This document shows positions 1 to 64,000 of a stretch of 64,000 bases of DNA, piece after piece (within the stretch, counting starts at the first letter, position 1; each line of letters starts with the position of its first letter). The stretch lies in NCBI GenBank assembly GCA_900321105.1, contig OOHL01000003.1, positions 81,516 through 145,515 on the forward strand. Direction: 5' to 3'. The notes beneath the pieces were generated by a model. It searched no databases. It was not told the origin of the DNA and saw only the letters and a list, made by a program, of their open reading frames with translations. The translations under genes and the position numbers were made by a program. Source of the DNA: an uncultured Pseudomonadota bacterium (GTDB taxonomy: Bacteria; Pseudomonadota; Alphaproteobacteria; Rs-D84).

Positions 1-7661: not shown

Positions 7662-8486
7662 ATGTTGCAAGATTATACACTTCATACGCACACAATCGGT
7701 TTTGATGGGCGTGATTCTGTTCAAGCCATGGTTAATCGTGCGCGTGATTTGGGATTTAAGACCGTTGGAATATCAAATCATTTTATTGTGAACCCAATTA
7801 TCAAAAACACAAAAATGTATCCTTATTCTGTCAAAGGCGGATACAGCAATATTTATTCTTCGTCTTTTGATGAAGTGATGGCGCGTTTTATTCCGCATTA
7901 TCATGAATTGGATGCACTGCATGAACAAAATCCAGATATGAAAATTCTGCGCGGGATGGAGGTTGATTTTTTCAGCGACATAAAATGGTTAAACGGTTTT
8001 GAAAATGCAATTCAGATTTTAAAGCCTGATTATATAATCGGATCGGCGCATTTTATCAAATATGGCGGAACACTGACCAATACACACGACTGGAAAAATG
8101 CAGACGCACAAACCCAGGATAAATTATTACAAATATATTGGGAAAATGTAAAAAATGCCGCTGAATCAGGATTATTTACTTGGATGGCGCATTTGGATTT
8201 ACCAAAAAAGGTTGGATTGGGTATGGACGGCAAATGGGCTGAATTTGAAAATAATGCGGTGATTGGTGCGGCGAAAACGAATAGCGCGATTGAAATAAAC
8301 ACTTCGTTTTACAGAAGTTATCTTTATGAACCGTATCCGTCAAATCGAATTTTAAAAATGATGGCGCAACATAATGTCGCAACAATAATAAGTGACGATG
8401 CACACGAAGTAAAAAATATAGGTCGCCATTTTGACGAAGCAGGGCAATTAATCCAACAATTTAATTTGAAACAGATTCAGCGATAA
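7662..8486 (+). CDS. PHP-domain phosphatase, histidinol-phosphatase (HisJ/HisK) type
   Basis: 274-aa PHP metallophosphoesterase. The metal ligands are visible in order: LHTHT (7-11), GISNH (36-40), GMEVDF (about 101-106), IGSAHF (about 127-132), AHLDLPKK (about 172-179) and SDDAHEV near 244. This is the pattern of HisJ-type histidinol-phosphatases, which dephosphorylate L-histidinol phosphate in histidine synthesis. No other his biosynthesis gene is present, so another phosphoester substrate is possible. A TATAAC box lies 8 nt before the ATG without a good Shine-Dalgarno. Confidence 0.82.
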   Translation: MLQDYTLHTHTIGFDGRDSVQAMVNRARDLGFKTVGISNHFIVNPIIKNTKMYPYSVKGGYSNIYSSSFDEVMARFIPHYHELDALHEQNPDMKILRGMEVDFFSDIKWLNGFENAIQILKPDYIIGSAHFIKYGGTLTNTHDWKNADAQTQDKLLQIYWENVKNAAESGLFTWMAHLDLPKKVGLGMDGKWAEFENNAVIGAAKTNSAIEINTSFYRSYLYEPYPSNRILKMMAQHNVATIISDDAHEVKNIGRHFDEAGQLIQQFNLKQIQR

Positions 8487-8512
8487 AAAAACGCCCGTTT
8501 GGGCGTTTTTTT
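8486..8512. terminator. Bidirectional terminator
   Basis: Hairpin AACGCCC-GTTT-GGGCGTT with A and T tracts on both sides, between two convergent genes. Confidence 0.85.
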
Positions 8513-9593
8513 ATTTATTTGTTAATTGTAATTCAATACGACGATTTTTTTGCAAGGATGCCTTGTCGCGACCAAGTTCTGTCGGATGCATTTCACCGAA
8601 TCCAGATGGAACCAATCTGCGTTTTGAAACACCGTTTTTAACTAATTCGTTTACAACTGCGGTTGAACGCAATAATGATAATTGCATATTGTTTGAATAT
8701 CCATGTGTGCCAGCCAGCACTGGTTTATTATCGGTATGTCCATCAACACGAATAATCCAATCGATGTCGGATGGGATTTTGTTTTCAAAATCTTTGATGA
8801 TATTCGCCAGTAATTTTATTTGTGCCTTGCCTTTTGCGGAAAGAGCATAAGAACCACTGCCAAACAAAATATCAGAAGATACAATAAATCTGTCGCCATC
8901 TTGTTTGATTGTTGTGCGTTCGCCCAATGCGTTTTTGACCTGTTTATAGAATTCAGATTGATATTGTGATAATGAATTTAATTCCGCAACTTTTTCAGCC
9001 AATGCCATGTTCAAACGGTTAGACATTTCTGTATATTCAATTTCTTTTTGACGCGCCAATTCTTCAGATTGAACCAGTTGGTTTTCCAATGCGGCAATGC
9101 GTTTGTTTAATTCGTCAATTTCCGCATTTGCCTGATCCAGAATATATTGTCTGTCTTCTTCGCCTTTTTCAGCAATTGCTTCCTGTTCTGCATTTGCATT
9201 TTTTAACTTTTCGGTTAATTCGGCAATTTGTTTCGCCAGTTGTTCTTGTTGAACAGTCAAGTTTGTGATTTGTTCTTCGTAAGCATTGGCCAAATTCATT
9301 TGGTTTGTGATTTGACCTTCCTGATTTTCCAATGCATCACGTGCAGCCAGCAATAACTGTTCTGCTTCCTGTTTATCGGCGGTCATTTGTTCAATTTGTT
9401 CGGCCTGGGCCTGTGTTGCTTGTTCCAGTTCAGCAACTTTCTTTGCCCCTGTGTTTTTATTGAACACACTGGTTGTTGTCCACAAGAATACAAACACAAT
9501 CAGCAAGAATATCAATATAATAACCAAATTCGAAAACAAATCTACGAATCCTGGCCATGCGTTAGTTCTTTCTTGAAAACGAGTATTTAACAT
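8511..9593 (-). CDS. MotB/OmpA-like peptidoglycan-binding protein
   Basis: 360-aa partner of the MotA/TolQ-like protein encoded upstream. A short cytoplasmic N-terminus is followed by one membrane helix (about 19-43) preceded by Asp18 in PGFVDLFSNLVII, the place of the proton-accepting Asp of MotB. A long Glu/Gln-rich coiled coil spans about 50-215. The C-terminal OmpA/MotB domain (about 230-360) carries VDGHTDNKP and the KNRRIELQL ending. No flagellar genes are present. Such pairs power envelope processes by proton flow; the exact job is unknown. It lies 25 nt downstream of its partner, in one operon. Confidence 0.85.
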   Translation of the reverse strand: MLNTRFQERTNAWPGFVDLFSNLVIILIFLLIVFVFLWTTTSVFNKNTGAKKVAELEQATQAQAEQIEQMTADKQEAEQLLLAARDALENQEGQITNQMNLANAYEEQITNLTVQQEQLAKQIAELTEKLKNANAEQEAIAEKGEEDRQYILDQANAEIDELNKRIAALENQLVQSEELARQKEIEYTEMSNRLNMALAEKVAELNSLSQYQSEFYKQVKNALGERTTIKQDGDRFIVSSDILFGSGSYALSAKGKAQIKLLANIIKDFENKIPSDIDWIIRVDGHTDNKPVLAGTHGYSNNMQLSLLRSTAVVNELVKNGVSKRRLVPSGFGEMHPTELGRDKASLQKNRRIELQLTNK

Positions 9594-9618
9594 TTTTTTC
9601 TCCCTCTCTCTTTATTTT

Positions 9619-10767
9619 TTATTTGTTTGATTTAAACAGGTAATCTACAGCGGTTCCAATGTATTTGGCATACGCATCGAAAGTTTCACGGTCCTTGCGT
9701 GTTGTTGGACGTATATTTTTATGTGTACTCAGATATTTACGCAATGCATCAACGGATGCAAATCGCATAACATGATTGCCCAGATCAGAATTTTTATTTG
9801 ACAGACAAACAATGCGTGTATCAATATTCACGCCTTCCAATGTGTCGGCAAAACATAATTCAACGCGCTTCATAACATTCTGTAAAATTTCGGCATCATT
9901 AACCAGTGTCGCAATAAACAGTTTTTCGTCCGTACCAATCGCAACCAATGCCGGATGTTTTCCATCAATTCTGATTAAATCATGAACGACAAAGTCTGCA
10001 TCAACAAACGCATCATGTATCGCCGCCAGTTTATTAAATGTATCACTGCTGACCGGGGCAGATGATGCGATTTGTGCAAACTGTGTATTCGCAGATGGAT
10101 TTGTCAGGACATATTGTGACATAAAATCAGTTAATTCTTGATAAATAGTGTTTTGTGCAAATTGTAATTGCAATCCCAAAAATCCCACAGATAAACTGCC
10201 ACCCAGACCAAGCAGAGAACTGGTAAACGCGGTTGCCATCCCGGACAAAGGTCCCGCCATACCAATCTGCATTGTCTGTAATACCATTGGATCTTCAAAA
10301 TCAATCCCCATCAATAATTCTGCAAACCCGCCCACAGTTATAATCAATCCCCAAAATGTCCCCAACAATCCCAAGAATATCAATGTATTCGTGATATAGC
10401 GGACATTGTCGCGTTTGTCTTCGATACGATTAGCAACCAAATCCAACAATTCAGACATAGTATTCGTTGTGATATGGACGTGTTTGTTATGCAGTGCCAT
10501 TGATACCGGGCGTAACAATTTTGGTGAAAAACCATAATCTGCATGTCCATCAAAATACGCATGCAGCCATTTATATTCAGGAATCAGATTGAAGATATTC
10601 ACAAAACACAGACCAATACCGAAAACAGTCGTTCCGATAATAACGCCATTTAACCAAATATTAGTTATCGCGATATTCAAAAAAGTCTTCCAAAAAACGA
10701 GCAAAAACCCCAGCAAAACCGCCGTAAATATCGACATGATGTTAAGATTACGATGAAATCGTTTCAT
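9619..10767 (-). CDS. MotA/TolQ/ExbB-family proton channel subunit with C-terminal extension
   Basis: 382-aa membrane protein. Helices lie at about 12-30 and 38-58, and the MotA/TolQ signature spans about 125-200: LIFLGLLGTFWGLIITVGG, then GMAGPLSGMATAFTSSLLGLGGSLSVGFLG. Together with the MotB-like protein it should form a proton-driven stator. Residues about 250-382 form an extra soluble mixed alpha/beta domain (DADFVVHDLIRIDGKHPALVAIG...) not recognised from MotA or TolQ. No ZorC/ZorD-type genes follow, which argues against a Zorya defence system. Confidence 0.85.
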   Translation of the reverse strand: MKRFHRNLNIMSIFTAVLLGFLLVFWKTFLNIAITNIWLNGVIIGTTVFGIGLCFVNIFNLIPEYKWLHAYFDGHADYGFSPKLLRPVSMALHNKHVHITTNTMSELLDLVANRIEDKRDNVRYITNTLIFLGLLGTFWGLIITVGGFAELLMGIDFEDPMVLQTMQIGMAGPLSGMATAFTSSLLGLGGSLSVGFLGLQLQFAQNTIYQELTDFMSQYVLTNPSANTQFAQIASSAPVSSDTFNKLAAIHDAFVDADFVVHDLIRIDGKHPALVAIGTDEKLFIATLVNDAEILQNVMKRVELCFADTLEGVNIDTRIVCLSNKNSDLGNHVMRFASVDALRKYLSTHKNIRPTTRKDRETFDAYAKYIGTAVDYLFKSNK

Positions 10768-10936
10768 GTATTATTATCTCTCGTTAATAAAATCTTAGTA
10801 AAAATCCGGCACGCGTGTCAACAGGGATTTAGTTATATTTATAAAAAGACTTGATTTTTTACAAAAAATCTTCATAATGGGGGATGTTCCTGCTGGCAAG
10901 ATGGGCTTGTCGGCTGTATAAACCAAAGGAAATAAA

Positions 10937-11177
10937 ATGGCTTATTATGAAAGCGTCCTGGTCTTTCGTCAGGACTTGACCGAACCGCAGGTAAAAGAAA
11001 AAGCGGCTAAATTTACAGAAATAATCAAAGAATTGGGTGGGGATGTTAAATCCACTGAATTTTGGGGTTTGAAAAATTTGGCATACATCATTCCGTTTCC
11101 TTAACGTTCGCGTTGAAGAATTGGCAAAAACACCATCCATCATGATGAAGAAATCTACAGAAGAAGAGGTGGCATAA
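10937..11177 (+). pseudogene. rpsF: rpsF (ribosomal protein bS6) with internal deletion and frameshift
   Basis: The frame opens at ATG 10937 with AAAGGA upstream and reads MAYYESVLVFRQDLTEP... up to GLKNLAY, typical of bS6. It then stops at 11104 after 55 aa. The expected C-terminal part is present in the +1 frame from 11094 ([12 protein letters not shown]...EEEVA) and ends at 11177, overlapping the rpsR ATG as TAATG. About 35 internal codons (the region around the second helix of S6) are missing and the two ends are out of frame. Position, operon order and ends are otherwise normal. Either a real loss of the S6 core or an assembly gap. Confidence 0.88.
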
Positions 11178-11404
11178 TGGCAGTACGTGCAGCAATTTAT
11201 CGTAAAAAATCCAACCCATTAAAGGGCAAAGTGATTGATTACAAAGATGTGAAATTATTGTCACATTACATCACAGAACGTGGAAAAATTGTTCCATCTC
11301 GTATTTCTGGTGTTTCACAAAAAGATCAACGTGCATTGGCTACAGCCATCAAACGTGCACGTCATTTGGGATTAATGCCATTTGTTAGAAATAACTTGGG
11401 CTAA
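11177..11404 (+). CDS. rpsR: 30S ribosomal protein bS18
   Basis: 75-aa bS18, full length: the Lys-rich start is followed by [27 protein letters not shown] and [20 protein letters not shown], the conserved S6- and 16S-contacting region. It starts inside the stop of rpsF (TAATG), so translation is coupled to the damaged rpsF. In the ribosome bS18 binds bS6 on the 30S platform. Confidence 0.96.
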
Positions 11405-11542
11405 AATCAAATTCTGTGGGGGCTTGTTGCGTTTGCCGTTTCTCGTGTAACAAAATGTACATTTCGAACCGTCAAACGCTTCCAATCCCAACATATAATT
11501 TGATTTAAAATCTCTAACTTTATTAAATAAAGGACAGATAAA

Positions 11543-12117
11543 ATGAAAGTAATCTTGACTGAAAAAATTACAAAATTGGGCAACATCGGAAATTGGGCAA
11601 CATCGGCGACACAGTCGAAGTTAAAACAGGTTATGCACGTAATTACCTTTTGCCAAATAACAAAGCGATGCGTTGCACAAAAGAAAACCTTGCTTTGTTC
11701 GAAGCGAAAAAGGCTGAATTGGTTGCAAGACACGAAAAAGCAAAGAAAGATGCTGAATCAAAAGTATCTGCAGTTAAAAATGCTAAATTACACATGATTC
11801 GTCAGGCTGGTGATACAGGTCAATTATATGGTTCTGTATCTTCACGTGATATCGCACGCGCATTGAAATCCCAGGTTATGTTGGGTTCCCCAATTAAATC
11901 TGTGGGTGCATTTGATACAAAAATCGCATTACATCCAGACGTTATCGTTGATGTAAAGGTTTATGTTGCACAAACACAAGACGAAATCGATGCATTGGTT
12001 GCAGGTAAAACATTGACTTTCGGAACAAAGAAAGTTGAAGAAGAAGCCGAACCAGCAAAAGAAGAAGTTAAAGAAGCAGCAGCATCTGAAGAAAAATCAG
12101 AAGAAGTTGCAGAATAA
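11543..12117 (+). pseudogene. rplI: rplI (ribosomal protein bL9) with 17-bp duplication frameshift
   Basis: Starts at ATG 11543 with AAAGGA upstream and reads MKVILTEKITKLGNIG, the bL9 N-terminus. A perfect 17-bp tandem duplication (11573-11589 and 11590-11606) then shifts the frame. Removing one copy restores a full bL9 (about 185 aa): GDTVEVKTGYARNYLLPNNKA, a long helix and a C-terminal domain with VGAFDTKIALHPDVIVDV plus a Glu/Ala tail. The downstream part is open from a TTG at 11593, so a shortened L9 lacking the first strand could be made. Third gene of rpsF-rpsR-rplI, after a 138-nt gap. Confidence 0.88.
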
Positions 12118-12137
12118 TTTCTTTAATATCATTTCAA

Positions 12138-12168
12138 AAAAACACCCACAATCGTGGGTGTTTTTTTT
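12138..12168. terminator. Terminator after rplI
   Basis: Stem ACACCCAC/GTGGGTGT with a 4-nt loop, followed by eight T. It also lies at the end of the convergent gene 12170-13582. Confidence 0.85.
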
Positions 12169-12169
12169 A

Positions 12170-13582
12170 TTACTGCATAGATGGTAATTGAATTTGACTG
12201 CTTAGGATTTCTTTTATGGTATCCGATATTTTTCCTGTTTTGACACCCAATTTACATCCAGATTCTTCATCTTTTTTCTGGGCATCTTCAAACTGTTGAT
12301 ATCGTACAGTTGCTTTTTCTTCTATCTTTTTGGTTGCGGCGGTTATTTCATGATTTTGTACTGTTTCAGATATTGTAACACCCAACAATTTACCAGTTGC
12401 GACGGCGCCTAACTTGTCTATCATATGTTTTACGATTTCTTCATTTGTTTTGCCAGACACATTAAACAAATCTGTTATGTTTTTATCCTTTGCGGTGGTT
12501 AAATCTGTTTTGCAATTAACGGCGTTAACGGAAAGCAAACTTGGGTAAAGCGGATTCATAGAATCCAGTGTTAATTTATTTGTATCTTTCACACCGGCAT
12601 TTTTTAAACAGTCTTTAAGACTTTTTAATGCATTTTCTTCTTGTTTAACAAATTCTTTCATTGCATCGCAATTTTTGCCGTTCTTTATTAATTCCCCTAA
12701 CTTCCCGTTAATCAGGGAATTGCCGACCATACTGCCAACAACACCAACGCCACCAACAACAGCCCCGGCGATAACACGGTTTTTGGATGCCTTTTGTTCT
12801 GCATCAATCTTTTCTTGATCTGCATCAGACCCCAACATTTGTGCGCGATATAACGATGCATATGCACCAGAATCTATACCGACATTTTCATCGTCATAAA
12901 GTCCGGTTGCGGCCTTGTCCAAAATTTCTTCGCTTTCAATGCCTGGTTGCATACCCAATGCGGTTTTGCGTTCCTTTAAATCCTGTGCCAATGCGAAATA
13001 TTCAGCGCGCAGGTTCATCAATTCCTGGCTATTTCCACCTGGCAATTCAATTTCATCAGGTCCGGCCTTGACCTGTTTACCATCGCCATATGTGCAACGC
13101 ATGGTTGCGATATATGCCGCCATAGAATTTGCCGCATCTTTATCTGCCTTTTGTTCGGACAGCCCCATTGCCAATTCCATACCACCAATACCGGTTGTTG
13201 CAATTGCCCCCGCCGTCAAAGTACGATTGGCCAACGATTGTTCGGTTGCCTTGGCATCTTCATATTTCTTGGTTGCATCTGCTAATGCCTGTTGTTTTTC
13301 TTCTTCGCTGCGACCATCTTTGTTGGGTTTTGCCGCCGCAGTATCAGTTTGTGTCGGATCATCACATTGTGGCTGTTGTTTTGCTGCTCTAATGGCGGCA
13401 TCCACTGTTCCTTGTGCTTTGTTTGCTGCATTTGGTGATACGCCTTGTTTATTTATTTTGCCATAATTAGCTAGATATTCATTAATCTCTGCCTGAAAAG
13501 GCTCAGTTTGGGCATCATCAGCCATTGACACAAAAGGCCAACATAATAAAATCGCCAGTAAAAATCCACGTTTCATAATCAT
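12170..13582 (-). CDS. Exported helical protein with glycine-zipper segment, 470 aa
   Basis: Last gene of a four-gene minus-strand operon of exported proteins. Signal peptide about 1-21 (ending SMADD). Helical and Ala/Lys/Gln-rich, with two Gly/Ala hydrophobic segments: TAGAIATTGIGGMELAMGL (about 121-140) and VIAGAVVGGVGVVGSMVGNSLI (about 270-292). Cysteine pairs lie around the second (KNCDAMKEF, LKDCLKNAG, NAVNCKTDL). The glycine-zipper helix near the middle or end recurs in the proteins at 16624 and 61581. No family recognised; probably an envelope protein working with its three neighbours. Confidence 0.75.
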   Translation of the reverse strand: MIMKRGFLLAILLCWPFVSMADDAQTEPFQAEINEYLANYGKINKQGVSPNAANKAQGTVDAAIRAAKQQPQCDDPTQTDTAAAKPNKDGRSEEEKQQALADATKKYEDAKATEQSLANRTLTAGAIATTGIGGMELAMGLSEQKADKDAANSMAAYIATMRCTYGDGKQVKAGPDEIELPGGNSQELMNLRAEYFALAQDLKERKTALGMQPGIESEEILDKAATGLYDDENVGIDSGAYASLYRAQMLGSDADQEKIDAEQKASKNRVIAGAVVGGVGVVGSMVGNSLINGKLGELIKNGKNCDAMKEFVKQEENALKSLKDCLKNAGVKDTNKLTLDSMNPLYPSLLSVNAVNCKTDLTTAKDKNITDLFNVSGKTNEEIVKHMIDKLGAVATGKLLGVTISETVQNHEITAATKKIEEKATVRYQQFEDAQKKDEESGCKLGVKTGKISDTIKEILSSQIQLPSMQ

Positions 13583-13593
13583 TGTGCGCCTTG

Positions 13594-16500
13594 TTATTGT
13601 TTGTCGGCATCTGCCGCAACTTGTTCTTTACACAGTTTATCTTTTGTTTTATTCACTTTATTATTAAATTCTTGTGTTATTTTTTCAACTTCTGCCAAGA
13701 ATTTTTCATCTGCATCATTTTTTTCTTCACATATATCATCGGATTCGGATAAATTAATTTCTCTGTTGTTATCAGCAGGGCATACACATTTGTTGTTTGC
13801 CATTGTTCCTTTGTGTTTATCACATTCTTGTTTTATCTGGTTTTTATTTGTTTCTGGTTTTGTACATTTTAATACTATATCGGTTTTGTTATTCGCTCCT
13901 GTTTTGAATTCTATTTCAGATTTTGTTCCTGTTGGACATTTTTCAGAGACTGTGTCTTTAAGGTTAGAACAGTTTTCCATGCCATTATTGTATGTAACCT
14001 CTGTATGATATATAACTTCCGTTATTTCGTTTTCTGCATTTCTCACAACTTCTGTGGTGTCTTTTACATATACCTCTAAATCTTCACATGTGACTTCTGG
14101 TTCAGAAACAGGTGCAAAAACTGGTTCTTCTGGTTTTGGCAAAGGCAACGTTTCAGGTCTTGTCTTTACATCTTCTATATCTTGAACCTGCATAGGTATT
14201 TCCGTTTCTTCATCTTCAACAACGCATGTCAATTTTTCGCTGTCCCAGAATTCGCCGTTGGCTTGGTTTGGACATACACAAGTTGATACTTTACCATTAT
14301 TCGCCCACTTTCCGCCAAGTTTTTCACAAGCATTTTGTTTTTTAGCTTCAACAGATGTGTTTTCACGCAAAGTTTGTCCTATTTGTTGTTGTCTTTCTGG
14401 TTTTGGTTCTTCACTTGAACTTGGTTGTGCCATCCATGATCCTTCTGGTTGGGTGTTTTTTTCTGTTTCTAAAGTTTCGGTTTCTACAGAAATGTCAGGA
14501 TCATTTTGTTTTGCAATACAAATTTTGTTTACAGGATCCCATTCTTCTGTGGTTGGATCTTCACATTCACAAGTTGTTCCTGTCCAAGTGCCACCTTCAT
14601 AAGCACAAGCATCTGTATCAGATTTTTGTGCGTTTATAATTTCTGTTTCCACAGAAACTGTTGGTGTTTTTGATTCAGGCTGTGCGTCAGCAGCAGGGGC
14701 AGGTGATGCACTGCGTGATTGTTGTGATTTATCTTCATTTGATTTGTTTTCTTCTTGAACACAAGATTTGCCATCATTGGTTAAATGTGCGTTTTGATCG
14801 GCACATTTTTTAATACGACATTTCAGAGAATTTGTTGTCGAATCATAATCTGCTTCGATATAATCATCTTCAACAGATGTGCTGCCATGGGCAGTTTGAA
14901 CGGCTTTTTTACATTTGTCTTTCCAGTCTTTGATAGCGGTTTTAACAGCTCCATTATCCGCATGAGTCGCAGGATATTGTATAGTCTTTCCAAAACGCAC
15001 TTGTTCTTTGAATTTGTTGACAGTTTGGTTTATTTCTTTTTGACTTGGTTGTTTTGGAGTGATTTCATCATCAACAGGTGTATTTGTTTTTTGTTTTGGA
15101 ACACATTCTCCTTTAACAGGGTTGTCTTTGTGGGTATCTGCATTACAAGTATCGATATCACAGATACCTTTTGTTCCTTGTAATGAAAATCTCATTCCCG
15201 TGATACCATTTTCCGAAGGGTCATTTTTAATATGTTTGTTGCACAAATATGTGTAGTTGTCTCTTAACTTTTGGAAAACAGGGCTATTTTTAAAGTTCCT
15301 GGTAGTACCCTTGTCATTCCATTTAAAAACAGCTTTGTCAGTTCCAATAGGAAGACCAATTTGATAATAATTATAAACTATTTCGTTGTATGTGTTTGCA
15401 AGCGAATGTAATGTGTTTTTTTCTGTCTTGTTTTCAGAACCACTAAAAGCAACGTGAATAGGTTCTGCGTTTGGATTGTCAACCCTTTTTAATTCAACAC
15501 CATAATCAGAACCATCGGCGCCATTACCAGAACCCTTGCTGCCATTGTTCCCAGAATCTGCATTTCCAGAATCTTTATCGCATTTAGTTTTATCATGGGA
15601 TAAAACATAACCCTTGTCACAAGATTCTATCAAACATTTTCTTCCATAGATGCCTTGGTTTGCGCCTGATCCAATTTCTAATTTTTTTGCACCTTCTGGT
15701 TTAGCAGATTTTTTACATTCTTTTTCCCACTTTTCTATTAAAGGGTACACTTCAGGTTCTACAGTATATTTTCCGACATTAATTGTGCTACCTACGACAA
15801 CGCCTTTTGCGATTGCTTCATTTATTTTATCTTTAGCCTTTTGAATTTCTGCTGCTTTTTTATCTACAGCAGTTGTTTCTTCGGTCTTTGCAACGGATGT
15901 TTTACTTGTATCTGCGTTTGGATTGTCTGTTGTAATATCGCCAGTTTTTGTCTCTTTCTTTGAATTTTGTGCTTGTGCTGGTTTTGGATCTTCTGTATTT
16001 TTTGTTCCCTGACAAACATAATACACAGCGTTTGTTTCGTTTGCTCTTACCAATTCAAATCCATCACCGTTCTTTTTGCAAAGTTTGTTATATTCATAAA
16101 GAATACCTCTGACACTTGGTTGACCTTGTTTGCTTGTATATTTGCCTACCGACGTGAATTCATCCACGAGTTCCGTTGGATTGGTTATCTCTTTGGTTTT
16201 TTTTACAATAAGAATTTTTTCCCCAGCTTTGACGCTTCCGTTTCCTTTGTTATATTTTGCGTTGAATTCTGAAACAAGTTCTCTGACGCGTACTCTTTTA
16301 TATTCTTTCCCAATTACGATACAATAGCCTTTTTCAGGGGCGTTTTCTAACTGATAATCTTTTGGTTTGTCCGAATGTCCTTTGTGTATACAGGGTGCAT
16401 CCAAATAAATTCGTTCATCACATTGATCGTATTTATCATTATATTTTACATAATGTGTGGCACCCTTTGAATATAGTTCAAGTGTGGGATGTGATGTTGT

Positions 16501-16620
16501 GTGGTCGCACTTGCATTTTCCGTTTACAAGTTCGCCTTCATAACAAGGTTCTTGTGCCAACACTGGCATTGTGGTTAATGCTAAGAATAGGGCAGTAAAG
16601 ATTTTTATTTGTTGTTTCAT
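13594..16620 (-). CDS. Large exported Cys-rich repeat protein, 1008 aa
   Basis: Third gene of the operon. Signal peptide 1-22 (MPVLAQ). Very hydrophilic, rich in Lys, Glu, Thr, Asn and Cys, with long low-complexity linkers. Two repeat types are visible: EWEKxCKK...-like blocks with a conserved Cys-Lys pair (around 295-345, 465-510 and 560-615), and short modules with C-x2-GG-x-W, CxC and a later WDP/WDS...CV (around 670-700, 765-805, and a degenerate one near 955). These spaced cysteines suggest disulfide-linked surface or periplasmic repeats. No enzymatic motif seen. It starts 3 nt after the preceding stop. Confidence 0.75.
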   Translation of the reverse strand: MKQQIKIFTALFLALTTMPVLAQEPCYEGELVNGKCKCDHTTSHPTLELYSKGATHYVKYNDKYDQCDERIYLDAPCIHKGHSDKPKDYQLENAPEKGYCIVIGKEYKRVRVRELVSEFNAKYNKGNGSVKAGEKILIVKKTKEITNPTELVDEFTSVGKYTSKQGQPSVRGILYEYNKLCKKNGDGFELVRANETNAVYYVCQGTKNTEDPKPAQAQNSKKETKTGDITTDNPNADTSKTSVAKTEETTAVDKKAAEIQKAKDKINEAIAKGVVVGSTINVGKYTVEPEVYPLIEKWEKECKKSAKPEGAKKLEIGSGANQGIYGRKCLIESCDKGYVLSHDKTKCDKDSGNADSGNNGSKGSGNGADGSDYGVELKRVDNPNAEPIHVAFSGSENKTEKNTLHSLANTYNEIVYNYYQIGLPIGTDKAVFKWNDKGTTRNFKNSPVFQKLRDNYTYLCNKHIKNDPSENGITGMRFSLQGTKGICDIDTCNADTHKDNPVKGECVPKQKTNTPVDDEITPKQPSQKEINQTVNKFKEQVRFGKTIQYPATHADNGAVKTAIKDWKDKCKKAVQTAHGSTSVEDDYIEADYDSTTNSLKCRIKKCADQNAHLTNDGKSCVQEENKSNEDKSQQSRSASPAPAADAQPESKTPTVSVETEIINAQKSDTDACAYEGGTWTGTTCECEDPTTEEWDPVNKICIAKQNDPDISVETETLETEKNTQPEGSWMAQPSSSEEPKPERQQQIGQTLRENTSVEAKKQNACEKLGGKWANNGKVSTCVCPNQANGEFWDSEKLTCVVEDEETEIPMQVQDIEDVKTRPETLPLPKPEEPVFAPVSEPEVTCEDLEVYVKDTTEVVRNAENEITEVIYHTEVTYNNGMENCSNLKDTVSEKCPTGTKSEIEFKTGANNKTDIVLKCTKPETNKNQIKQECDKHKGTMANNKCVCPADNNREINLSESDDICEEKNDADEKFLAEVEKITQEFNNKVNKTKDKLCKEQVAADADKQ

Positions 16621-16623
16621 TTT

Positions 16624-18117
16624 TTATTTAGTCTTTTTAGTGTCTACACCGCAATAATAGCCAGACCCCATTTTTACAGGTTCATAACCAACAACGCAGG
16701 CAGTAGGAACACATATGCCATTGTCGTTATATTTTGCAACTGTTGAGTTTTTTATTTCCGCTATGCATGTTCTGCCAACTATGTGGTCATTGGCGCATTT
16801 ATCGTTTTTAAGCATTATTACATTACCACAATAACATGCACTGGCTTTATATTGTCCACCACGACAATCTTTTTCTTCTTTATCTTTTTCTTCTTCTGTT
16901 TTTTCAACACATTTGCCGTTTTTCATAACCATATCTTGGGATTTGCATTCGTCTTTTAATTCTTTCTTTGCCTTTTGGGTATCCAATGCACGATTGATTG
17001 CGCCGGATGTTATTAAACCAACCGCCGTTCCAACACCAGAACCCAACATCGCAGATGATGCCGCCGTTTGTGAACGTGTTTCACGATACGCGTTTTCTTT
17101 GAATGTTGTTGCGTTTATACCAAACCATTCCTGCATACATATAAATGAATCACCGGCATAACGTTTGCGTGATGCGGTTGGTGTTTGTTGATTTTCGCCT
17201 GCAAAGAAATTAATTGTATAAATACAATCAAATGTGCGTTCGTCAAACATTGCACCCAATTTTTCACAGGCTGACCGCATTGTGTCACGCAATTTATACA
17301 TGTGTTCTTCGTCTGTTTTAACATCCTTTTCAGCGCTTTCGCGTAATTTTGCAATTGCTGTGCCAAAACGATTTGTTAATCCAGAATCCGCCTCGGTACA
17401 TTCTTTGGCTATTGTTGCACATTTTTGAATTGCGGCATCTGCCTGTGTTTTGCCCAGACATTTATTATATGTTGTTCCACATTCGTTCACGATGCATGCA
17501 TTGTATTGGTTACCGCAACTTATTATATCATTATACGAAGCCAATCTGACGTTCATATCACGATCAGCCTTGATTTCAGGAACAAACGCATTGAATTCAG
17601 ATGCACTGCATGTCGTTTTTGCCTTGCACGCATTTAATTTATCGCCAAATGCTGTATCGCCATCCAATGCGCATTTTGTAAAATCATCACCACATTTTTC
17701 CGCCATACATACGCGCAAATCATAATCGCAAGTGTTGGAATTATTTTTAATCGCATCCTGTTGCGCTTTGTTCACAGATGCCGTTGCGTCTGCCGCATTT
17801 AATGCCGCGCGTTGTTTGCGAATTTGTTCTGCGAACGAATTATCTTCCAATGCAGAATCAAGAACATTGGACACTGCCATTTCAAATTCAGATGATTTGT
17901 TTACAATGACAAATTCTTTGGCAATGGATTCTGATTCTTCGTTTTCTGTTATTGTAGTGACGATATTTGATGCCGCCGCCGCAACGGATTTGCGCGCCGA
18001 TGCAGGCGTTCCACGAACCGCAACACGCGCCTCCGCATTTGCATTTTCAACACACACCAAACACATTGCCATTACCATGGATACAGTTGCGACAAAAATA
18101 TTTTTATTCTTTATCAT
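16624..18117 (-). CDS. Exported Cys-rich protein with C-x6-C-x4-C motifs and glycine zipper
   Basis: About 497 aa. The start at 18117 has AAAGG upstream; the in-frame ATG at 18138 overlaps the previous gene. Signal peptide about 1-28 (ENANAEA). Two C-x6-C-x4-C blocks (CDYDLRVC...CG and CGNQYNAC...CG) occur about 75 aa apart, each followed by a further Cys. A CEKLG...C motif is shared with the 1008-aa neighbour. A glycine-zipper helix (SAMLGSGVGTAVGLITSGAI) lies at about 353-372 and a Cys-rich C-terminal domain (CVEK, CYCG, CVPTACVVGY) follows. Probably disulfide-bonded and envelope-located; function unknown. Confidence 0.78.
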   Translation of the reverse strand: MIKNKNIFVATVSMVMAMCLVCVENANAEARVAVRGTPASARKSVAAAASNIVTTITENEESESIAKEFVIVNKSSEFEMAVSNVLDSALEDNSFAEQIRKQRAALNAADATASVNKAQQDAIKNNSNTCDYDLRVCMAEKCGDDFTKCALDGDTAFGDKLNACKAKTTCSASEFNAFVPEIKADRDMNVRLASYNDIISCGNQYNACIVNECGTTYNKCLGKTQADAAIQKCATIAKECTEADSGLTNRFGTAIAKLRESAEKDVKTDEEHMYKLRDTMRSACEKLGAMFDERTFDCIYTINFFAGENQQTPTASRKRYAGDSFICMQEWFGINATTFKENAYRETRSQTAASSAMLGSGVGTAVGLITSGAINRALDTQKAKKELKDECKSQDMVMKNGKCVEKTEEEKDKEEKDCRGGQYKASACYCGNVIMLKNDKCANDHIVGRTCIAEIKNSTVAKYNDNGICVPTACVVGYEPVKMGSGYYCGVDTKKTK

Positions 18118-18119
18118 TT

Positions 18120-18983
18120 TTATTTCAACCTTTCGCATGCTATATCATAAAATTTGCACAATTGTTCAGCGACTGTTTTTTCATAATCAAAACCAACCGC
18201 ACATTTATTGCGCATATTTGATGTGCAAACACGTTCAATACAATCGTTTTTAGCCTTGCTGTTTTTGCACGCCGTTTGTGCGCTTGCCAATTTTTGTTCG
18301 CGTGCACTTTTGTATGATGCAATAATGTTTTCCAGTAATTTGTCGGCATTCGCAATTGATGTGTCGCGCGCAGATGTCAAATCAGTTTTTATCGCAGCCA
18401 AGAAATCTTCGCAGCCCGTGGATAACACACCGCATTCTGCAAAGTATTTATCAAAATTCGCATCCGATTCGCAATTGCTGTAATCTGCATTACAACGTTT
18501 CGTATCAACAAGGCATGTTGTGATTTCTGTTGAACATGAATTTTGTGATTTTTTTTCATTAGCTTTTTTTGCTAAATTCGCCATTTCGTTTGATATTCCG
18601 GCCGCCGTACAAGATTGTTCAATTAATTTATCGTAATTTTCTTCGACATCATCAGGGGTACATCCGCTGACTTTTTTAAGGCATTGTTCGGTTCCCCAAA
18701 CATATCTTTCACCTGGATCAGTTGGTGCCTTTTTTAATTCCTTGTCTGAAATTGTGTATTTCGCAGATGTCCCGGCGGAAACAGTTTTCATTGCCGTTGA
18801 TTTTGTCGGTTCGCCCGCAGATGCAGACCCACAATATTGACAACGTGCCGCCGGATTTGCGCCAATATTTATTGCGCAAACAGAATCCAGACATCGTGTC
18901 AAATTGGCCACAGAACATGCCCCATACGACAGGGCTGGAACCATCAAGAAAACATTAAAAAAAACTAATTCGCGAATTTTCAT
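18120..18983 (-). CDS. Exported Cys-rich protein, 287 aa, first gene of operon
   Basis: Signal peptide about 1-21 (LSYGA). Cysteines: CSVANLTRCLDSVC (C-x8-C-x4-C), CQYC, then CSTEITTC...C...C in the middle, a helical region and a C-terminal CIERVC...CAVGF block. The spacing relates it to the paralogues at 16624, 33669 and 1-659. First of four genes with 2-11 nt spacing; the divergent 134-nt gap to the autotransporter at 19119 should hold both promoters. Function unknown; the set looks like one exported assembly. Confidence 0.76.
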   Translation of the reverse strand: MKIRELVFFNVFLMVPALSYGACSVANLTRCLDSVCAINIGANPAARCQYCGSASAGEPTKSTAMKTVSAGTSAKYTISDKELKKAPTDPGERYVWGTEQCLKKVSGCTPDDVEENYDKLIEQSCTAAGISNEMANLAKKANEKKSQNSCSTEITTCLVDTKRCNADYSNCESDANFDKYFAECGVLSTGCEDFLAAIKTDLTSARDTSIANADKLLENIIASYKSAREQKLASAQTACKNSKAKNDCIERVCTSNMRNKCAVGFDYEKTVAEQLCKFYDIACERLK

Positions 18984-19118
18984 TGTCTCTCTTCCAAAAA
19001 ACTATATCAAAAATCACAAATTAAATCAAAGAAAAAATACCATATAATATATAAGTAAAAATTCTGGACACGATGCCGTTTTTTGTGATAAAGTTTTTTT
19101 AAGCGAGAGAATGAATTC

Positions 19119-22100
19119 ATGAAATTTATTAGATTTTTCGGCGTTTTGGCGTTTTTGATACCATGCATGTCAATGGCGGCTGGCAATGGTGACTTTCAAA
19201 ATGCGTCACGTTTGTTGTCTGCGGCAAGACGTGGCGACACACAAACTGTCCAAATGTTAATCAATCGTGGCGCAGATATAAATTATACTGATTCAACTGG
19301 ATTGTCCTTGGTCTGCACGGCGATTATGAACAATGATACACGCGCAATTCAGGTATTGCAGATGTATGGCGCCGATGCCTCAAATTGTGAAAGACAAATC
19401 AAAAAATACAAACAAAAAACAAAAGTTGCCACGCGTGGTGAAGAATACGGATTTTTTAGTGGACTTTCTTCGTCGCATATAATTGCGCTTTCTGCGGTTG
19501 GTGTTGCGGCTGTGATTGGTGGTGTTGCACTTTTAACCGATGCATTTGATGCAAAGAATAATAATTCATCTTCGTCATCCAGTGGTTCTCATTCTGGCAG
19601 TGGCGGTGGCAGCAGCAGTGATACAACGTCTTATACAAAATTATTCTCGCAAAATCTGCCGTATGGGCCGGCATGTACAGGTTCTTCTTGCCCAACTGAT
19701 TTCACAACATGGGAAGAAATGCAGGATTTTGATTATATGTCCGATACATCAACCCAGAATACTTTCAATTATTTGATGGTGTCACACGCATATGATGCAT
19801 TTATCCGTGGATATTTGGGTATGGAAACGATAAGAATCAGCAGTGATTTATCCTCATTTGATTTATCGGACTTTGGTTATTATCCACAAGGTGATATACC
19901 TGGTGGTGGAAAACCTGTGAATGTTGCAATGATAACTGCATCTGGTGTTAATGCAACGGGCAGCGCAGTTGATGGTTTAATTCCATGGATTGATTCTTCG
20001 CAGATAACATCTGTTCAGACCGCATGTGCAAGTGATTCAACGTCCGAAGCATGTCGTAATGCAACGATAGCTGCAACAAATACAGCGCATAAATATTATA
20101 ATTTATCTGGCGCAACGGTTGCGGATGCGACCGAAAATGCCGCGTTTGATTTAACTGGTGCTGGAACAGTGTTTGGTTTCGCAACAGATGCAGATACCAA
20201 ATTGGCGAAAATAATTGCTGGTTGGGAATATGGTGGTCGTGCAACTGGTGATTTTTATGGGTTTATTCCTAACGGTCAATTAACCGTTTATAAAGCAGGT
20301 ACTGGGGCAGCTTGGACTGATACAACATCATCCAGTGTGACCGGTGCGTATAATATGGCTGGCGATGAATTGGCTGTTGATGATACATTTACTTTGGCAG
20401 ACGGGACAACCATCACAGTGACTTCTGTTTCTGGTGATTCTTTTGTTGCCACTGATTCTTCTGACAATGTTTATAATGGGTATTTGGTTGATGATAATTT
20501 ATATGTTGGTGTTGGTACGGATATAAATCAAAAATATTCTGTTGGTGATGAATCATCGCTGACTTTGGAACAAGAATTGACTGTTTCAGATTATAAAAAT
20601 TATTCTGCAATTTACAAAGCGTTAACTTTGAAGGATTCAGGTAATTATGTTGCAAATGTTATTGCGAATTTGTCTTTGCCATCTGCATCAACGGCTTTGG
20701 ATTACGCAATGATTAATGATGCAAAGGTCTTGTATGATAATGCATCAACAGACGCCCTGAAAGTGACTGTCTATAAGAATTTGATAAACAATTATTATAA
20801 CCTTGATACTTCTGATGATACAACGGTCAATACCCCAGGTGCGGATGCAGGGTTGGCTTTCACCGGTTTAGGCAATTATCAACAACAAATCTTGATAAAT
20901 CCTGCTGGGCGTACATTGTATGGTATTGGTGATGGAAAATCTTTAAGCCCACAGAATGCAACATTTGAAAACTTTGCACCTGTTGTATATCCGAATTTGG
21001 AAAACTTGTTTGCGACTGTTGTTGCAGTTAAACCAACGGATGGCACAACAGATACAACAATTGATGGGTATACTGCCGAGGGTGCTGGAAAATTACAATT
21101 GTCTGTGTGGACTGATGAAGATGATTCAAGTACAATTTATTCATCGCGTATGTGTGGTTTGACCGGAACAGGAAACGGTGGCGAAATGAATCCGTGGTGT
21201 TTTGCTGCGCCAGGAACAACAGATATGGACGCAACGGCGGCGATGGCTGGTTCGGTTGCTCTGGTTAAAAGTGCGTTCAATTATATGACACCAAAACAGA
21301 TATTCTTGCTTTTGGCTTTGACGGCGGACGGTCCATATCTTGGCGTGAATCCAAACAGTTCAACAGGTTATTCAAAATGGAGCAGTGATGCGGATTTAAT
21401 TGAATACTTGCAAGGTATGTACATTATGCCATCTAATCTTGATTCTTCGGATGATCAATATTTGCAAAGTTTCAAGACTGCATTTGGATATGGTATGATA
21501 AACCTTGAACGTGCAACGCGCCCAACTACAAATGTTTATTTTTATTCATCTGATACTGATTCAATTGTTTATTCTGGTAATAAAGCATTTTGGAGCAAGA
21601 TATCTACAACTTCTTCATCATCGTCTTCGTCGCGTGCATCAACTGTTTTGAACGGTCGCGGAACGGTAAAAACTTCTTTCTATGATATTTTGGAAAGCGC
21701 GGATAGTTCTATATCTTTGCCGCGTGTTTGGAATGCTGAATTTTCTTTGAACAGTGATTACAGACATGGGTTTTATATGGGCGATGTTTTGGGTGAATTT
21801 GCGGTTGATTCTACAAATAAACATTCCAAGACGGTTGGAAATATGTCTTTTGATATGGCAATGTCACCACGTGCATATAATGATAATTTTAATGGATTGG
21901 ATAATTTAAAAATATCCTTTAATAACGAACATTATGATTTAAACGCAGAATATCAACATCACTTAACAGACGGCGAATCCAGATTTGATGGTCGCGCAAA
22001 TGGTGTTTTATCGTTGGTTTCAAACGCCATCACCAGTGGCGCAAAATATAAATATGGCAAATTCGCATTTGGTGCACATGCGTTTTCTGGTCTTATGAAT

Positions 22101-22772
22101 GATGAAAATTTATTGGAAAACGATCCTGTGGTATCTTCACAATTTGAACCTGCACGCCTGGGACTTGCAACCGGTGGCGCAATGGATGCAGGTTATAATG
22201 GCGAAAAATTTAGTTTGAATATGTCAATTGGTAATATGCATGAAAATAATACTGTGCTGGGGTCAATCAGTGATGGTTTCTTGGCGCTTAATGGTGCAGA
22301 TACTCAATATGTCGATGTTGTCGCAAATTACAAGCCATTTGAAAAAATGAATTTGTTTGCACGTGCCACATATGCAAATACACAAGCAAATATTGGTGAT
22401 GGTATAATTTCTGCCTTGTCAGATATTAAATCAAATGCATTTGCGCTGGGAACAGATTTATACGGATTTAATTTTACGGCTGCAATGCCTTTGGCTGTTG
22501 TTGATGGAAAGATGGGATATGATTACGCAGATATGTCTGTTGTTGAAAACAATGGTGGATTTGATGTCGTTATTAACGATGCACATATTGAATACATTGA
22601 TTTGTCTGTTGAAAAACGCGAATTAAGATTTTCTGGTTCATATAAACAATCACTTGGCGAATTCACCGATGCCGGTGTTGGATTTATATATCGTGTAAAT
22701 CCAGGCAACACGAATGCGTTTGGTAATGAATCAATATTGATGTTCAAAGTCCATCATAGACTTGGTATATAA
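19119..22772 (+). CDS. Ankyrin autotransporter with degenerate subtilisin (S8) passenger
   Basis: 1217 aa. Signal peptide 1-20, ankyrin repeats about 30-88 (LLSAARRGDTQTVQMLINRGAD), hydrophobic helix 118-140, Ser/Gly linker 149-170. Residues about 260-740 follow the subtilase order: VNVAMITASGVN (267-278, Asp block), KLAKIIAG...FYGFIPNGQLTVYK (361-392, His block), ILINPAGR (591-598, oxyanion block), NPWCFAAPG and AAMAGSVALVKSA (691-719, Ser block). In each the expected catalytic residue is absent (Asp to Thr, His to non-His, Asn to Arg, no Ser), so it is probably a dead protease used as a binding passenger. Residues about 900-1217 form the outer-membrane barrel. Confidence 0.85.
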   Translation: MKFIRFFGVLAFLIPCMSMAAGNGDFQNASRLLSAARRGDTQTVQMLINRGADINYTDSTGLSLVCTAIMNNDTRAIQVLQMYGADASNCERQIKKYKQKTKVATRGEEYGFFSGLSSSHIIALSAVGVAAVIGGVALLTDAFDAKNNNSSSSSSGSHSGSGGGSSSDTTSYTKLFSQNLPYGPACTGSSCPTDFTTWEEMQDFDYMSDTSTQNTFNYLMVSHAYDAFIRGYLGMETIRISSDLSSFDLSDFGYYPQGDIPGGGKPVNVAMITASGVNATGSAVDGLIPWIDSSQITSVQTACASDSTSEACRNATIAATNTAHKYYNLSGATVADATENAAFDLTGAGTVFGFATDADTKLAKIIAGWEYGGRATGDFYGFIPNGQLTVYKAGTGAAWTDTTSSSVTGAYNMAGDELAVDDTFTLADGTTITVTSVSGDSFVATDSSDNVYNGYLVDDNLYVGVGTDINQKYSVGDESSLTLEQELTVSDYKNYSAIYKALTLKDSGNYVANVIANLSLPSASTALDYAMINDAKVLYDNASTDALKVTVYKNLINNYYNLDTSDDTTVNTPGADAGLAFTGLGNYQQQILINPAGRTLYGIGDGKSLSPQNATFENFAPVVYPNLENLFATVVAVKPTDGTTDTTIDGYTAEGAGKLQLSVWTDEDDSSTIYSSRMCGLTGTGNGGEMNPWCFAAPGTTDMDATAAMAGSVALVKSAFNYMTPKQIFLLLALTADGPYLGVNPNSSTGYSKWSSDADLIEYLQGMYIMPSNLDSSDDQYLQSFKTAFGYGMINLERATRPTTNVYFYSSDTDSIVYSGNKAFWSKISTTSSSSSSSRASTVLNGRGTVKTSFYDILESADSSISLPRVWNAEFSLNSDYRHGFYMGDVLGEFAVDSTNKHSKTVGNMSFDMAMSPRAYNDNFNGLDNLKISFNNEHYDLNAEYQHHLTDGESRFDGRANGVLSLVSNAITSGAKYKYGKFAFGAHAFSGLMNDENLLENDPVVSSQFEPARLGLATGGAMDAGYNGEKFSLNMSIGNMHENNTVLGSISDGFLALNGADTQYVDVVANYKPFEKMNLFARATYANTQANIGDGIISALSDIKSNAFALGTDLYGFNFTAAMPLAVVDGKMGYDYADMSVVENNGGFDVVINDAHIEYIDLSVEKRELRFSGSYKQSLGEFTDAGVGFIYRVNPGNTNAFGNESILMFKVHHRLGI

Positions 22773-22776
22773 CCTC

Positions 22777-22804
22777 TTGACATTGTTTTGTTTTTGTCTA
22801 TAAT
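22777..22804 (+). promoter_or_regulatory. Consensus sigma70 promoter
   Basis: Perfect TTGACA (22777-22782) and TATAAT (22799-22804) with a 16-bp spacer, upstream of the gene at 22835. Nearly the same arrangement occurs at 46882-46909. Confidence 0.85.
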
Positions 22805-22834
22805 CGGGCTAATAGTTATAGCAAGGGGTTTATT

Positions 22835-23287
22835 ATGTCTTTTTTGAAAAATTTAAAAGAAAAGGTAAAAACGCGTTTGGAAAAGCCGAAGTTATATTCG
22901 TACGTAAAAAGAATACCTGCAAACGATGTCGCTTTGTTGGCTGTTATGTGCAGGGAATGTATGCCTGTCATCGTTAAACGTCGGATATTAATTACATCTG
23001 TATATGCTTACTATATTCCTCAAATTGAATCAGATATAGATATAGCCAAAGATTTATTTGCAAAGCACGGTATAACAATGGAAAAACATTTTTCGCATAT
23101 AATTGACCATGATGGCCAAGAAGTACTGCGTGCAAATTATATGTTTTGCACGGATAATGATTTAATGGTTAAAAATATGCAAAATATACATGATAAATAT
23201 ATTTCCTTGTACACACCTGGGAAAAAAGAAGAAAAGGCAAAATTATTGCAACAGGCTATGGAACTTAGACAAAATCAAAAACAATAA
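22835..23287 (+). CDS. Hypothetical protein, 150 aa
   Basis: Has its own consensus promoter, an AAGGGG Shine-Dalgarno 8 nt before the ATG and a terminator. The product is soluble and highly basic at the N-terminus (KEKVKTRLEKPK), with a central MCRECMPVIVKRRILITS segment and a charged helical C-terminus (KKEEKAKLLQQAMELRQNQ). No signal peptide and no recognised family. The strong promoter suggests it is well expressed. Confidence 0.7.
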   Translation: MSFLKNLKEKVKTRLEKPKLYSYVKRIPANDVALLAVMCRECMPVIVKRRILITSVYAYYIPQIESDIDIAKDLFAKHGITMEKHFSHIIDHDGQEVLRANYMFCTDNDLMVKNMQNIHDKYISLYTPGKKEEKAKLLQQAMELRQNQKQ

Positions 23288-23314
23288 AAAACCGCCAAAA
23301 TTGGCGGTTTTTTT
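23287..23314 (+). terminator. Rho-independent terminator
   Basis: ACCGCCAA/TTGGCGGT stem followed by seven T, just after the 22835 gene. Confidence 0.85.
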
Positions 23315-23366
23315 GATGGAATAGGTTCCTGTGGTTTTTGTGCTTTTTGTATGAAAAAATAAAAGC

Positions 23367-24449
23367 ATGAAAACGAAAAAATTAAATTTTATTTTTGTGA
23401 TGATGTTGGCGATTGTTGGCATCCACACCCGTGCTGATTCCTGTACTGGAATTTCTTTGACATCCAAAGATGGATCAAACATTGTTGCGCGAACTGTTGA
23501 ATGGTCAAGTGGCGAAAGCCCAAGCGACTACTTAATTATCCCCGAAGGCTTTGAAAAACAATCCATGTTGCCAGATGGAACCAGAACCGGTATGAAATAT
23601 ACTGCATTTTATGGATATGTCGGTCTTGCATCCGAAGATTATGTTATCGAAGGCTTAAACGAAGCAGGGCTGTCTGCGGGGTTGTTTTATTTTCCAAAAT
23701 ATGGTTCATACCCAAAATATAACATAAAAGAAAAAGACCAAACAATTTCCGACACAGAATTTGTTGCATGGATATTGGGAAATTTTGAAACAGTTGATGA
23801 TGTTATTGGTGCATTAAGTGATATCAATGTTGTTGCCACAGATGCACGTGCCGAAAACCTGCATTGGCGTGTTGCGGATAAATACGGTCGTCAGATAGTT
23901 ATTGAATATGTTGACGGTATCCCAATGGTTTATGAAAACAGACTGGGTGTATTGACCAATTCGCCGGGCTTTCCATGGCATATAACAAATTTGAATGATT
24001 ATATAAATTTGCAACCTGGGACAATTGGTACGCGTGAATTCGGTAACATTTCTTTATCGTCAATTGGCAATGGCAGTGGGCTTTTGGGATTGCCAGGTGA
24101 TTTTACACCGCCATCGCGTTTTGTGCGTGCCGCATTTTTCCAAACCAGTGCGCCAATATTGGATACTGCGGAACAAACCGTGGCCCAGGCATTTACGATA
24201 TTGGAATCTATGACAATACCAATCGGTGTCCAGTTTAACGATAAAACCAAAATACCAAATATCCCAACGGCAACACAATGGACGTCTGTGACAGATATGA
24301 CTAATAACAAATTGTATTATACGACAATGTATAATCCGATTATTCGTAAATTCGATTTGAATAACATAGATTTTTCATCTGTTGAATATCAAAAACATCC
24401 GCTGGATACAATCAAGGTGCGTCCAATGACAGACGCAAGCATAGATTAA
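23367..24449 (+). CDS. Choloylglycine hydrolase family amidase (Ntn hydrolase, exported)
   Basis: 360 aa. A signal peptide (about 1-25) is followed directly by Cys26 in ADSCTGISL, the position of the N-terminal nucleophile of bile-salt hydrolases and penicillin V acylases. Other conserved elements: VARTVEW (Arg and Glu/Asp pair), GLNEAGLSAGLFYFP, VLTNSPGFPWHITNLN (Asn of the active site) and PSRFVRA (Arg). These fit a linear-amide C-N hydrolase of the Gram-negative, periplasmic cluster. Substrates may be bile salts, N-acyl homoserine lactones or related amides; they cannot be told apart from sequence. It shares a transcript with the following gene. Confidence 0.85.
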   Translation: MKTKKLNFIFVMMLAIVGIHTRADSCTGISLTSKDGSNIVARTVEWSSGESPSDYLIIPEGFEKQSMLPDGTRTGMKYTAFYGYVGLASEDYVIEGLNEAGLSAGLFYFPKYGSYPKYNIKEKDQTISDTEFVAWILGNFETVDDVIGALSDINVVATDARAENLHWRVADKYGRQIVIEYVDGIPMVYENRLGVLTNSPGFPWHITNLNDYINLQPGTIGTREFGNISLSSIGNGSGLLGLPGDFTPPSRFVRAAFFQTSAPILDTAEQTVAQAFTILESMTIPIGVQFNDKTKIPNIPTATQWTSVTDMTNNKLYYTTMYNPIIRKFDLNNIDFSSVEYQKHPLDTIKVRPMTDASID

Positions 24450-24953
24450 ATGCTGCTTGACAAAAATTACAAATGTGTTAACTTTTTGGTTAAAAGGTTA
24501 ACACATTTGAATATATACGATACAAAATTAGATGTTTTGTTGGATTTATTTGAAGCTGGCTACAGAAACGCCTATGTGTCCATAATGGATTTTTCTTCGT
24601 CACAAAATAATCCTTATGTCCGTATTGAAATGGTTTTGCCAAATGTAGGGCGTTTATGTTTGTATCAAACTTTCCGCGAAGCGTTTGATGTGCAAATCCC
24701 AGATATCACGGTTTTTTATTCTTGTGCGGATAAACCAAATATAAGAAACAGAGTTATTAATCCAGATTTGCTTAAACGAAGCGCAAATATAATTTATAAA
24801 ACCCGTAATTATTTTAATGAACATCCAGAATATACTTTGGTTGAAAACGGTTTGGCAAAAAAGATAGTGAACAATCAAAGAATTGCAAAAAAACAATACG
24901 AAAAAATTGCAAAGAAAAAATATGGTTGGCTGCAAGGTTTAAGACAAAAATAA
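24450..24953 (+). CDS. Hypothetical protein, 167 aa
   Basis: The ATG follows the TAA of the amidase gene with no gap, so it is translationally coupled. The product is soluble: an N-terminal KCVNFLVKRLTHLNIY region, an aromatic middle (SIMDFSSSQNNPYVRIEM) and a very Lys-rich tail (AKKQYEKIAKKKYGW). No family recognised. It ends at a terminator shared with grpE. Confidence 0.65.
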   Translation: MLLDKNYKCVNFLVKRLTHLNIYDTKLDVLLDLFEAGYRNAYVSIMDFSSSQNNPYVRIEMVLPNVGRLCLYQTFREAFDVQIPDITVFYSCADKPNIRNRVINPDLLKRSANIIYKTRNYFNEHPEYTLVENGLAKKIVNNQRIAKKQYEKIAKKKYGWLQGLRQK

Positions 24954-24979
24954 AAACCGCCCAAAAGGGCGGTTTTTAT
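24953..24979. terminator. Bidirectional terminator
   Basis: AAACCGCCC-AAAA-GGGCGGTTT between the convergent 24450 gene and grpE. Confidence 0.85.
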
Positions 24980-25497
24980 TTTGAAACAATTACCATTGCT
25001 GTTCGAAGCACTGTATCACCAAACATATATCCTGGCTGCATTTCTTCAATTATGGTATTTGTTGCGGTCTTTTCATCTGGTTTTTCAACCATTTGAATTG
25101 CATTATGAAATTGTGGATTTAATATTTCACCAACACTTTCGATTTTTGTAATTCCAATCTGGGCGAAAGCATTTGCCATCGCACGTTCCATTGTTTTTAT
25201 GCCTTCGTCATCAGGGTTGTGTTTAAGCGCTGCCTGAACTGCATCCATAACCGGTAATATTTTTTCAGTAACAGACATCACGCGATTGCGTGATACAGAT
25301 TCTATATCCAATGATGCGCGACGGCGTGTGTTTTCCAATTCTGCGGCAACACGCAAATATTTATCATTTAATTCAGCAATTTTTGCATTTAATTGTTCAA
25401 TAATCTCGGTTTGTTTATCGGCGGATATTTCTGACTTTTTATTGTCATCCACAGATACTGTTTCGATTTCTACTTCTTTTTTATCTTGTTTTTCCAT
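24976..25497 (-). CDS. grpE: Nucleotide exchange factor GrpE
   Basis: 173 aa. An acidic N-terminus and long coiled coil (about 28-60, LNDKYLRVAAELENTRRRA) are followed by the head domain with ILPVMDAVQAAL, ERAMANAFAQIGI and the C-terminal signature FNP-like LNPQFHNAIQMVE...MQPGYMFGDTVLRTAMVIVSK. GrpE releases ADP from DnaK. Followed upstream by tpiA on the same strand; dnaK is not in the window. Confidence 0.97.
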   Translation of the reverse strand: MEKQDKKEVEIETVSVDDNKKSEISADKQTEIIEQLNAKIAELNDKYLRVAAELENTRRRASLDIESVSRNRVMSVTEKILPVMDAVQAALKHNPDDEGIKTMERAMANAFAQIGITKIESVGEILNPQFHNAIQMVEKPDEKTATNTIIEEMQPGYMFGDTVLRTAMVIVSK

Positions 25498-25527
25498 ATC
25501 TTCAACTTCTTTTTTTACATTATATAT

Positions 25528-26226
25528 TTAATCGATTGATTTTATTATAGGTAAAAATGTATCGCTTTTCAAGGATGCACCGCCAACTAATACCCCATCA
25601 ACATGTGGAATATTCATAATTTGTTTTGCGTTTTTGCCATTAACGCTGCCGCCGTAAAGCAGGGCAACATCATCACGACCAATATTATGCAATGCTTTGT
25701 GTATTGTTTCAAAGACAGCCTTTATTTCATCTTCTGTTGGTGTTTTTCCGCTTCCAATTGCCCAACGTGGTTCATATGCAACAATATATTCGCCTTGACC
25801 AGGGATACTTTCTAATAACATTTTTTTTACGACACTGTTTGTACGACCAGTATTTTTTTCTTCCGATGTTTCACCAATACAAATAATGGGGACAATTCCG
25901 TTTTTGATGGCTGCCATTGCTTTGGTCTTTACGATGGTGTTCGTTTCGTTGTGATAAAGCCGTCTTTCGCTGTGACCCACGATTACATATTTCACATCGG
26001 CATCTTTTAACATCTGACCAGATATGTCACCGGTGTATGCGCCATTGTCATGTTCACTGATATCTTGGGCACCGATAGTGATACCGTGATTATTGCCGTA
26101 AATTAATGTAAAGGGCAGGCATACAACAACTTCGTTTTTTGTGCGAAGATTCTTTAATGCTTTAAGCAAAATTTCTTTGTCTTCGTTATCACCGTTCATT
26201 TTCCAGTTGCCGACAATAATTTTCAT
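25528..26226 (-). CDS. tpiA: Triosephosphate isomerase
   Basis: 232-aa TIM barrel, slightly shorter than the usual 250. Conserved residues: GNWKMN (catalytic Lys), VGHSERR (catalytic His), AYEPRWAIGSGKTP (catalytic Glu and loop 6) and LLYGGSVN with HVDGVLVGGASL. It interconverts DHAP and glyceraldehyde-3-phosphate. Divergent from the PpiD-like gene; 64 nt between the starts. Confidence 0.97.
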   Translation of the reverse strand: MKIIVGNWKMNGDNEDKEILLKALKNLRTKNEVVVCLPFTLIYGNNHGITIGAQDISEHDNGAYTGDISGQMLKDADVKYVIVGHSERRLYHNETNTIVKTKAMAAIKNGIVPIICIGETSEEKNTGRTNSVVKKMLLESIPGQGEYIVAYEPRWAIGSGKTPTEDEIKAVFETIHKALHNIGRDDVALLYGGSVNGKNAKQIMNIPHVDGVLVGGASLKSDTFLPIIKSID

Positions 26227-26290
26227 TTTTATTCCTTTTTTATTGATTTTTTATCATCTTTTTTGCTATGTTATCGCAAAAGGTGGAAAA

Positions 26291-27703
26291 ATGCTAGAAT
26301 ATTTACGTAATGCTGCTGACAAACCGTTGGCTAAATTTTTAATGTTTATTTTGATTTTCAGCTTTGTTGGTTGGGGTGCTGCTGAATGGATTTTTGGCGG
26401 TGCATCGCGCGATACAACGTTGATTCATGTTGGAAATGCTGATATTTCATTACAACAATTTAATAATGAAAGATCAAATCAATTGGCATCTATGTCCAAA
26501 GATGAACAACGTGCGGCATATACCGATCCTAAAAAAGCGGAACAATTAACAAATTCTGTGATGGCAAAATTGACAACAAATCAATTGGCATTTAACCGTG
26601 CAAAAGATTTGCGTTTTGTTGTATCTGATAAACGAATCGCCGAAGAAATTAAGAATTATCCTCAATTCCAAGTAAACGGTCAATTTGTGCCATGGATGTT
26701 TGATGCTGTTTTGCAAAACAATGGTTTGACAGAACGTGATTTTGCGAATGTTTTGCGTGCTGATATTTTGCGTAATATGACATTGGGTGCAACAAATGTT
26801 CAATTAAAGGTTCCTCAATTTGCAGTTGATGCGGCATATAATGCACGTTATGCAAAACGTGGTGTTAAATATTCAACTGTTAAATTTGCTGATTACAAGG
26901 TTGGCGAACCAAATGATGAACAGTTAAAGACTTATTATGCATCGAACCCTGTTGTTGTACCAGAAACACGCGGTGTGTCTTATGTCTTTGTTGCATCTGA
27001 TAACAGCAAGCCTGATTTGTATGATGCTGGTTTCAAAAAGACACAACAAATAGAAGATATGATAATTTCTGGGGATTCAATGAAAACTGCGGCTGATAAA
27101 CACAAGGCAAAATATGTGAAAATTGCAAAGTTGGCTCGCGGTGAAAAAGTATCAGACAAGGTTTTAAGCGATGATTTAATTGCTAAATTGTTCGCTATGG
27201 AATCTGGAACTGAAAGCGAATTGATTGAATTAAAAGACGGCTTTGTAATTTTGCGTGTTGATGATGTTGTTGCGGAACATAACGCCGAATTTGCTGATGT
27301 GAAAAAATCATTGATTTCGGGTTGGAAAAAAGCGGAACAACGCAAACAGGCATATTTAAAAGCTAACGAAAAATTGATTGCTTTGAACAAGGGCGAAACT
27401 GTGAAAAATCTTAAAGAAACAACAGTCTCCAGAACAGAAGGCGCACCGTTGGTTGTATTAAATGCTGTGTTTGCAGGCAGCGAAGGTACAAATGCAATTG
27501 CTGAAGATGGGGATGCTTTCTATATCGTAAGTGTTGGTAAAAATACAATGCCTGCATCTGACAAAGCAAAAAAAGAATCAATTCGTAAAGAATTGGAAAA
27601 AATGTCTGCACATTTTGTTGCGGATGATTATACTCAATTCTTAAAGACCGAATATCCTGTAAAGGTTAACGAAAGAAATTATGAAAAATTTATTGCAAAA
27701 TAA
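26291..27703 (+). CDS. ppiD: PpiD/SurA-like periplasmic folding factor
   Basis: 470 aa from an ATG at 26291 with AGGTGG just upstream; a longer frame would overlap tpiA. A single N-terminal membrane helix (about 14-35, FLMFILIFSFVGWGAAEWIF) leads to a SurA_N-like helical domain (VGNADISLQQFNNERSNQL..., about 45-190). The next part has a weak parvulin-like segment (about 225-330, with TELIELKDGFVILRVDDVV-like spacing) and a C-terminal helical region. It should be an inner-membrane-anchored chaperone for outer-membrane proteins, in keeping with the many barrels here. Shorter than E. coli PpiD (623 aa); prolyl isomerase activity uncertain. Confidence 0.85.
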   Translation: MLEYLRNAADKPLAKFLMFILIFSFVGWGAAEWIFGGASRDTTLIHVGNADISLQQFNNERSNQLASMSKDEQRAAYTDPKKAEQLTNSVMAKLTTNQLAFNRAKDLRFVVSDKRIAEEIKNYPQFQVNGQFVPWMFDAVLQNNGLTERDFANVLRADILRNMTLGATNVQLKVPQFAVDAAYNARYAKRGVKYSTVKFADYKVGEPNDEQLKTYYASNPVVVPETRGVSYVFVASDNSKPDLYDAGFKKTQQIEDMIISGDSMKTAADKHKAKYVKIAKLARGEKVSDKVLSDDLIAKLFAMESGTESELIELKDGFVILRVDDVVAEHNAEFADVKKSLISGWKKAEQRKQAYLKANEKLIALNKGETVKNLKETTVSRTEGAPLVVLNAVFAGSEGTNAIAEDGDAFYIVSVGKNTMPASDKAKKESIRKELEKMSAHFVADDYTQFLKTEYPVKVNERNYEKFIAK

Positions 27704-27726
27704 GAATCGCCCATCGGGCGATTTTT
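27704..27726 (+). terminator. Terminator after ppiD-like gene
   Basis: AATCGCCC-AT-GGGCGATT type hairpin followed by T-rich sequence; it directly abuts the recO -10 box. Confidence 0.75.
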
Positions 27727-27730
27727 AATG

Positions 27731-27736
27731 TATAAT
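27731..27736 (+). promoter_or_regulatory. recO -10 box, likely leaderless start
   Basis: TATAAT ends 6 nt before ATG 27743, so transcription should begin at or very near the start codon. There is no Shine-Dalgarno and no clear -35 (that region is the preceding terminator). Confidence 0.6.
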
Positions 27737-27742
27737 AAAATC

Positions 27743-28390
27743 ATGCAAATTGAAACCAATGGTATTTTGATAAATATGCGCGCTTTTTCAGAACGCGATT
27801 GCGTTGCACATATATTTACACAACACAATGGCGTGTTGGTTGGAATGTTGCGTGGCGCGGTTGTTGCAAAAAAGAACAAGCCATTGATTGGACAATATGG
27901 GCCTGTTTCATGGAATGCGCGTCTTGATTCTCAATTGGGCGTGTTCCATTTTGAAAGTGAAAAAAATTTATCTGCGCCATTGATGTTAAATTCTGATTTG
28001 TTGAAATTGATGAATGCTGCGTTTGGGTTGATTTATACATTGATACCGGAACGCGAATCCTATGAACATTTATATTTAAAGACGATGGATTTGTTAAACA
28101 ATTTGCCAAAATCAGATGCACCGTATGATTTATATCTGGATTGGGAAATGAATTTATTGGCAGATTTGGGGTATGCGCTGGATTTAACGAAATGTTCTGG
28201 ATGTGGGCGAATTGATAATCTGGTATATTTGTCGCCAAAAACAGGGCGGGCGGTATGCGCGGATTGTGGTGCACCGTATGTTGATAAATTGTATAAATTG
28301 CCGGTTAATTTGAATATTACAAAACAATTTTTATCATCCATTTGTAATACCCAGGGTGTCGATATTCCAGCAGCGCGAAAAATATTTTAA
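27743..28390 (+). CDS. recO: DNA repair protein RecO
   Basis: 215 aa; the ATG at 27743 is chosen over 27728 because the TATAAT box overlaps the latter. N-terminal OB-fold (IETNGILINMRAFSERDCVAHIFTQHNGVLVGMLRGA), helical domain, and a zinc finger CSGCG...CADCG near the end. RecO acts with RecR to load RecA in the RecF pathway. Slightly short at the C-terminus but all regions are present. Confidence 0.93.
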   Translation: MQIETNGILINMRAFSERDCVAHIFTQHNGVLVGMLRGAVVAKKNKPLIGQYGPVSWNARLDSQLGVFHFESEKNLSAPLMLNSDLLKLMNAAFGLIYTLIPERESYEHLYLKTMDLLNNLPKSDAPYDLYLDWEMNLLADLGYALDLTKCSGCGRIDNLVYLSPKTGRAVCADCGAPYVDKLYKLPVNLNITKQFLSSICNTQGVDIPAARKIF

Positions 28391-28464
28391 GTTGCGTGTT
28401 TTTTGCTTGCGCAGATATGTTTTTTTTTCTAAGATTTTATTGTTCAATAACAAAGGAGAAAACT

Positions 28465-29286
28465 ATGATTTGGACACTTTTAATCCTGGTTTTGGCGATT
28501 GCGTTGTATATGTTTGGTGGTAAATACATCAAATCTGGCAACAAGAAAGCTGGCAACTTGGAAATCATCATGCACAAAGGTATCAATGTTATCGCAATTA
28601 TTTTAATTGCTGGCTGTGTATGCCGTTTGTGGACACCAACATATTTGGTCCATACAAATCCTGCAATCTTGCAAGAAATGGTTCAAAATATGCAGGCTCA
28701 ACAAGAAAAAGTTAAAAACAAAGAAGTTCGTAAATATGTTAAACATCATATGAACGACATGATTGGCGATGCACCAATTGCTGGTAACGTCGATGCAAAA
28801 CATACAATTTTCTTGTGGTCTGATTATTCTTGCCCATATTGCCGTCGTGTTCATGGCGAATTGGCACGTGTATTGGCCGAACGTGATGATGTTCGCGTAG
28901 TGTTGAAAAACTTCTCTATCCATGGTGCATTATCTGATGCCCCAGCAAAAGCGGTTATCGCTGCAAAAATCCAAGACAATGCAAAGGCAGCTGCTTTGGA
29001 TAAATTGTTGATGGATAAAGAATACTTCACACAAGAAGATATGAAAAACCAAGCTAAATTGCCAGAAACAATACATGCTAATGTTATGAAATTGGCAAAA
29101 GAAGCTGGTTTGGATACAAAACAATTAGAAGCAGATATGGAAGGCGATGTAGTTCGTAAAGAATTACAAAACGTTCGTGATTTGGCACAACGTTTTGAAA
29201 TCAGCGGAACACCATATTTAATCATTGGTGACCAAGCATTCCCTGGTGCAATTCCATATGCAAGAATCATTGAAGCATTGAAATAA
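28465..29286 (+). CDS. DsbA-family thioredoxin-fold oxidoreductase
   Basis: 273 aa from the ATG at 28465, which has AAAGGAGA 7 nt upstream. Two N-terminal hydrophobic helices (about 2-17 and 39-55) precede a helical linker and the thioredoxin fold with CPYC (123-126), an inserted helical domain and the cis-Pro loop GTPYLI near 250. It is a membrane-anchored, periplasm-facing disulfide oxidase or isomerase of the BdbD/DsbG type. The abundance of Cys-rich exported proteins in the window gives it obvious potential clients. Confidence 0.9.
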   Translation: MIWTLLILVLAIALYMFGGKYIKSGNKKAGNLEIIMHKGINVIAIILIAGCVCRLWTPTYLVHTNPAILQEMVQNMQAQQEKVKNKEVRKYVKHHMNDMIGDAPIAGNVDAKHTIFLWSDYSCPYCRRVHGELARVLAERDDVRVVLKNFSIHGALSDAPAKAVIAAKIQDNAKAAALDKLLMDKEYFTQEDMKNQAKLPETIHANVMKLAKEAGLDTKQLEADMEGDVVRKELQNVRDLAQRFEISGTPYLIIGDQAFPGAIPYARIIEALK

Positions 29287-29305
29287 TTCAGTGTTGATTC
29301 CAAAA

Positions 29306-29337
29306 TAAAAACATCCGCAAATGCGGATGTTTTTTTA
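29306..29337. terminator. Bidirectional terminator
   Basis: ACATCCGCA/TGCGGATGT hairpin with seven T, between convergent genes. Confidence 0.85.
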
Positions 29338-29766
29338 TATAATTTCTTTTATTAGTTTATCAAAATATAAATTAAAATCTATATCTGGCAAATCTGTTTT
29401 TTTAAACATATTTTTTTGAATTGTTATATGCGGTCTGTATTCTTCGTATTTTGTTGTGAATTTATATTTTTGTTTCAGATATCTAAATAAATTTACGGCA
29501 ATGTCACTTTCAAATTCAATAACCAAAACAATTCCATCATCATTGGTATCAAAAAATTCAAAATGCGCTTTGCTTCCGATAATAGGTAGTTTTATTTTCG
29601 GAAAAACGATTTTATTAGTATCTATGATGTCAGGGCTATAAATAATCGTACAATGTGGATCATTACGAAATTCTTGACATGGAATATTATTTTTATCCAG
29701 CACATCGCATATGTTTTTTATGGTTTGTGAATCCGGTATTAATTTGATATTTGTTCTGGTGTTCAT
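29335..29766 (-). CDS. 2H phosphoesterase, Acb1-like (anti-CBASS family)
   Basis: 143 aa with two H-x-T motifs, His38-Cys-Thr40 (PHCTIIYSP) and His113-Ile-Thr115 (YRPHITIQ), the hallmark of 2H phosphoesterases. The spacing, the IIYSPD start, the FEFFDTNDDGIVLVIEF strand and the KYEEYRPHITI end resemble T4 Acb1 (gp57B), which degrades cyclic nucleotide signals of CBASS immunity. A generic RNA 2',3'-cyclic phosphodiesterase is the alternative. Its ATG lies 3 nt after the polA stop, so the two are cotranscribed. No phage genes are nearby. Confidence 0.72.
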   Translation of the reverse strand: MNTRTNIKLIPDSQTIKNICDVLDKNNIPCQEFRNDPHCTIIYSPDIIDTNKIVFPKIKLPIIGSKAHFEFFDTNDDGIVLVIEFESDIAVNLFRYLKQKYKFTTKYEEYRPHITIQKNMFKKTDLPDIDFNLYFDKLIKEII

Positions 29767-29768
29767 TA

Positions 29769-32540
29769 TTACTTATCCCAAATTGGTGAAATGATAGATT
29801 CTGCAATAAGTGGCACTGATAATTTTGTCACATTTTCCATTTCTGTTTTTATCAGATTTGCAAAATATTCGGCATATTGTTCATCACATTCAAATATCAT
29901 TTCATCATGAACCTGAAGAATCATTTTGATTTTATCTGTGTTTGGTTTGATGATTTTATTATATACATTTACCATTGCGCGACGAACAATGTCTGCTTCG
30001 AATCCCTGAATTGGTGCGTTGATTGCGGCACGAATTGCATAACCGCGCATACGTGGATTCGCAGCTTCTGGAATTTCAATACGACGATGCCATGGTGTAT
30101 AAACACAATGGTTTTCCATCACAAAATCAGAAACATAATCAATATACTTTTCGATTTCAGGCAGCCCAGCCATATAAGAATTGATAATATTCTTGGCTTC
30201 TTCGCGGCTTATGTTTAATTGGTTTGCCAACCCAAATGCAGATATTCCATATATAATTGAAAAGTTTATTGTTTTTGCGGCGCGTCTTAAATCTTTGGGT
30301 ACCGGTGCGTTTTGCGGAATATTAAATATTTTTCGTGCGGTCTGTTCATGAATGTCTAATCCCCGATTGAAAGTTTCTTTGAACATTTCAACATTTGCGA
30401 CATCCGCCAATAATCTTAATTGGATTTGCGAATAATCAACCGAAATTAAAGTTTTGCCAGGTGCCGCAACAAAACATTTTCTTATTTCTTCACCCAATTC
30501 AGTTTTAATTGGAATGTTTTGAAGATTTGGATTGCGGCTGGACAAGCGTCCTGTATTCGTACTGGTTTGTAAAAATGTTGTGTGGATTCGTCCATCACTT
30601 GCAATTTCATGAGGCAGGGCATCTGCATATGTGCCCGCCAATTTAGATATTGAACGCCAATTTAATACCTTTTCAATAATTGGATGTTCATCAATCAAAT
30701 CATTAAGTGTTGATGCATCGGTTGATTGTTTTTTACCAGACGGCAAATGCAATTCATCAAATAAAACAACTGCTAATTGTTTTGGACTGCCCACGTTAAA
30801 TTCATGCCCCACCAATTCATAAATTTCAGATTCCAATTTTTCAAGTTGTGTATGGAATACGCTTGATAATTGATTTAATCTTTCACGATTGACCGCAACA
30901 CCATATTTTTCCATTAAACACAAAATAGGGCAAAGAGGTAAATCACAACTTTCATATAATTCACGTAATTTTTCATTGGCATTTAATTGCGGTCTAAATA
31001 GTTTATAAAGCGCGGCACAAACAACAGAATCTTCGCCGGAATATTTTGTAGCCACATCAATAGATAAAGTTTCAAAATGTTTATCAGAATCTTTTGTTTT
31101 TGCATCAAATAAATCATTAAATTTTATGTCTGTGTGGTTCAGGTATTTTTGCGCCAATTCATCCAGACCATGCCCATGCAATGAACCATAAAGCGCATAA
31201 GATAATAACATCGTATCATCAATCGGATTGATTTGTGTTATATTCCACCCTTCATTTCCCAAAATATGTAAGTCATATTTTATGTTATGCGCAACTTTTA
31301 CAATATTTGGGTTGGTAAATACAGGCCAAAGTTTTTTATATACAGTTTCGACAGATAACTGATTCGGTGCAACTGTATCGGTCCCGAATAAATCCATAGA
31401 TTTTGTAATATGGCGAATCGGGATATAGGCACCATGTTTGTCATCGTATGCCAATGATATTCCAACGACTTTATCTGTAATTTGATTTAATCCAGTCGTT
31501 TCGGTATCAAAAGCAATAAAATCTTTCACATTTGCCAGAAATGCATCCAATTCAGATTCTGATGAAATTGTCAGAATATCAAATTCGCCCAATGTTTGTG
31601 TTGTTTCTTTTATTTCAGGAAGAATATCAACAGGGCATACTGATTTTTCATATTCTAATATTTGTGGTGTACATGTTTGTGTGTTGCCCGGGAAAAGTTT
31701 TTCAATTTTTGCAAATAAACTTTTGCTTTCAACGCGTTTGGTGATGAAATCAAGTGCGCCGTTTTTATCAAAACAAAATGGTGTAATTTTTAATCCGTCT
31801 AAATCAACATCGCGTTTTAATGTCACCAATTGTTTTGAAATGTATGCCATTTCGCGATTGTCTTGTAAAAGATTGCGAATTCTTTCGTTTTTAACAGAAT
31901 CAATATTGGCATATAAATTATCCAGTGAACCAAATTCGTTTATCAATTCGGCCGCTTTTTTTGGGCCAATTCCAGGAACGCCCGGAACATTGTCAGACGA
32001 ATCACCCATCAAAGATTGCACATCAATAACCTGGGACGGTTTTACAGAAAATTTTTCAAGAACTTGTTCTTCGCGAATTTCTTTTTCCTTCATCCCATCA
32101 TAAAGAAAAACACAAGGCGATACCAATTGCATTAAATCTTTGTCACTGGTGATTATACGGGTTGCATCAACAATGTCGCAATTTTGTGTAGCCAATGTTG
32201 CAATAACATCATCAGCCTCAACCCCCGGGATACACAACACTGGTACACCCATTGCATGTAATCCGATTCGAATTAATTCGCTTTGTGTAATTAAATCCGC
32301 TGGTGTTTCGGAACGATTAGCCTTGTATTGTGAATAAATATCTTGACGGAAACTGATGCGCGATGCGTCAAATACACACACCACAGAATCATTGGTTTTT
32401 GCATTTGCCAATATTGGTAAAACCATATTGAAAAATCCATAGACGGCGCCAACCGGCATGCCATCTGAACGTGTCAGATTGGCATGCACACCATAGTATG
32501 CGCGAAAGACCAACGAATTTCCGTCAATTAATGTCAGCAT
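29769..32540 (-). CDS. polA: DNA polymerase I
   Basis: 923 aa, full length. 5' nuclease domain (about 1-290; LIDGNSLVFRAYYG, GDSSDNVPGVPGIGPKKA). 3'-5' exonuclease domain with intact FIAFDTETTGL and AHNIKYDLHIL (about 335-520). Polymerase domain with RSSRNPNLQNIPI-type motif, VDYSQIQLRLLADVA (catalytic Asp) and QVHDEMIFE near the end. It removes RNA primers and fills gaps in replication and repair. It heads a short operon with the Acb1-like gene. Confidence 0.98.
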   Translation of the reverse strand: MLTLIDGNSLVFRAYYGVHANLTRSDGMPVGAVYGFFNMVLPILANAKTNDSVVCVFDASRISFRQDIYSQYKANRSETPADLITQSELIRIGLHAMGVPVLCIPGVEADDVIATLATQNCDIVDATRIITSDKDLMQLVSPCVFLYDGMKEKEIREEQVLEKFSVKPSQVIDVQSLMGDSSDNVPGVPGIGPKKAAELINEFGSLDNLYANIDSVKNERIRNLLQDNREMAYISKQLVTLKRDVDLDGLKITPFCFDKNGALDFITKRVESKSLFAKIEKLFPGNTQTCTPQILEYEKSVCPVDILPEIKETTQTLGEFDILTISSESELDAFLANVKDFIAFDTETTGLNQITDKVVGISLAYDDKHGAYIPIRHITKSMDLFGTDTVAPNQLSVETVYKKLWPVFTNPNIVKVAHNIKYDLHILGNEGWNITQINPIDDTMLLSYALYGSLHGHGLDELAQKYLNHTDIKFNDLFDAKTKDSDKHFETLSIDVATKYSGEDSVVCAALYKLFRPQLNANEKLRELYESCDLPLCPILCLMEKYGVAVNRERLNQLSSVFHTQLEKLESEIYELVGHEFNVGSPKQLAVVLFDELHLPSGKKQSTDASTLNDLIDEHPIIEKVLNWRSISKLAGTYADALPHEIASDGRIHTTFLQTSTNTGRLSSRNPNLQNIPIKTELGEEIRKCFVAAPGKTLISVDYSQIQLRLLADVANVEMFKETFNRGLDIHEQTARKIFNIPQNAPVPKDLRRAAKTINFSIIYGISAFGLANQLNISREEAKNIINSYMAGLPEIEKYIDYVSDFVMENHCVYTPWHRRIEIPEAANPRMRGYAIRAAINAPIQGFEADIVRRAMVNVYNKIIKPNTDKIKMILQVHDEMIFECDEQYAEYFANLIKTEMENVTKLSVPLIAESIISPIWDK

Positions 32541-32550
32541 TTATTATCCG

Positions 32551-33096
32551 TTAGAATATAAAGCGTGCCTTAGCGCGAACACCATATTGCAACATATCTG
32601 GTGTCGCGTTGTCGATTTTATAAATATCTGGGGCATATAAAATACGACCTTCGACATCGAATTTCAAAGGTATTGCCAAAATATCGATTGTTGCGCCCAA
32701 CATGGCTTGGTATGCAGATGTTGAATCGATGCTGTATTTAGTGTTTTCAATTGTTTGGTCGCCACCAAATACCATACCGATACCACCACCAATATAAGGT
32801 AAAATAACAGTCGAAGGTATCTTTGCATACAAATTAACCATCGCTGCATTAGTATTCATATCGGAAGAATTGAAATAATCATATTCTGCTTCGACACGGA
32901 ATATTGGCAAATCCATACCTGCGATTGCGCCGAACATTTGTGATGCGTCTGTTTCGTTGTGATGATCCGCCAACAAAGTTTGTCCGCCAACACCAACCAT
33001 ACCGCCAACATAAAAATCAGCCATTACACCAGCGTTTGCAGATGCACAAGTTAACACAGATACAACAGAAATTAAAGATAGTGAATTTATTTTCAT
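32551..33096 (-). CDS. Small outer-membrane beta-barrel protein
   Basis: 181 aa. Signal peptide about 1-22 (ASANAG), then alternating strands (DFYVGGMVGVGG, FRVEAEYDYF, PYIGGGIGMVFGG, KFDVEGRILYAP) and a terminal Phe in VRAKARFIF, the usual BAM signal. The length fits an eight-stranded OmpA/OmpW-like porin-domain barrel. Upstream AAAGGAGAAA is a good Shine-Dalgarno. Specific role unknown. Confidence 0.82.
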   Translation of the reverse strand: MKINSLSLISVVSVLTCASANAGVMADFYVGGMVGVGGQTLLADHHNETDASQMFGAIAGMDLPIFRVEAEYDYFNSSDMNTNAAMVNLYAKIPSTVILPYIGGGIGMVFGGDQTIENTKYSIDSTSAYQAMLGATIDILAIPLKFDVEGRILYAPDIYKIDNATPDMLQYGVRAKARFIF

Positions 33097-33143
33097 ATTT
33101 TTCTCCTTTATATGATATTATAGTATAAAACAAAGGGCACAAC

Positions 33144-33665
33144 ATGCAAGAAAATAAACCTGTTTTAATTGTTGGATTGGGTAATCCAGGTGATGAATAT
33201 AAATTGACGCGTCATAATGTCGGATTTATGGCAATCGATGCGATTGCACCATCTGATTCGGTTTGGAAAAAAGAAAAGAACGCATTAACAACGCGCGCAC
33301 AAATCGATGAACATGATGTGATTTTCGTAAAACCGCAAACTTTTATGAATAACAGTGGTGATGCGGTTGCTGCATTGATGAAGTTTTATAAAATCCCATT
33401 AGAAAACTTAATTGTAATTCATGATGATATGGATTTAAAAGTCGGAACATTTCGTGAAAAAACAGGTGGGGGCAGTGCCGGTCATAACGGAATAAAATCT
33501 ATTGATGCGAATGTCGGAAATGAATATCGCAGAATCCGAATCGGAATTGGACATCCGCGTGATTTTGAAAGTCCGATACCGCCAGTTGATTGGGTGTTGG
33601 GTAAATTTAATGCTGACCAGTTAAAGCAAATTCAATCCGTGATAAAATCAATTAATTTAGACTAG
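33144..33665 (+). CDS. pth: Peptidyl-tRNA hydrolase
   Basis: 173 aa. VGLGNPGDEYKLTRHNVGFMAID (catalytic His), KPQTFMNNSG, HDDMDLKVGTFREK and GGGSAGHNGIKSI are all conserved. It recycles peptidyl-tRNAs that fall off the ribosome. Shine-Dalgarno AAAGGG lies 8 nt upstream. It ends 3 nt before the convergent 33669 gene, with no terminator between. Confidence 0.97.
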   Translation: MQENKPVLIVGLGNPGDEYKLTRHNVGFMAIDAIAPSDSVWKKEKNALTTRAQIDEHDVIFVKPQTFMNNSGDAVAALMKFYKIPLENLIVIHDDMDLKVGTFREKTGGGSAGHNGIKSIDANVGNEYRRIRIGIGHPRDFESPIPPVDWVLGKFNADQLKQIQSVIKSINLD

Positions 33666-33668
33666 ATT

Positions 33669-36653
33669 TTATTGTGAACATGTATCAGATATAGATGATA
33701 TATTTTCATAGGTAATAAACAGATTATTTTCTATTGTCGGTTGACCGATATTGCAAGATGTGCCATTGTTTTCGTCCCATTGAGATCCACTGTTATTATT
33801 ATATCCAACCCAACCCCATGATGATGTATATTGGTAAGCACATATTTCAGAACGACTGTCTTGATCTGAATAATAATACATAAAAGGTGTAAACGATTGA
33901 GTGTTATTTGGTGTCGCTGGTGTCGGTGGAAAATATTCGCCATTTACACTGACAAACACCCATGTTCCCGTGTTATCATTTGTTGCGCCTTCTGCACACG
34001 TATATATGTTGTTATCATATGAATATTTTATACCACCGTTCTGTTTAGATATACAATATAAATATAATTTGTCGCTGTCGACACCAGATGGACAAACATA
34101 GGCGGAATCTGCCTCGGTGTTGTCTGCAGAATTGTTTGTATTATTTGTAGAATCGCTTGTATCAGATGATGGTACCTCCTGGCATTCAAAAGTATTTAAT
34201 CTTGTGGCTTTGTAGTTTGTGTTTGGTACGCAAATACCATTGCTTTTTGCGCCTTCTGTGCAGCAATTACCAAATTGATCAGTGACTGCTGATGCACAAT
34301 AGTTGGTTAAATTACTTGTGACGTTGATGATTTGTCGTGTAATGCTTGGTAAACAGCCATCAGTTGTATTATTGCCATTATATATTTGAATACAAGTGTT
34401 TGTACTTTCGTCAAATTCGAAATCAATTGCACATCCATTTTTAGAATTGCAACTGTCGGCACGGTTGATAGTGCTGTTGTTTGTAGCAAACCAAGACAAT
34501 AATGAAGAACCTGTGTCAGGAATTTTTACCTTGTTTGATTTTTTGTATTTATCATCAATCAGATCAAGCGTGGTTATAACATATTTATCTGGCGAATATT
34601 CACAGTCACCCCAGATTTGTTTTGCGATATAACAAGCTGTTTTGTTGACACTGTCGGTTTCGTTGTTGCATATATCGTTTGATGATGTTCCAACTGACCA
34701 ATATCCATCAGAAGAAGTTGTTGGATACAAATCCGTGACAGTCATATTTTCCAAGTTGTCTGCGTTCTTGACGCATTCCAAAACCTTGTCCCAGCATGCT
34801 TCGCGGGTCAAGATTTTGTGGCGATTTGCATCTGATATCTGCTGACATAATGCAAAATTTCCAGATGAACCATTACATTGTTGAACAATACAGTCGCGCC
34901 CAACATTTGTACAAGTTTCAATCAAATTATTATAAGATTCTTCTGCCGCAATACCGGTAATACCTTCTTGCCAATCTGTAGAAATTCTGTCGGTGTTCAT
35001 TAAACTTACACAAGACGCTTGGATTTCTGCGCACATTGCATTTGCTGTTTTGTCAGCACTTACACTGAATGATGAAAGAGCACGTGCATCAAAATCAGCT
35101 AAACTTTGTAATGCATCTGTTTTGCATTCAGCAACCAATGTTGTACAGCTGCGTCTGATTTCTTCCAATTTATTATTTTGTGCTAATTTAATTTGTGCCA
35201 ATGCATCATTCAAGAATTCTTTCCATATCATATCAGACATATCTTGGCATTGTTCAATTGCTGGTTCCAAAAACTTTTTCTTTGAATTAAGGAAATTAAC
35301 AAATTTTTCATTAGCATCAATTTTTGACCATTGTTCGTCCACGGATGGTTCTTGCAATAAATTTGTTAAATTATATAAATCTGTTGATAAAAATGCTGCA
35401 CCGGTTGATGGATCAATATATTGACCGGTTGTATCTAAACATTTGTATAAATTTTCGCCGCACACAGTTGTGTCGGATAATTGTTCCAATATTTTCTTTT
35501 TACAGGTCAATGTATCATCGCTGTTGCGTTGTTGATAAATGTTCAATCTGGACATATCTAACAATGCGCCGCTTTCGTGAATTTTTTCCATCGCACTGTT
35601 GTATAATGTGTCGTATGATTTTGCGACCGTATTACAATCCTGTTGTATCGTTAATTTATAACCATCTTGTGCTATATCTAATTCATCATCATTGCATACT
35701 TCGCGTGCCATTTCGATACATATTGGGCGTGCAGCATTATATAAATCCAGACCGCTTTTAGCAGATGTTGCAATACCCCCCATTGAATCAATACTGTCCC
35801 ATGCGGTATCCATATCCAAAGACAAAGATATCGAAGACAAATCATTATTTATTTTTGAATCCCCAGAATTATTAAGAGTTTTGGTAATTTTTTGTAAAAG
35901 TTTTTCTGATTCTGTTGTATCTTTTTTTTCAAAAGCTAATTCGCCTTCGCTTGCAACATTTATTGCAGCGGCATCTTCTTTATCCAAGCTGACAGTCAAT
36001 AAACGTTGGTTAAAATCCAACATTTTATCTTCTGCGTCTGCCAACTGCTTTTTGATGTCATCAAATTCATGTATTCTTGATGAACAGGCACATCTGCGCA
36101 AATTAGTATCTTTGTTCGCACAGAATTCATCCATACATTCATAATATACGGTTTTGCATTTTGAATAATTCAAAGATTTTATATTAGTTATTTTTTCACT
36201 GTTCAATTCGGCAGCGCGTGCATTTCGCTTGGCGCTTTTTGCAGGGGCGGCAGAACGCGCGGATGCTGACATGCTTGATTCTGTTGAACGTGAATTTACC
36301 GTACGTGACGATGCTGTACGCGATGCAGTAGAAATGCGCTTTTGTTGTGCTATGGGCGCTGCCTTGTTGGTATTTGCTTCGCGTTGTTTAACGTTTTGTT
36401 GCGTTGTTGTGGATCTGGAAATAACACGTTGTTGTGGCTTTACAGCAGTTCTGGCGTTTTTGGATGTGTTTTGTGAATTGTCAGGTCTTTTTGTGCCAGA
36501 TGCAACAGAACGGCCAGCGGACATGGTTGAAGAAACAGCTGTTGTTGTGCCGCGTTTTGATGCAGCACGAACCGCATCAGCATCGTCAGCAAATGTCGTC
36601 TGGGACACAGACAAACCAAGGCATACGGCAAAAAACAGTATAATCCTTTTCAT
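33669..36653 (-). CDS. Large exported Cys-rich protein, 994 aa
   Basis: Signal peptide about 1-22 (TTFADD), then about 130 residues of basic Arg/Ser/Ala/Thr-rich sequence. A cysteine module follows (about 163-190: CKTVYYEC, CMDEFC, CACS; C-x6-C-x4-C). The middle is helical, with repeated C-x6-C pairs (CTTLVAEC, CAEIQASC, CTNVGRDC...CIVQQC, CWDKVLEC). The C-terminal 350 residues are Asn/Ser/Thr- and Cys-rich. Its N-terminal half parallels the truncated gene at 1-659 and shares cysteine spacing with 16624 and 18120. No glycine zipper is seen here. Function unknown; probably a disulfide-stabilised envelope protein. Confidence 0.78.
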   Translation of the reverse strand: MKRIILFFAVCLGLSVSQTTFADDADAVRAASKRGTTTAVSSTMSAGRSVASGTKRPDNSQNTSKNARTAVKPQQRVISRSTTTQQNVKQREANTNKAAPIAQQKRISTASRTASSRTVNSRSTESSMSASARSAAPAKSAKRNARAAELNSEKITNIKSLNYSKCKTVYYECMDEFCANKDTNLRRCACSSRIHEFDDIKKQLADAEDKMLDFNQRLLTVSLDKEDAAAINVASEGELAFEKKDTTESEKLLQKITKTLNNSGDSKINNDLSSISLSLDMDTAWDSIDSMGGIATSAKSGLDLYNAARPICIEMAREVCNDDELDIAQDGYKLTIQQDCNTVAKSYDTLYNSAMEKIHESGALLDMSRLNIYQQRNSDDTLTCKKKILEQLSDTTVCGENLYKCLDTTGQYIDPSTGAAFLSTDLYNLTNLLQEPSVDEQWSKIDANEKFVNFLNSKKKFLEPAIEQCQDMSDMIWKEFLNDALAQIKLAQNNKLEEIRRSCTTLVAECKTDALQSLADFDARALSSFSVSADKTANAMCAEIQASCVSLMNTDRISTDWQEGITGIAAEESYNNLIETCTNVGRDCIVQQCNGSSGNFALCQQISDANRHKILTREACWDKVLECVKNADNLENMTVTDLYPTTSSDGYWSVGTSSNDICNNETDSVNKTACYIAKQIWGDCEYSPDKYVITTLDLIDDKYKKSNKVKIPDTGSSLLSWFATNNSTINRADSCNSKNGCAIDFEFDESTNTCIQIYNGNNTTDGCLPSITRQIINVTSNLTNYCASAVTDQFGNCCTEGAKSNGICVPNTNYKATRLNTFECQEVPSSDTSDSTNNTNNSADNTEADSAYVCPSGVDSDKLYLYCISKQNGGIKYSYDNNIYTCAEGATNDNTGTWVFVSVNGEYFPPTPATPNNTQSFTPFMYYYSDQDSRSEICAYQYTSSWGWVGYNNNSGSQWDENNGTSCNIGQPTIENNLFITYENISSISDTCSQ

Positions 36654-36742
36654 TCCTTAGGTTGATGTTAGCAAATTTATGATTTTCTGGGCAAGCGAAA
36701 AATAAAATTTTTTGGTAAAAAATAAGTCTTTTTTGTGCATTA

Positions 36743-36769
36743 AAAAAAATCGGTAAAACCGATTATTTT
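36743..36769 (-). terminator. Terminator of tRNA-Leu
   Basis: AATCGGT/ACCGATT hairpin; on the minus strand it is followed by eight T, immediately downstream of the tRNA. Confidence 0.8.
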
Positions 36770-36854
36770 TGGTGCGGCCAGGGGGAATCGAACCCCCAAG
36801 GATTTCTCCACAGCATCCTTAGTGCTGCGCGTCTACCAATTTCGCCATGGCCGC
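36770..36854 (-). tRNA. tRNA-Leu(AAG)
   Basis: 85-nt class II tRNA with encoded CCA. Acceptor GCGGCCA/TGGCCGC, long variable arm (GGA...TCC), T-arm GGGGG-TTCGATT-CCCCC. The anticodon stem CAGCA/TGCTG encloses CTAAGGA, so the anticodon is AAG. An A at position 34 implies deamination to inosine to read CUU/CUC, unusual because bacteria normally use GAG here. Confidence 0.93.
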
Positions 36855-36940
36855 TTTTTCGTAAACAATATTATAAAACTATTTTTTTTTCAACCTTTTT
36901 GTGTTATAATACAAAAGATAAAAATAAGAGGAATATAAAA

Positions 36941-38434
36941 ATGAGAAGATTTACACGCACTTTGTTAGGTGTTTCTGTTATGGCTATGATGCCTGTTATT
37001 GCAGGGGCGGCTGGAACTTATTACAACGGTAATTTGTACCAAAATCCGCAACGCTATGGAACAAATTCTGGCGGGTATTATAACAGTTATGGCGCGGGGC
37101 GTGCATATGGCCAAAATCAATCTATGATGGTACGAAATACTACAACGCGTGTTACGAAAAAATCCTCTGCTAAACAACAAAAAAGTGCAAATAATGAAAA
37201 GCAAGGGTTCAAATTAAATGCATATTTGTCGCATGAATTTGCAAATTGGGATTTTGAAATGAACAGTGCTAAATCTGAATTGCGTTATGATGGTTTGGCC
37301 TGGAATGTCATAGAAGGCGAAGGAATTTATTATTTTGGTTCTTCAACTCCTATGCAAATCAAAGTGGGGGCACGTTATGGTGTCCAGTTTGGTGAAACAT
37401 CTATGATTGATGATGATATTTCGAAAGGTGGCTATGGTTATCAAGATTATGACGAAGGTCGTGTGTCTGGCTATGCGATGAGTGTCGGAACCAGTAAAGA
37501 TGGTTCGCAGTTTGGTTTTAATGCGGCATTTGGACTGACGGATTTCTTTACGTGGGGACGTGTAAAGGTGACGCCTTCGGTCGGGTATCGTTATTTTAAA
37601 CATGAATTATATACGAAAGATAACAGTGGTTTGACAATGGATGTATTTATGGGAAATTCTTCTCATCCGTACATAAATTGTATTTCTAATAATGGTGAAA
37701 CGCAATGTGATCCGTTCATTTTGTTCCAATTCTATGATGCCAGTGGAAAATCACTTGGCACTTCTGTCACAGGAAGATTGGAAGCAGAAGACGGTTCTTT
37801 GACAGATGTAATTGTAGATTCAGCTCCATCTGGTACGGCGTTTGCTACCGTTGATGTTGGTGATACGTATTATTATCATCAGAATGGAACATCGCATAAA
37901 TATGAAACATTGTGGCAGGGACCATATGTTGCATTGGATATGGAATATGCAATAAACGATTCTAATTTTGTTAATGCGGGTGTTGAATTTGGTTTGCCAA
38001 TGTATGATTCCAAGGGCGATCAACAATATCGTATTGATTGGGCGCATCCAACCAGTGTTGAAGACAAGGGTGGATTTGGTGATGCCTATCATTTGGGTTT
38101 GAACGCGATGTGGTCAACAGCGATTTCCAGAACAGTTATGTTTTCATTGGGGTTGACTTATGATTATTACAAGGTCAGTGGTGCGGATGCTACGACATAT
38201 TTAAACCCGTCTTATTATCAAGCCACTTTGGATGATGTGACTGCCATAGTGGATTATTACAATTCTTTGTCCTCTTTGACTGATGAACAGGCTTTATCTT
38301 TAAATTATTATAAAACAGAACAAGCAAGCTTGGAATCTTATAAATCTGGTGGATGGAAAATGGAAAACAAGGGCGAAATTGATTCCATATATTCAGCAAT
38401 GGGTATTCGTGCCGGTGTGACAATTAAATTCTAA
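36941..38434 (+). CDS. Outer-membrane barrel protein, possibly omptin-like
   Basis: 497 aa from ATG 36941, preceded by AAGAGGA. Signal peptide about 1-24 (AGAAG), an Asn/Tyr/Gly-rich segment, a short basic linker (TTRVTKKSSAKQQK), then long amphipathic strands to a terminal Phe (GVTIKF). MIDDDI near 155 and YRIDWAHP near 370 lie roughly where omptin proteases have their Asp-x-Asp and Asp-x-His pairs, and WQGPYVALDMEY resembles an omptin strand, but the match is weak and the protein is larger. Upstream TATAAT (36904-36909). First of three linked envelope genes. Confidence 0.7.
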   Translation: MRRFTRTLLGVSVMAMMPVIAGAAGTYYNGNLYQNPQRYGTNSGGYYNSYGAGRAYGQNQSMMVRNTTTRVTKKSSAKQQKSANNEKQGFKLNAYLSHEFANWDFEMNSAKSELRYDGLAWNVIEGEGIYYFGSSTPMQIKVGARYGVQFGETSMIDDDISKGGYGYQDYDEGRVSGYAMSVGTSKDGSQFGFNAAFGLTDFFTWGRVKVTPSVGYRYFKHELYTKDNSGLTMDVFMGNSSHPYINCISNNGETQCDPFILFQFYDASGKSLGTSVTGRLEAEDGSLTDVIVDSAPSGTAFATVDVGDTYYYHQNGTSHKYETLWQGPYVALDMEYAINDSNFVNAGVEFGLPMYDSKGDQQYRIDWAHPTSVEDKGGFGDAYHLGLNAMWSTAISRTVMFSLGLTYDYYKVSGADATTYLNPSYYQATLDDVTAIVDYYNSLSSLTDEQALSLNYYKTEQASLESYKSGGWKMENKGEIDSIYSAMGIRAGVTIKF

Positions 38435-38441
38435 GGATTTT

Positions 38442-39065
38442 ATGACGATGTCTTTGTCTAGGAATTTGCTTGTTTTATTTGTATCGTTGGTGTGTGGTGT
38501 ATCAGGCTCGTTTGGGTTGGGGCTGTCTGGTAATGTTTCTGTTAATCAGACCAGTGATACGGCGGCAAATGCAAAGATAAATGCGTTAAATTCTGCGCGG
38601 CGTCAAATATTATCTGATGTTTTATCGCAGTATTCAAACAAAGAATCACTAAATGAATTAATTCAGAATTCATCAAACGATGATTTAATGAATTTGATTG
38701 CTTCGACCAGTGTTTCTAATGAACAAATGTCTGCAACCAGTTATTCTGCAAATATCACAATGAATATTGATAATGATGCCGTAAAAAAATGGTTGAATTC
38801 TAATAGTGTTCAAAATTGGGTGCCAATGATGGAAAGCGACGAACGGTTTGCTGTTGTTATGGTTGTTCCAAATGGAATTGCAGATTGGGCGGAATTAAAA
38901 CGTATTGCACGTAATGATAATATAGAAATCGAAACACAAAATATTGACGGAAAACAAATTGTCGCAAAGATGCCATTGTCGTATCGGACAAAATTTACTG
39001 CTGCAATTCGTGAGGCAGGCTGGAATTATTCTGATAACGAGGGTGTCTTGCATGTTTGGAAATAA
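38442..39065 (+). CDS. Exported protein, DUF2066-like N-terminal region
   Basis: 207 aa. Signal peptide about 1-26. The mature part starts with a NAKINALNSARRQILSDVL helix and SATSYSANITMNIDNDAVKKWL, which resembles the start of DUF2066-type periplasmic proteins; the second half has FAVVMVVPNGIADWAELKRIA. It starts 7 nt after the barrel gene, with AAGGA overlapping that stop, so it is cotranscribed and probably an accessory periplasmic factor. Function not known. Confidence 0.7.
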   Translation: MTMSLSRNLLVLFVSLVCGVSGSFGLGLSGNVSVNQTSDTAANAKINALNSARRQILSDVLSQYSNKESLNELIQNSSNDDLMNLIASTSVSNEQMSATSYSANITMNIDNDAVKKWLNSNSVQNWVPMMESDERFAVVMVVPNGIADWAELKRIARNDNIEIETQNIDGKQIVAKMPLSYRTKFTAAIREAGWNYSDNEGVLHVWK

Positions 39066-39090
39066 CAAATTTAAATAAAGGGAAATAACA

Positions 39091-39954
39091 ATGAAAAAAC
39101 TGTTTGCGGTTTTGGCTCTTGTTTTGCCAATGGTTGCGGTGGCTGATGATTCACCGAATGAAACCAAGTTTAATTTAAATGTTCGTCGTATAGGATTAGA
39201 TTGGACCAAGACTGATATGAAAAATGCCAATGAATATCAAGATTCTTCGGTTGCTGCGTTAAAGGCCAGCAATCAGGAAAATATCAAGGGTGTTTTTGAT
39301 GTTGCGCTTGAATATGGTTTTGATAGATTCAAATGGGACAATTCATTGTTTATGGAATATGGTAAACAAAGTATTACAAACAATAATGGCGAAAAAACAG
39401 TTGATGAAAGTGCGGATAAAATATTGTTGTCTTCTGATTTAGCTTATGCATGTTGGGATTTTGATTCTTTTAAACTGGGACCAATTGTTCGCGGTCAATA
39501 TGAAACAGAATTTCAAGGTGATCCACGCCGTAATGTAATTCGTCCAAATGCTGGTTTTGCATTGTTCGACCATGATATTATTAAAAGTTTATATGTCGTT
39601 GGTGTATATGAATATGATTTTACATATGCCGATGCCAAGGTTAGCAAATCTGCGGCTGAAGCGGGTTGGCGTATAGATTATCAAATAAGGGAAGGGGTTA
39701 AATTCTCGTCTGATGGATATTACAGAAAATATTTGTCTTATTCTCAATATGTTGGCGAAGATTTAACTTATGATTTCCTGGCTGTTGCACGTCTTGATAC
39801 AAATGTTTGGGGTGATTTAACAATGGGGCCATATGTAAAATATCGTCGCGCCCATTCGCGTCAGGCCTTTGATTACGGTGCAAATACATCAATTGGTGTC
39901 TCGTTCAGTTATATACATAACTTTGATTTGATGTATAAAAAATCTGAAGATTAA
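39091..39954 (+). CDS. Outer-membrane beta-barrel protein, 287 aa
   Basis: Signal peptide about 1-18 (VAVADD). Alternating aromatic strands follow throughout (FDVALEYGFDRFKWDNSLFMEYG, YVVGVYEYDFTYADAKV, MGPYVKYRRAHSR). It ends in ...FDLMYKKSED rather than Phe, so the last strand is followed by a short tail. Third gene of the 36941-39954 cluster; AAAGGG Shine-Dalgarno 8 nt upstream. Specific family not recognised. Confidence 0.75.
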   Translation: MKKLFAVLALVLPMVAVADDSPNETKFNLNVRRIGLDWTKTDMKNANEYQDSSVAALKASNQENIKGVFDVALEYGFDRFKWDNSLFMEYGKQSITNNNGEKTVDESADKILLSSDLAYACWDFDSFKLGPIVRGQYETEFQGDPRRNVIRPNAGFALFDHDIIKSLYVVGVYEYDFTYADAKVSKSAAEAGWRIDYQIREGVKFSSDGYYRKYLSYSQYVGEDLTYDFLAVARLDTNVWGDLTMGPYVKYRRAHSRQAFDYGANTSIGVSFSYIHNFDLMYKKSED

Positions 39955-39964
39955 TATTCGGGGT

Positions 39965-41176
39965 TTATATTTTTTTGGTCAAACTGGAAATCAGGACACT
40001 GCCGATTATTTGTGCAATGACTGCCACGATTATGTAATAACCTAACAAATTATTCATATTTGAAACACCTAAATATGCCAAAGAGATAAATGCTGTCCAG
40101 CGACCTACAAATAATAATATTTCGCGTATTACCAGATATTCTGTACTGTAGCCACAGTTAATGTATCTTTTGTGTGCTATATTAAAAACATTTGTGTTAC
40201 ATATTTGAGCCATAATTTCAATGCATATAGTGGATGCAAAAGCATAGACAAGAGTGCTAAATTGTGTGACATTTGTAAACAATAATACCGCTGCAAACAA
40301 TAACATCAAGGAACACAAGCCAATTACCCATTTGTAATCGCGCTTAGAACAAAATCTTCCAAACGCCCAAGAAGCAACGATAGTACATATTGCAAATATT
40401 GTCGTCCATATGCCTAAATTCATATCCGTATGAAAAACATAAACAATATACATTGTCACAACTGTTTCTAAAACTGTTGCTAAACCGCGCAAGATTTCTG
40501 CAAGAAACAGTTTGCGCAAGATAATATGTTGCAAAGCGTGGTTCCAAAAACCAATTAAATCTACAGGTTGTTTTTTTCTGTGCATATTCGGAGATAATAA
40601 AAGCAGCATTATAAATTCTGCGACGGATATACCCATTATAACCCATGCAACATTTTGTAGTGATTGTATTGTTATAAGTATCCCAAGAATAACAGGAAAT
40701 ACAATTTTAAATGTATTTGATATGGCTGATTTTATTGAAATAAAATATTGCATACGTTCGCCGCTTATTTTTTCAATAATCATGGAATTAATTGGTAAAA
40801 AGTAAAATCCGCCAAAAATACCGTAAAGAATTCCAAGTATAACCACGTAATCTATCGCTTTGACCCCCAAGATGGCAATAAGGGCCATCAGAACAAAACG
40901 CGTTACAATATTGAACCCGAAAAGCACATTTTTATTGCCATTTTTGCACCAATTCGCACACAAAATATATGTTAGTGTTATAGCAATATAGTAAAACAAT
41001 TTATAAATAGAAACAGATACTATTTCGTTAATTGAGTTGTGCATAAGAAAAGAAACAACAAAAGTCCCTAGAAATAACTTCGCAATCGTGTGACAAGCGT
41101 CAAATCCAATAAGTATGGATTCGTCTTTGGTTAAACTGTATGAATTTTTCTCTCTCATGTTTGGGAAAAATATCAT
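39965..41176 (-). CDS. Major facilitator superfamily transporter
   Basis: 403 aa with about twelve hydrophobic helices, a charged central loop (NMHRKKQPVDLIGF, near 200) and a GFDACHTIAKLFLGTFVVSF first helix. An internal ATG at 41158 is an alternative start, and neither has a strong Shine-Dalgarno. The substrate cannot be read from the sequence. Convergent with the barrel gene before it, with only 10 nt between. Confidence 0.8.
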   Translation of the reverse strand: MIFFPNMREKNSYSLTKDESILIGFDACHTIAKLFLGTFVVSFLMHNSINEIVSVSIYKLFYYIAITLTYILCANWCKNGNKNVLFGFNIVTRFVLMALIAILGVKAIDYVVILGILYGIFGGFYFLPINSMIIEKISGERMQYFISIKSAISNTFKIVFPVILGILITIQSLQNVAWVIMGISVAEFIMLLLLSPNMHRKKQPVDLIGFWNHALQHIILRKLFLAEILRGLATVLETVVTMYIVYVFHTDMNLGIWTTIFAICTIVASWAFGRFCSKRDYKWVIGLCSLMLLFAAVLLFTNVTQFSTLVYAFASTICIEIMAQICNTNVFNIAHKRYINCGYSTEYLVIREILLFVGRWTAFISLAYLGVSNMNNLLGYYIIVAVIAQIIGSVLISSLTKKI

Positions 41177-41300
41177 AAATGGTTTTTAAAGTAAAGTTAA
41201 AAACCCTTAAATTTCTTGAATGAACAGATTGTTTTTTTATTAAATATATTGACAATAATATTTTTAGTGCTAATAATATTGCTGTAACAGGATGAACATA

Positions 41301-42125
41301 ATGGATTTTATTCCGGATTATGAATTAGCAAAAAAAGAATCACGTGACCCTATTTTTGGTACGTATTCCAGTGCGTACATAATTACCAATGAAGATTTGC
41401 GTGCATCAATGAATTTTGTTCCGAAAAATTGTGAAAATGCCTTGGTTGTGGCTGCATCTGGTGATCATCCTTTGTTCTGTTCTTTGTATGGCGCAAAAAA
41501 CGTGGATACATTCGATATCAGTTATAATGCAAAGTGTATAATGGATATTAAAATTGCCGCATTAAATATTATGAATCATTCAGAATATACTAGTTTTATA
41601 AAAGATTTGTATGATATTTCTGTGCCACTGACAAGAATTAAAAATATGGACAATATTTTATATAAATTGCCTAAAACAGAATATGACTATATCAATGCAC
41701 TTAGCGATTATCCAATATTTTATCGCAGGTCAATATCCTTGAATCATGCGGTTTTACCAACACAATTTGAATATAATGAATTGCGCAAACGTATAAAACT
41801 TCCTTATAATTTTATACTGACAAACATTTGTAAGATAGGGGAAAAATTAACGAAATCTTATGATTTTATACATTTATCGAATATTTTTGATTATACAAGA
41901 TCTTTTTATTATGAACACGTTGTTTTATCGTTAATGGAACGCGTAAGGCCTGGGGGGCGAATAGTAACTCAATTTTTTGCTGAAGGAAACGACCAGATTT
42001 TCGATGTTTATATGGCAAAAATAATCAAAAATCATAACAATTGGATTTTAAATAAAACAATTATTAATAACAACAAATTTGAATATTTTAAAAACGGTAT
42101 TTATGTTTTGGAACGCACCAGATAA
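41301..42125 (+). CDS. DUF3419/BtaA-like SAM-dependent transferase
   Basis: 274 aa; ATG 41301 is preferred over 41292 because AGGA lies 8 nt before it. ENALVVAASGDHPLFCSLYGAKNVDTFDIS is a class I methyltransferase motif I in the variant seen in DUF3419 proteins such as BtaA (3-amino-3-carboxypropyl transfer to lipid headgroups). RVRPGGRIVTQFF is the later strand. DIKIAALNIMN and an aromatic middle follow the family outline. No BtaB-type partner is adjacent, so the reaction is uncertain. Confidence 0.65.
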   Translation: MDFIPDYELAKKESRDPIFGTYSSAYIITNEDLRASMNFVPKNCENALVVAASGDHPLFCSLYGAKNVDTFDISYNAKCIMDIKIAALNIMNHSEYTSFIKDLYDISVPLTRIKNMDNILYKLPKTEYDYINALSDYPIFYRRSISLNHAVLPTQFEYNELRKRIKLPYNFILTNICKIGEKLTKSYDFIHLSNIFDYTRSFYYEHVVLSLMERVRPGGRIVTQFFAEGNDQIFDVYMAKIIKNHNNWILNKTIINNNKFEYFKNGIYVLERTR

Positions 42126-42207
42126 ATTTTTCAAAAAATACTTGATTTTCCGCACGATTTATTTTATTATTGCGACACGCGCTTGCGCGAAGAACACAGG
42201 CAACGGG

Positions 42208-42213
42208 TATAAT
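42208..42213 (+). promoter_or_regulatory. rpsB -10 box and leader
   Basis: TATAAT after a GC-rich CGCGC-TT-GCGCG dyad (about 42176-42189) gives an mRNA leader of about 65 nt before rpsB. The leader could hold an S2 autoregulatory site, but no defined structure is evident by eye. Confidence 0.55.
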
Positions 42214-42284
42214 TTCTGTCCAACAATGTTTGGTTTTTTACACCCATTGACCGAGGATAACAACAGAAAACAAAGGATAAAATC

Positions 42285-43139
42285 ATGGCATTGCCAACAT
42301 TTACTATGAAACAACTGATGGAAGCAGGCGTTCATTTTGGACACCATACACGTCGTTGGAACCCTTTAATGACACCATATGTTTATGGCGTAAAAGATAA
42401 AATTCATATTATCAATTTGAATAAAACTGCACCATTGTTGCATCGCTCTTTGGTTGCTTTGGAAGCTATTGCAGCGGCTGGCGGAAAAATCTTGTTTGTT
42501 GCTACAAAGCACCAGGCAAAAGATATTGTTAAAGATGCTGCCGAACGTTGCGGACAATTCTATGTTAACAATCGCTGGTTGGGTGGTATGTTGACTAACT
42601 GGACAACAGTTTCTCAAAGCATTCGTCGTTTAAAGAAAATGGAAAACGATATTGCTAATGCTGACAAATTGGGATTGACCAAGAAAGAAGTCGGTGTTAT
42701 GACCAAAGAAGTTGCTAAATTGCGCGAAATTTTTGGTGGTATCTTGGAAATGCACGGTGTTCCACAGGCAATGATTGTTATTGATGTGCCACGTGAATTG
42801 AATGCTGTTCATGAAGCAAGAAATTTGGATATCCCAACAATTGCTATTTGCGATACAAATGCTAACCCAGAATTGGTTGATTACCCAGTTCCAGGAAACG
42901 ATGACGCATCACGCGCAACACAATTGTATTGTGACTTGTTCGTTGACGCAATCTTGTCTGGTATTGAAAAAAGATTGGGTGGCGCTGCTGGTAAAAAAGA
43001 AGCATCTGACAATGCAGAAGCGGCTGCTGAAGAATACGAACACGATTTGAAAGTCAAAGAAGCAAAACAAAAATCTAAAACTTCTGAAGCTCGCGAAGTT
43101 CGTCGCAGCAAATTGGCAGACAAAGCAGAAGCAAAATAA
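42285..43139 (+). CDS. rpsB: 30S ribosomal protein uS2
   Basis: 284 aa: MEAGVHFGHHTRRWNPLM, IINLNKTAPLLHRSL, NNRWLGGMLTNW, DVPRELNAVHEARNLDIPTIAICDTNANPELVDYPVPGNDDA are all canonical. The C-terminus is longer than in E. coli and is an Ala/Glu/Lys-rich tail, common in alphaproteobacteria. AAAGGA Shine-Dalgarno. Cotranscribed with tsf. Confidence 0.98.
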   Translation: MALPTFTMKQLMEAGVHFGHHTRRWNPLMTPYVYGVKDKIHIINLNKTAPLLHRSLVALEAIAAAGGKILFVATKHQAKDIVKDAAERCGQFYVNNRWLGGMLTNWTTVSQSIRRLKKMENDIANADKLGLTKKEVGVMTKEVAKLREIFGGILEMHGVPQAMIVIDVPRELNAVHEARNLDIPTIAICDTNANPELVDYPVPGNDDASRATQLYCDLFVDAILSGIEKRLGGAAGKKEASDNAEAAAEEYEHDLKVKEAKQKSKTSEAREVRRSKLADKAEAK

Positions 43140-43164
43140 TAATATATAAAGAAAGGAATAACAA

Positions 43165-44034
43165 ATGGCAGAAGTAACAGCAAAATTGATCCAAGAATTG
43201 CGTGAAAAAACTTCCGCAGGTATGATGGATTGCAAAAAAGCATTGATTGAAAACAATGGTGATATTGAAGCCGCATCTGATTGGTTGCGTCAAAAAGGTA
43301 TCGTAAAGGCTGCTTCAAAGGCTGGCCGTGTTGCTGCATCTGGTTTGGTCACGGTTGTTAAATGCGACAATATGGGTTGCGTTGTTGAATTGAACGCAGA
43401 AACAGATTTTGTTGCTAAAAACGACAAATTCCAAGCGTTGGTAGCAAACGTCGCACAAAAAGCTGCCGAATTACAAGGTGATTTCGAAGCAACAATGAAT
43501 GCTGTCAAAGACGACATTGCTGCAACTATTTCTACTATCGGTGAAAATATGAGCTTGCGCCGTATTGCCAAAGTAAACGGTGATCATATTTATACATATG
43601 TTCATAATGCTTTGGTTCCAGGTATGGGGCAAATCGGTGTAGTTGTTGCGATTAACGGTGACGATGCACGTATCGATGAAATTGGTAATAAAATCGCTAT
43701 GCACATTGCTGCGAATAAACCTGAATTCATGACAATCGCAGATGTTGATCCAAATGCAGTTGCACGTGAAAAGAAAGTGTTCATTGAATCTGGTGCCACG
43801 GCGGGCAAACCTGAAAACATCGTTGAAAAGATGGTTGATGGTCGTATCCAAAAATGGTATGCAGAATCTGTATTGGAAGAACAACCTTTCGTTATGGACC
43901 CTTCTAAGAAAGTAAAAGATGTAATCGCAGAACACGGTGGAAAATTAGCCGGATATGCATACTATGTCTTAGGCGAAGGAATCCAAAAACGCGAAGACAA
44001 TTTGGCCGATGAAGTGGCAAAAATGTTAAACTAA
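43165..44034 (+). CDS. tsf: Elongation factor Ts
   Basis: 289 aa. N-terminal UBA-like domain with LREKTSAGMMDCKKAL and the core NAETDFVAKN, HNALVPGMGQIGVVVAING, then EQPFVMDPSKKVKDVI. It recycles EF-Tu from GDP to GTP form. 25 nt after rpsB, with GAAAGGA upstream; ends at a terminator. Confidence 0.98.
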   Translation: MAEVTAKLIQELREKTSAGMMDCKKALIENNGDIEAASDWLRQKGIVKAASKAGRVAASGLVTVVKCDNMGCVVELNAETDFVAKNDKFQALVANVAQKAAELQGDFEATMNAVKDDIAATISTIGENMSLRRIAKVNGDHIYTYVHNALVPGMGQIGVVVAINGDDARIDEIGNKIAMHIAANKPEFMTIADVDPNAVAREKKVFIESGATAGKPENIVEKMVDGRIQKWYAESVLEEQPFVMDPSKKVKDVIAEHGGKLAGYAYYVLGEGIQKREDNLADEVAKMLN

Positions 44035-44056
44035 GATCAAAGCAAGGGAAAAATGA

Positions 44057-44086
44057 CCGCGCTTTGAAAAAAAAGCGCGGTTTTTT
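44057..44086 (+). terminator. Terminator of rpsB-tsf
   Basis: CCGCGCTTT/AAAGCGCGG hairpin with six T. Confidence 0.88.
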
Positions 44087-44104
44087 AAATGAAAAGGATA
44101 TTTT

Positions 44105-44290
44105 ATGAGTTATGGAAAAATAATTGGACCACAGCATGCAGCGCTTTATACAGCGGCTGACGGTACAAAAAAAGCACTTAGTTTGTTTTCTTTTTATAAT
44201 ATGGGCAAAAAGAGAGCTTTGTGCAATAAACAAAGAATTTTAGTCGCCAGAATACAATTAGGATGGCAAAATGCTGGTTTGGCAAGATAA
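44105..44290 (+). CDS. Small hypothetical protein, 61 aa
   Basis: Own AAAAGGA Shine-Dalgarno and free-standing position between the tsf terminator and tyrS. Basic, Gly/Ala-containing peptide (MSYGKIIGPQHAALY...NMGKKRALCNKQRILVAR). No family recognised. Strand and spacing favour a real gene, but its size leaves doubt. Confidence 0.5.
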   Translation: MSYGKIIGPQHAALYTAADGTKKALSLFSFYNMGKKRALCNKQRILVARIQLGWQNAGLAR

Positions 44291-44397
44291 AAAAGTCTTG
44301 AATCAAAAATAGAAGCTTATTGCAGAAAAAGACAAAAATAATACTTTTTACATAAATATTGTGTTATAATAGCCTTGATAAAACAAGGAATTTAGAA

Positions 44398-45609
44398 ATG
44401 CCAAATACTTTATTTGAAGAATTACAACAACGTGGTTTCATCAATCAAAGTTCCGATATGGATGCTGTTCATGAATTGTTAAATCATGATAAAATTGCAG
44501 TCTATCTGGGCTCTGATCCGACAGCAGATTCTTTACATGTGGGGCATTTGGTTCCTATTATGATGATGCGCTGGTTGCAAAAGTACGGACATAAACCAAT
44601 TATGTTAGTTGGCGGGGCGACGGGTCGCATTGGTGACCCAAGTGGTCGTGATACAAGTCGCCCGATGATGACCGAAGAAACATTGGCAAAAAATATTGCA
44701 GGTCTGAAAAAATCTTATTCTAAATTTTTACATTTTGGCGATGGTGCGTCTGATGCGATAATTGTTGATAATTACGATTGGATGCGTGGATACAGCCACC
44801 TTGATTTCTTGGCACAATATGGGCTTGATTTTACAATTCCGCGTATGTTGTCGATGGAAAGCGTGAAAAAACGCCTTGAAAATGGGATGTCTTTTCTTGA
44901 ATTTAATTATATGACATTCCAAGCGGTTGATTTCTTGACACTTTACCGGAAATATAATTGTGTATTACAGCTTTGCGGCGCGGATCAGTGGGGTAATGCG
45001 ATAATGGGCGTAGAATTGGTTCGTAAAAAATGTGGCAAAGAAGTATATGTTTTATCTACTGCGCTTTTAACAGATTCAAATGGAAATAAAATTGGAAAAT
45101 CTGCGGGTAATGCTGTTTGGGTTAATGAAGATAAAACAAGTGCTTATGAATATTATCAATATTTCCGCAACACGCCGGATGATTTGGTGGAAAAATTATT
45201 AAAGATATTCACTGAAATACCATTGGAAGAAATTGCAGAATTGGTAAAAAAGCAGGGTGCAGAATTAAACGAAGTTAAAAAGCGTCTGGCATTTGCGGCT
45301 ACTGAAATCGCACACGGAACAGAAGCTGCAAAACAAGCTGAAGAAGCCGCGACGGCATTATTCGGTGGTGGAAATTCAGAAAACGCGCCAAGTTTTGAAC
45401 TTGAAATGTCGTCACCAATGGGAATACTTGATTTCTTGACGGCTGTAAAACTGTTTGATTCTAAATCCGAAGCGCGCCGTATGGTGGAACAGGGTGGAAT
45501 TCAAATAGATGGCGAAAAGATTACTGACAAGGACTATATCGTCGAACCACACGAATCCATAATGGTCCAACGCGGCAAAAAAGTTTTCTTGAAAGTAAAT
45601 ATAAAATAA
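44398..45609 (+). CDS. tyrS: Tyrosyl-tRNA synthetase
   Basis: 403 aa from ATG 44398, with AAGGA 8 nt upstream and TATAAT further up; the earlier in-frame ATG at 44359 overlaps the promoter. HVGH (HIGH motif), GGATGRIGDPSG, LQLCGADQWGNAIMG, KIGKSAG (KMSKS motif) and a C-terminal S4 domain (ARRMVEQGGIQIDGEKI). Charges tRNA-Tyr. Confidence 0.97.
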   Translation: MPNTLFEELQQRGFINQSSDMDAVHELLNHDKIAVYLGSDPTADSLHVGHLVPIMMMRWLQKYGHKPIMLVGGATGRIGDPSGRDTSRPMMTEETLAKNIAGLKKSYSKFLHFGDGASDAIIVDNYDWMRGYSHLDFLAQYGLDFTIPRMLSMESVKKRLENGMSFLEFNYMTFQAVDFLTLYRKYNCVLQLCGADQWGNAIMGVELVRKKCGKEVYVLSTALLTDSNGNKIGKSAGNAVWVNEDKTSAYEYYQYFRNTPDDLVEKLLKIFTEIPLEEIAELVKKQGAELNEVKKRLAFAATEIAHGTEAAKQAEEAATALFGGGNSENAPSFELEMSSPMGILDFLTAVKLFDSKSEARRMVEQGGIQIDGEKITDKDYIVEPHESIMVQRGKKVFLKVNIK

Positions 45610-45626
45610 GTTAGAATCCTTTCGTT

Positions 45627-45703
45627 GCGCCCATGGCTCAATTGGATAGAGCAACAGATTTCTAATCTGTGGGTTGCAGGTTCGAGTCCTGCTGGGCGCG
45701 CCA
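45627..45703 (+). tRNA. tRNA-Arg(TCT)
   Basis: 77 nt with encoded CCA. Acceptor GCGCCCA/TGGGCGC, D-arm, anticodon stem ACAGA/TCTGT with loop TTTCTAA (anticodon TCT), T-arm GCAGG-TTCGAGT-CCTGC. Followed by a terminator and by a second copy of its own 3' end. Confidence 0.96.
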
Positions 45704-45881
45704 GAAATTAAACCGGCTTTTGCCGGTTTTATTTTTGTTGCAAGCCACAGGACGAGAACCTTTCGACAATGAGTAAGCGAAAACGAACTGTGTGATGTTT
45801 AAGCGCTAACGAATGCGGCGCAGGCATTTTATGCCGAGCCAGTCCTGCTGGGCGCGCCAGAAATTAAACCGGCTTTTGCCG
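45685..45881. repeat. 41-bp direct repeat of tRNA-Arg 3' end plus terminator
   Basis: 45685-45725 and 45841-45881 are identical over 41 nt: the 3' 19 nt of the tRNA including CCA, then the start of its terminator. The 115 nt between are non-coding and contain AGGACGAGAACCT, an inverted near-copy of the tRNA T-arm, and a GGCAT/ATGCC hairpin next to the second copy. The layout is that of attL/attR after insertion at a tRNA 3' end, but with almost no cargo left. Confidence 0.85.
45711..45736 (+). terminator. Terminator of tRNA-Arg
   Basis: AACCGGC-TTTT-GCCGGTT hairpin followed by T-rich sequence. A copy at 45868-45888 lacks one stem base. Confidence 0.8.
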
Positions 45882-45891
45882 TTTTTTTTGT

Positions 45892-46779
45892 TTAATACAA
45901 TATTGGTTGTTTTTGAATCATTGCAATCCATTGTCTAAGGGATGTTTGGTTCAAAAACATATTTGGTGATAAAAAATCAAGTGGTTTACCGCCGTTTTTA
46001 TAATAATCACACAAGAAATGTTCCAGTGTTGCCGACCAATTAATAACATATTTGCCAGACTGTTTTTCGGCGAATAAAAATTCAAGGTTTTGTTTGAAAG
46101 ATTTTTTATTCATACCAGAAAATTCTCGTAAAACAAGAATGCTTTCTTCAATATCTCTTGTTGAATCTGTCAATCTGTATCCCATTGAATAATGGAAAGG
46201 GAAAGAATTGCCTTCGGCGATAATGAAAGAATTTCCCATTTTGCTTTGCAACATTCTTTCAATTCTTATCTGATGCAATCTTGTTCCGATGCCTGCAAAA
46301 TCTTTATTGCCGGGTGCGTGCATATAAGAAGAAGATTTTTCATACAGTTCGCCGTTTATAAACACTTTTTCAAATTTAGGCATCACCATTTGTTTTTCTG
46401 TGTTTATATAAAAGTAAGTCGTCCCAACAATTTTATAGTGTTTATCAAGGTGTTTAAGTTCGCCGTGTGCATCTTCCACCATAATGCCGTATTCTTCTGC
46501 CTGTGGATCCTTGTTTTCAAATTTTGCTACATATGCACGAACAGGTTTGCTGGTTTTCTTGTCTATCAAGGTTGTTATTTTCATACCGTTTTCATGTTGG
46601 TTTGTTTTTGGTGTAAATTCAGGCGTCATAAGAGTGTGAAAAGTGTTTGATGTTATGCCTTCTGGATTCTTTTTTGTTAAATCAATGTTGACATTACAGA
46701 TAGTGTACCGCACAACCAGTCTAACGGGATTTGGGTTAAGTGCGTTTATAAGATTTTCCATAACTTTATTAAATATCAT
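45892..46779 (-). CDS. Hypothetical protein with GNAT-like region
   Basis: 295 aa; AAGGAC lies 8 nt before the ATG. No signal peptide. Residues about 160-205 (AGIGTRLHQIRIERMLQSK then AEGNSFPFHYSMGYRL) resemble the acetyl-CoA binding motif and the last strand of GNAT acetyltransferases; the rest is not recognised (strands around KITTLIDKKTSKPVRAYVAKF; helical C-terminus). A cytoplasmic acyltransferase is plausible but unproven. Long 5' gap shared with the divergent gene at 46938. Confidence 0.6.
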   Translation of the reverse strand: MIFNKVMENLINALNPNPVRLVVRYTICNVNIDLTKKNPEGITSNTFHTLMTPEFTPKTNQHENGMKITTLIDKKTSKPVRAYVAKFENKDPQAEEYGIMVEDAHGELKHLDKHYKIVGTTYFYINTEKQMVMPKFEKVFINGELYEKSSSYMHAPGNKDFAGIGTRLHQIRIERMLQSKMGNSFIIAEGNSFPFHYSMGYRLTDSTRDIEESILVLREFSGMNKKSFKQNLEFLFAEKQSGKYVINWSATLEHFLCDYYKNGGKPLDFLSPNMFLNQTSLRQWIAMIQKQPILY

Positions 46780-46881
46780 ATTATTTGTCCTTGCGGGTTT
46801 TGTTGTTATAAATATACACTGTATTTTATGTTTGTCAACTTTTAAAGAAAAGTAGCGTGTTAATATTTTTTGATAAATGGC

Positions 46882-46909
46882 TTGACAAATAAAAAATATT
46901 GTCTATAAT
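46882..46909 (+). promoter_or_regulatory. Consensus sigma70 promoter
   Basis: TTGACA (46882-46887), 16-bp spacer, TATAAT (46904-46909), upstream of the gene at 46938. Confidence 0.85.
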
Positions 46910-46937
46910 TTCGTTAAATCAAACCAAAGGATTTAAC

Positions 46938-47690
46938 ATGAATAATAAAAAATCTGTAAAAATGAAAAACGCCTCTCGCAAGGCTCGCAAACAAACTATC
47001 AAGAATTGGTTTAAAAAGATTTTATCTTATCCGGTTCGCGCAATTAAGTGGTTGTGGCGCCTGTTGTGCCGTATTTGTCGTGCAATTTGGAATTGGTTAA
47101 AAAGCATCGACATTGTTGGTATGATAAATTTGACTTTGTTGGTTGCGATAATTGTTTTGTTTTTATCTCTTATTACAGATGTGGTTCGTTGCAACAAATG
47201 TGACAAGGTATCAAACGTAAATAAATCAAATGTTGTTATGACACAAAAAGCACAATCTGTGGACAATCGTCGTGTTGTTGCGCGTAAATATCCAACAACT
47301 TTGCCAGTTAAAATGGACAAACAAACAAATATCACACCAAAAATCAGAACAGTTGGTGTTAAAAAGCCAGAAATTATTCGCGAATTGTCAACCCCATCAA
47401 ATGAATTGACAGAACAAACGTTGGCTGGCGATGTTATTGTTGAAAGACATCCATCCAGTCCGGTTTTATCAAATGGTGTAAAAGTTAATGGTAATTTGTA
47501 TATTCAAAATATGAATAAATACACAATTCCATGCGATGCCAAAATTAACGGCCATTTGTTCATTCGTAATGTCAACAAAGTTAATTTCTGTGGAAAATTT
47601 AAAGTAAATGGTAATGTCTATGTTAATCGCGAATCTTCATTTGGTCCAATTCCAGAAGGTGCAAAAATTAACGGACAAATCATTTTATAA
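46938..47690 (+). CDS. Membrane-anchored protein with bactofilin-like repeats
   Basis: 250 aa from ATG 46938 (CAAAGG upstream, strong promoter). The N-terminal 50 residues are strongly basic with many Trp (RAIKWLWRLLCRICRAIWNWL); one membrane helix lies at about 62-82. A linker leads to a C-terminal domain with four short repeats about 20-22 aa apart: VKVNGNLYI, AKINGHLFI, FKVNGNVYV, AKINGQIIL. Such hydrophobic repeats make a small right-handed beta solenoid, as in bactofilins. Probably a cell-envelope or cytoskeletal scaffold; not assigned further. Confidence 0.65.
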   Translation: MNNKKSVKMKNASRKARKQTIKNWFKKILSYPVRAIKWLWRLLCRICRAIWNWLKSIDIVGMINLTLLVAIIVLFLSLITDVVRCNKCDKVSNVNKSNVVMTQKAQSVDNRRVVARKYPTTLPVKMDKQTNITPKIRTVGVKKPEIIRELSTPSNELTEQTLAGDVIVERHPSSPVLSNGVKVNGNLYIQNMNKYTIPCDAKINGHLFIRNVNKVNFCGKFKVNGNVYVNRESSFGPIPEGAKINGQIIL

Positions 47691-47712
47691 TTTGAATTGA
47701 TTTTTGTTGCTT

Positions 47713-47746
47713 AAAAAGTGTCGTCGAAATCGCGACACTTTTTTTA
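47713..47746 (+). terminator. Rho-independent terminator
   Basis: AAAGTGTCG/CGACACTTT hairpin with T tract. Confidence 0.85.
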
Positions 47747-47799
47747 TTACATCATCAGTTTTTTGTGTTATAATTTAAAATGAACAAAAGGGGGAAAAT

Positions 47800-48039
47800 A
47801 TGACTTTCTTTGAAAAATTGGGTAAAGTATTGGCTGCCAATATTGCATATACTGTGATTTTGGTATTTGGTTTAATATTATTCTTGTATTTTGCCGAAGG
47901 CGATTTGATTGCTGGCGTATTAACAGCCATTTCTGCATTGGTTGTTTATGTATGCGTTGCATTGTTATATGGCGAATACAAAAAATTACCAAAGGCATCC
48001 GCTAAAAAAGCACCAGCCAAAAAATCTAAAAAGAAATAA
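47800..48039 (+). CDS. Small membrane protein with Lys/Ala tail, 79 aa
   Basis: AGGGGGAA Shine-Dalgarno and a TATAAT box about 30 nt upstream. Two membrane helices (about 15-31 and 37-57) are followed by a cytoplasmic tail KASAKKAPAKKSKKK, similar to histone-like or nucleic-acid-binding tails. No family recognised; it may tether nucleic acid or acidic proteins to the membrane. Confidence 0.7.
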   Translation: MTFFEKLGKVLAANIAYTVILVFGLILFLYFAEGDLIAGVLTAISALVVYVCVALLYGEYKKLPKASAKKAPAKKSKKK

Positions 48040-48047
48040 TAATTTAA

Positions 48048-48072
48048 AAACCGCCTGTTTGGGCGGTTTCTT
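48048..48072. terminator. Terminator
   Basis: AACCGCC-TGTTTG-GGCGGTT hairpin between convergent genes. Confidence 0.75.
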
Positions 48073-48086
48073 ATTTCATTGTAAAT

Positions 48087-48440
48087 TTATTTTTTATCAA
48101 TATTAACCGGTTCGGATTCGTTTGAAATCGGTGTTGATTGTAATGGTTGGGCTGCTTCTTCGGCGGTCAATTCGTTGCGCAATTCAGATTGATGTGAACC
48201 TGCAACATCTGTTTTTGCAACAACCAAAGAAAGCAGGGCGCACAACAAAAAGAATATTGTCGCCAAAATCGCGGTTGTTCTTGTCAGGAAATTTCCAGCC
48301 GCTGAACCAGTCAGCACGCCACCAAACATAGATGCCGCCGATGATCCTGACATTCCAGAACCTTCGGATTTTTGTAACAAAATCAATCCAGTCATTAAAA
48401 CTGCGACGATAATTAACAAAACTAATAAAATTGAAAACAT
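48087..48440 (-). CDS. secG: Protein translocase subunit SecG
   Basis: 117 aa. First helix MFSILLVLLIIVAVLMTGLILLQ, then KSEGSGMSGSSAASMFGG and the NFLTRTTAILATIFFLLCALLSLV second helix, the SecG pattern. A Gln/Glu/Ser-rich tail follows. Part of SecYEG. Confidence 0.95.
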   Translation of the reverse strand: MFSILLVLLIIVAVLMTGLILLQKSEGSGMSGSSAASMFGGVLTGSAAGNFLTRTTAILATIFFLLCALLSLVVAKTDVAGSHQSELRNELTAEEAAQPLQSTPISNESEPVNIDKK

Positions 48441-48481
48441 GTCTTTTCCTTTTGTTTTTTTTGATTGTAGTAACCGTGCCT

Positions 48482-49111
48482 TTAAATTGCAAGGTTTTTT
48501 AATAATTTTTCTGCTGCATCCAAGCTAGCTAATTTCTTTGATGCGCCAATCCCGGTTGCAGATTTGCCCAATGCCGTCACTGTCACTGTGAATTCAGGAT
48601 TATGTGATGCGCCGGTTGGTTCGTTGTATTCGTAAACCGGCAAATCACCATGACCATTTTTTTGAACATATTCTTGCAGGGCTGTTTTTGCATCCTTTGG
48701 GGCGACGATTTCAGCCGCCGCTAAATCATGCCAAATATCAGTGATTATTTTCTGTGCAACCTGAAATCCTGATTCAAGGAATATTGCACCTAAAATCGCC
48801 TCCATCGCGTTGGCCAGAATATGATTGATTTTTCCACCGGTCATATGCCCATGACGCAGATGTTCTTCCAATCCAATTTGTGCGGCAACACGTGCCAGTG
48901 TATCTGTGGATACCAAGAATGCGTGACGGCGCGCCAGGTTTCCTTCTGGTTCGTCTGGATACATTTCATAAAGCATTGCTGCAACAGATAATCCTAAGAC
49001 TCTATCCCCGATAAATTCCAATCTTTCATTGTTGTGTTTTGCATCAATACCACTTTGGGTAAGAGCAAGATTCAACAATTCACTGTTTTTAAAATCGTAA
49101 TCTAATTTCAT
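48482..49111 (-). CDS. rnc: Ribonuclease III
   Basis: 209 aa from ATG 49111, overlapping the lepB stop as TAATG and preceded by AGGAAAAG. The catalytic signature NERLEFIGDRVLGL, the second acidic site (NAMEAILGAIFLESG) and a C-terminal dsRNA-binding domain (KTALQEYVQKNGHGDLPVYE ... GIGASKKLASLDAAEKLL). Processes rRNA and mRNA. The lepB-rnc order is classical. Confidence 0.97.
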   Translation of the reverse strand: MKLDYDFKNSELLNLALTQSGIDAKHNNERLEFIGDRVLGLSVAAMLYEMYPDEPEGNLARRHAFLVSTDTLARVAAQIGLEEHLRHGHMTGGKINHILANAMEAILGAIFLESGFQVAQKIITDIWHDLAAAEIVAPKDAKTALQEYVQKNGHGDLPVYEYNEPTGASHNPEFTVTVTALGKSATGIGASKKLASLDAAEKLLKNLAI

Positions 49112-49995
49112 TATTGTCTTTTCCTCATTCCAATTCGTTCCCAACGAATTTTATTGCCCCAATTCCAGATTGCCAGCATTGGCGCATAATAATTATGTGA
49201 ATACCATATAAACCAAACACGCCCCAGAACATTGTCGCGTGAAACATATGAAACCGCACTGGTGCGTGAATCCGCACTGTTATCACGATTATCGCCCATA
49301 AAGAACAGATGTTTTTCAGGAACTTTGAATACTTCGGTATTATCCAATGGCGCATTATCTGTCATTTCAATAATGCTGTGTTCAACACCGTTTGGTAAAA
49401 CTTCTGTATATTCGGTTGCATTAAACACCCCGCATTCATAAGGTGACATTTGGCAAACACGATCAGATTTATATTCAATTGTATAATTAAATGGTGCAGG
49501 CTGATTATCAACCCATATCTTGTTGCCCTTAATCGACATATTTTCATGATAATATCCAACCCCACGCATAGATTTTGGTAAATTCGCAATTACATAAGGA
49601 CGTGGATTTTTGCGTTCAACCATTTTACCATTTATGTATAAGCGACCAGATTTCATTTGAATTGTGTCGCCTGGTTCCCCAATCAGTCTTTTTACATATT
49701 CAACATTGGCATCTGGTTTGCGGAAAACAATTATATCACCAACCTTTGGTTCGTGACGTGCCCAAAAGCGACCATCCCATAAATTCCAAGAACCAAAAGG
49801 AAACGAATAACGTGAATATCCATACGCCCATTTTTGAACAAAAATATGATCCCCAACATGCAGCGATGGTATCATTGAACCAGATGGAATATTAAATGGT
49901 TCCAATAATAAACTGCGAAAAATAATCGCAATCAGACCACCATAAAATATAGTGTCAAACCATTCGCGTGCGGCATTATGATTCTTTAATGGCAT
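49111..49995 (-). CDS. lepB: Signal peptidase I
   Basis: 294 aa. N-terminal membrane segment, then SGSMIPSLHVGDHIFVQKWAYG (catalytic Ser), EYVKRLIGEPGDTI (catalytic Lys) and FFMGDNRDNSADSR. It cleaves the signal peptides of the many exported proteins encoded here. First gene of lepB-rnc. Confidence 0.97.
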   Translation of the reverse strand: MPLKNHNAAREWFDTIFYGGLIAIIFRSLLLEPFNIPSGSMIPSLHVGDHIFVQKWAYGYSRYSFPFGSWNLWDGRFWARHEPKVGDIIVFRKPDANVEYVKRLIGEPGDTIQMKSGRLYINGKMVERKNPRPYVIANLPKSMRGVGYYHENMSIKGNKIWVDNQPAPFNYTIEYKSDRVCQMSPYECGVFNATEYTEVLPNGVEHSIIEMTDNAPLDNTEVFKVPEKHLFFMGDNRDNSADSRTSAVSYVSRDNVLGRVWFIWYSHNYYAPMLAIWNWGNKIRWERIGMRKRQ

Positions 49996-50031
49996 ATATA
50001 AATCCTTTTTTTGATGTGGTTATTTTATACC

Positions 50032-50060
50032 TTGAAATGAATCCGTGCAAGTTTTAATAT
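50032..50060 (+). promoter_or_regulatory. comM promoter, leaderless arrangement
   Basis: TTGAAA (50032-50037), 17-bp spacer, TAATAT (50055-50060), then only 6 nt to ATG 50067. No Shine-Dalgarno is possible in such a transcript. Confidence 0.65.
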
Positions 50061-50066
50061 GTGGAC

Positions 50067-51590
50067 ATGATAAATTTAAATTCAATTATTTTTGATGGGA
50101 TGGATATCACAAAGATAGATGTCCAAATTCAATTGTCGGCTGGATTTGCAAAACCAGAATTTAACATAATCGGTTTGGCAGATCGTGCGGTCAAAGAATC
50201 TGCGGAAAGAATTCGCAATGCGTTGGCGGCTTTGAATTTGTCTTTACCTGCAAAAAGATTGACTGTTAATTTGGCACCGGCTGATATTGAAAAAAGTGGT
50301 TCGCATTTTGATTTGCCTATATTATGCGGAATTTTGTGCGCCATGGGTGTTTTACCAGAAGATGAAATTTCAAAATATGTTATAATCGGCGAAATCGGTT
50401 TGGATGGCGCAATTGTCAGAACCAGCGGTGTTCTGGCGGCCAGTGTTTGGGCAAACAATAATAATCTGGGAATAATTTGTCCCGGTATTCAAGGCAGCGA
50501 GGCACGTTGGGCAGGGCATAACAATATTTTGGCACCAAATCATGTTCTGGATTTAATCAATCATTTCAAGGGCGTGCAAATATTGCCATTGCCATCAATG
50601 ATAAATCCGATAAATGAAGAAAATAAAGTTGGTGATTTGTCCGAAGTTCATGGACAAGAAGCCGCCAAACGTGCGCTGGAAATTGCGGCGGCTGGTGGAC
50701 ACGCAATGTTAATGATTGGACCGCCGGGGTCTGGTAAAACCATGTTGGCATCGCGTTTGCCAACTATTATGCCAGAAATGACGCCAAATGAAATACTAGA
50801 AACATCCATAATTTATTCAATTGCTGGCAAATTGGACAACCAATCGTTAATATCGAATCGACCATTTCGTGCCGTTCATCATACTGCCAGTGCGGTTGCG
50901 CTTGCCGGCGGTGGCGCTGATGCAAAGCCTGGTGAAATATCCTTGTCGCATAATGGCGTTCTGTTTCTGGATGAATTGCCAGAATTCAGTCGTGCCACAT
51001 TAGAAATATTACGTCAACCGATGGAATCTGGAAAAATAGTCATATCGCGCGCAAAACGCAATGCCACATATCCAGCACATTTTCAATTGATTGCGGCAAT
51101 GAATCCGTGTCCTTGTGGGCATTTGGGGAATGCTGCTCTTTCTTGTTCGCGTGCGCCACGTTGTGCCGAAGCCTATCAGAACAAAATATCTGGGCCATTG
51201 TTGGACCGAATCGATTTGCATGTTGATGTTGATGCGGTTAATCCATGGGAAATGAAGAAAGATGATAATATCCCAACCGAATCCAGCGCACAAATTCGTG
51301 AACGTGTTGTTGCAGCACGCAATCGCCAGATTGCACGTCAGGGCTATGTTAATGCGCTTTTGGATGGTGCCGATTTGGACAAGTATGTTGTTTTAAGCGA
51401 TGAATTAACTATCTTCTTAAATACTGCCGCTGAAAAAATGGGAATGTCAGCGCGCGGATATAATCGTATCAAACGCATTGCGCGTACGATTGCTGATTTG
51501 CGTGGTGATGATAATATAACCATGTCAGATTTAGCCGAAGCGCTTTCGTATCGTCCTATAAATCGTGGTAAATATGGTGTTAAACATTAA
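50067..51590 (+). CDS. comM: ComM/YifB-like AAA+ ATPase
   Basis: About 507 aa. N-terminal Lon-protease-like fold (about 1-170; IIGLADRAVKESAERIRNAL), Walker A GPPGSGKTM, Walker B LFLDELPEF, and a C-terminal magnesium-chelatase-type domain with CPCGHLG and RGYNRIKRIARTIADL. ComM is a branch-migration helicase in natural transformation. A GTG at 50061 is an alternative start. Monocistronic with its own terminator. Confidence 0.93.
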   Translation: MINLNSIIFDGMDITKIDVQIQLSAGFAKPEFNIIGLADRAVKESAERIRNALAALNLSLPAKRLTVNLAPADIEKSGSHFDLPILCGILCAMGVLPEDEISKYVIIGEIGLDGAIVRTSGVLAASVWANNNNLGIICPGIQGSEARWAGHNNILAPNHVLDLINHFKGVQILPLPSMINPINEENKVGDLSEVHGQEAAKRALEIAAAGGHAMLMIGPPGSGKTMLASRLPTIMPEMTPNEILETSIIYSIAGKLDNQSLISNRPFRAVHHTASAVALAGGGADAKPGEISLSHNGVLFLDELPEFSRATLEILRQPMESGKIVISRAKRNATYPAHFQLIAAMNPCPCGHLGNAALSCSRAPRCAEAYQNKISGPLLDRIDLHVDVDAVNPWEMKKDDNIPTESSAQIRERVVAARNRQIARQGYVNALLDGADLDKYVVLSDELTIFLNTAAEKMGMSARGYNRIKRIARTIADLRGDDNITMSDLAEALSYRPINRGKYGVKH

Positions 51591-51617
51591 AAAAACCGTC
51601 AAAAGACGGTTTTTTAT
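51591..51617 (+). terminator. comM terminator
   Basis: AACCGTC-AAAA-GACGGTT hairpin with T tract. Confidence 0.85.
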
Positions 51618-51762
51618 TTAGACAAGTGAAAAACCGCATGCCACGATTCTTTCAACTTAAATCTTATTATATCATAAATTTTCATATTTTCCTAAGAATT
51701 CTTTCAAATAGTCTTTTTTTATAATATGACTATAATTTTCATTATAAAAAAGGAGAATTAAA

Positions 51763-52242
51763 ATGACATTTTTAAAATTTTTGTTTGCGATGTTTTTATC
51801 GTTTTTGCCTGGAATTTTAGGGCTGTTTGTGGCGCCAATGATGGGCGGTGAAAATATATGGTATAATTCGCTTAATATTTCGATTTTAACCCCAGCAGGT
51901 TGGGTATTTCCGGTTGCGTGGACGATATTATATTTCTTGGTTGGTTTGGCTTTGTTTTTGATTATGAACAAAGAAAATCCGAATCACAGATACAGCAAAG
52001 CAAACGCTTATATTTTATTTGCGATAAATATAGTTTTTAATGCACTTTGGTCCTTTGCGTTTTTCGGTGCAGAATTACCAGAGGTCGCACTTATTATTCT
52101 GACTGCATTGATAGTGACTGCAATATTTATGGCACGTTCTTTTGCCCGTATCAGCAAGACTGCATTTTGGTTGATTGTTCCATATATTTTATGGTTAATG
52201 TTTGCTTTTTATTTAAATGGGATGATAATTTATTTAAATTAA
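51763..52242 (+). CDS. tspO: TspO/MBR family tryptophan-rich sensory protein
   Basis: 159 aa with five membrane helices; LTPAGWVFPVAWTILYFLVGLALFL and INIVFNALWSFAFFG are the TspO signature. Binds tetrapyrroles and related ligands. AAAGGAGAA Shine-Dalgarno. It ends inside the last codons of the convergent ftsB gene (4-nt overlap). Confidence 0.92.
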   Translation: MTFLKFLFAMFLSFLPGILGLFVAPMMGGENIWYNSLNISILTPAGWVFPVAWTILYFLVGLALFLIMNKENPNHRYSKANAYILFAINIVFNALWSFAFFGAELPEVALIILTALIVTAIFMARSFARISKTAFWLIVPYILWLMFAFYLNGMIIYLN

Positions 52243-52571
52243 TATTTTAATTCCTTTGAATCTTTATCGCCCAGATTTAATGTTTGTAATCCCAATTCTT
52301 CGATATAATCAGACGAAGAATTTGGGTGTTGCAATAAATAAATATGATGCTGAATTTGTTGTAATTGTTTTTGCGCAATTTCCAATTCGGCGCGTTCTTT
52401 ATTTAAATGCCATGCGTTTACAATAAATCCTTGTACATTTTGTGTTCCGTAAAACAAACGAGCAAAGAAAAACAGCGACAACAGCATTAAAACAATGCCG
52501 ATTTTACCGCGTGGGCCGGCAATCCATGCGCTTTTTACAAATTCAAAGAAATTTTTGATTTTTTCCTTCAT
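52239..52571 (-). CDS. ftsB: FtsB/DivIC-family septum formation initiator
   Basis: 110 aa: one membrane helix (about 25-42, IGIVLMLLSLFFFARLFYG) and a following coiled coil (LNKERAELEIAQKQLQQIQHHI), then a short domain ending ELGLQTLNLG. This is the FtsB layout; it joins FtsL/FtsQ in divisome assembly. Starts head-to-head with dus. Confidence 0.8.
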   Translation of the reverse strand: MKEKIKNFFEFVKSAWIAGPRGKIGIVLMLLSLFFFARLFYGTQNVQGFIVNAWHLNKERAELEIAQKQLQQIQHHIYLLQHPNSSSDYIEELGLQTLNLGDKDSKELKY

Positions 52572-52583
52572 GTCGTCTATTAT
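52555..52583 (+). promoter_or_regulatory. dus promoter, leaderless arrangement
   Basis: TTGATT (52555-52560), 17-bp spacer, TATTAT (52578-52583), then 7 nt to ATG 52591. It overlaps the 5' end of the divergent ftsB. Confidence 0.65.
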
Positions 52584-52590
52584 ATCACAA

Positions 52591-53505
52591 ATGTTTAGTA
52601 ATAATCAAATTTTTACTGCGCCACTTGCTGGAATAACAGATAAGCCATTTCGTAAGATTTTGCGTATGTTTTCCCCGGATGTATCAATGGTAACTGAAAT
52701 GATATCTTGTCATTCGTTGGTTGATGGGCATAAAAATTGTATCCGTAATTTTGATGATTACCGGGACGAAGGCAATATCGGTGCACAAATATTCGGTGCA
52801 GATCCACACCTGATGGGCGAAGCAGCCAAGATTTTACAAGATGCCGGTGCAAAATGGATTGATATAAATATGGGGTGTCCAGTGCCAAAGGTTGCTACGC
52901 GTGCGGGCGCTGGCGCATTTTTGATGCGCGATCATGCTTTGGCCGGTCGTATAATCGAAGAATGTGTTAAATCTGTAAAGATACCGGTATCAATAAAAAC
53001 GCGTTTGGGTTGGGATGATGCGCACAAAGACTGGCAAGATTTGGTACGTGTTGCCGCACTTTCTGGGGCTAGTTTTGCTGCGCTTCATGGGCGTACGCGG
53101 GCGCAAGGCTATGCTGGAAATTCAATATTGCCGCCAAAACCTGTTTTACCAATACCAATTATTGCAAATGGCGATTTAAAAACTTTGTCTGATATTAAAC
53201 GTGTTCAAAATTTGGGTTACGACGGTGCAATGATAGGGCGTGCATTGCTAGGGCAACCATGGGTTGTTGGTGAAATTTGTGGTACTTGTCAAAAGCCTGA
53301 AAACGTTGGTTTGATTGCATTGCAACATCTGGAATTGATTTTGGAATATTACGGTGAAAGGTCTGGGGTGCCTATGTTTCGCAAACATGCAGCCTGGTAT
53401 TCATCGGGTATGCCGAATTCCGCGCAATTCAGAATAAGTGTTAATCAAATAACAGATGCAAACGAATTGAAAAAAATTATAAAAGAATTTTGGGCTGTTA
53501 ATTGA
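52591..53505 (+). CDS. dusB: tRNA-dihydrouridine synthase (DusB type)
   Basis: 304 aa. FTAPLAGITDKPFRKI, GAQIFGADP, WIDINMGCPVPKV (catalytic Cys), RLGWDD, LHGRTRAQGY and IIANGDL...GYDGAMIGRALLGQPW are the FMN- and tRNA-binding motifs. The ATG at 52591 is chosen because the family N-terminus begins there and the -10 box precedes it; ATGs upstream would lie within the promoter. Confidence 0.94.
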   Translation: MFSNNQIFTAPLAGITDKPFRKILRMFSPDVSMVTEMISCHSLVDGHKNCIRNFDDYRDEGNIGAQIFGADPHLMGEAAKILQDAGAKWIDINMGCPVPKVATRAGAGAFLMRDHALAGRIIEECVKSVKIPVSIKTRLGWDDAHKDWQDLVRVAALSGASFAALHGRTRAQGYAGNSILPPKPVLPIPIIANGDLKTLSDIKRVQNLGYDGAMIGRALLGQPWVVGEICGTCQKPENVGLIALQHLELILEYYGERSGVPMFRKHAAWYSSGMPNSAQFRISVNQITDANELKKIIKEFWAVN

Positions 53506-53552
53506 CATCTGACAATTTCTATCATAACATATCGGTATCAAGGGGTAAAATC

Positions 53553-54407
53553 ATGAATGAACAACAAGAAATAATTGCACCAATGATGGAAATGACTGCG
53601 GGTGAAATGTTGAAAAATGCACGCACCACAGGACGCAGAAAACGTGAAATTTCTACTATTGCAAAATTGCTTTGCATCCGCGAAGAATTTTTGACTGCAT
53701 TGGAAGAAGGCAATTATCGTGTCATTCCCGAAGATGTTTATATTCTTGGTTTTGCACGCAGTTATGCGGTGGAACTGGGTTTGGATGCAGATGAAGTTAT
53801 TTCAAAATTGAAAAAAGAATTGGGCATTGTCAAGGAAGAAAAAGACGAAGAAGAAGTTAAAATTGATTTGCCAAAGAAAACAATCAAATTTGACAAAGAG
53901 ACATTATTGAAATATACAAAAATATCCGTTGAATACGTAAAGAAAAATTGGGTTTGGTTTGCTTCTGGCGCGGCAGCATTGTTATTTGTAATAGTGGTTT
54001 CGTTGTTGTTGTTTTCGGGTAAACCAGAAACAAATGCTACAGAAACTGTAAATAATAATACTGCGGCAGTGGTCGTGGTAAAAGAACCAGATTTCAGATA
54101 TCCGGTTCATGAAAAATTTGAAACCAAGAATGCAAAAGAAGCACGTGTAGTATTACAGGCTGAAAAAGAATCTTGGGTAAAAATAGAAGATGTGCGTGGC
54201 AATACCGAATTTTCACGCGTTTTAATACCGGGTGATGTCTATTATATGCCAAACAAAAATAATCTGAAAGCTACATTTGGTAATGTTGGTGCGGTTGATG
54301 TTTGGGTTGACGGACAATTGATAAAGAAATTAGGTGCGGCAAATACCAAGAAATCTGGAATTTCTATGGCACCAGATGCACTTAAATCTGTCGGGTTTGC
54401 TGATTAA
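53553..54407 (+). CDS. rodZ: RodZ-like cell-shape protein
   Basis: 284 aa from ATG 53553 (AAGGGG upstream). Cytoplasmic helix-turn-helix domain (MTAGEMLKNARTTGRRKREISTIAK, FLTALEEGNYRVIPEDVYILGFARSYA), a charged linker, a membrane helix at about 138-160 and a periplasmic DUF4115-like domain (SWVKIEDVRGNTEFSRVLIPGDVYYMP). This is the RodZ architecture; RodZ links MreB to the elongasome. Confidence 0.9.
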   Translation: MNEQQEIIAPMMEMTAGEMLKNARTTGRRKREISTIAKLLCIREEFLTALEEGNYRVIPEDVYILGFARSYAVELGLDADEVISKLKKELGIVKEEKDEEEVKIDLPKKTIKFDKETLLKYTKISVEYVKKNWVWFASGAAALLFVIVVSLLLFSGKPETNATETVNNNTAAVVVVKEPDFRYPVHEKFETKNAKEARVVLQAEKESWVKIEDVRGNTEFSRVLIPGDVYYMPNKNNLKATFGNVGAVDVWVDGQLIKKLGAANTKKSGISMAPDALKSVGFAD

Positions 54408-54425
54408 TTTTATTTTCGTCAAACA

Positions 54426-54453
54426 TTGATAATTTGATTTTAATAACTATATA
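54426..54453 (+). promoter_or_regulatory. uvrA promoter, leaderless arrangement
   Basis: TTGATA (54426-54431), 16-bp spacer, TATATA (54448-54453), then 6 nt to ATG 54460. No Shine-Dalgarno. No LexA-type operator recognised. Confidence 0.6.
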
Positions 54454-54459
54454 TTCACT

Positions 54460-57318
54460 ATGACCGGAACGATAAAAATTCGCGGCGCACGCGAAAATAA
54501 TCTTAAAAATATCGATTTAGACCTGCCAAAAAATAAATTGGTGGTGTTGACTGGCGTATCTGGGTCTGGTAAATCATCATTGGCTTTCAATACAATTTAT
54601 GCCGAAGGTCAAAGAAGATATGTTGAATCTTTGTCTTCGTATGCGCGTCAGTTTTTGGACATGCAGAAAAAACCAGATGTTGATTTAATAGAAGGATTAT
54701 CGCCTGCGATTTCCATAGAACAAAAAACAACATCGCGTAATCCGCGTTCTACCGTTGGAACGGTGACAGAAATTTATGATTATTTGCGTCTTCTTTGGGC
54801 GCGTATTGGTGTTCCATATTCGCCTGTGACCGGGCTGCCAATTAAATCACAAACTATTGCAGAAATGGTTGAATGGACACTTAAAATACCATACGGTGTT
54901 AAATTTTATATAATGGCACCAATGGTTCGTGATCGCAAAGGCGAATATAAAAAAGAAATCGCATTTTTGATAAAACAGGGCTATCAACGCGCAATTGTTG
55001 ATGGCACGCTTTATGATTTGTCATCTGTTCCACCATTGGATAAAAATAAAAAGCATAACATAATGGTTATAATTGACCGTGTTGCGATGCCAGATACAGA
55101 ATTGACAGGTGATGAACTGGATGAATTTAAATCGCGTCTTTATTCGTCTTTTGAAGCATCGCTTCGTTTGGTCCCAGGGGCTGTAATTGTTCACCGTTTG
55201 GATACAAATGAAGATTCTCTTTATTCACAAGAATATGCATGCCCGGTAAGTGGTTTTACTGTTCCTAAAATTGAACCAAGATTATTTTCGTTTAATGCGC
55301 CAATGGGTGCGTGCAGTGCGTGTGATGGTTTGGGTGTGCAATTAAATATATCACCAGATTTGGTGGTGCCAGATCCATCTAAATCTATATTGGGTGGTGC
55401 GATTGCGCCTTGGTCGCGTGGCGGCATGTTAAGCCAATATGAACATATCATGGATGCGTTGCACAAAAAATATAAAATACCATTATCAAAACCATGGCAT
55501 ACATTGTCTGACAAAGACAAAGAAATTATTTTATACGGTACCGGAGATGATGCGATAAAAATTAATTGGAATGGTTATATTTATGAAAAACCATACGAAG
55601 GCGTGATTCCAAATCTGGAACGTCGTTTGCGTGAATCAGACAGCGAAGCAGCCAGAACAGAATTATCAAAATATCAATCTGAAAAACCATGTCCTGTTTG
55701 TCATGGTAAACGCCTTAATATCCAGGCATTGTGTATAAAAATCAACGGATGCGACATTATGGATGTTTGTGAAATGGCGATTGATGATTCGTTGCGCTGG
55801 TTTACGGATTTACCAAATCATTTGACCAAGAAAGAAAATGAAATTGCATCAATGGTATTGCGTGAAATCACATCGCGTTTGTACTTCTTGCAAAATGTTG
55901 GTTTGGGGTATTTGACAATGTCACGTATGGCAGGAACTCTATCTGGTGGCGAAGCTCAACGTATAAGATTGGCATCCCAAATTGGCAGTGGTTTATCGGG
56001 TGTTTTATATGTGTTGGATGAACCATCAATTGGTTTGCATCAAAGCGATAACGATAAATTGATAGATACACTGAAAATGTTGCGCGACAAAGATAATACG
56101 GTTATCGTTGTTGAACATGACGAAGATATGATGCGGGCGGCTGATTATTTGGTTGATATTGGTCGTGGTGCGGGTATAAATGGTGGAAACGTAATTGCCC
56201 AAGGAACCCCAGCCCAGGTTATTAAAAACCCAGATTCTTTGACAGGACAATATTTGTCTGGCAAACGCAAAATCGAAGTCCCAAAGAAACGCCGTGCCGG
56301 CAATGGCAAGGTTATCAGAATCGAAGGTGCGTGTGAAAACAATCTGAAAAATATAACGGTTGATTTTCCTCTTGGTAAATTTATTGCGTTAACTGGGGTT
56401 TCTGGTTCTGGTAAATCTACATTATTGTTGAATACACTTTATCCAGCGATTATGCGTGCGCTTTATAATTCCAAAATGGAAACAGGTAAACACGATATAA
56501 TTCGCGGTATGGAAAATATAGACAAAGTTGTTGATATTGACCAATCACCAATTGGACGCAGCCCGCGCAGTAATCCGGCAACCTATGTTGGTGTGTTCAA
56601 TAATATTCGTGATTTCTTTGCGAATTTACCAGAAGCCAAAACACGTGGTTATGACGCCGGCAGATTCTCTTTTAATGTCAAGGGTGGCCGATGCGAAGCA
56701 TGTCAGGGTGACGGTCAAATCAAAATAGAAATGAATTTCCTGGCTGATATTTATGTAGAATGTGATAAATGCCACGGTCAACGGTATAACGATGAAACTT
56801 TGGCTGTTAAATACAAGGGTAAATCGATTGCCGATGTATTGAATATGACGGTCGAAGAAGCATACAGATTCTTTATAAATGTCCCACAAATTGCACGAAA
56901 ATTGGAATTGTTAAAACGTGTTGGACTTGATTATATTAAGTTGGGACAAAGTTCACTGGATTTATCCGGGGGTGAAGCCCAACGTATAAAATTATCAAAA
57001 GAATTGGCGGCGCGCAGTACCGGTCAAACAATATACATTTTGGACGAGCCTACAACGGGGCTTCATTTCGAAGATATTAAATCTTTGCTTTCTGTTCTTC
57101 ATGAATTGGTAGACCAGGGCAATACAGTTATCGTTATTGAACACAATTTGGAAGTTATAAAAACAGCAGATTGGGTTATTGATTTGGGACCAAATGGTGG
57201 TAATGGTGGTGGTCGCGTTGTTGCAACTGGAACCCCAGAAGATATTGTAAAAGTTCCTGAATCTTTGACGGGGAAATATCTTAAAAAGTACCTGGACAAA
57301 CCTAAAAAAAGCAAATAA
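54460..57318 (+). CDS. uvrA: Excinuclease ABC subunit A
   Basis: 952 aa, full length. Two ABC ATPase modules with Walker [10 protein letters not shown] (about 32-40) and GVSGSGKST, two [12 protein letters not shown] signatures, and both Walker B segments ([22 protein letters not shown]). The first zinc module reads CPVSGF...[10 protein letters not shown], with Ser where E. coli has the second Cys; I recall this variant from alphaproteobacteria. The second zinc module (CEACQGDG...CDKCHG) is intact. Recognises DNA lesions with UvrB. Confidence 0.98.
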
Positions 57319-57356
57319 GATAAAATAAACTAACAAACAAAAACAGGAGAAGACAA

Positions 57357-57872
57357 ATGTTCGGATTTGGAAAAAAGAAAAAAGTAGAAGAAGCCAAAGA
57401 AAATATCGATTTGGAAAAAGAAGCCGCAAAAATGCCTTCTGGGATGAAAGAAACCGCAGAACGTATGATGTCTGGTCAATTTGATATGAACGATATGTTG
57501 GCACAATTAAAACAAATCAAAAAGATGAGCAATTTCAGCGGTCTGCTTAAAATGGTTCCGGGTATGTCAGGCGCAGTTGCCGCAATGAAAGAAAAAATCA
57601 AAGACGGCAGTGTCGATGCGCAAATTAAAATATTGGAAGCCATGACAGATGCAGAACGCGCAGACCCAGAAAAAGTTTTTGCTAATGCCAAGGCACGTAT
57701 TGCGGAAACAGCGGGATGCACAGTTCGCGAAGTTGAACACATTATCAAACAATATTTGAATATGAAACGTCAAATGGCAATGATTCAACGTATGGGCGGA
57801 ATGGAAGCGGTTATGCAACGTATGCAACAACAACCAGGCGGATTCCCAGGAACAAAACCAGGTGCAAAATAA
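57357..57872 (+). CDS. Stand-alone SRP54 (Ffh) M-domain-like protein
   Basis: 171 aa with its own AGGAGA Shine-Dalgarno. After a basic MFGFGKKKKVEEAK start, the protein follows the Ffh M domain: AERMMSGQFDMNDMLAQLKQ, IKKMSNFSGLLKMVPGM, MTDAERADPEKVF, ARIAETAGCTVREVEHIIKQY, then Met-rich MKRQMAMIQRMGGMEAVMQRM and a GGFPG end. There is no GTPase (NG) domain here or upstream (uvrA ends 38 nt before). The 4.5S-RNA-binding stretch, normally SRKRRIAAGSG, reads NAKARIAETAG, so key Arg/Ser/Gly residues are lost. It may be an Ffh-derived paralogue or half of a split SRP. Confidence 0.85.
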   Translation: MFGFGKKKKVEEAKENIDLEKEAAKMPSGMKETAERMMSGQFDMNDMLAQLKQIKKMSNFSGLLKMVPGMSGAVAAMKEKIKDGSVDAQIKILEAMTDAERADPEKVFANAKARIAETAGCTVREVEHIIKQYLNMKRQMAMIQRMGGMEAVMQRMQQQPGGFPGTKPGAK

Positions 57873-57878
57873 GTATAA

Positions 57879-58538
57879 ATGAAAATCCTGAACAAGAAAA
57901 TTGCACAACATAAATCTTCGGTTGCTTGGCTTCAACGACAGGCACATGACCCTTATGTTGAACGTGCACACAAAGATGGTTATCGTGCGCGTGCTGCATA
58001 TAAAATCATAGAAATGAATGAAAAATATCATTTCTTTAAAAATGGTCAGGTCGTTGTTGATTTGGGTGCTGCGCCTGGGTCTTGGTCGCAATATGTTGCG
58101 CGTGAATTTCCAAAATCTAAAATATTTGCGATGGATTTACTGGAAATCAAGCCAATCAACGGTGTTGAAACTTATCAGGGTGATTTTACCAGTGATGAGG
58201 CATTGCAATGGCTTGAAGAAAAACTAAATCTGCCACATGACGAATTCGGACAAGGAACGGTTGATATCGTTATGTCTGATATGGCACCAAATACGGTTGG
58301 TCATAAAAAGACAGATCATTTGCGTCAAATGGTATTGCTTGAATATGCGCTGGATTTTGCGTTGCGTGCATTGAAAACGGGCGGGACATTTGTTGCGAAG
58401 TCTTTTACCGGTGGTACAACTAATGATTTAGTTAAACAAATCAAAGAACATTTTACAAATGTTAACTATATAAAACCACCATCTTCGCGCAAAGACAGTG
58501 TTGAAATGTTTATAGTTGCAACAGGATTCAAAGGTTAA
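57879..58538 (+). CDS. rlmE: 23S rRNA 2'-O-ribose U2552 methyltransferase RlmE (FtsJ)
   Basis: 219 aa. HDPYVERAHKDGYRARAAYKI (catalytic Lys), VVDLGAAPGSWSQY (SAM motif I), DIVMSDMAPNTVGHKKTDH, GGTFVAKSFTGG (catalytic Lys) and SRKDSVEMFIVATGF (Glu). Methylates U2552 in the 50S subunit. It starts 6 nt after the M-domain gene, so the two are cotranscribed. Confidence 0.96.
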   Translation: MKILNKKIAQHKSSVAWLQRQAHDPYVERAHKDGYRARAAYKIIEMNEKYHFFKNGQVVVDLGAAPGSWSQYVAREFPKSKIFAMDLLEIKPINGVETYQGDFTSDEALQWLEEKLNLPHDEFGQGTVDIVMSDMAPNTVGHKKTDHLRQMVLLEYALDFALRALKTGGTFVAKSFTGGTTNDLVKQIKEHFTNVNYIKPPSSRKDSVEMFIVATGFKG

Positions 58539-58564
58539 AAACCGCCCAAACGGGCGGTTTTTAT
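58537..58564. terminator. Bidirectional terminator
   Basis: AAACCGCCC-AAA-GGGCGGTTT between rlmE and rnhA. Confidence 0.85.
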
Positions 58565-58989
58565 TTATAACTTTCGGCGGCTGTGCGTGCCAAATCATCA
58601 ACGCGTTCATTAAATTCTTCGCCGGCGTGTCCTTTGACCCAAACCCAATGAATTTTTTTGCTTTCTGCCAATTCGTCCAACTGTTGCCATAATTCAACAT
58701 TTTTCACTGGTTTTTTATCAGATGTTCGCCAATTATTTTTCTTCCAATTTTTTATCCATGTTTGCATGCCGTTTTTAACATATTGGCTGTCTGTATGGAT
58801 TTCAATTTCATCATGCTTTTTTGCAGCCATCAATGCACGAATAACCGCGGTTAATTCCATTTTGTTGTTTGTTGTATTTTTTTCACCGCCACAACGTTCT
58901 GCAATATGTGTTCCGTCCGTAGCAATAAATCCCCAACCACCAGGCCCTGGATTGCCTAAACAACTGCCATCTGTCCAAATTTTTAGCAT
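58561..58989 (-). CDS. rnhA: Ribonuclease HI
   Basis: 142 aa from ATG 58989 (AAAAAGGA upstream). Catalytic acids in WTDGSCLGNPGPGGWG, NNKMELTAVIRAL, HTDSQYVKNGM and NERVDDLAR. Degrades RNA in RNA:DNA hybrids. Divergent from the transketolase. Confidence 0.97.
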   Translation of the reverse strand: MLKIWTDGSCLGNPGPGGWGFIATDGTHIAERCGGEKNTTNNKMELTAVIRALMAAKKHDEIEIHTDSQYVKNGMQTWIKNWKKNNWRTSDKKPVKNVELWQQLDELAESKKIHWVWVKGHAGEEFNERVDDLARTAAESYK

Positions 58990-59008
58990 TTTATTTATAT
59001 CCTTTTTG

Positions 59009-59017
59009 TGATATAAT
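59009..59017 (+). promoter_or_regulatory. Extended -10 of transketolase gene, near-leaderless
   Basis: TGATATAAT (extended -10) ends 8 nt before ATG 59026; no Shine-Dalgarno and no clear -35. Confidence 0.55.
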
Positions 59018-59025
59018 ATCATAAA

Positions 59026-60801
59026 ATGAAGTTCAATGCCAAACAATTACAACAAATGTCAAATTCAGTGCGCGCAAACGCATTGGGTGCGGTCTTGTCC
59101 GCGCACAGTGGACATGTCGGTATTATCTTGGACGCGTCTGAAATAATCACGTGTATTTATGCAAATCATTTGCGCCGTGGAATTGACCGTTTTGTGCTGT
59201 CGTCTGGGCATGGTTCGGCGATGTTATATTCGGTATTGAAATTGGCGGGATATAAAATCGGTGATTTGAATACATTTCGTAAATTTGGCGGATTGCCTGG
59301 ACATCCAGAATATGGAATGGATGGTGTTGATGCAACAACGGGACCGCTGGGGGCGGGGATTGGCAATGCGGTTGGTATGGCATTGGCACAAAAAATTCAG
59401 GGTATCCGTGCGCGAACATATTGCTTGGTTTCAGACGGTGATTTGATGGAGGGTGTATCTTTCGAATCGCTTTCGTTTGTGGGTCGTCTTAATTTAAACA
59501 ATTTAATTGTGTTATGGGATGATAATAAATTAACCATTGATGGTACCGCCCAAACAGATATTGATGTGACGGCGCGTATGCGTTCGATGGGATTTAATGT
59601 AATGTCTGTGCGTGGCAATGATATAAATGCAATCGAACACGCATTGGAAAGGGCGGAAAAATCTAACCATCCTGTATTCATACAATGCAAAAATGTTTTG
59701 GGTCGCGGATGCAGCCTTGAAAACAAAAGCAGTGCACACGGCTTTGCATTATCAGATACCGAAATGTTGTCGTTAATTGCGCAAAATGCAAACGAAGAAG
59801 GGATGCGTTTATGGGGTGTTGTTGGCATGCGTCCAATCGCCAACAGTATACGTGCAACAAACGCATTAAAGCGCATAAAAATTCCGAAAATACCGGAACG
59901 TATTTCCACGCGTGAATTATCTGGAATATACTTGGATTTATTGATGGGGGCGGGTGCAGATTTAATCACAGGTTCAGCAGATTTGGCAAATAACACATAT
60001 GTAAAAACTTCGCGTTCTGTTGATATAATTGCGAATAATTTTAATGGAAATTATATAAATTATGGTGTGCGTGAACAGGGTATGGCGTCGATAGTGAACG
60101 GTTTGGTTATTGGTGGATTGCGTGCGGTCTGTTCAACATTTTTGGTGTTCAGTGATTATATGCGCCCGGCGATTCGTCTTGCTGCGTTGTCACATTTACC
60201 ATCAATATATGTTTTTTCGCATGATTCCATTGCGGTTGGCGAAGATGGCCCAACGCATCAGCCAATTGAACAATTGCCATCACTTCGTTTGATACCGAAT
60301 TTAAATGTTTATCGTCCGTGTAATATTGATGAAGTTGCATATGCATGGAATGCCGCGATAAACAGCGCCGACACACCAAGTGCAATAATATTATCGCGCC
60401 AAAAATTCAGACAAATACCATCGCCATCTGATGCAGATTTATCACGCGGTGCCTATGTAATTTATCCTGCAAAATCGGGTCGCGCAAAAACGACAATTGT
60501 TGCAACGGGGTCAGAGGTTCCATTGGCTGTTGAAATCGCATCGCGGTTTAAAAATATCCAGGTTGTATCCGTGCTTAATGTGCGTGATTTTAAAAATCAG
60601 ACCGCAAAATATAAATCTTCAATCTTGCGTGGATGTGTTATCGCAATCGAAGCCGCCGAACCATCACCATGGTTTGAAATTGCGGATTGCGTAATTGGAA
60701 TTGATAAATTTGGTGCATCCGGCGATTCAGATACACTTTACAATGAATACGGATTTAATGCCGACAAGATAATCAGTGAAATCAAAGACTATATTAAATA
60801 A
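59026..60801 (+). CDS. tkt: Transketolase (short form)
   Basis: 591 aa against about 660 in E. coli; the linkers are shortened but the key sites are present. SAHSGHVGIILDASEI, LSSGHGSAMLYSVL, ATTGPLGAGIGNAVGMALA, SDGDLMEG with WDDNKLTIDG (ThDP/metal site), NYGVREQGMASIVNGL (catalytic Glu), DSIAVGEDGPTHQPIEQL (catalytic His) and a C-terminal GASG...YNEYGF. The usual GHPG motif is GHVG here. Pentose-phosphate enzyme. Joined directly to the metallopeptidase gene. Confidence 0.9.
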   Translation: MKFNAKQLQQMSNSVRANALGAVLSAHSGHVGIILDASEIITCIYANHLRRGIDRFVLSSGHGSAMLYSVLKLAGYKIGDLNTFRKFGGLPGHPEYGMDGVDATTGPLGAGIGNAVGMALAQKIQGIRARTYCLVSDGDLMEGVSFESLSFVGRLNLNNLIVLWDDNKLTIDGTAQTDIDVTARMRSMGFNVMSVRGNDINAIEHALERAEKSNHPVFIQCKNVLGRGCSLENKSSAHGFALSDTEMLSLIAQNANEEGMRLWGVVGMRPIANSIRATNALKRIKIPKIPERISTRELSGIYLDLLMGAGADLITGSADLANNTYVKTSRSVDIIANNFNGNYINYGVREQGMASIVNGLVIGGLRAVCSTFLVFSDYMRPAIRLAALSHLPSIYVFSHDSIAVGEDGPTHQPIEQLPSLRLIPNLNVYRPCNIDEVAYAWNAAINSADTPSAIILSRQKFRQIPSPSDADLSRGAYVIYPAKSGRAKTTIVATGSEVPLAVEIASRFKNIQVVSVLNVRDFKNQTAKYKSSILRGCVIAIEAAEPSPWFEIADCVIGIDKFGASGDSDTLYNEYGFNADKIISEIKDYIK

Positions 60802-61506
60802 ATGCCGTCCGAAAATATCTTTGTTTTATCAAATGGTGAAAGTGTGCCGGTTATAATTGAAAACCGACGTGGTGCGCGTAATGTGACATTACGTCCAAAG
60901 ACTTCGCCGAATATGGAAATTCATATTTCAAAACCATGGACGACTTCGACCAAATTTGTAATGAATTTTTTGGAATCCAAACGCAAATGGGTTGAAAAAA
61001 TTTTGGATGCCGCACCAAAGAAAGAAAAAATAAAACCAGGCATAATAATATCAATTCTGGGGCGCGATGTGCGAATAATTCACGATGAAAATATGCGTGG
61101 CAATATGTATATTGACGGTGATAAAACAACGCTTTGCATTGGGGGCGGTGCGGATATGTTTGAACGGCGCGTTCGTGATTTTATCAAGGCTGAATTATTA
61201 TCAGAAATCAAACAAATAATAAAAACAACATCGCGCGAATATTGGCCAACACATATAACATTGCGCGATACTTCATCACGATGGGGGTCGTGTGCATCAA
61301 ATGGACATCTTTCTTTTTCGTGGCGACTTGCATTTGCGCCGTATGAAGTTATGCGATATGTCGTGATGCACGAATTGTCACACCGAAAATATATGGATCA
61401 TTCGCCACAATTTTGGGCAAATGTGACACAACTTTATGGATTTGGTGTGGAAAGGGCTAAACGGTGGCTGTCCAAAAACGGTCAAAGTTTACATCGATAT
61501 TTTTAA
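60802..61506 (+). CDS. YgjP/DUF45-type zinc metallopeptidase
   Basis: 234 aa. VVMHELSHRKYMDHSPQFW carries the HExxH zinc motif with the downstream His; DTSSRWGSCASNGHLSFSWRLAFAP is the preceding family motif; N-terminal strand NRRGARNVTLRPK. Similar to E. coli YgjP, whose substrate is unclear. The ATG abuts the transketolase stop, so it is translationally coupled. Confidence 0.88.
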   Translation: MPSENIFVLSNGESVPVIIENRRGARNVTLRPKTSPNMEIHISKPWTTSTKFVMNFLESKRKWVEKILDAAPKKEKIKPGIIISILGRDVRIIHDENMRGNMYIDGDKTTLCIGGGADMFERRVRDFIKAELLSEIKQIIKTTSREYWPTHITLRDTSSRWGSCASNGHLSFSWRLAFAPYEVMRYVVMHELSHRKYMDHSPQFWANVTQLYGFGVERAKRWLSKNGQSLHRYF

Positions 61507-61580
61507 CAAAAAACGCTTTTAATAGATTTGTGTTTATGATAAAATAAATATCAGAATAAATGTTAAGGAAGGATAAAATC

Positions 61581-63128
61581 ATGAAAAAAATCGCATTATG
61601 TTCTTTATTAATGTGTCTGGGATTTGTGGACTATGCCGCCGCCGGTGAAAAATATTGCGAAACGGAATGTACCGCTGCACGCGAAGGTCGTGTCGTACTT
61701 TGCCCACAACAATCAAAAAGCGATGTATTTGTCCCCGAAACAAAAATATGCCAAAATGGAAAATGGGTTGATGGTGACTGGAGGAACGACAATTTTTTTA
61801 CTTATATAAAAGTCTGTGATAATCACACTAAACCAAATGGTTGGCAGGATTTAGGTCGTTTTGGTACAATATCCTATAATGAATACGTTTTTATAAATAA
61901 ACAAGAAACAGGTGTTGCATTTACGCTTCCTGTATCTTCTAGCAGCGATCACTCGGTAGATTTAGACAAAAACCTGATTTGCCGTGGTTGTCGCCAGGGT
62001 TTTTCTTGGGATGAAAAAAACAATAAATGTGTTGCAACACAAAAATCATCGGTTCATCAAGAATGTGACCCAAATCATCCGGAATTATGTAATCAAAACG
62101 ATCGTGTCGCACAATTGGGTGAACCTTGTGCCGGTCGAAAAGAAAAAGACAGATGTTATGCATTGCCATCACATGCAACATTGGGGCGTTGCAGAAATTT
62201 AAGTGCAACCACCGGTGGTCAAACACAAATGACATGTTCCGCGGTTAAGTGTGAACCAAATCATTATCTGTGGTTGGATAAAAATGGAAATTCAATGGGC
62301 ACATGTCATTCAATTGATTATATGGAAAAAATGTGTGCCAAAAATACATGCGGATGTGGCGATGGACAAGAATGCGTTCCAAATATTGTCGATATTCCAT
62401 CTTCTATAACTATCAATGGTTATAATTTATCGGCATCAGAACGTAAAAATGGTGCATATCGTGAATGTCATTGTGTCGGAAAACAACAAACGGTCAGCAA
62501 AGATTGCACATATACTTTCCGTGTAAAATGTCAAGATGGCACAGAAGTGACTGGTTTATCCGAATATGGTTATCCAATAACCGTTAACTATACCCAAGAT
62601 TCCTTGAAAAACGTTCAGGACAGATATGGTTTAACAGATTCTGAAATAAGCCAATGTGTGAACAGTCGGGTTTTGGATGGTTCAAAATCTTTGTATGCCA
62701 AGATGTGGAATACAGATAACACCGAATTTGCAGACAAATTAAAAACCGATATGACCTTGAATAAAAAGATATTGGATTTTTGTGCTTCTCATCGTGGTTA
62801 TAATGGTGCAAATATTGGTGGTGGTTCGGTTCCTGATGTACCAAATTCAACTGAATTTGAAAATGCAAAAAAGACATTGGAGGCATTTACAGCCAACGCA
62901 GCCAGCAAGGCAAGTGGCTGGAAAACAGCCGAAGGAAAATTTAACACAATGCGTTTGGCATCTGATTTAAGTGCCGGTGTGGTTCTTGGAACTGTCGGTG
63001 GTGTTGTTTCTGGTGTTGTTATCAAAAAGAAACAGGTTGAAAAAGGATTCGATGCATTGCATTGCACAGTTGGCGGTCAAACGATTGCTGATTGGGGTGA
63101 TGAATTCAGTGTCGGTCTGGCAAAATAA
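61581..63128 (+). CDS. Exported Cys-rich protein with glycine-zipper C-terminus, 515 aa
   Basis: ATG 61581 has AAGGAAGGA just upstream. Signal peptide about 1-22 (DYAAAG). About 30 cysteines, mainly in the first 320 residues, in short disulfide-type modules (CETEC, CRGCRQGFSWDEKNNKCV, CGCGDGQEC, CHCVGKQ, KCQDGTEV). A helical segment and a glycine-zipper helix near the C-terminus (DLSAGVVLGTVGGVVSGVVIKKK) follow, then a final Cys. The zipper and the WDEKNNKC-type module link it to the 16624 and 13594 proteins. Envelope-located; function unknown. Confidence 0.78.
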   Translation: MKKIALCSLLMCLGFVDYAAAGEKYCETECTAAREGRVVLCPQQSKSDVFVPETKICQNGKWVDGDWRNDNFFTYIKVCDNHTKPNGWQDLGRFGTISYNEYVFINKQETGVAFTLPVSSSSDHSVDLDKNLICRGCRQGFSWDEKNNKCVATQKSSVHQECDPNHPELCNQNDRVAQLGEPCAGRKEKDRCYALPSHATLGRCRNLSATTGGQTQMTCSAVKCEPNHYLWLDKNGNSMGTCHSIDYMEKMCAKNTCGCGDGQECVPNIVDIPSSITINGYNLSASERKNGAYRECHCVGKQQTVSKDCTYTFRVKCQDGTEVTGLSEYGYPITVNYTQDSLKNVQDRYGLTDSEISQCVNSRVLDGSKSLYAKMWNTDNTEFADKLKTDMTLNKKILDFCASHRGYNGANIGGGSVPDVPNSTEFENAKKTLEAFTANAASKASGWKTAEGKFNTMRLASDLSAGVVLGTVGGVVSGVVIKKKQVEKGFDALHCTVGGQTIADWGDEFSVGLAK

Positions 63129-63135
63129 TAACTTA

Positions 63136-63160
63136 AAACCGCCGTTTCGGCGGTTTTTTA
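63136..63160 (+). terminator. Rho-independent terminator
   Basis: AACCGCC-GTTTC-GGCGGTT hairpin with six T after the 61581 gene. Confidence 0.85.
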
Positions 63161-63284
63161 TTGCAAATCCGCAAAATAGATACTATAATTAACCTATAAT
63201 GATTACGAAATTTGTATCTTTGTCATTTCAATTACATCACGCGGCACGCGCCGTGTGTTTCTAGCATTTATATATTTTTTATGG

Positions 63285-63290
63285 TATAAT
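63285..63290 (+). promoter_or_regulatory. hisS -10 box
   Basis: GGTATAAT gives a leader of about 50 nt. The 217-nt gap before hisS otherwise holds only a terminator and a GC-rich dyad near 63238-63256. Confidence 0.55.
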
Positions 63291-63346
63291 GGCTGTTGAA
63301 ATAAACAGTATATTCTCGTTTGGTTTTTATAATAAAAGGATAAAAA

Positions 63347-64000
63347 ATGGATTTAAAACCAACAAAACCTTTAAGTGGATTTATTGAATTGTTACCCGTG
63401 CAACAACGTTGCTTTGATTATTGCACATCACGTATGATGGATGTTTTGCGTCGCAGTGGCTATAATCGTTTAGATTTGCCAGCAATCGAACGTGCCGAGG
63501 TTTTAACAGACAAAGATAATTGGGACGAAATTGAAACACAAATGTTTTTGTTCCAAAAGGGCGATACAAAAATGGGACTTCGTTATGATGGAACGGTTGG
63601 GCTGTCGCGTTATGTCGCCGGTCATCTGAATGATTTGACTTTCCCTTTATATACATACCAATTTGCGCGTAATTATCGTGGCGAACGTCCGCAACGTGGG
63701 CGTTATCGTGAATTCTGGCAAATGGATATAGATATTTTAGGTTTGCAGTCGTTGTCAACAAATTATGATGCTGAAATTGTTGCAACATTATCAAAAATGT
63801 ATGAATCAATATCTGATATTGTTGGCAATGTTATAATAAAAATTGGAAATCGTAAATTCTGGAATGCAATGTTTGAATATCTGGGGTTGTCCGAAGACCA
63901 GTCTCGCGAAGCCTTTGTATTGATTGATAAACGCGACAAAATAAGTGGTTTTGTGGATGCGCTTACAGATGTTGTGGGTGCCCAAAAGGCAAATGAAATA
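63347..64000 (+). CDS. hisS: Histidyl-tRNA synthetase, N-terminal part (runs off right edge)
   Basis: 218 codons without a stop. SGFIELLPVQQRCFDYCTSRMMDVL, LRYDGTVGLSRYVAGHL and motif 2 YQFARNYRGERPQRGRYREFWQMDIDILG identify a class II HisRS. AAAAGGA lies 7 nt before the ATG. The C-terminal anticodon-binding domain lies outside the window. Confidence 0.96.
   Translation, partial: MDLKPTKPLSGFIELLPVQQRCFDYCTSRMMDVLRRSGYNRLDLPAIERAEVLTDKDNWDEIETQMFLFQKGDTKMGLRYDGTVGLSRYVAGHLNDLTFPLYTYQFARNYRGERPQRGRYREFWQMDIDILGLQSLSTNYDAEIVATLSKMYESISDIVGNVIIKIGNRKFWNAMFEYLGLSEDQSREAFVLIDKRDKISGFVDALTDVVGAQKANEI

Follow-up and report, generated by a model that had tools for sequence, protein, structure and literature searches.

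To our knowledge the SRP is a protein-targeting machine of nearly all cells; it is commonly regarded as universal, with the GTPase cycle taken as the heart of co-translational targeting. A gene for the M domain of Ffh, standing free between uvrA and rlmE, was found in a stretch of DNA of 64,000 nucleotides (here called the window), which raises the question of whether it is a remnant of ffh, a piece of a divided SRP or a protein with a role of its own. The source genome is strongly reduced (874 kb) and, among named records, lies closest to Candidatus Enterousia and other gut Alphaproteobacteria; reduced genomes are a feature of the order Rs-D84 (PMC12306168). The features of the locus are as follows.

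54460 to 57318, plus strand: uvrA, the conserved upstream neighbour
57345 to 57349, plus strand: Shine-Dalgarno-like AGGAG
57357 to 57872, plus strand: free-standing Ffh M-domain gene of 171 aa, an ffh orthologue without the NG domain
57357 to 57380, plus strand: N-terminal tag MFGFGKKK, conserved, absent from Ffh and followed by a variable linker
57477 to 57776, plus strand: SRP_SPB signal-binding domain, from a profile match and a fold match to Ffh/SRP54 M domains
57684 to 57716, plus strand: replaced 4.5S-RNA-binding motif, with NAKARIAETAG in place of SRKxRIAxG[SA]G
57723 to 57830, plus strand: long helix and Met-rich C-terminal helix (residues 123-158), the helices taken from the predicted structure and a nascent-chain or tunnel contact inferred from mL105 (PMC7326499)
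57879 to 58538, plus strand: rlmE (FtsJ methyltransferase), the conserved downstream neighbour

The initial annotation had described a complete gene with its own Shine-Dalgarno sequence that encodes the M domain of Ffh and no NG GTPase domain, and both points were borne out. Pfam SRP_SPB matched the 171-aa protein with 79 bits over the whole domain, and the NCBIfam ffh model matched it at positions 314-427 of 428 and at no others. The end of uvrA lies 38 nt upstream and leaves no space in which an NG domain could be hidden, and none is encoded in frame. Elsewhere in the window there are four very large proteins at 3606-6791 (1061 aa), 13594-16620 (1008 aa), 33669-36653 (994 aa) and 19119-22772 (1217 aa), three of them with no Pfam match at 1e-5 and the remaining one with just a weak ankyrin match. 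A choloylglycine/bile-salt hydrolase family protein is found at 23367-24449, consistent with a gut lifestyle.

Genome-wide profile searches of the source genome, which covered the check proposed with the initial annotation for a full-length ffh, ftsY and a 4.5S RNA gene, found none of these; nor did they return another SRP_SPB domain or any SRP54-type GTPase above the cut-off, and no 4.5S RNA was detectable. A single weak match to the SRP54 GTPase (19.5 bits) was rejected, as it lies in a Der-like protein that carries two GTPase domains. Of the parts that make up a bacterial SRP, the source gene and genome hold the M domain, and the N and G GTPase domains, FtsY, 4.5S RNA and the SRxxRIAxGSG motif were not found. 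The suggestion that the protein might belong to a split SRP whose NG part is encoded at another locus is contradicted by these searches, as the NG domain, FtsY and 4.5S RNA were found neither in the source genome nor in the relatives described below that share its M-only state.

The full Ffh model was searched against 183 genomes of the family, of which 163 make up the M-only set, namely the source genus and five sister genera (g18, g19, g20, g23 and g24). In about 154 of the 163, among the matches listed and in the per-genome rows, the M domain was found and the Ffh NG domain and FtsY were not; for the weakest M matches, those of g23 included, the absence of NG and FtsY was judged from the per-genome rows. 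The other nine had no clear M match, and eight of these are less than 90% complete. One genome rated 100% complete (G142) has neither the M gene nor rlmE, which makes a missing segment likelier than a specific loss of the M gene. With the GTPase model, all 35 genomes of the same genus were without an SRP54 GTPase above the cut-off. In the same family, the SRP-bearing genera g22 and g25-g29 (19 genomes) have full-length Ffh, nearly all together with FtsY, and the order's remaining families carry both full-length Ffh and FtsY. Genus g21, known from one incomplete genome, gave zero matches to the Ffh model.

The Rfam model RF00169 gave no match for 4.5S RNA in any genome of the same genus and matched most outgroups. 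This model alone is too insensitive here, since it fails to detect the RNA in several relatives that bear SRP, and a 21-base core pattern of the family's own (GTCAGGGGGAAACCAGCAGCC, up to three mismatches) was added. The core was present in 17 of the 19 SRP-bearing genomes of the family, the misses being G195 and the 54% complete G206, and in one of the 163 genomes of the M-only set (G117); a reversed control of the pattern gave zero matches. The core in G117 falls within a porin-like ORF and was taken as a chance match. The g26 genome G195 (92% complete, ffh locus L092) has a full-length Ffh with neither an FtsY match nor a 4.5S core match, a pattern that could be due to gaps in the assembly or mark a genome partway through losing SRP.

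Gaps in assembly or binning might be thought to hide the NG domain, FtsY and 4.5S RNA, as the named relatives are metagenome assemblies and the source genome itself lacks the L2 gene, which means that gaps do exist in it. The three absences, however, recur in about 160 species-level genomes, including a one-contig genome of 99% and a two-contig genome of 95% completeness, and identical searches recover the parts from most of the family's SRP-bearing genera. An artefact of this kind is thus exceedingly improbable.

The gene order points to where the M gene came from. SRP-bearing genera carry uvrA, ffh and rlmE in this order, sometimes with one gene between the last two (e.g., L082, L087, L088 and L090), and in the 80 M-gene loci, which bear on the proposal that the order be followed by profile search in related genomes, uvrA lies upstream and rlmE downstream wherever flanking sequence is present, again sometimes with one gene between M and rlmE. 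Because full-length ffh occupies the same place in SRP-bearing relatives, the simplest reading of the M gene is as the ffh orthologue, truncated in situ, and not as a stray paralogue. In Enterousia and its sister genera, all that is left of ffh, at its original site, is the M domain, and the GTPase, FtsY and 4.5S RNA were not found. A role as a regulator of RlmE, also put forward in the initial annotation, is unsupported, since the ancestral full-length ffh already lay in the same neighbourhood. The coupling to rlmE noted there stands for the source genome, where the gap is 6 nt, but is not general, as many relatives have another gene in between. The stretch from the M gene to rlmE is variable in many relatives (e.g., L112, L121 and L137), reaching about 1.7 kb with room for an extra gene, and is absent in the window.

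In a tree of 22 ribosomal and SecY proteins, the M-only genus g23 fell outside the branch joining the SRP-bearing genus g27 and the main M-only clade (support 100/99). A constraint holding the M-only genera together was rejected (AU p 0.029), where g23 is represented by one genome (G191) whose M gene was not read directly and the tested grouping was chosen after the tree had been seen. The position of g23 is suggestive of two changes between the SRP-bearing and the M-only state.

The pattern of substitution indicates that the M gene is under strong purifying selection. Across relatives the median pS is 0.66, near saturation, with a pN of 0.12 and an amino-acid identity of 0.82, a constraint comparable to that of UvrA and RlmE and unlike that of RodZ (0.49). 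Shine-Dalgarno-like sites were found upstream of the gene in 66 of the 70 relatives checked. A decaying relic, or functionless truncated copy of ffh, would fit the strong reduction of these genomes (874 kb in the source), but it is contradicted by the selection pattern: the gene is kept in about 154 genomes with its own Shine-Dalgarno site and a fixed tag, and synonymous sites are near-saturated with few amino-acid changes. Such decay is very hard to credit, and the same clade-wide conservation speaks against a local truncated copy of Ffh that all relatives lack.

The new basic N-terminus claimed for the protein was confirmed as the tag MFGFGKKK, which is nearly fixed as MFGFG[KR]K among the relatives read and is followed by a linker of variable sequence. 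Full-length Ffh of SRP-bearing relatives begins with MFDxLTRR or similar and has no MFGFGKKK. The tag is disordered in AlphaFold2 models and may be a membrane or ribosome anchor. High conservation of the protein extends up to about residue 153, and the M domain and its Met-rich signal-binding helices are retained, as had been proposed.

The residues on the former 4.5S RNA face were compared with numbers following E. coli Ffh, for which we used what we take to be the reference sequence; PDB 1dul covers this region as well. In the E. coli structure they are contacts of the 4.5S RNA. R398, found in every one of the 16 SRP-bearing relatives, is alanine in 76 of 76 M-only rows, and S397 is asparagine in all 76. 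S382 is replaced by alanine and G405 by threonine or serine in the M-only rows, whereas R401 and G407 are retained, so that the reported loss of the Arg, Ser and Gly residues that bind 4.5S RNA holds for R398, S397, S382 and G405 and does not extend to R401 and G407. N397, A398, E404, T405 and A406 are new residues on the old face, fixed or nearly so. As the face has been fixed anew with no drift, the sequences suggest a new contact or an internal stabilisation. It could be that the face was rebuilt for a new partner, such as another RNA, SecA or a ribosomal protein, and that targeting is not the main role of the protein; the clade-wide fixation of the five residues in the RNA-binding helices favours such a binding factor. 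The signal-binding region, however, is as constrained as the rebuilt face, no new domain has been fused and the residues now present are less basic than those they replaced, and we regard this explanation as unlikely.

The AlphaFold2 models have middling mean pLDDT values of 67.5 and 69.2, with the best core helices above 80 and the tag and tail disordered. Comparison of the model with Ffh/SRP54 M domains gave a best Z of 13.5, and mL105-type mitoribosomal proteins gave 9.6 (Tetrahymena), 9.9 (Polytomella) and 10.4 (Toxoplasma); Z values of this size in helical proteins are no proof alone, but they exceed those of unrelated rows and are in line with what the sequence profile finds. The profile of the M protein reaches Tetrahymena mL105 with an E of 9e-6. 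Ffh M domains match the M protein better than mL105 does, and therefore the likeness to mL105 runs via Ffh and does not define a shared subfamily.

MAP67/mL105 is an M-domain-only protein at the tunnel exit of the mitoribosome, where the C-terminal helix of the Tetrahymena protein enters the tunnel and the Polytomella protein contacts density taken as the OXA1L insertase (PMC7326499, PMC9576764). It shares with the M protein an Ffh M domain without NG and no known SRP RNA partner (PMC8321541, PMC7326499, PMC9576764), and its holders mostly lack SRP GTPases in the mitochondrial compartment, just as no SRP GTPases were found in the M-only bacteria. It differs in being eukaryotic, organellar and mitochondrially targeted, whereas the M gene lies on a bacterial chromosome. 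MAP67 is thought to derive from a duplication of mtFfh, together with which it can occur (Goniomonas), whereas here there is a single in-situ ffh orthologue, and the M-only bacteria are further set apart by keeping SecY and YidC. The M domain of bacterial Ffh (SRP54) is homologous to the M protein, which shares its locus with the full-length ffh of relatives, but the M protein lacks the N and G domains, has a replaced RNA motif and a new N-terminal tag, and comes from genomes in which FtsY and 4.5S RNA were not found. In chloroplast cpSRP54 and mitochondrial mtFfh the RNA-binding motif is mutated alongside loss of the SRP RNA, as here, although both the NG GTPase and the FtsY partner are kept (PMC8321541). 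In yeast with an mba1 deletion and oxa1-deltaC, bacterial Ffh is reported to help (cited in PMC8321541). Laboratory SRP deletions and suppressed strains indicate that bacterial life without SRP is possible, but a retained M-domain protein is not described there. The M protein is a member neither of the bacterial SRP nor of MAP67, and mitochondrial MAP67/mL105 is its closest precedent.

Given the analogy to mL105/MAP67 at the tunnel exit and the retention of YidC and SecY in Enterousia and its relatives, we propose, at roughly even chances, that the M protein is a GTPase- and RNA-independent nascent-chain adaptor for handover from the ribosome to SecYEG/YidC. The protein would probably dock at the ribosome tunnel exit via its Met-rich C-terminal helices, and signal-anchor or transmembrane segments would be captured in the M-domain groove. 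Once captured, segments would reach SecYEG and/or YidC through proximity at the membrane, with no GTP-driven cycle, and the basic-aromatic tag on its flexible linker may touch the membrane or the ribosome. The mode of action would be like that of mitochondrial mL105/MAP67, a parallel that rests on the shared domain. The SRP-derived signal-sequence-binding factor envisaged in the initial annotation fits the evidence and is strengthened as a predicted function.

YidC, uL22, uL23, uL24 and uL29 were compared with what were presumably the E. coli sequences as queries, and no extension specific to the M-only genomes was seen in any of them; no compensating change in the ribosome or the insertase was thus found. 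In the YidC loci L214-L232, a segment around NLFGLLPF in the C-terminal half is present in the outgroups and g26 and absent in all other family genera tested. That no ribosomal-protein change was seen would also fit a soluble, SecB-like holdase with no site on the ribosome, in which a free M domain takes up signal peptides or transmembrane segments once the ribosome has released them and maintains their competence for insertion by SecA/SecYEG or YidC; the retained M domain and Met-rich helices and the lack of a remaining docking GTPase agree with it as well. The part equivalent to the tunnel-entering part of mL105 is nevertheless kept and conserved to about residue 153, and the fixed tag suggests a fixed docking site, so that a holdase appears possible but rather doubtful.

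The initial annotation knew of no described bacterial protein of this form, and our search of open papers, with subscription papers outside its range, likewise found no description of a bacterial free-standing M domain, the known precedent being mitochondrial MAP67/mL105. The same search found no mention of SRP loss in Enterousia, whose genome reduction has been described with SRP not mentioned (PMC12306168). An arrangement with the M domain only appears to be otherwise described only at mitochondrial ribosomes.

In about 160 species-level genomes the GTPase cycle, the receptor and the RNA were not found and the signal-binding module is conserved. Tentatively, and with the balance somewhat against it, the whole clade may insert its membrane proteins without SRP GTPase, receptor and RNA via a ribosome-associated M adaptor, an arrangement that would have arisen at least twice and would be a living bacterial counterpart of the step to mL105/MAP67. 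The finding opens the testable question of the minimum SRP function, that is, whether signal capture at the ribosome is enough alone or GTP-driven delivery is needed, and it offers, within the Alphaproteobacteria, a parallel to the path that led in mitochondria from SRP to a ribosomal protein with an M domain only.
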